NCBI GenBank assembly: GCA_902634795.1
Contig: CACPLK010000005.1
Location: 1-51,991, forward strand
Direction of reading: 5' to 3'
From: an uncultured Prochlorococcus sp.
Lineage (GTDB): Bacteria > Cyanobacteriota > Cyanobacteriia > PCC-6307 > Cyanobiaceae
Length of the DNA: 51,991 bases
Shown piece by piece: positions 1-51,991 of this stretch. How positions within the stretch are numbered: position 1 is the stretch's first letter; each line of letters starts with the position of its first letter. The notes beneath the pieces were generated by a model. The model was not told the DNA's origin. It made no database searches and saw nothing but the letters and a program-made list of their open reading frames with translations. Made by a program: the position numbers and the translations under genes.

Positions 1-1095
1 GACCCACTAAGAAGAGAACTCGACAAAGAATACGTCAAGGACGTTTCAAGATTAAGAGAGAATTTTGCAGTACTAACTTGCGGGGAACATGATGGCAAGA
101 GAGGTGTTAATCGTTTAGTTGAAAAGGCACTTAATTCAAAAACAACAGCAAAAGAAAAAGGCTTTTATTTACCTGGACTTGCAGCATGTGGAGTTGAATT
201 TCAAGATAGATTTAGTAATTTATCTCATCCAGGTATCAACGATAATGAAATTAACTTTTTAGCAAAAGTTCCAAATATGATGCGTTCAAGGTTAACTAAT
301 GAATTAAAAATCTTCTTACCAAATCTATCAAATGAACAAAGAAATAAATTAATTGATGTAGCTGTATGTGATACGCGATTTACTCCAACTTTAAACTTTA
401 ATGAAATATTTAGCTATGTAAAAGATGATTTAAAAAAGGTAAAGGATTTACAATTGATTATGGAAAACATAATGAATAATTTACTAGAAGATTCTAAAAA
501 ATTTGGATTAGATAACTCTTTTTATCTGCATTTGATGCCAAATCTAGGATTAAGAGATGGAAGAGAAATAATGAAATATTCAACTCAAAATGAATTCGGG
601 ACAACGGATATTCAGTTTATAATCAAGGGTGCAATAAAAGAAGCAGGTCTTTTATTGCTATTAAATAAATATATATCAAAAAAAACTGGTGTTTATCCTT
701 TCGGTGAGAACTTTAACGTCAGGAATGCTCCAAAGACACTTAATAAATTAATAGACCTATGCAAAGATAAAATCCCTAGTGATCAAATGCCACTGCTTAT
801 AGGAGTTGGTGACACTGTAACTTCGGTTCAAGATCATAAAGATAATTCCTGGCTAAGGGGTGGAAGTGATAGAGGTTTCTTAACATTGATCCAAAGGTTG
901 GGAGAGTCATATAAGAAAGAGAATCAAGTTGTATTTGTTAACAGCTGCAACGAAGAGGTATTAAGACCAAGAATTAAAGGGACTGATATGAGAGGTATAA
1001 GCGATCCTAATGATGATTTAAAATTCAATATGATTATAAATGATGGACCAAAAGAATATATACAGTGGTTTAAACAATTAGCTAGTAACTTTTAG
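1..1095 (+). CDS. stpA: Glucosylglycerol-phosphate phosphatase, 3' part (5' end off window)
   Basis: The frame is open from base 1, so this is the last 364 residues of a longer protein. It should remove phosphate from glucosylglycerol-3-phosphate, the last step in making the compatible solute glucosylglycerol in the cytoplasm. The match to cyanobacterial StpA/GgpP as I recall it is collinear: DPLRRELD near the start, GEHDGKRGV, YLPGLAACGVEFQDR, the GTTD segment and the GVGDTVTS motif about 95 residues before the end. By that comparison roughly 40 N-terminal residues are missing, including the DxD nucleophile motif expected there. No partner synthase (ggpS) lies in the window, so its in vivo substrate could differ. 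Family assignment is confident; the physiological role is inferred. Confidence 0.85.
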   Translation, partial: DPLRRELDKEYVKDVSRLRENFAVLTCGEHDGKRGVNRLVEKALNSKTTAKEKGFYLPGLAACGVEFQDRFSNLSHPGINDNEINFLAKVPNMMRSRLTNELKIFLPNLSNEQRNKLIDVAVCDTRFTPTLNFNEIFSYVKDDLKKVKDLQLIMENIMNNLLEDSKKFGLDNSFYLHLMPNLGLRDGREIMKYSTQNEFGTTDIQFIIKGAIKEAGLLLLLNKYISKKTGVYPFGENFNVRNAPKTLNKLIDLCKDKIPSDQMPLLIGVGDTVTSVQDHKDNSWLRGGSDRGFLTLIQRLGESYKKENQVVFVNSCNEEVLRPRIKGTDMRGISDPNDDLKFNMIINDGPKEYIQWFKQLASNF

Positions 1096-1147
1096 CTTAT
1101 TAATAAAAATTTTTATAAAATATTCGTACTTAAATAAATATTTCAAC

Positions 1148-1153
1148 TATAAT
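1148..1153 (+). promoter_or_regulatory. Candidate -10 box for arsS
   Basis: A perfect TATAAT lies 36 bases before the arsS start, in the 94-base gap after stpA. No good -35 hexamer sits at the right distance. The surrounding sequence is so AT-rich that chance matches are common, so this is only a candidate. Confidence 0.25.
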
Positions 1154-1189
1154 AAATTAACTCGCGGTTTATTTTATATATAGATCTCT

Positions 1190-2134
1190 ATGGAGATAAC
1201 TAAAACAGAATTCCCAAGAATCAAAAGAGACTATCTTGATACGTTGCAAATCAATATAGGTTATAAATGTAATCAAGCATGTAGTCATTGTCATGTTGAT
1301 TCTAGTCCGAGCAGAACAGAAATGATGAGCGATGATATTATAAAACTTATACCTAAAGTTATAAGGTCTAACAATATTAAACTGCTAGATATCACAGGCG
1401 GAGCTCCCGAACTTCATCCTAAATTCAAACAGTTAGTAAAAGAAGTACGTAATCTTAATGTTGAAGTCATGGATAGATGTAATTTAACAATACTTACAGA
1501 GCCAGGTTATGAACATTTAGCAAATTTCTTAGCATCAAATAAAGTGCAAATAACAGCATCCCTTCCTTGTTATCTAGAGGATAATGTAGACAAGCAGCGG
1601 GGTAAAGGTGTTTTTGAAAAAAGTATATTAGCTCTTAAACAGCTTAATTCTTTTGGCTATGGAATGAAAGATAAAGGTCTCCTTTTGAATCTAGTTTACA
1701 ATCCAAATGCTCCACAACTTCCACCATCCCAAAAAGAATTAGAAGAAACTTATAGACGAGAACTAAAAGAAAGGTATGGTATTTTTTTCTCGAATTTATT
1801 TGTTTTAGCTAATATGCCAATTAATAGATACGAAAACTATTTAAAGAGAATTGGAAAACTTAAAGAATATAACAAATTACTCAAAGATAATCATAATCCC
1901 GGGAATCTTAACTCAGTAATGTGTAGAACAACTCTAAGTGTTGATTGGAAAGGTTATCTATATGATTGTGATTTCAACCAACAACTTGGAATGAAGAGAT
2001 ATGGGAAAATCAAGCATCTTGATGACCTATTAATTCCACTTGTCTCTTTAAAAAATAATCCTATTTCAATAGGAAATCATTGTTTTGGCTGCACTGCTGG
2101 AGCTGGTTCAAGTTGTGGTGGGGAATTAACTTAA
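1190..2134 (+). CDS. arsS: Arsenosugar biosynthesis radical SAM protein ArsS
   Basis: A 314-residue radical S-adenosylmethionine enzyme. The [4Fe-4S] cluster motif CNQACSHC gives cysteines 27, 31 and 34 in CxxxCxxC spacing, followed by a glycine-rich SAM segment (DITGGAPELH). The C-terminal half is the DUF3641-type domain and ends in CFGCTAGAGSSCGG, with cysteines 298, 301 and 309, which is typical of ArsS. Known family role: forming the carbon-arsenic bond to the adenosyl group that leads to oxo-arsenosugars, a detoxification route in phytoplankton. In many genomes an arsenite methyltransferase gene is next door; none is present here. The gene follows stpA on the same strand after 94 bases, and its stop is 10 bases from the convergent Fur-family gene. 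Confidence 0.9.
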   Translation: MEITKTEFPRIKRDYLDTLQINIGYKCNQACSHCHVDSSPSRTEMMSDDIIKLIPKVIRSNNIKLLDITGGAPELHPKFKQLVKEVRNLNVEVMDRCNLTILTEPGYEHLANFLASNKVQITASLPCYLEDNVDKQRGKGVFEKSILALKQLNSFGYGMKDKGLLLNLVYNPNAPQLPPSQKELEETYRRELKERYGIFFSNLFVLANMPINRYENYLKRIGKLKEYNKLLKDNHNPGNLNSVMCRTTLSVDWKGYLYDCDFNQQLGMKRYGKIKHLDDLLIPLVSLKNNPISIGNHCFGCTAGAGSSCGGELT

Positions 2135-2144
2135 AAACCAAGGT

Positions 2145-2603
2145 TTATTTGTTAAGGCACATCGGACATAATGCTCTTACGTTTAACGATGATTCCAACA
2201 ATTTAAATCCGAAATTTTTAGCTGCAGCTTTACCAGCATTAATAACATCGTTATTTTCAAACTCTTCAGTTCTACCGCAGCGGATGCAAATCAAATGATG
2301 ATGATCTGGATGATCATGACTAAGCAATTCAAACCTATTCCCCCCCTCACTTAAATCAAGCTCATTAAGAAAGGTCATCTTGACCAAGAGTCTTAAAGTC
2401 CTGTAAATAGTCGCTAGAGATACCTTCTCCCCAGAAATTGTTAATTTGGAATGTACCTCCTCCGCACTGAGATGAATTCCAGAGCCAATCTCTTCAAATA
2501 AAGAAAGAACCTTTTTCCTTTGAGGGGTCATCCTTTTGCCATCTGAACGAAGTCCAGATTCAAAAGGAGAAGGATGGGTACGATAGGAAGAAGGGGAACT
2601 CAA
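2145..2603 (-). CDS. Fur-family transcriptional regulator
   Basis: A 152-residue Fur-type repressor: an N-terminal winged helix (about residues 20-85, with SLATIYRTLRLL as the recognition region) and a C-terminal metal-binding dimerisation domain with HDHPDHHHLICIRCG. Two CxxC pairs (C106/C109 and C146/C149) make the structural zinc site of PerR and Zur types. The first usable start is TTG at 2603. An ATG at 2531 would remove the first 24 residues, but marine cyanobacterial relatives, as I recall them, carry such an N-terminal extension. Whether it senses iron, zinc or peroxide cannot be decided from sequence. An inverted repeat lies just upstream and may be its own operator. Confidence 0.85.
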   Translation of the reverse strand: MSSPSSYRTHPSPFESGLRSDGKRMTPQRKKVLSLFEEIGSGIHLSAEEVHSKLTISGEKVSLATIYRTLRLLVKMTFLNELDLSEGGNRFELLSHDHPDHHHLICIRCGRTEEFENNDVINAGKAAAKNFGFKLLESSLNVRALCPMCLNK

Positions 2604-2614
2604 TATCAGCCTTA

Positions 2615-2644
2615 TTTTCTCAATAGTTTAGCGTAATGAGAAAA
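2615..2644. promoter_or_regulatory. Inverted repeat upstream of the Fur-family gene
   Basis: TTTTCTCA (2615-2622) and TGAGAAAA (2637-2644) form a perfect 8-base inverted repeat with a 14-base spacer, 12 to 41 bases ahead of the regulator start. Flanking CAGCC and GCCTG extend the symmetry imperfectly. It lies in the gap shared with the divergent cysteine-hydrolase gene. It could be an operator or an mRNA hairpin. It does not resemble the usual TGATAAT-type Fur or Zur box. Confidence 0.35.
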
Positions 2645-2744
2645 GCCTGCAACAAACAAAGATCTAAAAATAGTGTTTCAATTAATAATGGTGTCTAAGT
2701 GTATTAAATGATTTATATTTAAAATTGATAAATGACATTCTCAA

Positions 2745-3356
2745 ATGGAACAATTTTTTAAAAAAATATCAACCATAAAAAAAGTCAATAATAATAATAG
2801 CAAGACATTATTAGAGGATGAAACTCTACTACTCATAGTAGATATGCAGCAAAAGCTTATAAGTAATATTAAAGGCAATCAATTATTAATATTTAATATT
2901 AAAAAGCTTATAGATACATGCAATTTACTAAATGTTCGTATCGCTATTACGGAACAAAATCCATTGAAGCTTGGCATGACATTAGAATCAATTTTAGATA
3001 ATAATGAATACCCCAAATTTGATAAAATGGAATTTAGCTGCTGCGAAAATAGAAACTTTATAAATTATATAAATGAATATAATTTTAAAAATATTATAGT
3101 TTGTGGAATCGAGAGTCATATATGTATACTTCAGACATCTATTAATCTTTTAAAAAAAGGTTTTAATATACTAATTCCAAGGGATGCTATTGGGAGTAGA
3201 AATGAAATAGACAATGATACTGCTTTTTTAAGGCTTATATTAGCTGGAGCAGTCGCATCCACGACTGAAAGTCTAATATGTGAATTATGTAAGACCTCTA
3301 ACAGAATAGAGTTTAGGGAGATTAGTAAGATTTTGAAAAATTCATTTTCAAATTAA
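2745..3356 (+). CDS. Isochorismatase-family cysteine hydrolase
   Basis: A 203-residue protein of the isochorismatase/nicotinamidase superfamily, cytoplasmic. The catalytic triad is intact: D33 in LLIVDMQQKL, K94 in KFDKMEFS and C127 in GIESHICILQ, with the usual cis-peptide region just before the cysteine. The length fits the small YcaC-like branch. Substrates in this family range from nicotinamide to isochorismate and N-carbamoyl compounds, and nothing here fixes which applies. It is divergent from the Fur-family gene across a 141-base gap, so the two could share regulation. The first 20 residues are lysine/asparagine-rich and poorly conserved-looking; the ATG at 2745 is the only obvious start. 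Confidence 0.8.
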   Translation: MEQFFKKISTIKKVNNNNSKTLLEDETLLLIVDMQQKLISNIKGNQLLIFNIKKLIDTCNLLNVRIAITEQNPLKLGMTLESILDNNEYPKFDKMEFSCCENRNFINYINEYNFKNIIVCGIESHICILQTSINLLKKGFNILIPRDAIGSRNEIDNDTAFLRLILAGAVASTTESLICELCKTSNRIEFREISKILKNSFSN

Positions 3357-3421
3357 ATAATAAGAAAATGTCTAGACAAATAATTTTTTTCAGGCAGTCT
3401 GAAGAAAAGTAATTTGGCATC

Positions 3422-4438
3422 ATGGATGATTTTTATAAAAACATCATTATTTCATTACTTACTTTTAGTATAGGTTGCATTATTTCCCTCATAAGTCCAA
3501 AAATCCTAAAAAAGATTTTAAGGAGAATAACCTCTGCCACACAAAGCAAAACAGATGACTACATAGCAACTCTTTTAATTGAGACTATTAAGCCTTTAGG
3601 GTTTATCTTAAGCTTTATAGTTGCATGGAAAATTTTATTAATTGGTGGAATAGTAGATAAGACATTAATAGGTATTAGTAAGTTTCTATGTCTAATTTAT
3701 ATTGTCAGATTTGTAAATAGAGTATTTTTGAAAATAATTCAAAGATGGGCTAGCAAAATCAATGATAGATCTATTAGCGAAATGATTCGTTCACTTAGTC
3801 CAATGGTTGGTGCCTCAGTTTGGAGCCTCGGAGTTATTTTTTATCTTCAAAATATGGGCGTCCAAATGGCAGCTATTTGGGCTCTATTAAGTGCAGGAGG
3901 AATAGGGGCAGGCCTCGCATTAAAAGAGCCTGTTCAAGAGTTCTTCGAATACATAACGATTCTGCTTGATAAACCATTTCAAAGTGGACAGTTTATACAC
4001 ATTGATGGAATCTGGGCAAAAGTTGAGAGTGTAGGTGTTAGATCTACACGCTTAAGAAGTATTAACGGAGAAGCAATCGTAATGAGCAATAGCAGGCTAA
4101 CAAATGGTGTAATCTCAAATTATGCTGAGATGAAGAAAAGAAGGCTAGTTCATAAATTGGGTGTGGTCTATGAAACTACATATGAACAAACAAAAAACAT
4201 CCCTATGATGATCAAAAATATCGTTGATAAAACTGAAAATGCGATTTTCGACAGATGTCATTTTATCGAATTCGCAAATAGTAGTCTGGATTTTGAGCTT
4301 GTCTATTACATTCCGACAAGTGATTATCTTCAAGCGATGTCAGCCCAACAAGAAATTAATCTAGAAATCATGAAGAAGTTCCAAAATGAAAATATTAACT
4401 TCGCATATCCAACCCAAACAATTCATGTGAATAAATAA
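3422..4438 (+). CDS. MscS-family mechanosensitive ion channel
   Basis: A 338-residue small-conductance mechanosensitive channel of the plasma membrane, which releases solutes on hypo-osmotic shock. Hydrophobic segments occur at about residues 5-25, 60-80, 85-105 and 130-150. They are followed by the glycine/alanine-rich pore helix (WALLSAGGIGAGLALKEPV) and the cytoplasmic beta domain (DKPFQSGQFIHIDG, then VGVRSTRLRSINGEAIVMSN). Length and order are normal for the family. It stands alone on this strand, 65 bases after the cysteine hydrolase, and converges on the SDR gene with a 7-base gap. The presence of a channel a few genes from an osmolyte gene (stpA) fits osmotic control but does not prove a link. 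Confidence 0.88.
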   Translation: MDDFYKNIIISLLTFSIGCIISLISPKILKKILRRITSATQSKTDDYIATLLIETIKPLGFILSFIVAWKILLIGGIVDKTLIGISKFLCLIYIVRFVNRVFLKIIQRWASKINDRSISEMIRSLSPMVGASVWSLGVIFYLQNMGVQMAAIWALLSAGGIGAGLALKEPVQEFFEYITILLDKPFQSGQFIHIDGIWAKVESVGVRSTRLRSINGEAIVMSNSRLTNGVISNYAEMKKRRLVHKLGVVYETTYEQTKNIPMMIKNIVDKTENAIFDRCHFIEFANSSLDFELVYYIPTSDYLQAMSAQQEINLEIMKKFQNENINFAYPTQTIHVNK

Positions 4439-4445
4439 GAGATTT

Positions 4446-5468
4446 TCATCTAACTATTTTATCTATTAGAGATTTAGATAAATCCCATAAATTGTCAGAT
4501 AAATCTTCTCTCTTAGCATCATTGCTGATATCAGTTTTTTCAAAAATAAATTTACCTGATGAAATTATTTTATTACTATAATAATTGAATCCTGGTTTTT
4601 TATATTTACATAAACAGGCTAAATTACTTAAAATCAACCCTGCTTCTTTATTTGATGAAGTTATTCTTAAAATATCTCTAGCTAAAAAAGCGAATAATAA
4701 TTGTCCTAATTGATTGTATTTTCTGCTATATCTAAAAAACCCTTGACTATCTCTAGAGATCACCAAGCCTGGAGCCCATGCAATAACGGGGATTAAAAAA
4801 TTTTTTTTAATCAAGTAAGAACTTAATTTTTTGGCAAAAAGAATGTTACATAATTTACTATCTTTATAAGCTTTATCAGCATTAAATTTATATCCATCAA
4901 TCATCTCAAATCCAGCACCAGATTGTAATCCTTTTAAGTTTCCTAAGCAGGCCTTCGCTCCAACTTTCCCTCCAGGACTATTAGGATTATGAACTTCTGA
5001 AGAGGTGATAATTATTTTTGGATCATTACTTGTATCTAACAAAGATAAAATCTTTTGAGTCAGATAGAAATGTGATAAATGATTGACTGCAAAAGTTAAT
5101 TCAATTCCCTGAGTTGATCTTCGAGGTGTTTTTGATCCTGTGTATTGAAGACCGGCATTTAAGATTAAAACATCAATCTTCACACTTCTCATTTTAAGTT
5201 TATAATATAGCGAATCAATACTTTTCAAATCGGAAAGATCCATAATTGGAGTAAAAATCTCTCCTTTCTTAGAAAATTCAAGTGGATATTGATTAAATAT
5301 ATTTGTCAATACTTCATTCGCTCTAAATATATTTTTACATGGTAAAATTATATTGTGACCAAGGGAAATTAAATTTATAACTGCTTGATAACCAATACCT
5401 GATGAACCACCTGTTATAAAAATAGTTAAAGGTTTATGTTTTTTTGAACTATTGGATTTTTTAGACAT
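4446..5468 (-). CDS. Protochlorophyllide-reductase-like short-chain dehydrogenase
   Basis: A 340-residue NAD(P)-binding short-chain dehydrogenase. The nucleotide motif TGGSSGIGY is at residues 19-27, NAG at 104-106, and the catalytic pair is Y201 and K205 within KAYKDSKLCN. The stretch LGNLKGLQSGAG...DGYKFNADKAYKDSKLCN is strongly reminiscent of light-dependent protochlorophyllide oxidoreductase. However, where POR has PGC after the central strand, this protein has APGLV, so the conserved cysteine I expect there is absent, and the following region differs. It is therefore probably a POR paralogue with another substrate, not the chlorophyll enzyme itself. A lysine/serine-rich N terminus of about 12 residues precedes the fold. 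Confidence 0.75.
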   Translation of the reverse strand: MSKKSNSSKKHKPLTIFITGGSSGIGYQAVINLISLGHNIILPCKNIFRANEVLTNIFNQYPLEFSKKGEIFTPIMDLSDLKSIDSLYYKLKMRSVKIDVLILNAGLQYTGSKTPRRSTQGIELTFAVNHLSHFYLTQKILSLLDTSNDPKIIITSSEVHNPNSPGGKVGAKACLGNLKGLQSGAGFEMIDGYKFNADKAYKDSKLCNILFAKKLSSYLIKKNFLIPVIAWAPGLVISRDSQGFFRYSRKYNQLGQLLFAFLARDILRITSSNKEAGLILSNLACLCKYKKPGFNYYSNKIISSGKFIFEKTDISNDAKREDLSDNLWDLSKSLIDKIVR

Positions 5469-5659
5469 AGATTTATAATTTTATCATTTAATGATTTAAG
5501 AATTAAATTAAATTGTTTAATATCTCAAATTTCAATCAAAAAGTCTTCATATATACTTAAAAATAAAATAAAATCATTAAGTTGATAAAAAACATTAATA
5601 CAATTCATTGTTAATGCCATCACGAGCTATTGTTGATTCTATAGGCATAGGTGTTTAAA
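5469..5659. other. AT-rich divergent intergenic region
   Basis: The gap between the POR-like SDR and the lycopene cyclase is 301 bases. The first ~145 bases are almost pure A/T and should carry the promoters of both divergent genes. From about 5600 the composition becomes more coding-like. A 14-codon ORF starts at 5614 (ATG, ending in TAA at 5656-5658), followed by the 37-codon ORF listed separately. I see no RNA gene or clear promoter hexamer pair. Confidence 0.5.
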
Positions 5660-5773
5660 GTGGGAATCCTGGGAGCCAGTAAAATAACTAAATCTTATTC
5701 TAAGAAATCAAATCCTATTTTTGCATTCCAAGTAAACGGAAGAAATGCCAATCTTCCTAAAGGGAAGCCATGA
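5660..5773 (+). CDS. Possible 37-codon small protein overlapping crtL start
   Basis: A GTG at 5660 opens a frame of 37 codons whose TGA overlaps the lycopene cyclase start as ATGA. The peptide begins MGILGASKITKSYSKKSN and ends in NLPKGKP; it is basic, with no membrane segment. In favour: the sequence here is less AT-rich than the gap before it, and stop/start overlaps of this kind usually mean translational coupling. Against: no Shine-Dalgarno sequence is visible, the start is GTG, and I recognise no family. It could instead be leader sequence of the crtL mRNA. Confidence 0.3.
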   Translation: MGILGASKITKSYSKKSNPIFAFQVNGRNANLPKGKP

Positions 5774-7056
5774 GTACTATTGCATTAAAAGATGCTCTAG
5801 TACTAGGTTCAGGCCCAGGAGCTTTATCAATAGCGGCAGCATTGGCAAGTGAAAACTTAAATGTTGATATTTTATCGGAGCAGTCACCAGAGGAGCCTTG
5901 GCCTTTCACGTATGGCATTTGGGGTGAAGAGGTTGACGAGCTTGGGCTAAGTCATTTACTTGAACATAGATGGATAAACACTATTAGTTATTTTGGTGAA
6001 GGTGACAAGGATCCAAATTCTAAGAAAAATGAGGTTACTAAACACAATAGAGATTATGGTCTTTTTGATAAAAACAAATTACAAGCTTATTGGCTAGAAC
6101 AATGCCATAAAGCTGAAATTGAATGGCATAAAGGATCCGCAATCAACTTAGAGACTAATCAATTAATCAGCACAGTTAAAACTTCTAAGGGGAAAGAACT
6201 TAATGCTCGGTTAGTAATTGACGCCACTGGATATAAACCAGTTTTTATAAAAGCTCCTAATCAAGGGCCAGTCGCTGTTCAAACTTGTTATGGAATCGTA
6301 GGGAAATTCAACTCACCACCTGTAGAGAAAGGCCAATTTGTTCTAATGGATTATCGTTGCGACCACTTGAATCAAGAGGAGAGAAAAGAAGCGCCAACAT
6401 TTTTGTATGCAATGGATATGGGCGATGGAAAGTTTTTCTTGGAAGAAACATCCTTGGGTCTTTTCCCTCCAGTCTCACTTGATGAGTTAAAAAGAAGACT
6501 TGAGAAAAGATTAGAAACTAGAGGTTTAGAGATAAAAAGTCTTGAGCACGAAGAGCATGGTTCATATCTGCCAATGAATATGCCTATCCCTGATCTAACA
6601 CAACCAGTACTTGGCTTTGGCGGTTCTGCTGGAATGGTACATCCCGCATCGGGATACATGGTTGGGAGCCTTTTAAGAAGAGCGCCTAAAGTTGCCAAAG
6701 CACTTTCATTAGCGATGAAAGATAAGAAAGCATCCTCTGCTTCTTTAGCAAAGAAAGGTTGGCAAGTCTTATGGCCATCAGAGCTTAGAAGAAAACAAGC
6801 TATTTATAAATTTGGATTAGAAAAATTGATGCGATTCGAAGAGAAGTTGCTAAGAGGCTTCTTTGTAGAGTTTTTTAGTTTACCTAACAAGCAATGGTAT
6901 GGATTCCTTACAAATACACTTAGCCTTAAAGAATTAATCTCAGCAATGTGGAAAATGTTTAGGAAATCACCCTGGACAATCAAACAAGGCTTAATGAACA
7001 TGCATGGTAGAGAATTAAAATTATTATTTAAAGCATTATTAGTTAATAATAAATGA
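5770..7056 (+). CDS. crtL: Lycopene cyclase (CrtL type, probably beta)
   Basis: A 428-residue flavoprotein that closes the ends of lycopene to give cyclic carotenes, the precursors of zeaxanthin and alpha/beta-carotene in thylakoids. The N-terminal dinucleotide motif is VLGSGPGALS (residues 11-20), followed by the cyclase signature PWPFTYGIWGEEVDELGL and the C-terminal motif GFGGSAGMVHPASGYMVG. Prochlorococcus carries two such enzymes, beta and epsilon/bifunctional. I favour beta but cannot prove it from this copy alone. An in-frame stop 10 bases upstream (5758-5760) rules out an extended start. The stop overlaps the next gene as ATGA, so the two are co-transcribed and probably translationally coupled. 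Confidence 0.88.
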   Translation: MSTIALKDALVLGSGPGALSIAAALASENLNVDILSEQSPEEPWPFTYGIWGEEVDELGLSHLLEHRWINTISYFGEGDKDPNSKKNEVTKHNRDYGLFDKNKLQAYWLEQCHKAEIEWHKGSAINLETNQLISTVKTSKGKELNARLVIDATGYKPVFIKAPNQGPVAVQTCYGIVGKFNSPPVEKGQFVLMDYRCDHLNQEERKEAPTFLYAMDMGDGKFFLEETSLGLFPPVSLDELKRRLEKRLETRGLEIKSLEHEEHGSYLPMNMPIPDLTQPVLGFGGSAGMVHPASGYMVGSLLRRAPKVAKALSLAMKDKKASSASLAKKGWQVLWPSELRRKQAIYKFGLEKLMRFEEKLLRGFFVEFFSLPNKQWYGFLTNTLSLKELISAMWKMFRKSPWTIKQGLMNMHGRELKLLFKALLVNNK

Positions 7057-7766
7057 GAAATATTCTTATAAGTGGAGCAAGCAGAGGTATAGGTAAAGCA
7101 ATAGCATTAGAACTACTTAAAAAAGGACATTATTTAAGCTTAGGAGTAAGAAAAAAAGAAAATTTAATTAATACACCCTTAGATCCAAAATTAAATAATC
7201 CAGAAAGTTTTTTGGTACATAGGTATGATGCAACTGATCAAAATTCATCAAAGTTATGGGTAGAGCGCACAGTCAAAACTTTTAAAAATATTGATACTAT
7301 TATTCATTGTGCTGGGATTTTAAAAAAAACAAATTTAATATTCAATGACAATGAAATTAAGGATATTGAAGATATATGGAAAGTTAATGTGATGGGTCCT
7401 TGGATATTAACAAAACACGCTTGGAAGTATTTATCACTTAGTAATTCAGCACGAATTATTGTATTAGTATCGATGAGTGGAAAACGATCAAAGGGTAACT
7501 TAGCTAGCTATTCAATGAGTAAATTCGCTTTAATGAGCTTATGCCAAACCATGAGAAATGAAGGATGGGAAAAAGGTATTAGAGTTACAGCTATTTGCCC
7601 AGGCTGGGTAAATACTGACATGGCAAAAGAAATAAATAATTTCCCCAAAAAAGATATGATTCAGACAAATGATATTGCAAGTATTTGTTCCAATTTACTG
7701 GATTTACCAAACAGTTCTGTTCCTTTTGAAATTGCAATAAATTGTCAACTTGAAACAATCATGTAG
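7053..7766 (+). CDS. Short-chain dehydrogenase/reductase
   Basis: A 237-residue classical SDR. The cofactor motif SGASRGIGKA occupies residues 7-16, HCAG follows at 85-88, and the active site is S140 with Y153 and K157 (SYSMSKFALMSL). The C-terminal CPGWVNTDMA loop is standard. An arginine at residue 11, next to the glycine motif, suggests NADPH use. The substrate is unknown. Its start overlaps the lycopene cyclase stop by 4 bases, so it is made from the same mRNA. A role on a carotenoid or other lipid-like product is possible but is inference from position only. It ends 15 bases from a convergent membrane-protein gene. Confidence 0.82.
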   Translation: MRNILISGASRGIGKAIALELLKKGHYLSLGVRKKENLINTPLDPKLNNPESFLVHRYDATDQNSSKLWVERTVKTFKNIDTIIHCAGILKKTNLIFNDNEIKDIEDIWKVNVMGPWILTKHAWKYLSLSNSARIIVLVSMSGKRSKGNLASYSMSKFALMSLCQTMRNEGWEKGIRVTAICPGWVNTDMAKEINNFPKKDMIQTNDIASICSNLLDLPNSSVPFEIAINCQLETIM

Positions 7767-7781
7767 AATAAAAATTATTTT

Positions 7782-8036
7782 TTAAATAGGATTACTAGTT
7801 CTTTTAAATGAATTAAACACTCCCAGAATTGCCTTACGGAGATACTTATGAAAATAATTTCTATAAAAACTTCCTATAGCTTTACCTACTGAATACGTTC
7901 TTTGTATAAGACCAACTAAAAAATTAAAGAGCCATAAACAGATTAAAACAGTAAGAGCCAAAGAAGTGATTGAGTAAACCTTATTAAGCTGTTCTTGTAT
8001 AGGCTCTAAGAATTGAAGATAATCAGAAATGTTCAT
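7782..8036 (-). CDS. Small single-span membrane protein, unknown
   Basis: An 84-residue protein I cannot assign to a family. Residues about 23-45 (SITSLALTVLICLWLFNFLVGL) form one clear transmembrane helix. The C-terminal third is basic (RNYFHKYLRKAILG, FKRTS), which predicts the C terminus on the cytoplasmic side. Compact one-span proteins of this kind are common in Prochlorococcus genomes. The ATG at 8036 is the only sensible start. No Shine-Dalgarno sequence is evident. It may be co-transcribed with the gene ending at 8142, which is 105 bases upstream on the same strand. Confidence 0.6.
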   Translation of the reverse strand: MNISDYLQFLEPIQEQLNKVYSITSLALTVLICLWLFNFLVGLIQRTYSVGKAIGSFYRNYFHKYLRKAILGVFNSFKRTSNPI

Positions 8037-8141
8037 ATTCGCTAAAGGTCATTAGCTATTAAACATATTTATAGCTATAATTTGATAATTAAGCAAGAAG
8101 TTATAAATTATATGTATAGAAATAAAAAATAATTATTTAGA

Positions 8142-8702
8142 TTAAAAGGCAATTGAAAAGCGAGAAAAAGTATACATAACGTATGCAACTGAAATCATCG
8201 AAATAGCTATCAAAAGACCCTTTAATCTGTTAGAAAATGTTGAAAAGAGTTCAAGGTCATCGGTATCATAACCTCCAAAACTACCAAGAATTGCGAGTGA
8301 CCACATAGGAAGAGAGGAAAATAATATTGAAAGACAAAAACTAAATATAAACATCCTATTCATAAGGAATGAAAGCAGAAATGTTATGGCCGCAAAAAAC
8401 AAAGATCCATTTAATCCAATTCTTAATTCATCATTTAAGCTTTTTGGAAAATTACTTTTGCCTTCTAAATGATTTTTGCAATTATTAACTTCTGATTCAG
8501 ACAAACGAAAATAGTTTGTATCTGGAATTCTTTTTTTCTTATAAAGCCTTAGCAATCTAACCTCAAAAGATTTTGGATCATTAGTTTTGAAAAAAGAAAT
8601 TATTTCACCTGGTTTCATCCTACTAGCCTCACTTTTTAAATTAGTGGTACATCCAAGTTTATATAAATCACCATTTTTCATTAAATAAACAAATCCTGAC
8701 AT
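8142..8702 (-). CDS. GIY-YIG-like domain fused to membrane helices
   Basis: A 186-residue protein. Residues 1-75 resemble the T5orf172/MUG113 branch of the GIY-YIG nuclease fold: FVYLMKNGDLYKLGCTTNL supplies the two tyrosine strands (Y6; Y14 to G17), E47 sits where the metal-binding glutamate is expected, and YFRLSESEV closes the domain. The arginine normally three residues after the NL pair is a glutamate (E25), so nuclease activity is doubtful. Residues about 98-142 and 161-179 are hydrophobic and make two or three transmembrane helices. A membrane-tethered, possibly inactive nuclease-like domain is unusual. The function is unknown. The preceding 186-base gap on the divergent side is AT-rich. 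Confidence 0.6.
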   Translation of the reverse strand: MSGFVYLMKNGDLYKLGCTTNLKSEASRMKPGEIISFFKTNDPKSFEVRLLRLYKKKRIPDTNYFRLSESEVNNCKNHLEGKSNFPKSLNDELRIGLNGSLFFAAITFLLSFLMNRMFIFSFCLSILFSSLPMWSLAILGSFGGYDTDDLELFSTFSNRLKGLLIAISMISVAYVMYTFSRFSIAF

Positions 8703-8888
8703 AATTTAATCTTCTTAAAAAATGATGTGTTTGGAATATAAAAACAATGGATTATATTTTTATAGTAAAATATAATTTCCAAAGAAAACAATATAGGATA
8801 TACTTGTTTAGCATATTCTATTTAAGATCTATAGGATTTACAAATCATATCTAGGTATTGGACACAAGATGATTTTAGCAGGAAAATT

Positions 8889-9560
8889 ATGAAGCACAAT
8901 ATTCTATATAGCTTTAGAAGATGTCCTTACGCAATTAGAGCTAGATGGGCCGTATTAAATACAAATCAAGTAGTGGTGTTAAGAGAGGTCGAACTAAAGA
9001 ACAAACCTATTGAATTAATTCAAATATCAAAGAAAGCAACTGTACCTGTCTTAAAGACAAGTTTAAATAAAGTAATTGATGAGAGCTTAGAAATCATGAT
9101 TTGGTGTATTAAAAGATCAAATATGCATGAATTATTTGGTGATAATAATAATGAGAAGTCAAAAGAAATATTTAGCCTTATAGAAACAAATGATAAAGTA
9201 TTTAAATATCATTTGGATCGGTTTAAATATGCATCTAGATTTAATCCTGAAGAATCAGAAACTCATCGTGCTGCAGCTATGAAAATACTTTTATATTTAA
9301 ATAACATATTAAAAGAATTTTCAAACGAAGGAAAACCTTTGTTTCTTGTTGATTCAAAAGAGACCCTAGCTGATTGGGCTATTTGGCCATTTGTAAGGCA
9401 ATTTAGAATAGCGGACATAAAAAAGTTTGATCAAAGCAATGAAATCAAATATTTACGAAGTTGGTTAAATTATTTTTTTACGCATGAAAAGTATCCAATA
9501 GTTATGAAAAAAAATGAACCATGGAACAAGCAACATGAACCTCTATTCTTTGGGCAATAA
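8889..9560 (+). CDS. Glutathione S-transferase-like protein
   Basis: A 223-residue protein with an N-terminal thioredoxin-fold GST domain: ILYSFRRCPYAIRARWAVL carries C12 in a CPYA motif, and KKATVPVLKT holds the conserved cis-proline of the glutathione site, followed by DESLEIMIW. The C-terminal half is helical (about residues 95-205; LADWAIWPFVRQF), as in GSTs. A cysteine in the active site suggests an omega- or glutaredoxin-like activity (reduction or deglutathionylation) rather than classical conjugation. AGCAGGA at 8876-8882 is a fair ribosome site for the ATG at 8889. The gene converges on the next one with a 9-base gap. Confidence 0.82.
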   Translation: MKHNILYSFRRCPYAIRARWAVLNTNQVVVLREVELKNKPIELIQISKKATVPVLKTSLNKVIDESLEIMIWCIKRSNMHELFGDNNNEKSKEIFSLIETNDKVFKYHLDRFKYASRFNPEESETHRAAAMKILLYLNNILKEFSNEGKPLFLVDSKETLADWAIWPFVRQFRIADIKKFDQSNEIKYLRSWLNYFFTHEKYPIVMKKNEPWNKQHEPLFFGQ

Positions 9561-9569
9561 AGTAGAAAA

Positions 9570-9827
9570 TCATTCTGAAGCCCTTCTTTTGTCAATGATT
9601 CTTGATAACTCTAAAAAATAACCAGCTGTACAAAATTTACCAAGATTTCTATCTCTATTTCCAATATCGCTCCTAAACTCTGCAGTCTCAGCCATGACTA
9701 AATCCAACTGATCCTGAGGCAGCTCATAGAGTTCTCTTAATTCAACCTCTTTACCAAGTAGATGACTTTTAAACCATTTTTCTTTTAATTCTTGCGGAGG
9801 AATATCTTTGTAAATTTGTCGGTTCAT
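9570..9827 (-). CDS. Conserved cyanobacterial hypothetical protein, 85 aa
   Basis: A soluble 85-residue protein rich in charged residues, probably all-helical (PQELKEKWFKSHLLG, then QLDLVMAETAEFRSDIGNR). No transmembrane segment, signal peptide or known catalytic motif is visible. The codon pattern and lack of low-complexity sequence support a real gene. I do not recognise its function. It lies between the convergent GST-like gene and, 71 bases upstream of its start, the stop of the gltS-like gene on the same strand, so it could be a short downstream member of that transcript. Confidence 0.65.
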   Translation of the reverse strand: MNRQIYKDIPPQELKEKWFKSHLLGKEVELRELYELPQDQLDLVMAETAEFRSDIGNRDRNLGKFCTAGYFLELSRIIDKRRASE

Positions 9828-9898
9828 ATAAAGGAGGGGAATAGTTTATTAAAACTAATTTTTCTATAAATTATAACTTTAGTTAAGTGTATTAATTC

Positions 9899-11284
9899 TC
9901 ATGCTGAGGCTTTTTTATATTTTGACTGCAAAGATATTGCGACTACGCATAAAGACAATGAAATTAATCCACAAAATTCTGTCCACCCTTTAAGCCCAAA
10001 ATTACTAATGAACAAAGGCGCTATTACAGTAATTAGGCCTCCAGAAAGAAGTGGTTGTAAAAATAATTGCTTAATAGAAAATACAGGTAGCGTATTAGTA
10101 GAGTTTCTAGGATCGGCCAATCTCAAAAGTAATAGTCCGCTAGCTGCAACTCCCGTTGCATTTCCAAACTCTGCTATTGCTCTCTCAAACCATTCTTCTC
10201 TAAAAAATAATCTAGAAAAAATCAACATCCCAACAAGATTCCAAATCAATCCGCCAATAGCTAAAATCGTTATTGGAACCCAGTAGTTAACTAATAAAGG
10301 TAAATTCAATCCCGCCATGGCGGTAATTATGAGTAAATCAGTTGAAAGTATGCCAATCTCACGTTGAAAAAGTGATGAGATTAATTTAGTCTTTCCAGCT
10401 TTTTCTAATGAAAATCTTACTAAAAAGGAACCCATCAAAGCCAATGGAAATACTGGAAAAGCAAATATCACCTGCTTACTTATATCACTCAAATAAGTGG
10501 AAGATAGCCTTAAACAATAGAGTAAAAAGATGCCTACCAATACAGCTAATCCAACCAAAGCAAAATTATATAAAAGCAACTTAAGTTGTTCAATTGGTTT
10601 AAATTCCAAGTCAACGTCATTTAAATCATTTGTGAACTCTTTTTCAGCAGTTACAAGCCATCCAAAAAACCTACCTATAACAACTAGACCGCTCCCTAGC
10701 AAAGTAGAAGCAAGTAATCCTACAGTTGCCATTGCAAATCCCAGATCTAATCCCTCAGGGAAGCCTAATTTCATAAAACTATCTCCCATTATTGCCGCAG
10801 CTCCATGTCCTCCTTCAAAACCAACTTCAATAATGCATCCCATTAGTGGATCTACTCCTAAATAAGGAAGCAGAAATGACAAAACAATTATCCCACCTAC
10901 AACATATTGACCAAAACCTAGTAGAAGTCCTAACAATGCCTGAGAAGCAACTGGTTTCCATAAAGCACTAATCCTTGGAATAGGTCTTCCCAGCATTAAC
11001 GTCGCAAAGACCAAAGTAAGTAATGGAGTTGGTAATTGCATCCAAGTATTCAAAACCCTCTCTGGTAATAAAGAAAAAGGTCCATAAGGACCAATTAAAA
11101 AACCTAATGCTCCAACTAAAAGTGCTATGGGAATACCAAATCTTTCCAACTTCATTGCTGAATCCAATCTTCTACCAAGGGTTAGAAGAATTCCTATTAT
11201 TCCAAGCAAACCCAATGAAAGTACTAACGTTGGGATTGCATTAATTTTATATAGGTGTTCCAAACCTAAAAAAGATAGACTCAT
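9899..11284 (-). CDS. gltS: Sodium/glutamate symporter family protein (GltS-like)
   Basis: A 461-residue polytopic membrane protein with about 12 hydrophobic segments arranged as two inverted halves. Each half has the hallmark glycine-rich hairpin of the ESS/GltS family: GFEGGHGAAA at residues 155-164 and GNATGVAASG at 374-383, followed by LLLLRL. Characterised members import glutamate with sodium. Substrate specificity in marine cyanobacteria is untested as far as I know, so glutamate is inferred. It is slightly longer than the E. coli protein (about 400) owing to the first helix and the middle loop (KEFTNDLNDVDLEFKP). It is preceded by a 300-base AT-rich gap containing a nested inverted repeat. 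Confidence 0.82.
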   Translation of the reverse strand: MSLSFLGLEHLYKINAIPTLVLSLGLLGIIGILLTLGRRLDSAMKLERFGIPIALLVGALGFLIGPYGPFSLLPERVLNTWMQLPTPLLTLVFATLMLGRPIPRISALWKPVASQALLGLLLGFGQYVVGGIIVLSFLLPYLGVDPLMGCIIEVGFEGGHGAAAIMGDSFMKLGFPEGLDLGFAMATVGLLASTLLGSGLVVIGRFFGWLVTAEKEFTNDLNDVDLEFKPIEQLKLLLYNFALVGLAVLVGIFLLYCLRLSSTYLSDISKQVIFAFPVFPLALMGSFLVRFSLEKAGKTKLISSLFQREIGILSTDLLIITAMAGLNLPLLVNYWVPITILAIGGLIWNLVGMLIFSRLFFREEWFERAIAEFGNATGVAASGLLLLRLADPRNSTNTLPVFSIKQLFLQPLLSGGLITVIAPLFISNFGLKGWTEFCGLISLSLCVVAISLQSKYKKASA

Positions 11285-11363
11285 CTATTAATAAGCTTAG
11301 GGAAGTAAATGAGAATTCCTAAAAAATAATATCCCATATGAATATTTAACATCGAAAGTAATT

Positions 11364-11447
11364 TTGATTCTTATCATATCTCAATCAAATCATTTAATTA
11401 GCTCTAATTGTTAGTAAATATGAGATCAATCTATAATTAAGAATCAA
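11364..11447. repeat. Nested inverted repeat upstream of gltS-like gene
   Basis: TTGATTCTTA (11364-11373) and TAAGAATCAA (11438-11447) are a perfect 10-base inverted pair. Inside it, ATCTCA (11378-11383) pairs with TGAGAT (11421-11426). It lies 80-163 bases upstream of the gltS-like start on the reverse strand. It could be a 5' UTR structure, a regulator site or chance in AT-rich DNA. Confidence 0.35.
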
Positions 11448-11536
11448 CTAAATAAATATCTTAAAAATATTAAACTAATAATAAATCAGAATAATTCACA
11501 TTGATATTATTGAGCTATTCATAAATAAAACCAATA

Positions 11537-11564
11537 AAAAAGCCCCAATTATGTGGGGCTTTTT
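11537..11564 (-). terminator. Rho-independent terminator of pcb
   Basis: AAAAAGCCCC and GGGGCTTTTT form a perfect 10-base stem around an 8-base loop, ending 21 bases after the pcb stop. Read on the reverse strand it has the GC core followed by a T run, the classic intrinsic terminator. Its symmetry means it could also stop forward transcripts. It is the clearest terminator in the window, as expected for a highly expressed antenna gene. Confidence 0.88.
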
Positions 11565-11584
11565 ATTTAGTTAAATTTATTTAA

Positions 11585-12637
11585 CTATTTTAATGATACT
11601 GAAGCAGTATCAAGATTACTTAAGGCTCCAGTTACTCGTTTGAAATCAAAGCCCATTGCCCTAAGAGCATGCCATAGGTGACCTTGAATAAAGAAGAATC
11701 CAAAGTAGTAATGAACATTAGCTAGCCAAGCACGAGAAGTATGAGCACCATTTGGAAGATCAACAGTATCGATCCAATAAGGAGAAATTCCAAATTTAAG
11801 TGCTAATGGTTCTCCAAACCATTCAACAGGGTAAACAGTGGTATTTGTTGCACTCCAGAATGCTGCGACCACTGCCATCCAGCCAATACCAGCTAGTGAC
11901 CAAGAAAGAATAGCTTCTGCAGAAAGAAGACCAGCTCCTTTGAACTTCGTATATTCTCCAACTTGCTTAGTAGCGATATGGAAAGCACCACCAGTAATTT
12001 CTAAGAAAGCCAAGAAAGCATGACCTCCCATAACATCTTCCAGACTATCAATAGTTAGGAAGTCAAACTGATGATCCCAGATATGACTCAAGTTAAGGTC
12101 GTATTCAACCTGACGAATAGCTCCAATGGCAGGATCGTAGATTCCATGAATTCGCGCCCATTCAACAAACCATATACAAGCAACACCGAAGAAAATCAAA
12201 TGATGTCCAAGGATGAAAGTCTGGTTATCTGGGTTATCCCATTCAAGCTTGAATTTTCTGGCCTGTGGCACAGAAGATTCTTGCATATCACTAGAGAAAA
12301 GAAGAGAATGCATCAATCCACCTGCCCCATAAGCCATGGATCCAACCAGATGACACACAGCAACTGCAACAACCGCACTTCCACCAACAAAGGCTCCAGT
12401 TTCATCGAAACCAATACCCAAAGCTGCTAAATGAGGAAGCGCAATTAAAGGCTGATGACCCATTGGTACGGAAGGGTCAAATCGAGCCAATTCAAATAAC
12501 GTGAAGGCACCAGCCCAGAAAGCAATCAAACCGGTATGAGCGGCATGAGCAGCAATAAATTTGCCTGAACGGTTGGTGACCCCTGAGTTACCAGCCCACC
12601 ACCCGTAGGTGACAGCTGAATTTCCATAGGTCTGCAT
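11585..12637 (-). CDS. pcb: Chlorophyll a/b-binding light-harvesting protein Pcb
   Basis: A 350-residue antenna protein of the CP43/IsiA family. Pcb proteins bind divinyl chlorophylls a and b in the thylakoid membrane and form the main light-harvesting antenna of Prochlorococcus around the photosystems. The protein starts MQTYGNSAVTYGWWAGNSG and has six transmembrane helices. Paired histidines in several helices (FIAAHAAHTGL, AVCHLVGSMAYG, GHHLIFFGVACIW, GGHAFLAFLEITGGAFH, NVHYYFGFFFIQGHLWHALRAMGF) are the chlorophyll ligands. The large lumenal loop of true CP43 is absent, as expected. Low-light strains carry several pcb copies, and I cannot say which one this is. It is monocistronic, with long gaps on both sides and a strong terminator. 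Confidence 0.95.
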   Translation of the reverse strand: MQTYGNSAVTYGWWAGNSGVTNRSGKFIAAHAAHTGLIAFWAGAFTLFELARFDPSVPMGHQPLIALPHLAALGIGFDETGAFVGGSAVVAVAVCHLVGSMAYGAGGLMHSLLFSSDMQESSVPQARKFKLEWDNPDNQTFILGHHLIFFGVACIWFVEWARIHGIYDPAIGAIRQVEYDLNLSHIWDHQFDFLTIDSLEDVMGGHAFLAFLEITGGAFHIATKQVGEYTKFKGAGLLSAEAILSWSLAGIGWMAVVAAFWSATNTTVYPVEWFGEPLALKFGISPYWIDTVDLPNGAHTSRAWLANVHYYFGFFFIQGHLWHALRAMGFDFKRVTGALSNLDTASVSLK

Positions 12638-13012
12638 TAGAAGTGCTATTTTTCAAAACCGATCAGAGAATACTGCAATTTCACCGAATACTCATGCAAG
12701 AGAAAGAATCTGTAAATTTTTTTTATTATTCAAATCTTATGCAAATAAAAAAGCATCAAAAAGAGCAGGTTTAAAACAATAAAAAAACAGACAGACAATG
12801 AGAGATAACAAAAAAATCAAGCGAATTGCCTACCTAAGACTTTTTAATTAAAGAATTAATTGATACATAAAAATAATTTATATCAGGCATTCGAGATCAA
12901 ACAAGCCTCATAATCCATATAAATACATCCAAATATGTAATTAATATAAAAGATTAATTTGGTCTCTTTGTTTATAACTATTAAATAGATAAATCCTTGT
13001 GGATAGTAAATC
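12638..13012. other. AT-rich region upstream of pcb
   Basis: This 375-base gap must contain the pcb promoter (reverse strand) and possibly that of the short forward ORF at 13013. It is very AT-rich with several T and A runs. I could not pick a convincing -35/-10 pair. Only tiny ORFs (under 20 codons) are present, and no tRNA-like fold was seen. Confidence 0.5.
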
Positions 13013-13177
13013 ATGAACTTCAATCGATTTAATAGTCTAGAGATGGAGACAGAAGACCACTATAGAGAAAGAGCGAATGTTTATAGAACGTCGCCTGAAT
13101 ACGGAAAAATGATTTCTCTTTATCCAATTTTGAAGACATCGATAAAAGACTGTAAAGGTGAAAATTTAGTAGCTTAA
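13013..13177 (+). CDS. Possible 54-residue small protein
   Basis: ATG at 13013 opens 54 codons to TAA, beginning MNFNRFNSLEMETEDHYRER and ending in CKGENLVA. The peptide is soluble and charged, with a likely helix at EMETEDHYRERANVYRT. The less AT-biased sequence compared with the flanks supports coding. I recognise no family and see no Shine-Dalgarno sequence. It is the only forward gene in the cluster between pcb and ugd. Confidence 0.4.
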   Translation: MNFNRFNSLEMETEDHYRERANVYRTSPEYGKMISLYPILKTSIKDCKGENLVA

Positions 13178-13225
13178 AAAGCGAATTCTTAAATATCGAA
13201 TTAACAAAAACTCTTAGTTTTTTCT

Positions 13226-13468
13226 TTAGGCTGCTCTTCGTTCAAAATAACCATCATTATTTTGCCAATATTCAATAACTTTTTTACACCCGCTTATAAA
13301 ATAGAAAACTTTTGGCTTCCATGGTAATTGCTCAGGATCATTTGAACTCCTCCAGTGATATCCTGGCTTTAAATACCCCCTTTCTCTCAACAACTCTAAA
13401 GATTGTTCATCTACTCTTAAAATCTCGCTAGCCTCTTTTTCTGATAACCACATTGATGCTTCTATCAT
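13226..13468 (-). CDS. Small helix-turn-helix-like protein, 80 aa
   Basis: An 80-residue protein whose N-terminal half reads like an excisionase/MerR-type winged helix: WLSEKEASEILRVDEQSLELLRERGYLKPG, followed by HWR and a C-terminal part containing FYFISGCKKVIEYW. In that family the first helices bind DNA. Here the Trp/Tyr-rich second half is also cyanobacteria-like. It may start at the ATG at 13468 or, more like relatives of this fold, at M6 (13453). No recombinase gene is near, so a phage excisionase role is not supported; a small chromosomal DNA-binding protein is more likely. The function is unknown. Confidence 0.6.
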   Translation of the reverse strand: MIEASMWLSEKEASEILRVDEQSLELLRERGYLKPGYHWRSSNDPEQLPWKPKVFYFISGCKKVIEYWQNNDGYFERRAA

Positions 13469-13597
13469 TCTTGAACAATCAAGTATCTTCCTTTTAACGT
13501 AAAAAGCTAGCCAAAGGAAGCTCTAGATATCAGCTTGAAAAGAAGGTAATAATAAAATTATATTTCAATTAAATTAAAATCATAGAAAAAATATTAT

Positions 13598-13936
13598 TTA
13601 AATATTGTTAAACCAAGGTCTAATAGTATTTTGACTTATAGGTATTGTTAACCCAGAATCAATAGATGGATTAGAAAACTTAGTGGTTTCTATATTACTT
13701 TTATCAATAACTAATTTAGAAGATTCTATATAACTTCTTTCATCCCATCCTGGTTTCCAATTAGATAAATCAATTAATTGGTACCAAAACACTTTTACAA
13801 CCAAATTTGAATCTAGTACAGACATCAAAATAACCCATCTATTTAGTAATTCTCCGCCATAATTTATTGCAACAAAATAAACTTTTCCATCAATAGGGAA
13901 TAAGCTAGTCCATGCTTTTATGGGAGGCCATATCAT
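13598..13936 (-). CDS. Hypothetical protein, 112 aa
   Basis: A soluble 112-residue protein that I do not recognise. The first 70 residues are rich in aromatic and beta-branched residues (KVYFVAINYGGELLNRWVILMSVLD, VVKVFWYQLIDLSNWKPGW), suggesting a beta-sheet domain. The tail (SNPSIDSGLTIPISQNTIRP) looks flexible. The fairly complex amino-acid make-up argues for a real gene. It belongs to the reverse-strand run of short genes between pcb and ugd, with about 80 bases of AT-rich sequence on its downstream side. Confidence 0.5.
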   Translation of the reverse strand: MIWPPIKAWTSLFPIDGKVYFVAINYGGELLNRWVILMSVLDSNLVVKVFWYQLIDLSNWKPGWDERSYIESSKLVIDKSNIETTKFSNPSIDSGLTIPISQNTIRPWFNNI

Positions 13937-14016
13937 AGACTTAAATAATTTATATTAATTATTCCTACGAATAACTTTGTTAGCATTATCATCTTAATTT
14001 AAATACTAACATATAA

Positions 14017-14226
14017 TTACTTTTCCTTCTTTATTTTTATATATTCTTCTCTGATTGATTTTAGCAATGCCTTTTTCTTTCTCATTATTTTATCCTTTTC
14101 ATTAAAGTCTATTTGAAGTCTCTCTTCTTTTGTTAAGTTCATCCAATTAACCATATCAAATTTTTTTTCAGATTTCTCTTGAAGTTTTTTCTTCTTCTTC
14201 TTTTTGAAAAGAAATTTAAAGAGCAT
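14017..14226 (-). CDS. Lysine-rich small hypothetical protein, 69 aa
   Basis: A highly basic 69-residue protein with a run of seven lysines after MLFKFLF and a lysine-rich helical tail (KIMRKKKALLKSIREEY). The middle, NWMNLTKEERLQIDFNEKD, is more ordered. The A-rich coding tract makes frame slippage or a chance ORF possible, but a start, a stop and a regular helical pattern are all present. It lies 75 bases downstream of the ugd stop side on the same strand. The function is unknown; nucleic-acid or membrane-surface binding would suit the charge but is only a guess. Confidence 0.4.
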   Translation of the reverse strand: MLFKFLFKKKKKKKLQEKSEKKFDMVNWMNLTKEERLQIDFNEKDKIMRKKKALLKSIREEYIKIKKEK

Positions 14227-14301
14227 TATATTATAAAATTTAAATTAATTTAGTTTATTTAGTACTTATCATAGACATATTATTTTTTTATGACGATATT
14301 T

Positions 14302-15705
14302 TTAGTTACCCTCACCCAGCTTCCAGAGGTTTATGTCTGTATTCTCAATTTCTTTTCGATCAACAACTGATCTTGTATCAAAAACCCAAGTTGGTGATCT
14401 CATCAAAGAAGCTAAATAATTCCAATCAAGTCCAAAGAATTCATCCCATGCAGTAAGAATTAAAACTGCATCAACATTTTTAAGTGCATCTGGAATGGAA
14501 TTGGCCATTTTCCAAATCCCTTGATTATTAAATGAAAGTTTTTCAAAATCTTCTGCAATTCTCTTAAATGAAACCTTTGGGTCATAAATTGATAAAATTG
14601 CTCCTTCTTCTAGTAAGTCACTGCAAATTCTTATTGCAGGGGATTCTCTTGTATCGTTTGTGTTTGCCTTAAAAGAAAAACCTAGTATCGCTATATTTTT
14701 TCCATTAACTGTACCAAAAAGCTTCTCAAGGACAATTTTATAAATTCTATCTTGCTGCCAAGTATTGAGCACCACAACTTGATTCCAGTAATTAGCAACC
14801 TCTGGCAAACCAAAATATCCACTCAAATAAACTAAATTCAAAATATCCTTTTTAAAACAACTCCCGCCAAACCCAGGTCCTGCAGAAAGAAATTGATTAC
14901 CTATCCTTTTATCTGTTCCAATTGCTTTGGCAACTTCCTGAACATCAGCTCCAGTAGCTTCACAAAAGGCTGAAATAGAATTTATGGAACTAATTCTCTG
15001 AGCCAGGAATGCATTAGCAGCTAATTTTGAAAGCTCGCTACTCCATAAATTAGTACAAATTATCTGTTTACTGGGGACCCAATTCAAATAAATCTTAACT
15101 AGTGCATCTACTGCCTCAGGATCCTCTCCACCAATTAAAACCCTATCAGGTTTTTCTAAGTCATGAATTGCGGTACCTTCAGCCAAAAATTCAGGATTCG
15201 ATAAAACAGAAAAAGTTTTTGAAATTTCATCTTTTTTATTCCCTCTATTTGTTGTCTTAAGTATCTCTTTTATTGCTTGTGCAGTACGAACTGGAAGCGT
15301 ACTTTTTTCAATTACTATAGTGTGTCCTTTTGCATATTCAGCTACTTGCCTTGCACTAGCTTCAACCCAACTAAGATCACTTGCTTGTCCAGCTCCAAGA
15401 CCTTTTGTTTTTGTTGGTGTATTAACTGATATAAAAATCATATCAGCATCAGATATTGACTTTTCCATTTCTGTACTAAAGAAAAGGTTTCGCCCTCTTG
15501 TTCTTGAAATTATCCGATCTAATCCAGGTTCAAATATTGGTAACTTATTAAGATCTGAATTATTCCATGCAGCGATTCTTTCATTATTAATATCAACGAC
15601 CCTAACTTCTAAATCGGGACATTTATCTGCAATAACAGACATGGTTGGACCGCCAACATAACCAGCGCCAATACAACATATTTTTTGGATTTTAATAGAG
15701 CTCAT
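14302..15705 (-). CDS. ugd: UDP-glucose 6-dehydrogenase
   Basis: A 467-residue NAD-dependent dehydrogenase that oxidises UDP-glucose twice to UDP-glucuronate, a precursor for surface polysaccharides. The Rossmann motif GAGYVGG is at residues 13-19. EKSTLPV follows at 133-139, and the catalytic cysteine is C283 in GPGFGGSCFKKD. The C-terminal UDP-binding domain carries GFSFKANTNDTRESPA. The length and local sequence (ADKCPDLEVRVVDINNERI, FEPGLD, NPEFLAEGTAI) look like the animal/plant type rather than the shorter bacterial Ugd. It starts 21 bases after the hisS stop, so the two may share a transcript. It may belong to a variable cell-surface gene set. Confidence 0.93.
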   Translation of the reverse strand: MSSIKIQKICCIGAGYVGGPTMSVIADKCPDLEVRVVDINNERIAAWNNSDLNKLPIFEPGLDRIISRTRGRNLFFSTEMEKSISDADMIFISVNTPTKTKGLGAGQASDLSWVEASARQVAEYAKGHTIVIEKSTLPVRTAQAIKEILKTTNRGNKKDEISKTFSVLSNPEFLAEGTAIHDLEKPDRVLIGGEDPEAVDALVKIYLNWVPSKQIICTNLWSSELSKLAANAFLAQRISSINSISAFCEATGADVQEVAKAIGTDKRIGNQFLSAGPGFGGSCFKKDILNLVYLSGYFGLPEVANYWNQVVVLNTWQQDRIYKIVLEKLFGTVNGKNIAILGFSFKANTNDTRESPAIRICSDLLEEGAILSIYDPKVSFKRIAEDFEKLSFNNQGIWKMANSIPDALKNVDAVLILTAWDEFFGLDWNYLASLMRSPTWVFDTRSVVDRKEIENTDINLWKLGEGN

Positions 15706-15726
15706 TTAAAATAATCCATCATTTTC

Positions 15727-16998
15727 TTAAGTAATCAACTTTTTAATTAACTGATCTAAATCCTCCTTTGAAAAAATATATTCCTTACTCTCCTCATCCT
15801 TTTGTTTATCCCTTAATTTCTTCATCAATAATTGCCCTTTAGATGCCTCATCCTCGCCTATAACTAAAGCCCATTTTGCCCTACTTTTATCTGCTCGCTT
15901 AAATTGTTTTGAAAAAGACGAACCTGAGTAGTCCAATTCAATCATTAATTTGGATGACCTTAACTGACAAGTAATTTCCAAAGCAAGTTGCTCTGCTTTT
16001 TCACCTTTATGAATGACATAAACATCTGGAGGTTTTGATTGAAAAATTTTATCTCCAGCAAGAATTATCAGCCTTTCCATCCCAATAGCCCAGCCAATGG
16101 AAGGGGCTTGAGGCCCCCCCAGATCGCTTATCAAGCCATCGTAACGTCCACCACCACATACAGTTGCCTGAGAACCTAAGTGATGACTTGTTATTTCGAA
16201 AGCTGTATGAGAATAATAATCGAGTCCCCTTACCAAGTTATTATTAATTTCATATGGAATCTTTAGATTATCGAGTAACTCCTGTAAATATTCAAATCTA
16301 GTTTTACTCTCATTAGATAAAAAGTCTTTTAAAGAAGGAGCTTCAAATAAAAGTTCTTTTGTAGAATTATTTTTACTATCTAATATTCTCAAGGGATTAA
16401 CATTAATTCTTTTCTGAGAATCTTCATCTAATAAATTAAATCTCTGATTAAGCCAATCTTTTAACTCCTCTTTGAAAATATTTCTATCTTCATTACTTCC
16501 AAGGCTATTAATTTCTAAAGTCAAATCATTAAGACCAACATCTTTTAAAAAGTTCCAAGCTATTGAAATAACCTCAGCGTCACTCATGACAGAGGGTAAT
16601 CCAACAAATTCAACCCCAATTTGATGGAACTGCCTTTGTCTTCCTGCTTGAGGCCGCTCGTATCTAAACATTGGTCCTCTATACCAAAGCCTTTGAGGCC
16701 CATTATTTAATAATCCATGCTGAACAATTGATCTCGCAACAGAAGCTGTACCTTCAGGTCTCAAAGTACAAGAACGACCTCCTCTATCGTCGAAACTGTA
16801 CATTTCTTTGCCCACAACATCGGTGTTTTCTCCAATCCCCCTTAAAAATAATTCAGTTTGTTCAATAATCGGCGTTCTAATTTCTTGAAGCCCAGCTCGA
16901 CTAAAATGCTCCAGTGCTATTGATTCGACATTTTGCCAGCCCTGACTCTGAGCAGGTAAAAGATCTACCATTCCTCTTAAATTCTTGAGATTGGTCAA
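15727..16998 (-). CDS. hisS: Histidine--tRNA ligase
   Basis: A 423-residue class II aminoacyl-tRNA synthetase that charges tRNA-His in the cytoplasm. The N-terminal LRGMVDLLP, class II motif 2 ([18 protein letters not shown]), the histidine signature [15 protein letters not shown] and the motif 3 region GGGRYDGLI...[10 protein letters not shown] are all present. An anticodon-binding domain covers about residues 325-423. The start is TTG at 16998, because no ATG or GTG lies between it and the upstream in-frame TAA, and the resulting N terminus fits the family. The length is normal. Confidence 0.95.
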
Positions 16999-17041
16999 AG
17001 CAGCTTCAGCAAAATTATTTGTTGATTGTTTAATAGTAATT

Positions 17042-17053
17042 GTTTACGTAAAC
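17042..17053. repeat. 12-base perfect palindrome upstream of hisS
   Basis: GTTTACGTAAAC is a perfect palindrome located 44-55 bases before the hisS start. It contains a TACGTA core and sits in the likely promoter region. It may be a dimeric regulator site; nothing here identifies a regulator. Confidence 0.25.
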
Positions 17054-17125
17054 TGAAAATAATATTTAATGGATGAGTTTTGAGAAACCAAATTTTTGAG
17101 GCTTAATTTAGAAAATTCATTAAGG

Positions 17126-17413
17126 TCAATTCTCTAGTCGAGTAGCGCCCGAATATTTAACCAACCAAAAATTAACTCTTCTTCTAACATTAAAAGGCAT
17201 TTCATTTTGAAGTTGAATTAATTCCATCGCTCCTAGTCTCTTTAGTTCTCTTGATTCAAGTCTCCACATTTTTTCCGCCTCACAAATTAACCGAGCCCAA
17301 CTTCTTGAATGTTGCCATTGTCTTAAACGCTTTTTCAAATCGCCACCATCTGTTTTACTTTTAAGAAGAGCAAACCGGCCAATTATATTATTCTTGGTAG
17401 AAAATTTTCTCAT
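17126..17413 (-). CDS. Conserved hypothetical protein, 95 aa, basic
   Basis: A 95-residue arginine- and tryptophan-rich protein: LKKRLRQWQHSRSWARLICEAEKMWRLESRELKRLGAMELIQLQ is a long amphipathic helical region, followed by MPFNVRRRVNFWLVKYSG. No membrane segment or catalytic motif is seen. The strong sequence complexity suggests a real cyanobacterial gene. The basic character would suit RNA or DNA binding, but I do not recognise a family. It sits alone between the exonuclease and hisS on the same strand. Confidence 0.6.
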   Translation of the reverse strand: MRKFSTKNNIIGRFALLKSKTDGGDLKKRLRQWQHSRSWARLICEAEKMWRLESRELKRLGAMELIQLQNEMPFNVRRRVNFWLVKYSGATRLEN

Positions 17414-17508
17414 AAAACAACCATGGAGAAAACTCTAGAAAAACTCGTTACTCAATACATTAAACATATAGCAAAGATTTGAAATGAGTACTTTATGAAA
17501 ATTCCACT

Positions 17509-18354
17509 TCAAGAATGAAAGTCGACCTCATGTACAGGAAATTCTAAATTTTGCATATCCCTACGACTCATTTTTCTAGACCAAGCCCCTTTAATCGCAT
17601 CGTTCCATCTAAAGCCAGCCTTTTTAGCTAAATACCTTTCCTCATAAGAGATCTCAGCGCGAAGAAGAACTTTTGGTTCTAACGCTCTTGTCAATAGTTT
17701 TTCGAGTTCACTGCATCTTTTAAAAACCTCAGACAAATATATGCAATCTGTCAAAGCCCTATGCGCATTCCAGACCGGTACACCGTATGCCAATGCAAGA
17801 TCTCTCACAGAAGGGCGAGTTTTTAATTGTCTATCAACTGGCCAGGTTATGTCGTCCATAGAACAAATCCATTGTTTTTCAATCTGAGGCAATTTATTAA
17901 GACCAAACCATTTCATGTCAAATTCTGCATTATGAGCAACAATCACATCTGATACTCGGACCAAAGATTCAAAATATTTAATTGCTTCAGATAAAGGTTG
18001 AGGCAGTCTAGTTATTTCAGCAGGAATATTATTTATTTTTTCAGCGTTATTGATTTGAACTGGTAAAAGAAAAGATTGCTGCGCTAAAACCGATCTACTT
18101 TTTACATTAAAAAGGATCGAACCTACTTCAAGACAATCATCAATTTTATTGTCGAGACCGGTAGTTTCCGTATCTAAAATCAAGATATTCTCAGGAAAAT
18201 GTTCTTTACTTAAAATCTCAACCCGTTCTTCGTTAGATTTTAAAGAACTCTCTTCTCCTAGATCTTTCGCTTTTTGGTTGCGAATTTCTTTTGGTGTTTC
18301 ATATAGAAAGCCAAGCTGTTCGCTCTCTTCCTGATGATTGTGCTCTTCTTTCAC
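17509..18354 (-). CDS. DEDDh 3'-5' exonuclease (DnaQ-like) with C-terminal extension
   Basis: A 281-residue protein whose central domain is a DnaQ/RNase T-type exonuclease. All five catalytic residues of the DEDDh class are visible: D61 and E63 (ILDTETTGL), D146 (HNAEFDMKW), H198 and D203 (AHRALTDC). The first 50 residues are acidic and probably disordered. Residues about 233-262 (EISYEERYLAKKAGFRW, then WSRKM) form a short motif like the DUF5710-type module seen in nucleic-acid enzymes. It likely trims single-stranded DNA or RNA 3' ends. Whether it works with DNA polymerase III or in repair is unknown. The start is GTG at 18354. It diverges from the DUF1350 gene. Confidence 0.82.
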   Translation of the reverse strand: MKEEHNHQEESEQLGFLYETPKEIRNQKAKDLGEESSLKSNEERVEILSKEHFPENILILDTETTGLDNKIDDCLEVGSILFNVKSRSVLAQQSFLLPVQINNAEKINNIPAEITRLPQPLSEAIKYFESLVRVSDVIVAHNAEFDMKWFGLNKLPQIEKQWICSMDDITWPVDRQLKTRPSVRDLALAYGVPVWNAHRALTDCIYLSEVFKRCSELEKLLTRALEPKVLLRAEISYEERYLAKKAGFRWNDAIKGAWSRKMSRRDMQNLEFPVHEVDFHS

Positions 18355-18494
18355 TTCAAAAATATTTAATCATGCTTCCATTATCATCCAAAAAAACAGA
18401 GTTAAAAAAACTTGTAGAACATTATAAACAAAATATATTTATATTTAATTTATAATTATTTTTGTATTTAACTTTATAGAGTGATTATTCTTCG

Positions 18495-19220
18495 ATGAGT
18501 ACTTTTAGGCGTGTAAATGATGTTTCTTGTCAATGGCCATCAAGACCAATTGGTCTTATAGAACTAATTGGAGGTAGCTATATTTCAATCAAGCCAGAAG
18601 TTACATATAAAAGACTTATTTCTAGTTTTTTACAAAGAAATTTTGCAGTACATTCATGGGGCTATATCCCTAACTTTGATCATCAACTTCAAGCAAACTA
18701 TGCGTGGAAACAATTCCGAAAATCTCGAAAAATTCTTGAAAAAAGAGTTGGTTTAAAACCAAGATCAATAAAACTTGGGCATAGTCTTGGATGTAAATTA
18801 CATTTACTAGCACCGGATGGAGGAAGGGATTGCGATGGTTTAGTAGCTATTAGCTTTAATAATTTCAAGGCAGATAAATCAATACCTTTTCTTAAAAAAA
18901 TGTCTCAAAAGCTTAACTTTCAAACTGAATTTAGTCCAAGTCCTTCCGAAACATTAAATCTTATCAGAGAACATTATGAGCAAATAAATAATCTATTAAT
19001 AAAATTTAAGAATGATAATCTAGATCAAAATGAATTATTACTTAAATCATTAAAGAACAGGTCTTCTGATAAATCTAAAATTCTTTTGTTAGAAGGTAAT
19101 CATCTAACCCCAGTAAGTATAGGAATAAGAGAGAAATTAATAAATTCTAATTTTCAAAGCTCTTTAAAATACGAAAAAATTGATTTAATAGTCGATCAAG
19201 TAACTCATTGGAATGTTTAA
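18495..19220 (+). CDS. DUF1350 family alpha/beta-hydrolase-like protein
   Basis: A 241-residue member of DUF1350, a family of cyanobacteria and plastids. The segment IKLGHSLGCKLHLLAPDG has a GHSLG nucleophile elbow with S97, so an alpha/beta-hydrolase fold with possible esterase or lipase activity is likely. HSWGYIPNFDHQL precedes it. The final VDQVTHWNV may supply the catalytic histidine. No signal peptide is visible. The function of the family is not established to my knowledge. It ends 2 bases before the convergent acs stop. The ATG at 18495 is a clear start. Confidence 0.78.
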   Translation: MSTFRRVNDVSCQWPSRPIGLIELIGGSYISIKPEVTYKRLISSFLQRNFAVHSWGYIPNFDHQLQANYAWKQFRKSRKILEKRVGLKPRSIKLGHSLGCKLHLLAPDGGRDCDGLVAISFNNFKADKSIPFLKKMSQKLNFQTEFSPSPSETLNLIREHYEQINNLLIKFKNDNLDQNELLLKSLKNRSSDKSKILLLEGNHLTPVSIGIREKLINSNFQSSLKYEKIDLIVDQVTHWNV

Positions 19221-19222
19221 TA

Positions 19223-21199
19223 TTAATTTCTTAATTTATCTAAAACTGATCTATCTTCAAGAGTACTTGTATCCCCGCTTATTTCATCGCCTGAAGCCAA
19301 TGCTCGCAAAATTCTGCGCATTATTTTTCCACTTCTTGTTTTAGGAAGAGAATCTGTAAATTTAATTTCATCGGGTTTGGCAATTGGTCCTATTTCATTC
19401 ATGACATGTTTTTTTAATGTTGTCTCAATTTTTTCATTTGCTTCTGCACCAGTTTTCAAAGTGACAAAGGCTACTATTGACTCTCCTTTTAAATCATCAG
19501 GTCTACCCACAACTGCAGCTTCTGAAACGAGCTCATGACTTACTAAAGCTGATTCTATTTCCATAGTTCCAAGTCTATGGCCAGATACATTTATAACATC
19601 ATCAACTCTACCCATAACCCAAAAATAACCTTCTTCATCTCTTCGAGCACCATCTCCAGCAAAATATATATAGCTATTGTCTAAAGGTTTTAAATACTCC
19701 CAATAACTCTCTCTAAATCTTTTTTCATCTCCATAAACATTTCTCATCATTCCTGGCCATGGTCTTCTAACTACCAAATATCCACCTTGATTATTAGCTA
19801 CAGAATCCCCATCTGAATTGACCACATCAGCTTCAATCCCAGGCAAAGGGAAAGTTGCTGATCCTGGTTTGGTTGGAGTCGCTCCTGGCAGAGGACTAAT
19901 CATTACTCCTCCTGTTTCTGTTTGCCACCATGTATCAACTATTGGGCATCTCCCTCCTCCAATAACATCTCGATACCAAATCCAAGCCTCTGGATTAATA
20001 GGCTCTCCAACAGTTCCTAAAAGTCTCAAACTAGATAAATCGTATTGCTTAGGGATTTTTTCTCCTGCTTTCATAAAAGCCCTTATGGCAGTTGGAGCAG
20101 TGTAAAAAATTGAAATTTTATGCTTCTGAATTACATCCCAAAAAGCACCTGGATTCGATGGTCTAGGAACTCCTTCATACATGACGGTAGTTGCTCCATT
20201 AGATAATGGGCCATAAACGATATAACTATGTCCAGTTATCCAACCCACATCAGCAGTGCACCAATAAACATCATTTTCACGAATATCAAAAATCCATTTA
20301 AAAGTTAAATGAGACCAAAGGTTATAGCCAGCAGTTGAATGAACTACTCCCTTTGGTTTACCTGTAGAGCCAGAAGTATATAAAACAAATAAGCAATCCT
20401 CACTATCCATTTGTTCTGGCAAACATTCTTCTGATTGACTATCTACAATTTCATTCCACCAAAAATCTCTACCATCATCCATAGCAATAAGTTTTTTTGT
20501 CCTTTGAACAACCAAAACTGATTTAACCTTTGGACAAGCGCCACCTTCCAATGCTTGATCAACAGCATCTTTAAGAGGAATTATTTTATCTTTTCTATAA
20601 CCTCCATCAGCTGTAATTATTGCTTTCGCTTCTCCATTAATTAATCTATCCCTGAGAGCCTCAGAGGAAAAGCCTCCAAATACGACTGAATGTGGTGCTC
20701 CAATCCTTGCACAGGCAAGCATTGCGATTGCAGCCTCAGGCACCATAGGCATATACAGCGCGACAAGATCACCTTTACCTATACCTATGGACTTGAGTGC
20801 ATTAGCTGCTTTGCAAACTTCTTTGTGAAGTTGTTTATAGGTATATTTTTTTTGCTCCCCTGGCTCTCCTTCCCAAATCAAGGCAACTTTGTTAGCTGTT
20901 GAACTATTTAAATGACGATCTAAACAGTTAAAAGAAATATTAATTTTTCCGCCATCGAACCATTTAGCGAATGGTGGCGTGGACCAATCAAGAACTTTAT
21001 CAAACGATTTAAACCAATGTAATTCTCTCCTAGCTGCGTCACCCCAAAACTTATTGGGATCTGATTTAGCCATCTCCGACATTTCCAAATACTTAGAAAA
21101 AGATGAAATTCTACTTTTACTGGAAAAGTCATCAGAGGGAAGAAAAACTCTCTGTTCCTGAAGAACAGACTCAATAGAGTTAGAATTGTCTGAATTCAT
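19223..21199 (-). CDS. acs: Acetyl-coenzyme A synthetase
   Basis: A 658-residue AMP-forming acetate--CoA ligase that activates acetate to acetyl-CoA in the cytoplasm. Adenylate-forming motifs are intact: [15 protein letters not shown] from about residue 274, then WWQTETGG, the hinge region [15 protein letters not shown], and the C-terminal [11 protein letters not shown] with the lysine that is acetylated in other bacteria. I place the start at the ATG at 21199 ([19 protein letters not shown]), since relatives begin there. A TTG at 21250 would add 17 unsupported residues. The length is typical. It is divergent from a HAD phosphatase gene. Confidence 0.95.
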
Positions 21200-21291
21200 G
21201 AAAGATAAAAACAACTTTTCATTTATTGCATTCAAGCTATTTCTGACCAAAAGGCTTGAATAGTGAAACTCTTATTTAAAACAAATTCATA

Positions 21292-21972
21292 ATGAAGAAA
21301 AATTGGAATTTTCCTAAAGCATTTTTGTTTGATCTTGATGGAGTTCTAATTGATTCAGAACCCTTACATGGAAGAGCATGGAAAGAAACCGCCGCACTTT
21401 TTGATCTAAATCTAACTCATAACCAACTAAAACTACTAAGAGGTAAAAGAAGAATTGATTGTGCAAATGAACTGGTTAAATTGATTCCAAAAGCTGTAAA
21501 GGTGCAAGACTTACTAAACCTACATAAGCCCATCTCAAGAAAACTTATCCTCGCTGCAAAAGCAATGAAAGGTGGAGAGAGCTTGGTCAAAAGGTGTCAT
21601 CAAGACAATATCCCTATGGCGTTAGTAACTAGTAGCAGCTCTGAATCCTTCCAAATAAAAACTGCTCCGCATCAATGGATGAATCTATTTTCTGTACTGG
21701 TTCTAGGCGATGACAAATTACTAGCAAAAGGGAAACCAGCTCCAGATCCATATCTATTAGCCGCTGAAAAATTAAATATTGAGCCTCAAGAATGTTGGGT
21801 TGTTGAAGATTCAATTTCTGGAGTATCTTCTGCCTTGGAGGCAGGATGTTTTGTTTTCTGTTTAAAAGAAAAACGAGATGAACTTCCAATAAGAGAAGTT
21901 TTTGAGCAACACAAAAATTTAAAACAAATTACACATTTAAAAGAAATCGAAAAAATATTAAATGAGTACTGA
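21292..21972 (+). CDS. HAD-superfamily phosphatase (beta-phosphoglucomutase-like)
   Basis: A 226-residue HAD hydrolase, subfamily with a helical cap. Motif I is FLFDLDGVLIDSE with nucleophile D14 and acid/base D16; motif II is LVTSSSS; the lysine is in LAKGKPAPDPYLLAAEKL; the last acid motif is VVEDSISGVSSA. These match the CbbY/beta-phosphoglucomutase/phosphoglycolate-phosphatase branch, so a small sugar phosphate is the likely substrate, but the exact one is unknown. It is convergent with sds, with only one base between the two stops. The start ATG at 21292 follows a 92-base divergent gap shared with acs. Confidence 0.85.
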   Translation: MKKNWNFPKAFLFDLDGVLIDSEPLHGRAWKETAALFDLNLTHNQLKLLRGKRRIDCANELVKLIPKAVKVQDLLNLHKPISRKLILAAKAMKGGESLVKRCHQDNIPMALVTSSSSESFQIKTAPHQWMNLFSVLVLGDDKLLAKGKPAPDPYLLAAEKLNIEPQECWVVEDSISGVSSALEAGCFVFCLKEKRDELPIREVFEQHKNLKQITHLKEIEKILNEY

Positions 21973-21973
21973 C

Positions 21974-22945
21974 TTAATAAAGTCTACTAATAACAAATTC
22001 AGGCAATTCAAGCAATGCTTTTTTTGATGGTGAATCTGGCAACCAAGAAATTGAATCTTTTGATTCAGAAGCAAATTTCTCGGCTAGTTCTCTTGCTTTT
22101 TTGATCGCATTTGAGTCTCTTACGAGAGATAGAGCCTTATCGAGATCATCTTTTCGTGAGAATTTACCATTAATAAGATCACCAAGAGTTGGATTCTCTT
22201 CCAAAGCATAAAAAACTGGTGCAGTAAGATAACCACTTTGCAGATCACTAGCTGCTGGTTTACCTAATTGCTCATCATTTCCTGTGAAATCGAGAATATC
22301 ATCAACCACTTGGAAAGCTAATCCTAACTGTCTTCCAAAAAAATAAAGTGAATTTAAGCTCTCTTGATTTACATCAGATAAAACACCAATAGCCTTGGAA
22401 CTATTAGCAATTAGAGAGGCTGTTTTACAATAACTTTTTTCTAAATAACTTTCTAAAGATTGACTTGAATCAAATCTATTAAGACCCTGTTTTATTTCAC
22501 CTTCAGCCAGATCCATAATCACTCTACTTAACAATTTAACAACATCTAAATTCTCAAGATTCGCTAAATGCCAACTTGCTTGGGCGAATAGAAAATCTCC
22601 TGCAAGCACCGCGATCCTTGGGTCAAATCTACTATGGACAGTTTCAACACCTCTTCGGGTATCAGCTTCATCAACGACATCATCATGCACAAGAGAAGCT
22701 GTATGAATCATCTCAGTAATCTGCGCCAATTTTCGATGTTTCAAAGGAAGATCCTTTTCAGAAGTCAAAGCTCTTGAAATTAATAAAACAATTCCAGGTC
22801 TTAAACGCTTACCTCCTGCACTAAAAAGATGTTCTGCAGCAGCCTGCAAAATAGGGTGTCCAGCACCTATAAGGCTGCGAAGATCCAAAAGCAATGCTTC
22901 TAGATCAAGTTCTACAGGTTGAAGAATTTCCGTGGCTGTGGTCAT
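21974..22945 (-). CDS. sds: All-trans polyprenyl (solanesyl) diphosphate synthase
   Basis: A 323-residue prenyltransferase. It carries GGKRLRP (residues 44-50), the first aspartate-rich motif HDDVVDEAD (87-95) and the second VVDDILD (213-219), which bind the magnesium-diphosphate substrates. In cyanobacteria this homologue makes the C45 side chain of plastoquinone-9. Chain length cannot be proven from sequence, but alanine/serine-small residues before the first motif (IHTASLV) fit a long product. It is the last gene of a reverse-strand run after murI (37-base gap). This fits supply of prenyl chains for the quinones used in photosynthesis. Confidence 0.9.
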   Translation of the reverse strand: MTTATEILQPVELDLEALLLDLRSLIGAGHPILQAAAEHLFSAGGKRLRPGIVLLISRALTSEKDLPLKHRKLAQITEMIHTASLVHDDVVDEADTRRGVETVHSRFDPRIAVLAGDFLFAQASWHLANLENLDVVKLLSRVIMDLAEGEIKQGLNRFDSSQSLESYLEKSYCKTASLIANSSKAIGVLSDVNQESLNSLYFFGRQLGLAFQVVDDILDFTGNDEQLGKPAASDLQSGYLTAPVFYALEENPTLGDLINGKFSRKDDLDKALSLVRDSNAIKKARELAEKFASESKDSISWLPDSPSKKALLELPEFVISRLY

Positions 22946-22982
22946 AAAACCGCTCTACTTTCTGATATTAAGAGACCCGGTC

Positions 22983-23765
22983 CTACTTCTGCAGTGAAAC
23001 GAGATTAACTTGAGGAAAGACATTTAACCAATGCTTAGCTTTATTAGGAAAATTTTTAATATTAGATGTTACGTAAAAGTTTAAATCAACTAATTTTTTT
23101 TTCTTTGAATAATTGCTTACTTTTGAATCCATAAACAACTTTAATTTCAAAGACAGAGCTTCTGCAGGGTCAATCAATTTAACACTTGAGGGTAAAATTT
23201 CTTTCAGCAAAGGGGTTATGAGAGGATAGTGACTACAGCCAAGAATTAAAGAATGAACTTTTTGTTTTAAAAGAGGTTGCAAATATCTACTCGCAACATG
23301 AGTAATCTCAGCTGAATTAATATTATCCATTTCAATCATTGGAACAAATTCAGGGCATGGTTGCTCAATCACAAAAGTTTTTGGCTTGAATTCTAAAATC
23401 GCTTTTGTATAAGCCTTGGTTTTAACTGTAGAAGGAGTTGCTATAACACCTACTCTAGATTCCTGAATAGTTGAGGCAGCAGAGCCAATCAAGTCAAAAA
23501 CAGGGACATCTAAATTTTTCTTGAGGACATCCAAGGCAATAGCATTAGTTGTGTTACATGCAACCAAAAAGGCGTCAATATTTTGATAGCTAAACCAAGA
23601 TGATATTTCTTCAGCAATTTTTATGATTTCTTTAGCTGTCTTTTCTCCATAAGGAAGTCTAGCTGTATCAGCCAAATAAACGAATGAATTATTGGGACAT
23701 AACTCAATAACCTTTTTTAGAACAGTGAATCCTCCAATACCACTATCAAACAATCCAAGACGCAT
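22983..23765 (-). CDS. murI: Glutamate racemase
   Basis: A 260-residue cofactor-independent racemase making D-glutamate for peptidoglycan. The two catalytic cysteines are present: C70 in FLVACNTTNA and C177 in LILGCSHYPLI. The N-terminal DSGIGGFTVL (residues 7-16) is the family signature, and LADTARLPYGEKT follows. The length is normal. It begins 3 bases after the amidase stop, so the two wall genes are clearly co-transcribed. The ATG at 23765 is unambiguous. Confidence 0.95.
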   Translation of the reverse strand: MRLGLFDSGIGGFTVLKKVIELCPNNSFVYLADTARLPYGEKTAKEIIKIAEEISSWFSYQNIDAFLVACNTTNAIALDVLKKNLDVPVFDLIGSAASTIQESRVGVIATPSTVKTKAYTKAILEFKPKTFVIEQPCPEFVPMIEMDNINSAEITHVASRYLQPLLKQKVHSLILGCSHYPLITPLLKEILPSSVKLIDPAEALSLKLKLFMDSKVSNYSKKKKLVDLNFYVTSNIKNFPNKAKHWLNVFPQVNLVSLQK

Positions 23766-23767
23766 AT

Positions 23768-24853
23768 CTAATTTGAAACTTTAAGGTAATTCAGTATTCC
23801 CCTAGCAATAGCAAATGACATTTTATCCCTATAACTTTGTTGTCGTAATAAATCTGCGTCATACATCCCAGTAACAAATCCAATCTCTACTAAAGCTGCT
23901 GGCATGGATGTTTTTCTAATTACATAAAAGCGTGATCTGCGCACACCCCTATCAGGGCTTTGAGGAGAAACAATTAAAATTTGTTTTTGAATATTTTTAG
24001 CTAAAGAGTAGCCTTTATAACCAGTGTAATAATAAGTCTCTAAACCATTAACATCTTTTCGCTTTCCTTTTGTTGCATTTGCATGAATACTAACAAAAGC
24101 ATTTGCTTTTGAATTATTAGCCTTGGTAACTCGTGGGTGTAAGTCTAATGTTCTCTCATGATTCCGAGTTAAAATAGTTTTAACACCTTTTTTTGTAAGA
24201 AAGTCTGAAACACTCTTTGAAACTTCTAAAACAATATCAGTCTCTCTTAATCCATTTATTCCAACAGCACCAGGGTCTGAACCACCATGGCCTGGATCAA
24301 TAACAACTTTATACTTTCCATAGGGTACATTTGGCAACGAAGAAACATCTAAATCTTCAAACTTTATTTTTTCAAAAGTTCTTTTTATTGAGTTTCTTAA
24401 GATATTACCTTCTTCGATAGAACTAAAAGAATTACTTTCTAAGCCAATAAATTTCAACTCCCAGTTGTTTGGTGAGATCCCAATTAATTGTAATTTTGAT
24501 GGTTCTAATTCAACTGTTGGTAGGAACTCAATAACAAGCCTTGTTTTACCCTCAGAAGGTTTACCTAGTCTAATTTCCTTAACTGATCCATTACCTTTAA
24601 TAGTTCTAGGGCGGATTAATTCTCCAGGAAAATCTATCCAAACCCTCTCACCTTTATCATCGGTTGAGGATTGATAATAAGCATTTAATTTAGCCCCAGA
24701 CGAAGTTCGTAATATAAGGCTACCTTTACTAGTTAAAGCCCAAGCTGCAAGAGCACTAGCAGATCTAAGCGGTAAGGAAATAAAGAGATTGGAACAAAAA
24801 ACAAATCCCGCAAATAATACTAGCTTTGACTTTAAAGATTGATCTTTAAACAT
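23768..24853 (-). CDS. amiC: N-acetylmuramoyl-L-alanine amidase with AMIN domain
   Basis: A 361-residue exported cell-wall hydrolase that cuts the amide bond between muramic acid and the peptide, needed in cell separation. It has an N-terminal signal peptide (hydrophobic stretch about residues 10-30), an AMIN domain (about 37-130) that targets the septum or wall, and a zinc-dependent Amidase_3 domain (about 182-357) with VIDPGHGGSDPGAVG, RETDIVLEV, SIHANA and the late glutamate in ALVEIGFVTG. The start is the ATG at 24853; a TTG just before it would overlap further. The stop of the nitrilase gene overlaps this start as TGATG, indicating translational coupling. Confidence 0.92.
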   Translation of the reverse strand: MFKDQSLKSKLVLFAGFVFCSNLFISLPLRSASALAAWALTSKGSLILRTSSGAKLNAYYQSSTDDKGERVWIDFPGELIRPRTIKGNGSVKEIRLGKPSEGKTRLVIEFLPTVELEPSKLQLIGISPNNWELKFIGLESNSFSSIEEGNILRNSIKRTFEKIKFEDLDVSSLPNVPYGKYKVVIDPGHGGSDPGAVGINGLRETDIVLEVSKSVSDFLTKKGVKTILTRNHERTLDLHPRVTKANNSKANAFVSIHANATKGKRKDVNGLETYYYTGYKGYSLAKNIQKQILIVSPQSPDRGVRRSRFYVIRKTSMPAALVEIGFVTGMYDADLLRQQSYRDKMSFAIARGILNYLKVSN

Positions 24854-25677
24854 CAAATAAAAAGCTCTGTTTTTCGATGTTTTAGGCTGGGCATTTGTCC
24901 TCTAATTCTATCAACTCTTTCTTTATCAGCAGGAGCTATTGCTGCTCCTTGAACAACCCCTGCATCTGCCAGAACTGTCCCCCATGGATCAATAACCATC
25001 GCATGTCCATGGCTTTGCCTTCTGCCATAGTGACGGCCAGTTTGGGCTGGTGCAACAACATAAGCTGTGTTTTCAATAGCTCTTGCTTGAAGCAAGACTT
25101 GCCAATGATCCTTTCCCGTAAAAGCGGTAAAAGCAGCTGGAATCATCAATAAGTCTGCACCTTTGTTCACCAAATCCCTATAAAGTTCAGGAAATCGCAC
25201 GTCGTAACAAATAGATAATCCAATTTTGCAAAGACCTGGAACATCAACAACTGGGGGAGATTCACTTCCGGAAACAATTGTCTCAGATTCTCTATACGTA
25301 TTGCCCTCAGGAAGATCAACGTCAAAAAGGTGAATTTTGTCATATCTTGCTAAAGATTGACCATCCTTACCAAACAACTCTGCTCTATTTAAAGTTCTTA
25401 CTCCATCCCCAGCAGGAACAGGGAAACCACCTCCAAGCAAAACCACTTGATATCTCCTTGCCATTGTTATTAAAAAACTATTGCATTTTTCATAGATTGA
25501 AGATGCAATTTTTAATTTTTTCTGATCTTCACCCAAAAATGCAAAGTTTTCAGGAAGTCCCACAAGATCAGCACCTCGCCTTGAAGCCAACTCAATTTGT
25601 TCTTCAGCAGCATTGAGATTTGCGTCTATATCTGAAGTACTTGTTAGCTGTAAGGCCGCAGCCAAAAAATCTGACAC
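24853..25677 (-). CDS. Carbon-nitrogen hydrolase (nitrilase superfamily, Nit1-like)
   Basis: A 274-residue enzyme with the nitrilase catalytic triad: E43 (LPENFAFLG), K114 (YDKIHLFDVD) and C157 (GLSICYDVRFPELYR). The sequence is closest to the Nit1/NitFhit branch, whose members hydrolyse deaminated glutathione as metabolite repair, so this is the likely role; other omega-amidases are possible. The start is a GTG at 25677. It lies 28 bases after comB and overlaps the amidase by one base, placing it in the comB-nit-ami-murI-sds run. Linkage to wall genes is probably packing rather than function. Confidence 0.88.
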   Translation of the reverse strand: MSDFLAAALQLTSTSDIDANLNAAEEQIELASRRGADLVGLPENFAFLGEDQKKLKIASSIYEKCNSFLITMARRYQVVLLGGGFPVPAGDGVRTLNRAELFGKDGQSLARYDKIHLFDVDLPEGNTYRESETIVSGSESPPVVDVPGLCKIGLSICYDVRFPELYRDLVNKGADLLMIPAAFTAFTGKDHWQVLLQARAIENTAYVVAPAQTGRHYGRRQSHGHAMVIDPWGTVLADAGVVQGAAIAPADKERVDRIRGQMPSLKHRKTELFI

Positions 25678-25705
25678 TGAGTTAAAAAGAAAAATAATTT
25701 AAAAG

Positions 25706-26434
25706 TTAATTTGAGCGGAGTACGCCCATCTCAATCTGTTTTGGAATAATAGAAAGGTTGTCCAAGGAAGCGCAACAAGCGAAATCATCATCATGATTAC
25801 CTATTCCTGCAAGTCTTTGTCCATGACTTGCAATACGTAAACATCCTTCAACATCATTCTCCCAATTTTTCCATAGGGCTATGGAGGCCATCAATTCATC
25901 ATTTGATATCTGCACCGACTCTAGTTGATCCATTAAAAGAGATGCTAAAGCCCCAGCTGCTAAAGAATCCTCTAGAGAGTAGGAGCCTTCCCACCCACTA
26001 CCAACAATCCAAACTTCTTTAGGATTATCACTTCTTAATCTATCAGCGATAGCTTTTCTGTTTGGGAGTGCCATCGTGTACAAACTTTTGGATTCTCTAA
26101 CACGATGAAGTGACCTTGTTCCATTAGTAGTACTCATAAAAACTCTTTTTCCTTTTACTCTCTCAGTTGAGACTCCTAATGGAGAGTTTCCCAAGTCAAA
26201 TCCATCTAATTTTTTTCCCCCTCTTTCACCAACAAGTATTTTATCTTCAGATTCAAAAGTCTTTGCCTGATTTTTAAGTTCATCAACATCTGCAAACACT
26301 TGCACAGAATCAGCTCCATTTTCAAGAGCCCAAGCAATAGTTGTTGTAGCTCTCAGAACATCAATGACTACTGATGATTCAGGAATAATTCCACTGGGCA
26401 CATCTGCCGCCACATAAAAATAAGAAAGTTTCAT
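25706..26434 (-). CDS. comB: 2-phosphosulfolactate phosphatase family protein
   Basis: A 242-residue ComB-family protein. In methanogens ComB dephosphorylates 2-phosphosulfolactate in coenzyme M synthesis. Cyanobacteria make no coenzyme M, so the family has another, uncertain role here, perhaps in sulfolactate metabolism. Supporting segments are [40 protein letters not shown] and [13 protein letters not shown] choose the ATG at 26434 ([15 protein letters not shown]); a GTG two codons upstream is possible. It is first in the reverse-strand run and divergent from the ubiD-like gene, with about 60 bases for both promoters. Confidence 0.85.
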
Positions 26435-26498
26435 TTCCACAAAGGCTGATAACTTGCGTCACAGTAACTAGATAAATAGGTTAATCGTGCAGACCTTC

Positions 26499-28064
26499 AT
26501 GAAATTATTTCGTCAAGAACCTCTTACAAGGGACATTAGAGACTTTCTTGCTCTTCTAGAAAAGAGAGGGCAATTAAAGAGAATAAGCAGTCAAGTTGAT
26601 AGTGACTTAGAAATCGCGGCAATAAGTGACCGAGTCCTTGGGATGGGCGGACCTGCTCTACTTTTTGAAAATGTCAAAGGATCATCAATTCCTGTTGCAG
26701 TCAATTTACTCGGGACAATGGAACGTGTGGTTTGGAGTATGGGCTTAGAAAAACAAGAAGAATTGGAAGATTTAGGGAAAAAATTAGCCCTTCTTCAACA
26801 ACCACGTCCTCCTAAAGGTTTTAAAGAAACCAAAGCTTTTGCTTCAGTTGCTTGGGATCTACTTAAAGCCCGTCCCGATATTGATCTATTACCACCATGC
26901 CACCAAAAAGTAATTGGTGAAAAAGATTTGGATCTAAATCATTTACCACTTTTACGCCCATGGCCAGAGGATGCTGGGGGTGCCATCACTTTAGGTCTAG
27001 TAATAACAAAAGATCCCGAAACAGGCGTTCCAAATGTTGGTGTTTATAGGCTCCAAAGACAATCTGCCAAAAGTATGACGGTCCATTGGCTCAGTGTCAG
27101 AGGGGGCGCCAGGCATCTACGCAAAGCAGCTGCCATGAATAAAAAGTTAGAAGTCGCTGTTGCTATTGGAGTTCATCCACTTCTTGTAATGGCTGCAGCA
27201 ACTCCTATTCCTGTTCAGCTTAGTGAATGGCTTTTTGCAGGCTTATATGCAGGAGAGGGTGTTCGATTAACAAAATGTAAAACTATCGATTTACAAGTGC
27301 CTAGTCACAGTGAAATTGTCCTGGAAGGATCCATATCTCCTGGAGAAGAGATGATGGATGGACCTTTTGGAGACCACATGGGGTTCTATGGGGGTGCTGA
27401 GTCCTCACCTTTGGTTAGATTTCACTGTATGACTCAAAGAAAAAAACCAATATTTTTAACAACCTTCAGCGGTAGACCCCCAAAAGAAGAGGCCATGCTC
27501 GCCATAGCATTGAATCGAATTTATACACCAATCCTTAAACAACAAATACCTGAGATTAATGATTTTTTCCTTCCGATGGAAGCTTTGAGTTATAAGCTAG
27601 CGATAATATCTATTGATAAAGCATACCCAGGACAAGCGAAAAGAGCTGCAATGGCTTTCTGGAGTGCCTTACCCCAATTTACCTATACAAAATTTGTCGT
27701 CGTCGTCGACTCTAGAATTAACGTTAGAGATCCTAGACAAGTAGTTTGGGTTTTATCCAGTCAAGTTGACCCTCAAAGAGATTTATTTGTCCTTGAGAAT
27801 ACTCCTTTTGATACCCTTGACTTCGCAAGTGAACATATTGGCTTAGGGGGGAGACTAGCTATTGATGCAACAACAAAAATTGGACCTGAAAAAAATCATG
27901 ATTGGGGCAAACCATTAACAAGGCCTAAAGAACTTGAAGATAAAGTCGATGAAAGATTGGAAGAGCTAGGGTTATCTGAACTGAAAAACGACCAACCAAG
28001 TCCAGAATTATTTGGGTATGTTATTGATGAACTAATGCGTCAAAAACAAATAAACAATTCATAA
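26499..28064 (+). CDS. ubiD: UbiD-family decarboxylase
   Basis: A 521-residue member of the UbiD family, prenylated-flavin-dependent (de)carboxylases of aromatic or unsaturated acids. Recognisable parts are LFENVKGSSIPVAVNLLG, VGVYRLQRQSAKSMTVHW, the catalytic-region glutamates in EGSISPGEEMMDGPFGDHMGFYGG, and RPPKEEAMLAIALNRIY. In cyanobacteria the homologue has been linked to decarboxylation of prenylated 4-hydroxybenzoate in plastoquinone synthesis; this is likely here but not proven. The start could be the GTG at 26487 or the ATG at 26499; I use the latter. It heads the forward run with aroA. Confidence 0.88.
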   Translation: MKLFRQEPLTRDIRDFLALLEKRGQLKRISSQVDSDLEIAAISDRVLGMGGPALLFENVKGSSIPVAVNLLGTMERVVWSMGLEKQEELEDLGKKLALLQQPRPPKGFKETKAFASVAWDLLKARPDIDLLPPCHQKVIGEKDLDLNHLPLLRPWPEDAGGAITLGLVITKDPETGVPNVGVYRLQRQSAKSMTVHWLSVRGGARHLRKAAAMNKKLEVAVAIGVHPLLVMAAATPIPVQLSEWLFAGLYAGEGVRLTKCKTIDLQVPSHSEIVLEGSISPGEEMMDGPFGDHMGFYGGAESSPLVRFHCMTQRKKPIFLTTFSGRPPKEEAMLAIALNRIYTPILKQQIPEINDFFLPMEALSYKLAIISIDKAYPGQAKRAAMAFWSALPQFTYTKFVVVVDSRINVRDPRQVVWVLSSQVDPQRDLFVLENTPFDTLDFASEHIGLGGRLAIDATTKIGPEKNHDWGKPLTRPKELEDKVDERLEELGLSELKNDQPSPELFGYVIDELMRQKQINNS

Positions 28065-28117
28065 ATCAAGAATAAGGCTTATCGATAAATAAAATATAAA
28101 AATATATTGTTTTTTCT

Positions 28118-29452
28118 TTGAAAGTTCCCACTAGAGATCAGTCTTTAAGAGACCTTCAAAAAGGAGGGGAGCTCTTTGGAAAAGTAACAGTACCTGGAGA
28201 TAAATCAATCTCACACCGGGCATTACTTTTTGGGGCTATTGCTCAGGGAAAAACAATAATTGAGGGCCTTTTACCTGCTGAAGATCCATTGAGTACTGCT
28301 GAATGCCTTAGATCAATGGGCGTAAAAATTAGTCCTATAAAAAAAGGAGACATTATTGAAATTGAAGGCGTTGGATTAAATGGCCTCCAAGAGCCTGATG
28401 ATATTTTGAACTGCGGAAATTCAGGAACAACTATGAGATTAATCATGGGATTATTAGCCGGTCAAAAAGATCATCATTTCATCCTTACAGGAGACAAATC
28501 ACTCCGAAATAGGCCAATGAAAAGAGTAGGGCAGCCTTTGAAAATGATGGGAGCTAATGTTTCTGGAAGATGCGGAGGAGACTTGGCTCCTTTATCAATT
28601 AGTGGGAACAAATTAAGAGGTGCCGTAATTGGTACTCCAGTAGCGAGTGCTCAGATAAAATCTGCAATCCTATTAGCTGCTCTTAACGCAGAAGGCTCAA
28701 CAACTGTTATTGAACCCGCCAGATCGAGAGATCATAGCGAGAGAATGTTAAAAGCATTCGGAGCTAATCTAGAAGTTGGTGGTGAAATGGGTAGACATAT
28801 CACTGTTTCCCCAGGGAAAGAGCTAAAAGGTCAATCAATTATTGTTCCGGGTGATATTAGTTCCGCTGCTTTTTGGCTCGTTGCAGGTAGCATCGTACCC
28901 GGATCAAAATTAGTTGTAGAAAATGTTGGTCTCAATCCAACAAGAACTGGAATACTTGACGTATTAGAAGGAATGGAGGCAAAGATCAACGTTATAAACA
29001 AACGGGTTATAGCTGGTGAACCTGTCGGAGATATTGAAGTTTTCTACAAAGAAAACTTGAAACCATTTAAAATTGATGGTGAGATAATGCCTCGACTTGT
29101 AGACGAGATACCTATATTATCTGTAGCAGCATGTTTTTGTAATGGTATCAGTCAAATAAAAGGAGCAAGTGAATTGAGAGTTAAAGAAACTGACCGATTA
29201 GCTGTAATGGCCAGACAATTAAAAAGAATGGGAGCAAAGATAGATGAGCATCAAGATGGCCTAACTATTTATGGAGGAAATAATTTAAAAGGATGCGAAC
29301 TCGATAGCGAAGATGATCACCGTATAGCTATGAGTTTAGCTATTGCATCAATAATGGCTAATTCTAATTCAACATTACAACGTAGTGATGCTGCAGCAAT
29401 CTCATATCCTGATTTTTGGAGTGATCTTAAGAGACTTCATCAAAAGAATTAG
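28118..29452 (+). CDS. aroA: 3-phosphoshikimate 1-carboxyvinyltransferase (EPSP synthase)
   Basis: A 444-residue shikimate-pathway enzyme that adds enolpyruvate from PEP to shikimate-3-phosphate, leading to chorismate and then aromatic amino acids and quinones. Motifs: [13 protein letters not shown] near residue 24, [31 protein letters not shown] and the C-terminal [10 protein letters not shown]. The only start giving a full N terminus is TTG at 28118, just after a T run. Relatives have a similar 20-residue lead before PGDKSISHR, which supports it. It comes 53 bases after the ubiD-like gene and is followed closely by the mnmC-like gene. Confidence 0.95.
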
Positions 29453-29464
29453 CTTTTCTTAAAA

Positions 29465-30367
29465 TTGGATGAACATAAAAAACATACGACAAAAGATGGG
29501 AGTTTAAGTCTTTATAGCTTGAGCTATAAAGAAGGATTTCATGATAAAAACGGAGCACTCAGAGAATCAATTGATAAATATCTATTACCAGCTCAATTAG
29601 AACGTTTTTCTAACGCTGAAAAAATAGTTGTTTTAGATGTTTGTATGGGCTTAGGGTATAACACTGGATGTATTCTCGAAGAATTACTTAATCGCAATCA
29701 AAAAATTGAATGGCATGGACTGGAGATTGATCAAAGGCCTCTCAATATTGCTCTTAATGAAAAAATATTTCGGAAATTATGGTCTAGTAAAGTATTGAAA
29801 TTTTTTAATTGCTTACAGAAAACAGGGGAATGGACTGAAGGCTTTCACAAAGGAACTATTCACTGGGGAGATGCAAGACAAAAAATATACGAAATACAAG
29901 ATTCTTTAAGCTTTGATTTAATTCTTCTTGATCCTTTTTCTCCACAAAAATGTCCCGAGCTATGGAGCGAAGAATTCATCTCTTTATTAACCAAAAGGCT
30001 GTCTTTCGAAGGGCGCTTGATTACATATTCAACTGCTGCCTCAATCAGAGCGAGTTTTATAAGAGCTGGTTTAAAGATCTATTCAATAGTTCCCTCAATC
30101 GATGCCCAAAACAAATGGAGCGCAGGGACAGTCGCTATGAAAAAGGGAATAGAGCGACCGTTGATTTCAACAAATTGTCAATTTAAAGACTTAACCACTA
30201 AGGAAGTAGAACACCTTGCTACGCGTTCATCTATTCCTTACAGGGATCCAACAGGTCAAGGGAACTCTAAAGAAATTATTTCAACAAGAGAATTAGAGCA
30301 ATCTAAAAGTCAATTAATAAACACTTCATCATGGAGAAAACGATGGAATACTGCGCAAAAGCAATAA
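29465..30367 (+). CDS. MnmC-like tRNA methyltransferase (DUF752/Methyltransf_30)
   Basis: A 300-residue SAM-dependent methyltransferase with the cofactor motif [13 protein letters not shown] (from about residue 56) and the family signature [10 protein letters not shown]...[18 protein letters not shown]. It matches the methyltransferase half of MnmC, which methylates aminomethyluridine at tRNA position 34; the FAD oxidase half found in E. coli is absent. The target in cyanobacteria is therefore inferred. The start is a TTG at 29465, in the same frame as aroA and 12 bases after its stop; the nearby ATG at 29469 is out of frame. It is co-transcribed with aroA and probably glmU. Confidence 0.8.
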
Positions 30368-30398
30368 AGCAATTAGATTTCTTCAAAAAAGTATTCTA

Positions 30399-31739
30399 AT
30401 GCTTGCCATCGCAATTTTAGCGGCTGGAAAAGGTACGCGAATGAAAAGTAAGCTGCCTAAGGTTCTTCACCCTTTGGCAGGAAAATCACTTATTGATAGG
30501 GTTTTGTCTTGTACTCATGGGCTCAAACCAAACCGTAGAGTAATAGTTTTAGGACACCAAGCTGATTTAGTAGAAGACTCTCTAAAACATCATCAAGACT
30601 TGGATTTTGTTCTTCAACAACCTCAGAATGGAACAGGACATGCGATTCAGCAATTAAGTCCTAGATTAAAAGGATTTAATGGAGAACTTTTAGTATTAAA
30701 TGGAGATGTACCACTGATAAAAGAGGAAACTCTAAGTTCACTTTTAAAATTCCACAAAGAGTCCAACGCGAGTGTAACTTTTTTATCTGCAAGTTTAGAC
30801 TCTCCAACAGGATATGGGCGAGTATTTACAGATGAGTCGGGATTAGTAAAAAAAATCATCGAAGAGAGAGATTGCAGTAATGAACAGCGAAAAAATAAAT
30901 TAATAAACGCAGGTATATATTGTTTCAATTGGCAACAACTATCCGATGTTTTAAACTTATTATCTAACCAGAATAGTCAAAATGAAATTTATTTAACCGA
31001 TACTATTAGTTTACTCAAAAAAGCATTGCATTTTGAGGTAGATAATCCATTTGAGGTTAAAGGCATTAATGATAGAGTTCAACTAGCTGAATGCGAACAT
31101 TACATCCAAGAAGAGCTGAAATCCTTATGGATGAGCAAGGGAGTTTCTTTTGTAGACCCTATTAGTTGCTCTATCAGTGAGGATTCAAACTTTGGTACAG
31201 ACGTAATTATTGAGCCACAAACTCATCTTCGCGGCAAATGTAGTATTGGCAATGGATGTCATTTAGGGCCAGGTAGTGTAATAACAAATTCAACTCTTGC
31301 AGAAAATGTATTAGCCATTCATTCATTCATCAACGAGGCAACGGTTGGAAATAATACATCAATTGGTCCATTCGCCCACATAAGACCGGAATCAAACATA
31401 AGACAAAATTCTAAAATAGGGAACTTTGTAGAAATAAAAAAAAGTTGTATTGGTGAAGGAACAAAAATCAATCATTTAAGCTATGTAGGTGATTCAGCTC
31501 TAGGGAAAAATATTAATATTGGAGCAGGTACTATCACAGCTAATTTTGATGGTAAAAATAAACATAGAACAATTATTGATGATTATTCAAAAACCGGTGC
31601 GAATTCAGTACTTGTTGCGCCCATCAAGATTGGGGCACATGTAACCATTGGTGCAGGCTCAACAATAAGTAAAGATATTCCTGATAAAAGTTTAGTAGTT
31701 GAAAGATCAAAAGCAATTATTAGAACCAAGACTGATTAA
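30399..31739 (+). CDS. glmU: Bifunctional N-acetylglucosamine-1-phosphate uridyltransferase/acetyltransferase
   Basis: A 446-residue two-domain enzyme supplying UDP-N-acetylglucosamine for peptidoglycan and lipopolysaccharide. The N-terminal uridyltransferase domain (about 1-230) has [20 protein letters not shown], and QNGTGHA with NGDVPL in the nucleotide site. The C-terminal left-handed beta-helix (about 250-446) shows hexapeptide repeats ([31 protein letters not shown]) and carries the acetyltransferase site. The length is near normal (about 450). It lies 31 bases after the mnmC-like gene and converges on murF with a 14-base gap. Confidence 0.95.
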
Positions 31740-31753
31740 TTACAACAGGGAAG

Positions 31754-33151
31754 TTATTTCTGTAAATAAGGTAATACTTTTTCTAATTCCAACTTACGAC
31801 TACCTTTAATTAAAATATTGTCTCCCGGCGAAAGCCAGGATAATAGTGACATAGCAGCATCTTTTGGGGTACTTACTACATCATGATTTGGTAATTCTTT
31901 GATTGTCTTTTTTATGATGTTAGATTCCTCCCCACAAGAGACGAAAACAATACCAGTAAGACCTAATTCAATAGCTTTGTTAAGAACTTTCTGATGAAGT
32001 AAAATACTCTCAGAGCCCAACTCAAGCATCGTACCTAAAACTGCAAAATGTCTGCCAGGCTTACTTACCAATAACTCTAGAGATGCAATAACAGATTCAG
32101 GAGATGCATTATAAGTCTCATCTAAAACTAAATATTGTCCACAATTAACCAATCTATTTCTTCCCATTGGCATATTTATTTTTAATTGATCAAGATTCTT
32201 TATTGATAGTCCTAATTCTGTTGCGACAGTTAATGCCAGAAGAAAGTTCATAGCATTATGTCTTCCTTCAAGGGGCAATTTGAATTTTCTTCCCTCAAAA
32301 ATAATGAACTTATTTTGCATATCAATTTGAGAAATATAATCTGGTTCAATACCTTGAAAAGCAAAATGCTCATTATTATCATCTAACCAATTCAGTGAAA
32401 AGCCCTCTATCTCTACTCGAACAATACGTCCTGACCATCTTTCTAACAAAGCTTTTTCTAAGAGGTAGTCGCCAAAAGGAATAATCACAACACCATCAGG
32501 TCTTAGGTTTGAGGTGATTTCAGACTTGGCTTTTGCAATATTTTCTCTACTACCAAGAATACCAATATGAGCTTGTCCCACATTTGTAATTACAGCAATA
32601 TCAGGTTCAGCGACTCGAGAGAGACGTGCAATTTGACCGAAACCACGCATACCCATTTCAAGAACAAATGCAGCATCTGTTTCAGACCCTCTAAGCAGAG
32701 TTTTTGGAACACCGACATCATTATTTTCATTCCCTCTACTAGAGACAATTTTACCAAGAGGAGACAATATTGCTCGGATCAATTCTCTTGTAGTCGTTTT
32801 ACCAACAGAGCCAGTAACAGCAACTACAGGAAGACTTAAATTTCTTCGATGAAGTAATGCAATTTGTTGATAGGCGTTCAAAGTATCTGGAACCACCCAG
32901 TGAGGTAGATCAGTTGGTACTAAACCATTATATTTTTCAGAAACTACTGCTGCCTGTATACCAAGATCAAAAGCCATATCTAAATAATCATGACCATCAA
33001 ATTTATTGCCTACCAAAGGGACAAAGAAATCACCCTTTTCAATTGTCCTCGAATCAGTAGATATACAACCAATAGGTAAATTAAGATCTATTTCCTTTTG
33101 ATTATCTGGCTCCCCCCACAGTTCAACTAAGTCCTTAAAAGTAATATCCAT
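31754..33151 (-). CDS. murF: UDP-N-acetylmuramoyl-tripeptide--D-alanyl-D-alanine ligase
   Basis: A 465-residue ATP-dependent Mur ligase that adds D-Ala-D-Ala to the UDP-MurNAc-tripeptide, the last soluble step of peptidoglycan precursor synthesis. The ATP loop GSVGKTTTRELI begins at residue 114, followed by GNENNDVGVPKTLL and EMGMRGFGQIARLSRVAEPD, which are MurF-specific, and the C-terminal LDETYNASPESVIASLE. The domain order and length are standard. It is the last gene of the menD-menB-glgA-murF run, 45 bases after glgA. Confidence 0.95.
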   Translation of the reverse strand: MDITFKDLVELWGEPDNQKEIDLNLPIGCISTDSRTIEKGDFFVPLVGNKFDGHDYLDMAFDLGIQAAVVSEKYNGLVPTDLPHWVVPDTLNAYQQIALLHRRNLSLPVVAVTGSVGKTTTRELIRAILSPLGKIVSSRGNENNDVGVPKTLLRGSETDAAFVLEMGMRGFGQIARLSRVAEPDIAVITNVGQAHIGILGSRENIAKAKSEITSNLRPDGVVIIPFGDYLLEKALLERWSGRIVRVEIEGFSLNWLDDNNEHFAFQGIEPDYISQIDMQNKFIIFEGRKFKLPLEGRHNAMNFLLALTVATELGLSIKNLDQLKINMPMGRNRLVNCGQYLVLDETYNASPESVIASLELLVSKPGRHFAVLGTMLELGSESILLHQKVLNKAIELGLTGIVFVSCGEESNIIKKTIKELPNHDVVSTPKDAAMSLLSWLSPGDNILIKGSRKLELEKVLPYLQK

Positions 33152-33196
33152 ACAAATCTTTGAATAGAAGCACAGTAATCTAAATACTCAAACATC

Positions 33197-34660
33197 CTAT
33201 AGTTTTATTTTTTTACCTTTCCTTGAAGGATCTGCTTCTTGGCCGTAAGAAAACTTTTCAACCTCTGCCGCGTCAGGAGAAGGCTCCTTAATTCCACAAA
33301 CGTCTTTATACATTAATTCATATTCCTTAGCGGATCTATCCCAACTATATTTATTTGACATTGCTCTTAACTGTAACTCCTTCCAACTTTTTTGATGTCT
33401 ATATGCTTCCCAAGAGCGAACTAATGCTGTATAAAAGTCAATTGGTTCGTACCGATCAAAGCAAAATCCAGAACCTGTTTCATTCATGGGGTTATAAGGT
33501 TCTACTGTATCTACTAAACCGCCTACTTTTCTAACAATCGGAATAGCACCATAACGCATAGCTAATAATTGACTGATACCACAAGGCTCAAAGCGACTAG
33601 GCATTAGGAATGCATCAGCACCTCCATAAATGAGCCTAGATAATGCATCATCGTAAGTAAGAAAAACAGAAAAACGACCAGGGTACTCAATCGCAAGTTG
33701 CCATAAAGATGACTCTAAATAGCGATCACCCGTCCCAAGGACAACGACCTGAGAGTCAGTATAAGAAAGAAGCCTATTAGCAACTTGCAATAAAAGGTCA
33801 ATACCTTTTTGGTCAACAAGTCTACCAACCATTCCCATTAGATATTTATCTGGATTCACTTCAAGTCCCATTCTTTCTTGAAGGACTCTTTTATTAATTG
33901 CTCTACCAGAAATATTATCTACACTAAATTTAGCTGGCAATGAATTATCCGTTGCTGGATTCCATTCATCTAGATCAACTCCATTTAATATTCCTCGTAA
34001 TTTCCCAGAAATATAATTTAAAAGTCCCTCTAATTTTTCTCCATATTCCGATGTTCGAATTTCCCTTGAATAAGTTGGAGATACTGCATTCACTCTATCG
34101 GCATACAACATTGCTGATGCCATGGTGTGATCACCATGCATATACCACGGGCACCAAGTTATTTGATCAAGCTTCCATCTCCATGGTCCTTGATACTTGA
34201 GATTATGAATAGTAAATACCGTGCTGATTTCGGGGTCTTGATGCATCCAAACTGGGATCATTCCAGTGTGCCAGTCATGACAATGAAGAACTTGTGGTTT
34301 CCATGAGTTCCATGCAAATTCAGAGACTGCACTAGCAAAAAAAGTAAATCTCCAATCTTCATCTTCTCCTCCGTAAATACGCTCAGAATCAAAACATGGA
34401 TGTCCAACTAAATAAATTGGCAACCCATTAGAGGGATGTCTTGTTTCGAAAACAGCAAAGTCAACACCCATTGTGTTGGCCCGAAAGATAGGTTCAGGAG
34501 CAATATCCATCAACGTCCATAATTTTCCATACCCTGGAATTATTAGTCGAACATCATGTCCAAGTTTTTTAAGCGCAGGAGGTAATGAGCCAACAACATC
34601 ACCCATACCTCCAACCTTTATCATTGGGGCGCATTCAGCAGCAGCAAAGAGTATTCGCAT
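33197..34660 (-). CDS. glgA: Glycogen synthase
   Basis: A 487-residue GT5 glycosyltransferase that extends alpha-1,4-glucan from ADP-glucose. The N-terminal [27 protein letters not shown] holds the KVGG sugar-nucleotide motif (K15), [13 protein letters not shown] lies in the first domain, and [15 protein letters not shown] and [19 protein letters not shown] are in the second Rossmann half. The C terminus is a basic, low-complexity tail (SRKGKKIKL). It stores photosynthetic carbon as glycogen. It is in a run with menB (48-base gap) on the same strand. Confidence 0.95.
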
Positions 34661-34708
34661 TTAATTCATGAAAAAGAAAGATTTATTTTTTGGATAAACC
34701 AAATAAAA

Positions 34709-35602
34709 TCATGGAAGCCATTTTGATTCAGAGAAATCAGGATCCCTTTTCTCCATGAAAGCATTTCTTCCCTCCATTGACTCATCAGTAGTATAAAAAA
34801 GATGTGTTGCCTGGCCAGCAAGCTCTTGGATACCAGCCAATCCATCTGTATCAGCATTAAAAGAAAATTTCAAACACTTTATAGCGGTTGGACTGTTTTG
34901 AAGTATTTCCCTAGCCCATTTAACCCCTTCTGACTCAAGCAAGTTAATTGGTGAGATGGCATTTATTAGCCCCATATCCAATGCTTCCTTTGCTCCATAT
35001 TTCCTGCATAGGAACCAAATTTCTCTAGCCTTTTTTTGACCTACAACTCTTGCTAAATAACTTGAACCAAACCCTGCATCAAAGCTCCCAACTTTAGGTC
35101 CTGTTTGACCGAATATTGCATTATCTGCAGCCAAACTCAGATCACAAATTAAATGTAAAACATGTCCTCCCCCTATAGCGAAACCAGGAACTAGCGCAAT
35201 AACTACTTTAGGAAGGCTCCTTATTATACGTTGCAAATCAAGAACATTTAATCGCGGAATTTCATCATCTCCGAAGTATCCTCCACTTCCACGTATAGCC
35301 TGATCTCCACCAGAACAAAAAGAAAACTTTCCATCTTTGGAGGGTCCTACTCCTGTAAATAGAACTACTCCAATTTTTGGATCTTCTCTTATTCGAATAA
35401 ATACATCACAAAGTTCTGAAATTGTTTGAGGTCGAAAAGCATTTCTTTTCTCAGGACGATTTATTGCAACGCGAGCAATTCCTTCAGGGCTTATGTCAAG
35501 CAGGATATCTTTGTATTCACCAACGGAGACCCATGAGGTAATAATTTCCCCCGGGAGAACTCTCCTAGAGATATTTTTAGGAGTAATAGGTTTTAAAGTC
35601 AT
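34709..35602 (-). CDS. menB: 1,4-dihydroxy-2-naphthoyl-CoA synthase
   Basis: A 297-residue crotonase-fold enzyme that closes the naphthoquinone ring from o-succinylbenzoyl-CoA on the way to phylloquinone, the photosystem I cofactor. The oxyanion-hole segments are [11 protein letters not shown] and [56 protein letters not shown] is the MenB signature, including the aspartate that distinguishes it from other crotonases. It starts 15 bases after the menD stop, giving a menD-menB operon. Confidence 0.95.
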
Positions 35603-35616
35603 TTTTTTAATAAGAT

Positions 35617-37413
35617 TTAGTCAAAAGTTGATAAATTCTCAGATAATGTTTTTTTCAGGTCATCACGTAAACTTACTCTCAATCTATGATCTTCAAGAGA
35701 GTTAGTACAAACTCTTATTAATACATTTGTTGACAAAGAAAAACTCCATTCAATTGCTTGTTCTAAATCATCCAAGCAAGCAACTTGCTTATATTTCAAT
35801 CCATAGGCTTTCGCAAGTGTAAGATGACAAACTTGCTGAGGCATAAGAAAGATTTCTTCAAAATCGCCTTCTTCAATTCTATCTATATTTAATTGATTAA
35901 ATATACCCCCTCCACCATTATCAATCATGATTACTATTAGACTAATATTTTTATCCTTTGAAAATAGCCATCCATTTGTATCATGAAGAAGTGCTAAATC
36001 ACCTGTGACCAATATCATTCTTCCCATAATTATTGATAATCCCATACCCATAGAGAGTGTCCCATCAATTCCTGATGCCCCCCTGAAACCAAAACACCTT
36101 CTTAGGAAAGCCCCCTCTCCCGAATAACTTAACCAATCTCTTATTGGACTACTTGAAGCAAGCATCACAGGAATAGAATCTGGCAACAAGCGAGGAAGCA
36201 ATCTAGCTAATGCAGGTTCAGTAACTAACCCATTTCTGAATAACCTTTTATCAAGCCAATCATGGATAAATAAATCATATTTTATAAGCTCTTTAGTCAA
36301 CTTTTGACTAACAATTTTTTTATTTTTTGCTGGCTCTTTAGGAATACCCTCAAGCAATTTATCAACCCAAGAAGAAAACCCTTCACTAAATTGTGTCGAG
36401 CCACCTATGGGATCAAGATTTCGACAATCTCCCTCAGTAATAAGTAATTGAACTTTTCCAGGTTTTTCAAGCCAAGTTTGTAATTCTCTACTCGGTGGTA
36501 TTGGACCCAATCGTAAAACCTGAATCCTTTTGATTTTTTCAAATAAACCTATTGAGAAAAAAAGATCCCAGTGATTTATTAAACCCTCCTGATCATTTTC
36601 AATCCCAGAAAGTGGATCAGCAAGAATTGGCCAACCAGTTAATTTTTGCCACTTCTTTAATGCGCTTCTAAAAAAAACAAGTTGTTTTGATTTTCCTCTC
36701 CATGGCCCAACAATAATTATTCCTAAAGAAAATGGCTCTAATTTTGGTGGTTTTAAAGATGGAAAGTTTTTAACAGTCTGAATATTATTTGAAGTAATTT
36801 TGTCCTTTAAAAATCCTTTAATGCCCCATCCATCAAGAACTTTATTCTGGTCAATTCCGCAAGGATGCAAAGGCTCTTCATAAGCAAGATTAATATGAAC
36901 TGGTCCAGGAATATTAGAAGCCATTTCAAATGATTTTCCAACTAAGGATGTCAGTCTCTCTTTTGAAATCAAATGAATTCCTTCTTTTGGAGATTCATCA
37001 AAATGTCTACAAACAGACTTGAGAAAATCCTGTTGATTAACTGCTTGATTGGCTCCACATTCTTTTAATCGCAAAGGTCTATCTGCAGTTAAAAACAAGA
37101 GAGGATGGCATGACCTATCTGCCTCAACAGCAGCCGGCAAAAGGTTTGCAACAGCACTTCCAGAAGTTGTAATAACACAACTTACTTGCCCACTAGCTGC
37201 ACTTATTCCCAAAGCAAGGAATGCAGCCGACCTTTCGTCAATTGATGTTATGAGAGTTAATTCTTTTCTTTTAGAGAGACTTGCTGCTGCTAAAGCAAGA
37301 GGGCCTGATCTGCTACCGGGGCAAAGGACAAAATATTTCACTCCCTTAGCTACTAGAGTTTTAAGGAGCTCTAAGCTGATAAAAAAATTGTAACGAGCTA
37401 GTGAAAGTGCCAA
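35617..37413 (-). CDS. menD: SEPHCHC synthase (MenD)
   Basis: A 598-residue thiamine-diphosphate enzyme that joins 2-oxoglutarate and isochorismate, the first committed step to phylloquinone. The N-terminal pyrimidine domain has [16 protein letters not shown] (from residue 31) and [13 protein letters not shown] with the catalytic glutamate E60. The ThDP-binding C-terminal domain has [18 protein letters not shown] and [15 protein letters not shown]. The start is TTG at 37413; no earlier ATG fits and the N terminus matches the family in length. It is divergent from lepB with a 63-base gap and heads the men-glgA-murF run. Confidence 0.93.
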
Positions 37414-37476
37414 AAGAACAACTACTTCGATTTTTGTAAAAAACTTTCCAACAAGTAACTAAAACAAAGAAAATTC

Positions 37477-38043
37477 ATGACATCTACTGGATCAAAAAAG
37501 AATCAAAACCAAAATAGCTGGAAAGGATTGTTGGTTTGGATATTAATTGCGCTTTTATTAAGATGGCAAGCAGTTGAACCCAGATGGATTCCATCTGGAT
37601 CAATGATTCCAACTTTGCAAATTCAAGACAGAATATTGATAGAAAAAATAACCCCAAGACTTAATAATAAACTAAATAAACATTTAAATTTAAATACGAT
37701 TGTTATTTTCAAACCTCCAAAAATTCTTACAGAGGCAGGCTATAGTGATGGTTCAGCACTAATAAAAAGAGTCGTTGGATTACCTGGAGACAAAATAGAA
37801 GTTACTAATGGGAAACTTTATAGAAATGAGAAAGAAATAAATGAACCTTGGATTAAAGAACCTATCAAATATGAAATGGACGCGATTAATGTACCTGACT
37901 ATTCCCTTTGGGTCTTAGGAGACAACCGAAATAACAGTTTGGACTCTCATATTTGGGGAGCTCTTCCAGAAAAAAATCTTATAGGTACGGCACTTGCAAG
38001 GTACTGGCCATTAAAAAAAATAGGACCTATTCGGTTCCCATAA
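37477..38043 (+). CDS. lepB: Signal peptidase I
   Basis: A 188-residue type I signal peptidase that removes signal peptides on the outer face of the plasma or thylakoid membrane. One N-terminal transmembrane helix (about residues 15-30) is followed by the catalytic serine S42 in IPSGSMIPTL and lysine K97 in ALIKRVVGLPGD. The later boxes are VLGDNRNNSLDSHIWG and GTALARYWPL. The short form with one anchor is typical of cyanobacteria. It comes 62 bases ahead of the DUF760 gene and may be co-transcribed with it. Confidence 0.93.
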   Translation: MTSTGSKKNQNQNSWKGLLVWILIALLLRWQAVEPRWIPSGSMIPTLQIQDRILIEKITPRLNNKLNKHLNLNTIVIFKPPKILTEAGYSDGSALIKRVVGLPGDKIEVTNGKLYRNEKEINEPWIKEPIKYEMDAINVPDYSLWVLGDNRNNSLDSHIWGALPEKNLIGTALARYWPLKKIGPIRFP

Positions 38044-38105
38044 CCTAAATTAGATTTTATTGGAGTACGTTTTGCGATATTGTGTAATTACATGGAAAAA
38101 ACTGG

Positions 38106-38450
38106 ATGTTTAATCCTGAATTTTTAGCTACAGACAATAATGAGGGCCATGAGGCAAATGCTCTAATTCAATACTTACAAGATCAACCTGCTGACGTTTT
38201 GCAAAGAGTTGCAAAATCTGCCAGTCCCGAAATTCAAGAAATAATCCGACACAATGTTCAAGGTTTACTCGGAATGCTTCCTGGAGATCAATTTGAGGTA
38301 AAAGTAACTTCTAGCAAGGATAATTTGGCTAGTTTATTAGCCTCTGCGATGATGACAGGGTACTTCCTAAGACAAATGGAGCAAAGAAAACAATTAGAGG
38401 AAACACTTTTATCAGACGAGGAAATGTCAGTCGACCCAGATAAAATTTAA
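38106..38450 (+). CDS. DUF760 family protein
   Basis: A 114-residue soluble protein of DUF760, found in cyanobacteria and plastids. Its core, LIQYLQDQPADVLQRVAKSASPEIQEIIRHNVQGLLGMLP, followed by FEVKVTSSKDNLASLLASAMMTGYFLRQMEQR, is the conserved pattern and is mainly helical. The end is acidic. The function is not established; plant relatives are chloroplast proteins. Its stop overlaps the convergent DUF4336 gene by 4 bases: both genes end within the same TTAA. Confidence 0.85.
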   Translation: MFNPEFLATDNNEGHEANALIQYLQDQPADVLQRVAKSASPEIQEIIRHNVQGLLGMLPGDQFEVKVTSSKDNLASLLASAMMTGYFLRQMEQRKQLEETLLSDEEMSVDPDKI

Positions 38451-39625
38451 TCATTAAATTTTTTCAGAGGATTTCTAGGTACTACTCCGATTTTTAATAA
38501 TTTCTGATCTAACCAACTTAAGAATCCAAAATCACCTTTACTGTTAGCCCAATCTGACTTGTTAATCTTATTTTTTAATATTCTTACTTCATTTTTTGAA
38601 AATCTAACTTTACCGCTGTAATGAGCAGATATTAACCAAGAAAGACCCTGCAAAGATTCAACTTTATTCAACCAAGTTATCAAGGCTTTTTGTCCTCTAG
38701 GGAAAACTAGCCTTTCTATAACAGGAGCAATTTGTACTAAAGGTGTATTTTTTCCAACAAGTTTTTTAGCTGACAACTCCCAGCCTTCCTGCCAAGAGAA
38801 AGGATATATACCAAAATGTGCTCTTTTATTTCTTAAATTTGGTTTAAAAGCGTTTCCAAAAATTTCTTTTATTTTTGGTATCTCCAACTTTTCAGGTCTT
38901 AAGTAGGAAGCAAAAAGAACCAAACGAAGCCATCCTTTTTTTCTTGCAATTGGCGTATCAATAAGCTCTTCAGTCCCCTTCTCTCTTGAATGAAACAATA
39001 AGGGGGTAGGGTCTAAATCAAAGAGCTCTGGAGGAGTATCTTCAATTCCCACAAGAGCATCAGTAACCAATAAAGATTTTGATGGTTTATGAAAACAAGA
39101 TATTTCTTGGAAGCGTCCTAATCCAATATCAATTGGTCCCAATGAAGTCCAGTCACAATAATCACCATGAGGGAATCCATCAGCCAATAAGATATTTGTT
39201 CTTTTAGAGGGAATTCCCAACCAATCAAAAGGCAACTGAAATGGGAAACTCCATTGCCCTGGGCAAACCCATATTTTTGAATCAGGAAAGGCTCTAGCCA
39301 AAGCAGGAAGAGCAATTTTATGTTCCAAACCAGAGGCCGTTGGTAAAACAATTGTTTTTACAGGACCGATTTTTTTCACAATTACATCAATGTCCCTTAG
39401 CAATTCTTCGGTAGGAGGGAGAGGGTTAATTATCATCAATCCATTATTTACTCTTACAACCAAAAGCCTCACTGGGACAGCTACATAATAAATACCCTGA
39501 AGTTGTTCAAAACTCCAAATCTGATCAGGAACTAATTCCCTAAATATTGTTCTTTTTCTTCCATAAGGATAAAGCGGTAAAAGTGGCCACCAACTCCATT
39601 TTTGTTCAGTAGAAAGGTTGCTCAT
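38447..39625 (-). CDS. DUF4336 domain protein
   Basis: A 392-residue protein of DUF4336, a cyanobacterial and plant family with a metallo-beta-lactamase-like fold. The N terminus WSWWPLLPLYPYGRKRTIFRELVPDQIW and VRVNNGLMIINPLPPTEELL, then TIVLPTASGLEHKIALPAL and DCDWTSLG-like strands, are the family pattern. The HxHxDH metal motif of active hydrolases is not evident, so catalysis is uncertain. No signal peptide is seen. It ends inside the DUF760 stop region and begins 12 bases after the mntB stop, suggesting it could be read from the manganese-transporter transcript. Confidence 0.78.
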   Translation of the reverse strand: MSNLSTEQKWSWWPLLPLYPYGRKRTIFRELVPDQIWSFEQLQGIYYVAVPVRLLVVRVNNGLMIINPLPPTEELLRDIDVIVKKIGPVKTIVLPTASGLEHKIALPALARAFPDSKIWVCPGQWSFPFQLPFDWLGIPSKRTNILLADGFPHGDYCDWTSLGPIDIGLGRFQEISCFHKPSKSLLVTDALVGIEDTPPELFDLDPTPLLFHSREKGTEELIDTPIARKKGWLRLVLFASYLRPEKLEIPKIKEIFGNAFKPNLRNKRAHFGIYPFSWQEGWELSAKKLVGKNTPLVQIAPVIERLVFPRGQKALITWLNKVESLQGLSWLISAHYSGKVRFSKNEVRILKNKINKSDWANSKGDFGFLSWLDQKLLKIGVVPRNPLKKFND

Positions 39626-39637
39626 TGTTTGTTTAAT

Positions 39638-40510
39638 TTAATTATTATTTATAAAAGTTTGGTTTTTAAATATTCCATATCTTGGAGCGAATAAAAATGC
39701 TATTAGAAATATTAATGTTTGAACTAAAACGATAGATCCACCTGTTTCAATATCGGACCAATAACTTATATAAACACCTAGAATACTTGAGAATGAGCTG
39801 CTAATAACTGCTAATAAAGTCATTTGATCAAAACGATCAGTTAGCAAGTATGCTGTAGCACCAGGCGTAATAAGCATTGCTACTACTAGAATAATACCAA
39901 CAGTTTGCAAACCAACTACTGCTGATAGAGATAATAAAGTTAATAATAAATAATGAAGTATACCTGTATTAATTCCTATTGATCTAGCATGCTTAGCATC
40001 AAAACAATAAAGCATTAAATCTTTTCTAAATATAAGCAATATAGATATAACAATAAACGAAATTATTAAAGTCTGGTTAACATCTGAACGAGAAATCCCT
40101 AGAGGACTTCCAAAAAGTATTTGCATTAGATCAATATTACTTTTAATTTTTGAAACCAATACAAGGCCTAATGCAAAAAAACCAGTAAAAACAAGTCCTA
40201 TTACTGTATCTTCTTTAATTCTAGATTTCTGTTTAACAAATCCAATCAAAGCAACTGAACCAACCCCAAAAACAAAAGCACCTAAGGAAAAAGGGAGCCC
40301 TAATGCATAAGCAACAACCACCCCTGGCATAACCGCATGGGAAACAGCGTCACCCATTAAGGCCCAACCTTTTAAGGTCATATAACAAGATAAAAGTCCA
40401 CAAACACCTCCCACTAATGCGCTAACCATTAAAGCTCTTCTCATAAAGTCATGAGTTAATGGATCCAATAGCCAATCAATTGGCGTAATGGAAATTAGAA
40501 ATTCACTCAT
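39638..40510 (-). CDS. mntB: Manganese ABC transporter, permease
   Basis: A 290-residue ABC-3 family membrane protein with about eight hydrophobic segments. It has the family marker GDAVSHAVMPGVVVAYALG and the permease/ATPase contact region RSIGINTGILHYLLLTLLSL. Together with the ATPase and binding protein it imports divalent metal. It overlaps the ATPase gene by 8 bases, so the two are translationally coupled. The metal is assigned from the binding protein. Manganese is needed for the oxygen-evolving cluster. Confidence 0.9.
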   Translation of the reverse strand: MSEFLISITPIDWLLDPLTHDFMRRALMVSALVGGVCGLLSCYMTLKGWALMGDAVSHAVMPGVVVAYALGLPFSLGAFVFGVGSVALIGFVKQKSRIKEDTVIGLVFTGFFALGLVLVSKIKSNIDLMQILFGSPLGISRSDVNQTLIISFIVISILLIFRKDLMLYCFDAKHARSIGINTGILHYLLLTLLSLSAVVGLQTVGIILVVAMLITPGATAYLLTDRFDQMTLLAVISSSFSSILGVYISYWSDIETGGSIVLVQTLIFLIAFLFAPRYGIFKNQTFINNN

Positions 40511-41300
40511 TTATAAAATCTTTACTTGAAGTCGGCCCTGATAAAGGATTTGGTGGAATACCTCCAAATGTTTTATTTAGATTTTCCGAAGTGAAAACTT
40601 CCGAGGTTTCACCGTAAGCAAGAACAGTCTTATTGATTAGGACAACAAAATCACAAAAATCTCTCACATGATTCAAATCATGAGTAGATATCAAAATAGT
40701 ATGGCCTTCTTGTCGAAACTGAAGAAATAGCTCAGCCATAAGCTTTTCAGTAGGCACATCAACGCCCGAGAAAGGCTCGTCTAAAAGAAGTACTGATGCC
40801 CGCTGAGCAATTGCTCTTGCAAGAAAAGCTCTTTTGCGTTGCCCTCCTGATAAAGATCCTATTGGTCTCTCCCTGAGATCCAAAAGATCAACTCTTTCAA
40901 GGGCATGAACAACGGCTCTCCTATCTGATTCTCTTGGTATTCGGAAAATATTCATAGCGCCATATCTCCCCATCATGACAACATCCCAAACGCTTACGGG
41001 AAATGAATAATCTATACCTTCATTTTGTGGAACATATGCAACCGATTGCTCCTTCTGGGCTTGATTAACATTTATACCATTGATCCTAATTTTCCCCCTT
41101 GAAGGTCTAACAAAACCCATTAGAGCCTTGAAAAAAGTTGATTTTCCTGCACCATTCATCCCCACAAGACCACATATAGATCCCGCTTTTAAATTTAAAC
41201 TTGCGTCATAGAGAGCAACTGTACCGTTGTAGTCAACACAAACTTGGTCTGCCTCAATACGCATAAAATCTTTCTCATGGCTTTTAAAAATTGGGTTCAT
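40503..41300 (-). CDS. mntA: Manganese ABC transporter, ATP-binding protein
   Basis: A 265-residue ABC ATPase. Walker A GMNGAGKS is at residues 47-54, the Q-loop is in YVPQNEGID, the signature LSGGQ is at 150-154, Walker B VLLLDEP follows around 170, and ISTHD supplies the switch histidine. The length fits metal-type ABC ATPases. The start may be the ATG at 41300, overlapping the binding-protein stop as TAATG, or the internal M13 (MRIEADQV), which is nearer the usual N terminus. It is the middle gene of the mntC-mntA-mntB operon. Confidence 0.92.
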   Translation of the reverse strand: MNPIFKSHEKDFMRIEADQVCVDYNGTVALYDASLNLKAGSICGLVGMNGAGKSTFFKALMGFVRPSRGKIRINGINVNQAQKEQSVAYVPQNEGIDYSFPVSVWDVVMMGRYGAMNIFRIPRESDRRAVVHALERVDLLDLRERPIGSLSGGQRKRAFLARAIAQRASVLLLDEPFSGVDVPTEKLMAELFLQFRQEGHTILISTHDLNHVRDFCDFVVLINKTVLAYGETSEVFTSENLNKTFGGIPPNPLSGPTSSKDFINE

Positions 41301-42265
41301 TATTTTTTAACTTCTGAAATGGATAGACCCTTAATAATTAATCGAACATTGTGCCTTAGTAAATCTATATAAGTAGGAGCAGGACCATTTAGATCTGAGA
41401 GTGAATCAACGTAGAAGGTCCCACCAAAAACAGCTCCGCTTGATTTCGCGACTTCCATTTGTGCTTCTGCACTGACAGTACTTTCGCAAAAAATTGTTGG
41501 GACTTCATTTTCTTTGATTTTTTTTATTAGATTCACCATTCTCCTGGGGGTTACTTGACTTTCAGCATTAACTGGCCACAAATATGCCTCTTTGATTCCA
41601 TAATCACGGGCGAGATAAGTAAAGGCTCCTTCACATGTCACCAAAAATCTTCTTTCTTTAGGAATAGAGGATAAAGAATCTCTTAGCTCTTTATCAAGCA
41701 TTTCAAGTTTAGCTTTATAGGTTGAAGCGTTAGATGAGTATTCAAGAGCTCCATCAGGATCGATTTTAATAAAAGCATCAACGATTTTATCTACATAATT
41801 CATAGCTCTTTTGGGTGACATCCAGGCATGAGGATTTGGCTTCCCTGAATAAACATCTCCCTCTATCAATAATGGCTTCATCCCCTCGGTTAATTTCACA
41901 TTGGGAATATCACCCGTGCTAGTCATAAATTTCGAAAACCATGCTTCAAGACCTAAACCATTTTCAATAATCAGTTTTGCTCCTTTGGTTTTTACAATAT
42001 CACTAGGTGTAAATTGATAACTATGGATTTCTGCGCCTGGTTTCGTTATTGATTTAACTAGAAGTCTATCCCCAGCAACATTTCTAGCAAGATCGGCCAA
42101 AATTGTAAAAGTAGTTAAAACGAAAGGCTTATCATTACTTTGTCCATAAGTGTTTTTATTTACACATCCTGTCAGGAATAAAATATTTAAAGCAAGGAAA
42201 ATAAATAAACTAAGTATCCTATTTTCCTTATAAATATACTTAGAAAAAACCTTTTTATTAAACAT
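41300..42265 (-). CDS. mntC: Manganese ABC transporter, substrate-binding lipoprotein
   Basis: A 321-residue periplasmic cluster A-I binding protein. The signal ends in the lipobox LFLTGC with C34 as the lipid anchor. Metal ligands are H81, H146, E212 and D287. Their spacing (65, 66, 75) is the same as the H89, H154, E220, D295 set I recall for Synechocystis MntC. There is no histidine-rich loop, which zinc-specific ZnuA proteins usually have, so manganese is favoured. I choose the ATG at 42265. A TTG at 42313 would add 16 residues and make an overlong signal region. It is first in the mnt operon. Confidence 0.9.
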   Translation of the reverse strand: MFNKKVFSKYIYKENRILSLFIFLALNILFLTGCVNKNTYGQSNDKPFVLTTFTILADLARNVAGDRLLVKSITKPGAEIHSYQFTPSDIVKTKGAKLIIENGLGLEAWFSKFMTSTGDIPNVKLTEGMKPLLIEGDVYSGKPNPHAWMSPKRAMNYVDKIVDAFIKIDPDGALEYSSNASTYKAKLEMLDKELRDSLSSIPKERRFLVTCEGAFTYLARDYGIKEAYLWPVNAESQVTPRRMVNLIKKIKENEVPTIFCESTVSAEAQMEVAKSSGAVFGGTFYVDSLSDLNGPAPTYIDLLRHNVRLIIKGLSISEVKK

Positions 42266-42340
42266 AAATTTGAAATTAGAAAATATTAATGTTTTATCTA
42301 TAATATAAGTCAAAGATATACCAAAAGAAAAGTTTTAAAC

Positions 42341-43696
42341 TTAAACTGATTTAACTTTATAATTAGTAGTTTGAGACTCAATCCATTCTTTTGACTGCTT
42401 TAAAAAAGCTACCCAATCAACTCTTTCTAGCTCAGCAGCTTTTGATACTAATTGAGGGGCTTGTTGCTTAATAAGTTCTAAATCAGGTTTAGTTACTCCA
42501 TTATTGAGAGCCATCCAATCAGCCATCGATCTTCCAACCACTCTTGTTAAGTAAGCAGCACTCAAGGCCTGAATTGTTCCAGCTGCCACCCAAGAGGAGC
42601 CATCAAGCTTTGCCAAGCTCAACAAGGACTGTCCACTCCATTCGACCACTCCTTGAGCAATTGCAGCCATTGCTAGTTGTCGTGAGACTGCCTCAAGTAA
42701 TTCCGGCTTCATTTTGGAAGACCATATTTTCGACATTTCTTTGACCATCAAGCCATTAACCACTGCAACTGCAAGCAAATCAGTTGATGCTACAGGGGAG
42801 GCGAAAACGATACCAGCAACTATCCACTGAGATCTTGTTTGAATAACCTTGAATTTTTCTCTTCTTAATTTTTCTAAATCTTTTTGCCAAGAAGTATGCA
42901 ATCGAGACAAAAGTCTTTGCTTAGTAATGTCTGTATTCTTCTTTGGATTTTCAAGAAGTTTCTTAATGGGAGAGAGAACCGATGCCATTTCTGTTTGAGA
43001 TCCATCCCATTTCAATACTCTGTTAGTCCATCTATCTGGTAATTGAGCCTCTAATGCATTTCGCTCATCAGACCAATCAGTAGATTCTTTACTGGCAACC
43101 ATTAGCCAGGCTGGTTGATCTATAGGGATATTTTTAATCCACAAAAGATCAGCTGCGCTCATTGGAAGTGCCAAAGAATAAACAATAAAATCTTGCTCTT
43201 GGATTAAATCTGGCAAAATCCAATTTCGATCTCTTACAGGAAGAGCTGGTGGAAAAGAAACTTTTATTTGATTATTTATTCCTAAAACTTTTTCCAATTG
43301 CTCTTTATTAGGTAATTTTACGCCTTTTGTTTTCAAGAAACCAATGCTTTGATTTTCGCTTCTATCAATAATTTTTTGCAAAGAATTAATTCTTTCTTTT
43401 TTTCTTTCACTTTGCTCTCCATCCTCAAGTAAGTACTCAAAATTCTCTAAAACGTCATGACATCTTCTTACCCATCCTTGAACCGTAGAGGGAGCATCAA
43501 ATGAAACCTTTCCTGGTTTTAAAAAATAAAAAATACAACCAAGTCCTAATAGCAATCCAAGCCCACCCCCAGGGATATGGGCCAGATCACTTAAAACCCA
43601 TTGACCTGTAATAGTTAGACCAATAAAAAGACTAATTTTCGGAATCGAAAAAGAAGGTAAGGAGAGAGGAGATTTTGTTAATGAATGGTTTTCCAC
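42341..43696 (-). CDS. DUF697-containing membrane protein
   Basis: A 451-residue protein. Two N-terminal transmembrane helices lie at about residues 20-60 (SLFIGLTITGQWVLSDL, GGGLGLLLGLGCIFYFL). A soluble middle region (about 65-280) is followed by a DUF697-type C-terminal domain (about 285-440) with hydrophobic helices (WIVAGIVFASPVASTDLLAVA, SWVAAGTIQALSAAYLTRVVG). DUF697 usually follows a small GTPase domain; here no P-loop or DxxG motif is visible in the middle region, so the GTPase is degenerate or lost. The start is GTG at 43696. The role is unknown; membrane stress or shape functions are suggested for relatives. Confidence 0.7.
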   Translation of the reverse strand: MENHSLTKSPLSLPSFSIPKISLFIGLTITGQWVLSDLAHIPGGGLGLLLGLGCIFYFLKPGKVSFDAPSTVQGWVRRCHDVLENFEYLLEDGEQSERKKERINSLQKIIDRSENQSIGFLKTKGVKLPNKEQLEKVLGINNQIKVSFPPALPVRDRNWILPDLIQEQDFIVYSLALPMSAADLLWIKNIPIDQPAWLMVASKESTDWSDERNALEAQLPDRWTNRVLKWDGSQTEMASVLSPIKKLLENPKKNTDITKQRLLSRLHTSWQKDLEKLRREKFKVIQTRSQWIVAGIVFASPVASTDLLAVAVVNGLMVKEMSKIWSSKMKPELLEAVSRQLAMAAIAQGVVEWSGQSLLSLAKLDGSSWVAAGTIQALSAAYLTRVVGRSMADWMALNNGVTKPDLELIKQQAPQLVSKAAELERVDWVAFLKQSKEWIESQTTNYKVKSV

Positions 43697-43926
43697 GATT
43701 TCAATAAATACAGTTTCTTCTTAGCTAATATTCATTTTAAAGCAAATTTCCCCTTAATAACCGCAAAGAAAGAAGGTTTTACGTTTTTAAGAAGAAAAAT
43801 TTATGCCTAAAGAAATCAAATCATTCCTCAGGGATAAATATTATTAGATGTGAAAGTGCTAATCAAGATATTCAAATATGTCGCAAAAGTACCGGCTATG
43901 CGTCACACTTGCCCCTATTGGCAAAT

Positions 43927-44457
43927 ATGTTCATGGGTGACTCTTACACCAATAATCAGTCAGGTGGTGGTGATTTCCAAAACCAAAGACAAAATGGTCG
44001 TAATAATTTCAGAGGTGGCCGAGGTCCTAACAATAGAGAGGGAGGCTTTCGTATTCGCTTAAGTGATAATGAAATGCGAGCAGCTAGATCATTACAAGAA
44101 GCCTTTAATCTTCGCTCTACTGTCGCTGTTTTAGGTTTCGCAGTAAGAACCCTTGCCCAAATGCTTGAAGATGGAAGTCTTGAAAATTTAGTCAACGAAT
44201 ATAGGTCTCAAGCGCCCGCCAATGACCAAAGAAGAGGCAGGGGTAACAGGGGAAACTATAACGGTGAAAATAATAACTCCGCTAACACAAAGCCCAACCC
44301 TTTTGCAAGACCAGAAAAGCCAGTTAAAGAGCAAGAGGTGGCTGATACTGATCAGGCAAACAATGTTGCTCAAGATCCTGTAGAAAAAGATAATGATCAA
44401 GCAACAAAAGCAAGTTCAGATGAAGATGATTCCACAAATACAAGCGAGCAAAGATAA
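43927..44457 (+). CDS. Ribbon-helix-helix-like protein with RGG-rich disordered tails
   Basis: A 176-residue protein with three parts. Residues 1-40 are Gly/Asn/Arg-rich (NNFRGGRGPNNREGG), with RGG-like repeats as in RNA-binding proteins. Residues about 41-82, FRIRLSDNEMRAARSLQEAF followed by NLRSTVAVLGFAVRTLAQML, fit a ribbon-helix-helix fold: one beta strand and two helices. Residues 95-176 are disordered and acidic, with another RGRGNRGN patch. DNA or RNA binding is likely but untested. The ATG at 43927 is preferred over TTG at 43909; ATG at 43933 is also possible. Its TAA is directly followed by the trpS GTG, so the two are coupled. Confidence 0.7.
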   Translation: MFMGDSYTNNQSGGGDFQNQRQNGRNNFRGGRGPNNREGGFRIRLSDNEMRAARSLQEAFNLRSTVAVLGFAVRTLAQMLEDGSLENLVNEYRSQAPANDQRRGRGNRGNYNGENNNSANTKPNPFARPEKPVKEQEVADTDQANNVAQDPVEKDNDQATKASSDEDDSTNTSEQR

Positions 44458-45471
44458 GTGAATCAGAAGCGAGTCTTATCTGGTGTTCAACCCACAGGAG
44501 ATGTTCATATTGGTAATTGGCTTGGAGCAATAAGAAATTGGGTTGAATTACAAGAAAATTATGAAACATTTGTCTGCGTTGTTGATCTTCATGCGATAAC
44601 GACTCCTCATGACCCGATATCTCTTCATCAAAATTCTCTATCTACAGCGGCTTTGTATATTGCTTGTGGGATGAATCCTGATAAATGCTCAATATTCATT
44701 CAAAGTCAGATAAGCGCCCATAGCGAGCTTTGCTGGATATTAAATTGCTTAACTCCTTTAAACTGGATGGAGAGAATGATTCAGTTCAAGGAAAAGTCAA
44801 TTAAACAAGGCGACAATGTATCTATTGGATTATTAGATTATCCAGTCCTTATGGCAGCGGATATTCTTCTCTATGACGCTGATTTAGTTCCAGTTGGAGA
44901 AGATCAAAAGCAGCATTTAGAGCTTGCGAGGGATATTGCTTCTCAACGAGTTAATTCAAAATTCGGAACAAAAGAGAATCCAATACTTAAAGTTCCAAAT
45001 CCCTTAATTTTGAAAGAGTGTTCCAAAGTCATGAGCCTGACAGACGGAACAAAGAAAATGAGTAAAAGCGACCCAAATGAAAATAGTAGGATTACTTTAT
45101 TAGACAGTCCAGATGTAATTACTAAGAAAATAAAACGTGCAAAAACCGACTCAGAGTTAGGATTAGAGTATGGAAATCCTTCAAGACCCGAAGCTGATAA
45201 TCTTTTAACAATTTATTCAATAATTTCTGGCCTAGGTAGAGAAAAAGCAGCTGAGTATTGTTCAGAAATGGGCTGGGGTAAATTCAAACCAGAATTTACA
45301 GAGGCAATGATTAACGTTCTCAAACCAATTCAAGAAAAATATAAAGAATTAATGAATGATCCAGAAGAGCTAAAAAAAATACTAAACAAAGGCAAGCTTA
45401 CTGCTGAGGAGGTTTCTAAGTTAACATTAAAGAGAGTTAAAGATGCTCTTGGATTTTATTCAACTCTATAG
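44458..45471 (+). CDS. trpS: Tryptophan--tRNA ligase
   Basis: A 337-residue class I aminoacyl-tRNA synthetase. The HIGH motif is HIGN at residues 17-20 and the KMSKS motif is at 200-204, both within normal context (SGVQPTGDVHIGNWLGAI and DGTKKMSKSDPN). VLMAADILLYDADLVPVGEDQ is the tryptophan/AMP site. The length is typical. The start is GTG, immediately after the previous stop with no gap, which implies translation by re-initiation from the upstream gene. It is followed 6 bases later by thrS. Confidence 0.95.
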   Translation: MNQKRVLSGVQPTGDVHIGNWLGAIRNWVELQENYETFVCVVDLHAITTPHDPISLHQNSLSTAALYIACGMNPDKCSIFIQSQISAHSELCWILNCLTPLNWMERMIQFKEKSIKQGDNVSIGLLDYPVLMAADILLYDADLVPVGEDQKQHLELARDIASQRVNSKFGTKENPILKVPNPLILKECSKVMSLTDGTKKMSKSDPNENSRITLLDSPDVITKKIKRAKTDSELGLEYGNPSRPEADNLLTIYSIISGLGREKAAEYCSEMGWGKFKPEFTEAMINVLKPIQEKYKELMNDPEELKKILNKGKLTAEEVSKLTLKRVKDALGFYSTL

Positions 45472-45477
45472 ACGATT

Positions 45478-47403
45478 ATGCCAATAATTACTTTACCTGA
45501 TGGTAGTGAAAAGAACTATGAATCATCAGTAACCATTGAAAAAATAGCCACAGATATTGGTCCTGGTTTAGCAAAAGCAGCACTAGCGGGAAGGGTCAAC
45601 GGTAATCTTTTGGATACATGTATTCCAATCACGAATGATGCCGAAATACAAATAATCACATCAAAGGATAATGAAGGTTTAGAAATTATTAGACATTCAT
45701 TCGCTCACCTTCTTGGTCACGCAGTAAAGCAGTTATATCCTGATGCAAAAATGGCGATTGGCCCAGTGATTGAGGATGGTTTTTATTATGATATCTCATA
45801 CAAAGATACATTTACCCCAGTAGATTTGGAGAAGATTGAAAAAAGAATAAAAGAACTTATAAATAAAGATTATGATGTAGATGTAGAAGTAGTTTCTCCT
45901 GAAAAAGCAACACAGGTTTTCTCAGAAAGAGGTGAAACATTTAAGCTTGATATAATTAAAAATATACCTAAAGATGAAATTATAAAACTATATAAACATG
46001 AAGAGTATATTGATATGTGTAGAGGACCTCATGTCCCTAATACAAGGCACCTAAGAGCTTTTAAATTAATGAAAGTTTCTGGTGCATATTGGCGTGGAGA
46101 TTCTAACAATGAAATGCTCCAAAGAATATATGGAACAGCTTGGAAGAATTCTAAAGAATTAAAAGAATATATTAATAGAATTGAAGAAGCAGAAAAAAGA
46201 GATCATAGAAAGTTAGGTAAAAAACTTTCACTTTTCCACTTTCAAGAAGAAGCACCAGGAATGATTTTCTGGCATCCAAATGGTTGGACTATTTATAGAG
46301 TTTTACAAGATTTTATTCGAGAAACGATTTCAAAATATGATTATCAAGAATTAAAATCACCTCAAATAGTTTGTAGAAGTTTATGGGAGAAATCAGGACA
46401 TTGGGATAAATTTAAGGAGGACATGTTTACTACTACATCTGAGAATAAAGAATATGCTATAAAACCAATGAATTGTCCATGTCATGTACAAGTATTTAAT
46501 CAAGGTTTAAAAAGCTATCGTGATCTTCCAATAAGACTTTCAGAATTTGGATCTTGTCATAGGAATGAACCATCTGGAGCTCTACATGGATTAATGAGAG
46601 TAAGAAACTTTGTACAAGATGATGGACATATTTTCTGCACTAATGAACAAATCCAAGAAGAAGTTCAAAGCTTTATTGATCTTGTTTTTGAAGTCTATAA
46701 AGCCTTTGGTTTTAATTCAATTCTTATTAAACTCTCTACTAGACCAGAGAAAAGAGTTGGAAGCGATGAGGTATGGGATAAATCAGAAAAGGCTCTTTCG
46801 GATGCTCTTGATTCAAAAGGATTAGATTGGTCTTTGCTTCCTGGAGAAGGGGCGTTTTATGGCCCAAAAATTGAATTCTCCCTAAAAGATTGCCTTAACA
46901 GAGTCTGGCAATGCGGAACAATTCAAGTAGATTTCTCAATGCCTGAAAGGCTAAATTCAAGCTACATAGATGTTGATGGGAAGAAACAACCCCCTGTCAT
47001 GTTGCATAGAGCAATTCTAGGTTCATTTGAGAGATTTATTGGTATTTTAATTGAGAACTATTCTGGGAACTTGCCAATATGGTTATGCCCACTTCAAATC
47101 GTGGTAATGGGTATAACCGACAGAAATAACGATGCATGCATGTCTACTAAATCTAAATTAATAAATTATGGTTTCAGAGCTTCTGTTGATACAAGGAACG
47201 AAAAAGTGGGCTTTAAGATAAGAGAGCACACAATGCAAAGAATACCTTTCTTGATAATTATTGGAGATAAAGAAGAAGAGAATAATGAAATCTCAGTAAG
47301 AACACGTGAGGGAAAAGATCTTGGCAAAATGACCTTGGATAAGTTCAAACTTATAATGGATGAATCAATCAGCAAAAAGAGTTTAGTGGAGAGTAAATCA
47401 TAA
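45478..47403 (+). CDS. thrS: Threonine--tRNA ligase
   Basis: A 641-residue class II synthetase with a TGS domain (about 1-62), the editing domain with [10 protein letters not shown] (H73, H77) and C181/H185 that removes mischarged serine, the catalytic core with zinc ligands C333 (MNCPCH) and H384 (DDGHIF) and a third in [10 protein letters not shown], and a C-terminal anticodon domain. All key residues are in place and the length matches bacterial ThrRS. ATG at 45478 begins 6 bases after trpS. Two tRNA synthetase genes in tandem share this transcript. Confidence 0.95.
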
Positions 47404-47423
47404 TTAAAACAATTTAATAAAGA

Positions 47424-48467
47424 ATGAATTTACTTGCTGGAGACCTTGGAGGGACGAAAACAATATTAGCTGTTTATTCAAACGAGAGCTATCCAAAAAA
47501 ATTAATTGAAAAGTATTATATTTCGTCGGAATGGAAATCTTTTGACTTAATATTTGAAGATTTTATTAAACATTTACCAGATCATATATCACTCCCTGAA
47601 TATGGTTGTATCGGAGTAGCAGGCCCAATAAAAGGAGATAAAGTTAAGATTACAAATCTTGACTGGGATATTGAATCAGAGAAGTTATCTCTACTTTCAA
47701 GGATAAGTCATATTGAATTAATAAATGATTTTTCAGTTTTAATCTATGGGATACCATTTTTCAACAGAAGCCAATATGAAGTAATACAAGGGACCTTAAA
47801 TTCTGAGTACAAAACTAATCAAAAATTATTTGCCATTATCGGAGCTGGTACTGGCTTAGGAATGTCCAGAGGATTAATTACACCTAAAAACATTTTTGTA
47901 TTTCCAAGTGAAGGGGGTCATCGGGAATTTTCCCCAAGAACCGAAAACGAATGGGAATTAGTAAAATGGCTAAAAAACAAGCTAAATATTCAAAGAATAT
48001 CCATTGAAAGAATAGTTAGTGGGACGGGCCTTGGAATGATTGCCAGATGGAAATTGGATAATCCATTAAATGAAAACCACCCACTTCAGGAAACTTTAAA
48101 AAAAATGGATAATGACAAATCAGCTTTCACAGATTTACCCGCACTTGTTTGGGAGAAAGCAAATAACGGAGACAAATTAATGTCTGAAGCTTTGCGACTA
48201 TGGCTAAATGCTTATGGATCTGCAGCAGGAGACCTTGCTTTACAAGAACTTTGCTCTTCAGGCTTATGGATTTCAGGAGGAACTGCAGCAAAAAACCTCG
48301 ATGGAATAAACTCTTCTAACTTCCTTAATGCATTTAGTAATAAGGGTCGCTTTCAATCTTATCTAAAGGAAATCCCATTGATTGTTCTTAAAGATCCAGA
48401 AGCGACATTATTCAGCTCAGCTTGCAGAGCACGCTTAATTGCCGAATCAAATGAGAGAATTAGTTAA
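47424..48467 (+). CDS. glk: Glucokinase
   Basis: A 347-residue Glk-family (not ROK) hexokinase-fold enzyme that phosphorylates glucose with ATP. The phosphate motif GDLGGTKT is at residues 6-13, IGVAGPIKGDKVKITNLDW contains the sugar-binding region, then IGAGTGLGMSRG and the zinc-free EGGHREFSPRTENEW. It has the C-terminal GLWISGGTAAKNL adenosine motif. Prochlorococcus can take up glucose, so the enzyme may feed external glucose as well as glycogen breakdown. It is 20 bases after thrS and 11 before thrB in the same run. Confidence 0.92.
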   Translation: MNLLAGDLGGTKTILAVYSNESYPKKLIEKYYISSEWKSFDLIFEDFIKHLPDHISLPEYGCIGVAGPIKGDKVKITNLDWDIESEKLSLLSRISHIELINDFSVLIYGIPFFNRSQYEVIQGTLNSEYKTNQKLFAIIGAGTGLGMSRGLITPKNIFVFPSEGGHREFSPRTENEWELVKWLKNKLNIQRISIERIVSGTGLGMIARWKLDNPLNENHPLQETLKKMDNDKSAFTDLPALVWEKANNGDKLMSEALRLWLNAYGSAAGDLALQELCSSGLWISGGTAAKNLDGINSSNFLNAFSNKGRFQSYLKEIPLIVLKDPEATLFSSACRARLIAESNERIS

Positions 48468-48478
48468 AGGATAAAAAC

Positions 48479-49426
48479 ATGGGGCCGCCAAAAATAGGAC
48501 AAACTGTCGTAGTAGAAGTCCCTTCTACTACAGCCAATATTGGTCCAGGGTTTGATTGTCTTGGAGCAGCATTAGACCTTTCCAACCAGTTCACTATTAA
48601 AAGAATTGAAGGTAATGCTGAAAGGTTTGAATTAATAATGGAAAGTACTGAAGGCAATCATTTAAGAGGCGGTCCTGAAAACCTTTTCTATCGAGCCGCG
48701 CAGAGAGTTTGGAGAACTGCAGGTGTAGAGCCTGTCGCTCTTGAAGCAAGAGTAAAATTAGCTGTTCCTCCTGCAAGGGGACTTGGTAGCAGTGCTACGG
48801 CAATCGTGGCAGGACTGGTTGGAGCAAATGCACTTGCTGGATATCCTCTGCCTAAGGAAAAACTATTGGAGCTGGCAATAGATATAGAAGGTCACCCAGA
48901 CAATGTTGTTCCATCATTAATAGGAGGTCTTTGCGTAACTGCTAAAACAGCAAGCGACAGATGGCGCGTAGTCCGCTGTGATTGGGATCAATCAATAAAA
49001 GCAGTAGTCGCAATTCCATCTATTCGACTCAGTACAAGTGAAGCAAGACGTGTAATGCCAGAGAACATTCCAGTTAATGATGCAGTAATCAATTTAGGTG
49101 CGCTTACTCTTCTACTTCAAGGACTACGAACAGGGAATGAGGATCTAATCGCAGATGGCATGCATGACAAGCTTCATGAACCCTATAGATGGGGATTGAT
49201 TAAAGGTGGGTTAGAGGTAAGAGAGGCAGCAAAGGCAGCCGGAGCTTTAGGATGTGCAATTAGTGGAGCAGGACCAAGCATTCTTGCCTTGTGCAAAGCG
49301 ACCAAAGGTCGAGATGTCAGTGTCGCAATGGTCAAAGCATGGGAAGCTGCTGGAGTAGCAAGTCGTGCTCCTTTAATGAGCCTCCAACTCAGAGGAAGCG
49401 AATGCATTTCAAACACCTTTGGGTAG
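48479..49426 (+). CDS. thrB: Homoserine kinase
   Basis: A 315-residue GHMP-family kinase that phosphorylates homoserine, the step before threonine synthase. Motif 1 is VPSTTANIGPGFDCLGAALD, the ATP motif 2 is PPARGLGSSATAIVAGLVGAN, and motif 3 is GCAISGAGPSILALCKA. The length is normal. It lies 11 bases after glk. Having a threonine biosynthetic gene downstream of thrS on one transcript ties threonine supply to its charging, at least by position. Confidence 0.95.
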   Translation: MGPPKIGQTVVVEVPSTTANIGPGFDCLGAALDLSNQFTIKRIEGNAERFELIMESTEGNHLRGGPENLFYRAAQRVWRTAGVEPVALEARVKLAVPPARGLGSSATAIVAGLVGANALAGYPLPKEKLLELAIDIEGHPDNVVPSLIGGLCVTAKTASDRWRVVRCDWDQSIKAVVAIPSIRLSTSEARRVMPENIPVNDAVINLGALTLLLQGLRTGNEDLIADGMHDKLHEPYRWGLIKGGLEVREAAKAAGALGCAISGAGPSILALCKATKGRDVSVAMVKAWEAAGVASRAPLMSLQLRGSECISNTFG

Positions 49427-49462
49427 TTCTACTCATGAAAACAAACAAAAACTGATAGCTTT

Positions 49463-51037
49463 ATGGCTGACTTGCCCCAAATTATGGATGCCAATCTGCC
49501 TATGAGTATCGATTCTCAGACAGTATTTCCATGGCTTTCACTCATTGTGCTCCTACCCATAGTTGGAGCATTGATAATGCCTTTCCTCCCAACGCAAGAA
49601 AGTAAAAATTCTAATCTGCCAAGAAATATAGCCCTAGTTATTTTATTAGCCGATTTTCTAATAATTGTATTGGCTTTTACCAATTTGTTTGATCCAAGTA
49701 GCGAAAGTCTGCAGTTGGTTGAAAGACTTCAGTGGCTTCCTTCCATTGGACTCGAATGGTCATTAGGAGTAGATGGAATATCTGCACCGCTAGTAGTTCT
49801 AAGCGGGCTAATAACTTTTTTGTCCGCAGCTGCGAGTTGGAAAGTAAAACAAAAAACAAGGCTTTACTTTGCTTTATTACTAATTCAAGCTTCAGCCCAA
49901 GCTTTAGTTTTCCTATCACAAGATTTCTTACTATTCTTTTTAGCTTGGGAGCTTGAGCTTGTTCCTGTTTATCTATTAATTGCTATTTGGGGAGGCAAAA
50001 GGAAACTATATGCAGCAACAAAATTCATTCTTTACACAGCACTGGCTTCTCTTTTAATATTAATTAGTGGTCTTGCTTTAGCTCTTTCTGGAGATCAATT
50101 TACTTTTAATTTAAGTGAAATTGCAGCCAAATCTTTTAATGGGAATTTTGGGATATTTTGTTACTTAGGTTTTTTAATTGGTTTTGGAGTAAAGCTTCCT
50201 ATCTTTCCACTTCATACTTGGCTGCCCGATGCTCATGGGGAGGCAAACGCACCTGTTTCAATGTTATTAGCTGGTGTTTTATTAAAAATGGGAGGTTACG
50301 CTCTCATAAGATTTAATGTCCAAATTTTACCGGATACTCATTTAATACTCGCTCCAGCTCTAATCATCATTGGGATAGTAAATATTATTTATGGAGCTCT
50401 AAATGCTTTTGCTCAAGACAATGTAAAAAGGCGCATAGCCTGCAGCTCTGTAAGTCATATGGGCTTTGTTCTTGTTGGAATTGGCGCAGTTAATGCACTT
50501 GGAATCAGTGGGGCAATGCTCCAAATGATTAGCCATGGATTGATTGCTGCAGCAATGTTTTTTGTTACTGGAAGTTTTTATGAAAGAACTAATACTCTTT
50601 CAATCCCCAACATGGGCGGTCTAGCAAAGGCTTTGCCTATTACTTTTGCATTCTTCTTAGCCAGTTCTTTAGCGTCACTTGCATTGCCAGGTATGAGTGG
50701 ATTTATAAGTGAGATCACGGTTTTTCTAGGCATAACTAGTCAAGAAGGATTCACTTCGTTATTTAGAGCAATAACAATCCTTTTAGCAGCTATTGGACTG
50801 GTTTTAACTCCTATCTACCTTCTTTCAATGTGCAGAAGAGTATTCTTTGGCCCTAGGATACCTGCTTTATCGATAGTAAAAGAAATGGATGCGAGAGAGC
50901 TTTCAATAGGTTTAAGCCTCTTAGTTCCTACATTAGTAATAGGTTTTTGGCCAAGAATAGCTATTGATTTATATGAGGTGTCAACAAATGCTCTCGCACA
51001 ATCATTAATTACCAATAACCTTGTACCAATCAGTTAG
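49463..51037 (+). CDS. ndhD: NAD(P)H-quinone oxidoreductase subunit 4
   Basis: A 524-residue antiporter-like subunit of the NDH-1 complex in the thylakoid membrane, used for cyclic electron flow and respiration. There are about 14 transmembrane helices. Family signatures include [21 protein letters not shown] with the membrane glutamate, [42 protein letters not shown] and [20 protein letters not shown]. Cyanobacteria have several NdhD paralogues. This one has the features of NdhD1/D2 (respiration and cyclic flow), but I cannot separate them with certainty. It starts 36 bases after thrB. Confidence 0.93.
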
Positions 51038-51053
51038 TTTTAAAATCTAAAAA

Positions 51054-51892
51054 ATGACTTCAATAAAACCAGCAGAACTATTAAAAGGTGAAGGTCTTCC
51101 TGATTACGATAAAATCACCCCGAACGAGATCTCTGAAAATATACCCAAACTGATAAAAGAACTAAATGAAAAATTAAATAAATTCGAAGAACAACTCGAA
51201 AAACAATTACCAACCAAAAGCTCTCTAAGTTGGGAAGATGTAATGCCTCAACTTTATGAAATAGGTGAAAAGCTTAGGTGGAGTTGGGGAGTTGTAAGTC
51301 ATTTGAATGCTGTATGCAATTCCTCTGAACTACGTGAGGTTCATTCAAGTCAGCAACCTACAATCGTTAGATTTAGTAATCAACTGGCTCAAAACGAAGT
51401 CATTTATAAGGCACTCTCAAATTTAAAAAAGCATGGAAGCATAAAGGATGAAACACAAATCAGAATAATTGACACAGAGCTAATAACTATGAAAAACAAA
51501 GGAATTGGTCTAGAAGCTGATGAAAAAGCACTATTTAATTCTCGCAGTGAGCGATTAGCTGAATTATCAACTACGTTTAGTAACAATGTATTAGATGCAA
51601 CTAAGAATTGGAGTCTTTTATTAAAAAACAAGTCAGAAGTCGAAGGTCTTCCTGAAAGAGCTCTTGAAACATTGGCTCATGCGGCAAAGGAAGCTGGTGA
51701 TAAAGACGAAGAAGGTAATGATCCATCAGCCTCAAATGGCCCATGGAGAGTTGGTCTAGACATGCCTAGGTACATTCCTTTTCAAACTTATGCGAAAGAT
51801 AGACGTGTCAGAGAAAAAGTTTATAAAGCCTTTGTAAGTAGAGCTAGCGATGGAAAGATTAACAACAAAAAAATAATTGAAGAAATTCTAGA
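51054..51892 (+). CDS. prlC: Oligopeptidase A (M3 peptidase), N-terminal part, broken by inverted junction
   Basis: About 279 codons of a zinc metallopeptidase of the M3 family (full length about 680-700), which degrades small peptides in the cytoplasm. Family segments include SWEDVMPQLYEIGEKLRWSWGVVSHLNAV and LDMPRYIPFQTYAKDRRVREKVYKAF. The frame runs correctly to IIEEIL and then becomes 12 unrelated residues before a TAA at 51927-51929. The catalytic HEFGH motif lies beyond the break. The sequence after about 51887 belongs to the opposite strand of the same gene (next entry), so this is not a natural truncation. It starts 16 bases after ndhD. Confidence 0.9.
51887..51892. other. Inverted chimera junction in prlC
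   Basis: TCTAGA here is its own reverse complement and is shared by the two prlC pieces: forward it follows IIEEI, and on the reverse strand it follows ASFYL. A short palindromic overlap at the switch point is what one expects when a growing end re-primes on the complementary strand during multiple-displacement amplification. An assembly error or real inversion gives the same picture in this window alone. Confidence 0.8.
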
Positions 51893-51991
51893 TAGAAAGA
51901 TGCAATTTTTTGGCCATCTAAATTTTTAACATTGAAGAATCGGACATCTTCATGCCATAAAGGAGCGGTATTACTTGCTTCTTCAATGTCA
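51887..51991 (-). CDS. prlC: Internal prlC fragment, inverted (partial)
   Basis: Reading the reverse strand inward from the window end gives an open frame: DIEEASNTAPLWHEDVRFF, then NVKNLDGQKIASFYL. The segments LWHEDVRFF and GxxIASFYL are the strand that precedes the catalytic domain of M3 oligopeptidases, roughly 100-150 residues past the point where the forward copy breaks. It belongs to the same gene as the preceding entry but in the opposite direction. It should be joined to the forward part only after the true order is checked. Confidence 0.85.

Follow-up and report, generated by a model that had tools for sequence, protein, structure and literature searches.

Origin of the question

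The last gene of the contig examined here reads as an ordinary peptidase and then collapses into foreign residues and a stop codon, which raises the question of whether the organism carries a rearranged gene at this locus or whether the contig end is an artefact. The window, i.e., the whole stretch of DNA that was analyzed, is the complete contig C5 (51991 bases), and its final base is the final base of the contig. The source assembly comprises 1,112,239 bases in 69 contigs, is 61% complete and has relatives in Prochlorococcus. From this completeness, the number of contigs and the AG numbers of the relatives (borne by all 22 named relative loci) we infer that the genome stems from a single cell; PMC6122165 lists plates AG-311, AG-363, and AG-402 among those of single cells whose DNA was amplified with MDA or WGA-X.

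Two pieces of one peptidase gene

In relatives the locus holds an M3 oligopeptidase gene of 703 codons. All 22 named loci have it without interruption and with the HEXXH motif (as HEFGH) at residue 489. One intact relative (L032) has TOP_N and Peptidase_M3 domains by Pfam. The best NCBIfam match is oligopeptidase A with 598 bits, which lies below the cut-off of 927, so that the name prlC is approximate. At the same site, 28 of 36 other genomes of the genus have an open frame of 703–708 aa, while in one (G018) the gene runs into a contig end and seven are without a match (some genomes are probably shared between this set of 36 and the 22 named loci). The G018 contig (L030, G018:C30:4-750) stops inside the same gene near residue 255, and its match to relatives runs to within 3 bases of its end with no inverted tail apparent.

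The frame at the end of contig C5 (51054–51929, 291 aa) matches relatives up to codon 280 (GAT, 51891–51893) and continues as RKMQFFGHLNF and a stop. The initial annotation had described this collapse with 12 foreign residues; the collapse is real, and the count comes down to 11 as the first of the 12 (D) is native. Read on the reverse strand, the 105 nt from 51991 to 51887 fall on gene positions 1182–1286, with 86–100 of 105 bases identical in all 22 named loci; in a separate search with the tail, the match to L031, the locus most distant from contig C5, was limited to 84 nt at 72.6%. The earlier proposal that the reverse strand encodes a more C-terminal part of the same peptidase is thereby borne out, the residues concerned lying downstream of the forward part (Table 1). 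Pfam agrees with this placement, as the forward end matches Peptidase_M3 at profile positions 2–42 (18.5 bits) and the reverse peptide at positions 159–191 (17.3 bits); both stretches are short and score under the cut-off of 27, compared with 477 bits for an intact relative.

Table 1. Features at the end of contig C5 (window coordinates).
Feature	Position	Strand	Basis
Genuine 5' part (codons 1–280) of M3-family oligopeptidase gene (prlC/oligopeptidase A-like)	51054..51893	+	Colinear with uninterrupted genes of relatives; TOP_N and start of Peptidase_M3 by Pfam
Junction overlap TCTAGAT, 7 nt	51887..51893	.	Equals gene positions 834–840 and, inverted, 1280–1286
Second piece of the peptidase gene in reverse orientation (positions 1286 to 1182, residues 395–429), reaching the contig end	51887..51991	-	Alignment to relatives, Pfam; split likewise in 3/3 relatives
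False 3' end of the open reading frame: 11 foreign residues and a stop made by the joint	51894..51929	+	Translation of the frame, comparison with relatives

Alignment to a complete genome, which the initial annotation had proposed as a check for the last 1 kb, was run for the whole window against 80 kb of the complete relative G002, with blocks of at least 90 nt listed. Positions 1–51893 form a single minus-strand block at 90.6% identity, whereas 51887–51991 align to the plus strand at 89.5%, opposite to the first block and 446 nt further along the same gene. It is clear that contig C5 is colinear with G002 from base 1 up to the joint and inverted beyond it.

Nature of the joint

The joint thus consists of an inverted second piece that lies 446 nt away in relatives and overlaps the first by 7 nt. 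The palindrome TCTAGA had been named as the meeting point, which is correct, the full common stretch being one base longer (TCTAGAT). When inverted pairs of sites 50–10,000 nt apart within this window were joined at random, a fraction of 8.9 × 10−4 of one million draws shared at least 7 bases. The label “fold-back” fails if taken literally on the plus strand, since the piece derives from 446 nt downstream and not from the contig's own end. A self-complementary snap-back was rejected, as the tail's longest matches elsewhere in the window reach 14 nt (exact) and 15 nt (93% identity).

A true rearrangement of the chromosome would have to be a 439-bp inversion (gene positions 841–1279) between TCTAGAT and ATCTAGA that privately knocks out the peptidase gene. 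The inverted bases of the contig are exactly the left side expected of such an event; the contig ends before any second breakpoint, so the bases alone also fit a simple inversion in place, and the right breakpoint was not found in the assembly among the best 40 of 77 candidates. The relatives speak against this account. The joint (32 bases, 3 mismatches allowed) is present in 1 of 41 genomes of the genus, which is the genome of contig C5 itself, and is found in 0 of the 40 others, including 0 of the 17 that are at least 90% complete (many of the 41 are incomplete). A second strain with the same inverted order, which would have spoken for a natural arrangement, did not appear among them. The two inverted 7-mers are both retained in only 5 of 22 named loci, which leaves no conserved invertible site, and with the joint missing from the 40 other genomes this leads us to reject an inversion shared or conserved among relatives. 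Given these counts, together with a gene that is uninterrupted in every named locus and a contig that terminates 98 bases beyond the joint, we regard a private inversion as very unlikely.

Invertible DNA switches, in which a segment between inverted repeats is read in the opposite sense, offer the nearest natural parallel. Contig C5 is similar in that the segment concerned lies between inverted repeats and reads in opposite orientation. It differs in that the repeats are 7 nt long and poorly conserved and lie within a coding gene, and in that among the 40 other genomes none has the inverted orientation, while a natural invertible segment would be expected to show conserved repeats and both orientations among relatives.

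A second copy or a continuation of the gene was also sought elsewhere in the assembly: among the best 40 of 77 candidates, a query covering the remainder of the gene and the following 3.7 kb (L032:5800-10834) matched nothing but the two pieces in the window.

Comparison with published chimeras

The orientation, distance, and overlap of the joint are within the ranges published for phi29/MDA chimeras. In the consulted sections of the report on one amplified E. coli cell, 406 of 475 chimeras were inverted, 337 of the 406 inversions joined sites separated by less than 10 kb, and at most of the joints 2–21 nt were complementary (Lasken and Stockwell, 2007, PMC1855051). The corresponding sections of a study with non-bacterial data give overlaps mostly of 5–8 nt with a peak at 6, distances from 0 to more than 5000 nt with a peak at 250–300, and about 70% inverted joints (Tu et al., 2015, PMC4595205). 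The joint studied here resembles these cases in being inverted, in staying in the same neighborhood, and in its short complementary overlap. It differs in being seen in an assembled contig, while the chimeras described in those sections were seen in reads, and its distance is above the published peak, which counts somewhat against a chimera though it is within range.

Chimeric molecules have been built into contigs in the same genus before. Single-cell work on Prochlorococcus MED4 reports a chimera approximately every 10 kb and two assemblies with seven chimeric contigs each (PMC2731171); those contigs linked non-contiguous regions, whereas contig C5 has a short tail at its end. A further point against a chimera comes from a single-cell workflow with 21-mer normalization and SPAdes in which, by the portion of the description used here, 100 bp are trimmed from each contig end (PMC5519541). 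Such trimming should remove many chimeric tails, if it was applied to this assembly, and if the assembly did pass through that workflow, the original chimeric tail would have been about 200 bases long.

Survey of other contig ends

We also surveyed both ends of contigs 1–40 of 69, i.e., 80 of 138 ends. An assessment was reached for 77 of these: an open frame was the sole criterion for 52, another 24 were mapped, and the last is the window end, which alone has a clear inverted join. That the other 76 yielded no further clear case counts against the chimera reading, and clear inverted tails are rare in the surveyed part of the assembly.

In 52 of 80 ends, 100 or more codons free of stops run up to the last base, which argues against a chimeric tail there, although a short or in-frame tail is still compatible with it. 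Comparison of the terminal 150 nt of each end with all 80 ends (1.5–2.5 kb each) revealed no near-identical sequence in opposite orientation; the matches that did occur in this orientation are diverged repeats (74–88%), both inside C8 and C36 and from one of these contigs to the other. Diverged repeats of this sort (71–88%, some on opposite strands) are common to the ends L065 and L084 (C8), L074 (C17), L077 (C20), and L112 and L132 (C36), and the assembly may have been interrupted at these ends by a repetitive region.

Among the other 28 ends, three repeat ends (C8 start, C17 start, and C36 end) were dropped unmapped. The last 200 bases of 24 ends, and of the window end as a control, were mapped to three relatives (best 40 of 67–97 candidates per genome). 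The control was split in 3 of 3 relatives, and for 21 of the 24 one or more relatives were colinear with almost the full 200 bases (for the C34 end, to within 11 bases). For the remaining three (C7 start, C25 start, and C25 end), 800 bases were searched in 41 genomes, with at most the best 12 candidates per genome. Three of these genomes (G003, G007, and G016) are colinear with the C7 start up to its outermost base.

The C25 start is colinear until 35–41 bases from its end, and these outermost bases match other sites in relatives on either strand, which suggests a variable region. A cobalamin riboswitch (RF00174, 53.5 bits) lies nearby at L101:106-252. The C25 end aligns in G034 as two weak pieces (82% and 69%) that are inverted, 3.3 kb apart, and have about 4 nt in common. 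It is not counted as a second inverted join, since in G003 and G022 the same parts are found on one strand and in the same order with other spacing, and since several relatives have multiple copies of its last 155 bases (L121:2346-2500). The reverse strand of these bases, judged by eye, resembles the end of a high-light-inducible (hli) protein.

Proposed origin of the contig end

It is very probable that the contig end is an inverted chimera that arose when the DNA of a single Prochlorococcus cell was amplified by a phi29-type method (MDA or WGA-X). In this account a growing strand whose end, TCTAGAT, lay at gene position 840 would have been displaced. Its last 7 bases would then have paired with positions 1280–1286 of another displaced strand close by, on which it was extended in the opposite sense. 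The equivalent event on the other strand would be an end at 1286 that re-primes at 840. The assembler would then have followed the chimeric molecules, the deposited contig stopping shortly past the joint.

Displaced-strand priming and self-priming would both fit the joint, because on the complementary strand the jump goes upstream, a step that a hairpin could equally take. The discussion of mechanism in PMC1855051 sets hairpin self-priming aside since joins occurred equally upstream and downstream. By our own inference this argument may be weaker than it seems, as a single product yields one case on one strand and the opposite case on the other.

Of the two origins offered by the initial annotation, an amplified single cell or a misassembly, the first is thus favored. 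The position of the joint at a contig end speaks for a purely computational error, in which the assembler joined two correct pieces. The k values of SPAdes exceed 7 nt. The common stretch is therefore too short for a k-mer assembler of this type to join on, and chimeric reads would have been needed, which makes such an error extremely improbable. It seems reasonable to conclude that the joint was probably already present in the amplified DNA, having arisen in amplification and been carried by the reads. A chimera from library preparation instead of amplification deserves mention, since such steps also join molecules, as PMC2731171 describes for 454 jumping libraries; but the pattern that PMC1855051 and PMC4595205 describe for phi29 is one of neighboring pieces in inverted order that overlap by a few bases, and the chance of a library origin is accordingly minute. 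We therefore consider the last approximately 100 bases of contig C5 to be almost certainly an amplification artefact of a known kind rather than a feature of the organism.

Implications for annotation

The last 98 bases of the contig are to be trimmed, with the cut at 51893, and the 291-aa frame is to be treated as a gene that is incomplete after codon 280 and not as a short peptidase. The warning that a false truncated gene would be annotated from the contig as it stands holds, since this frame would be called with its 11 false residues. Deposited contigs of this type can thus still end in an inverted tail, and the joint matters only as a caution for annotation.
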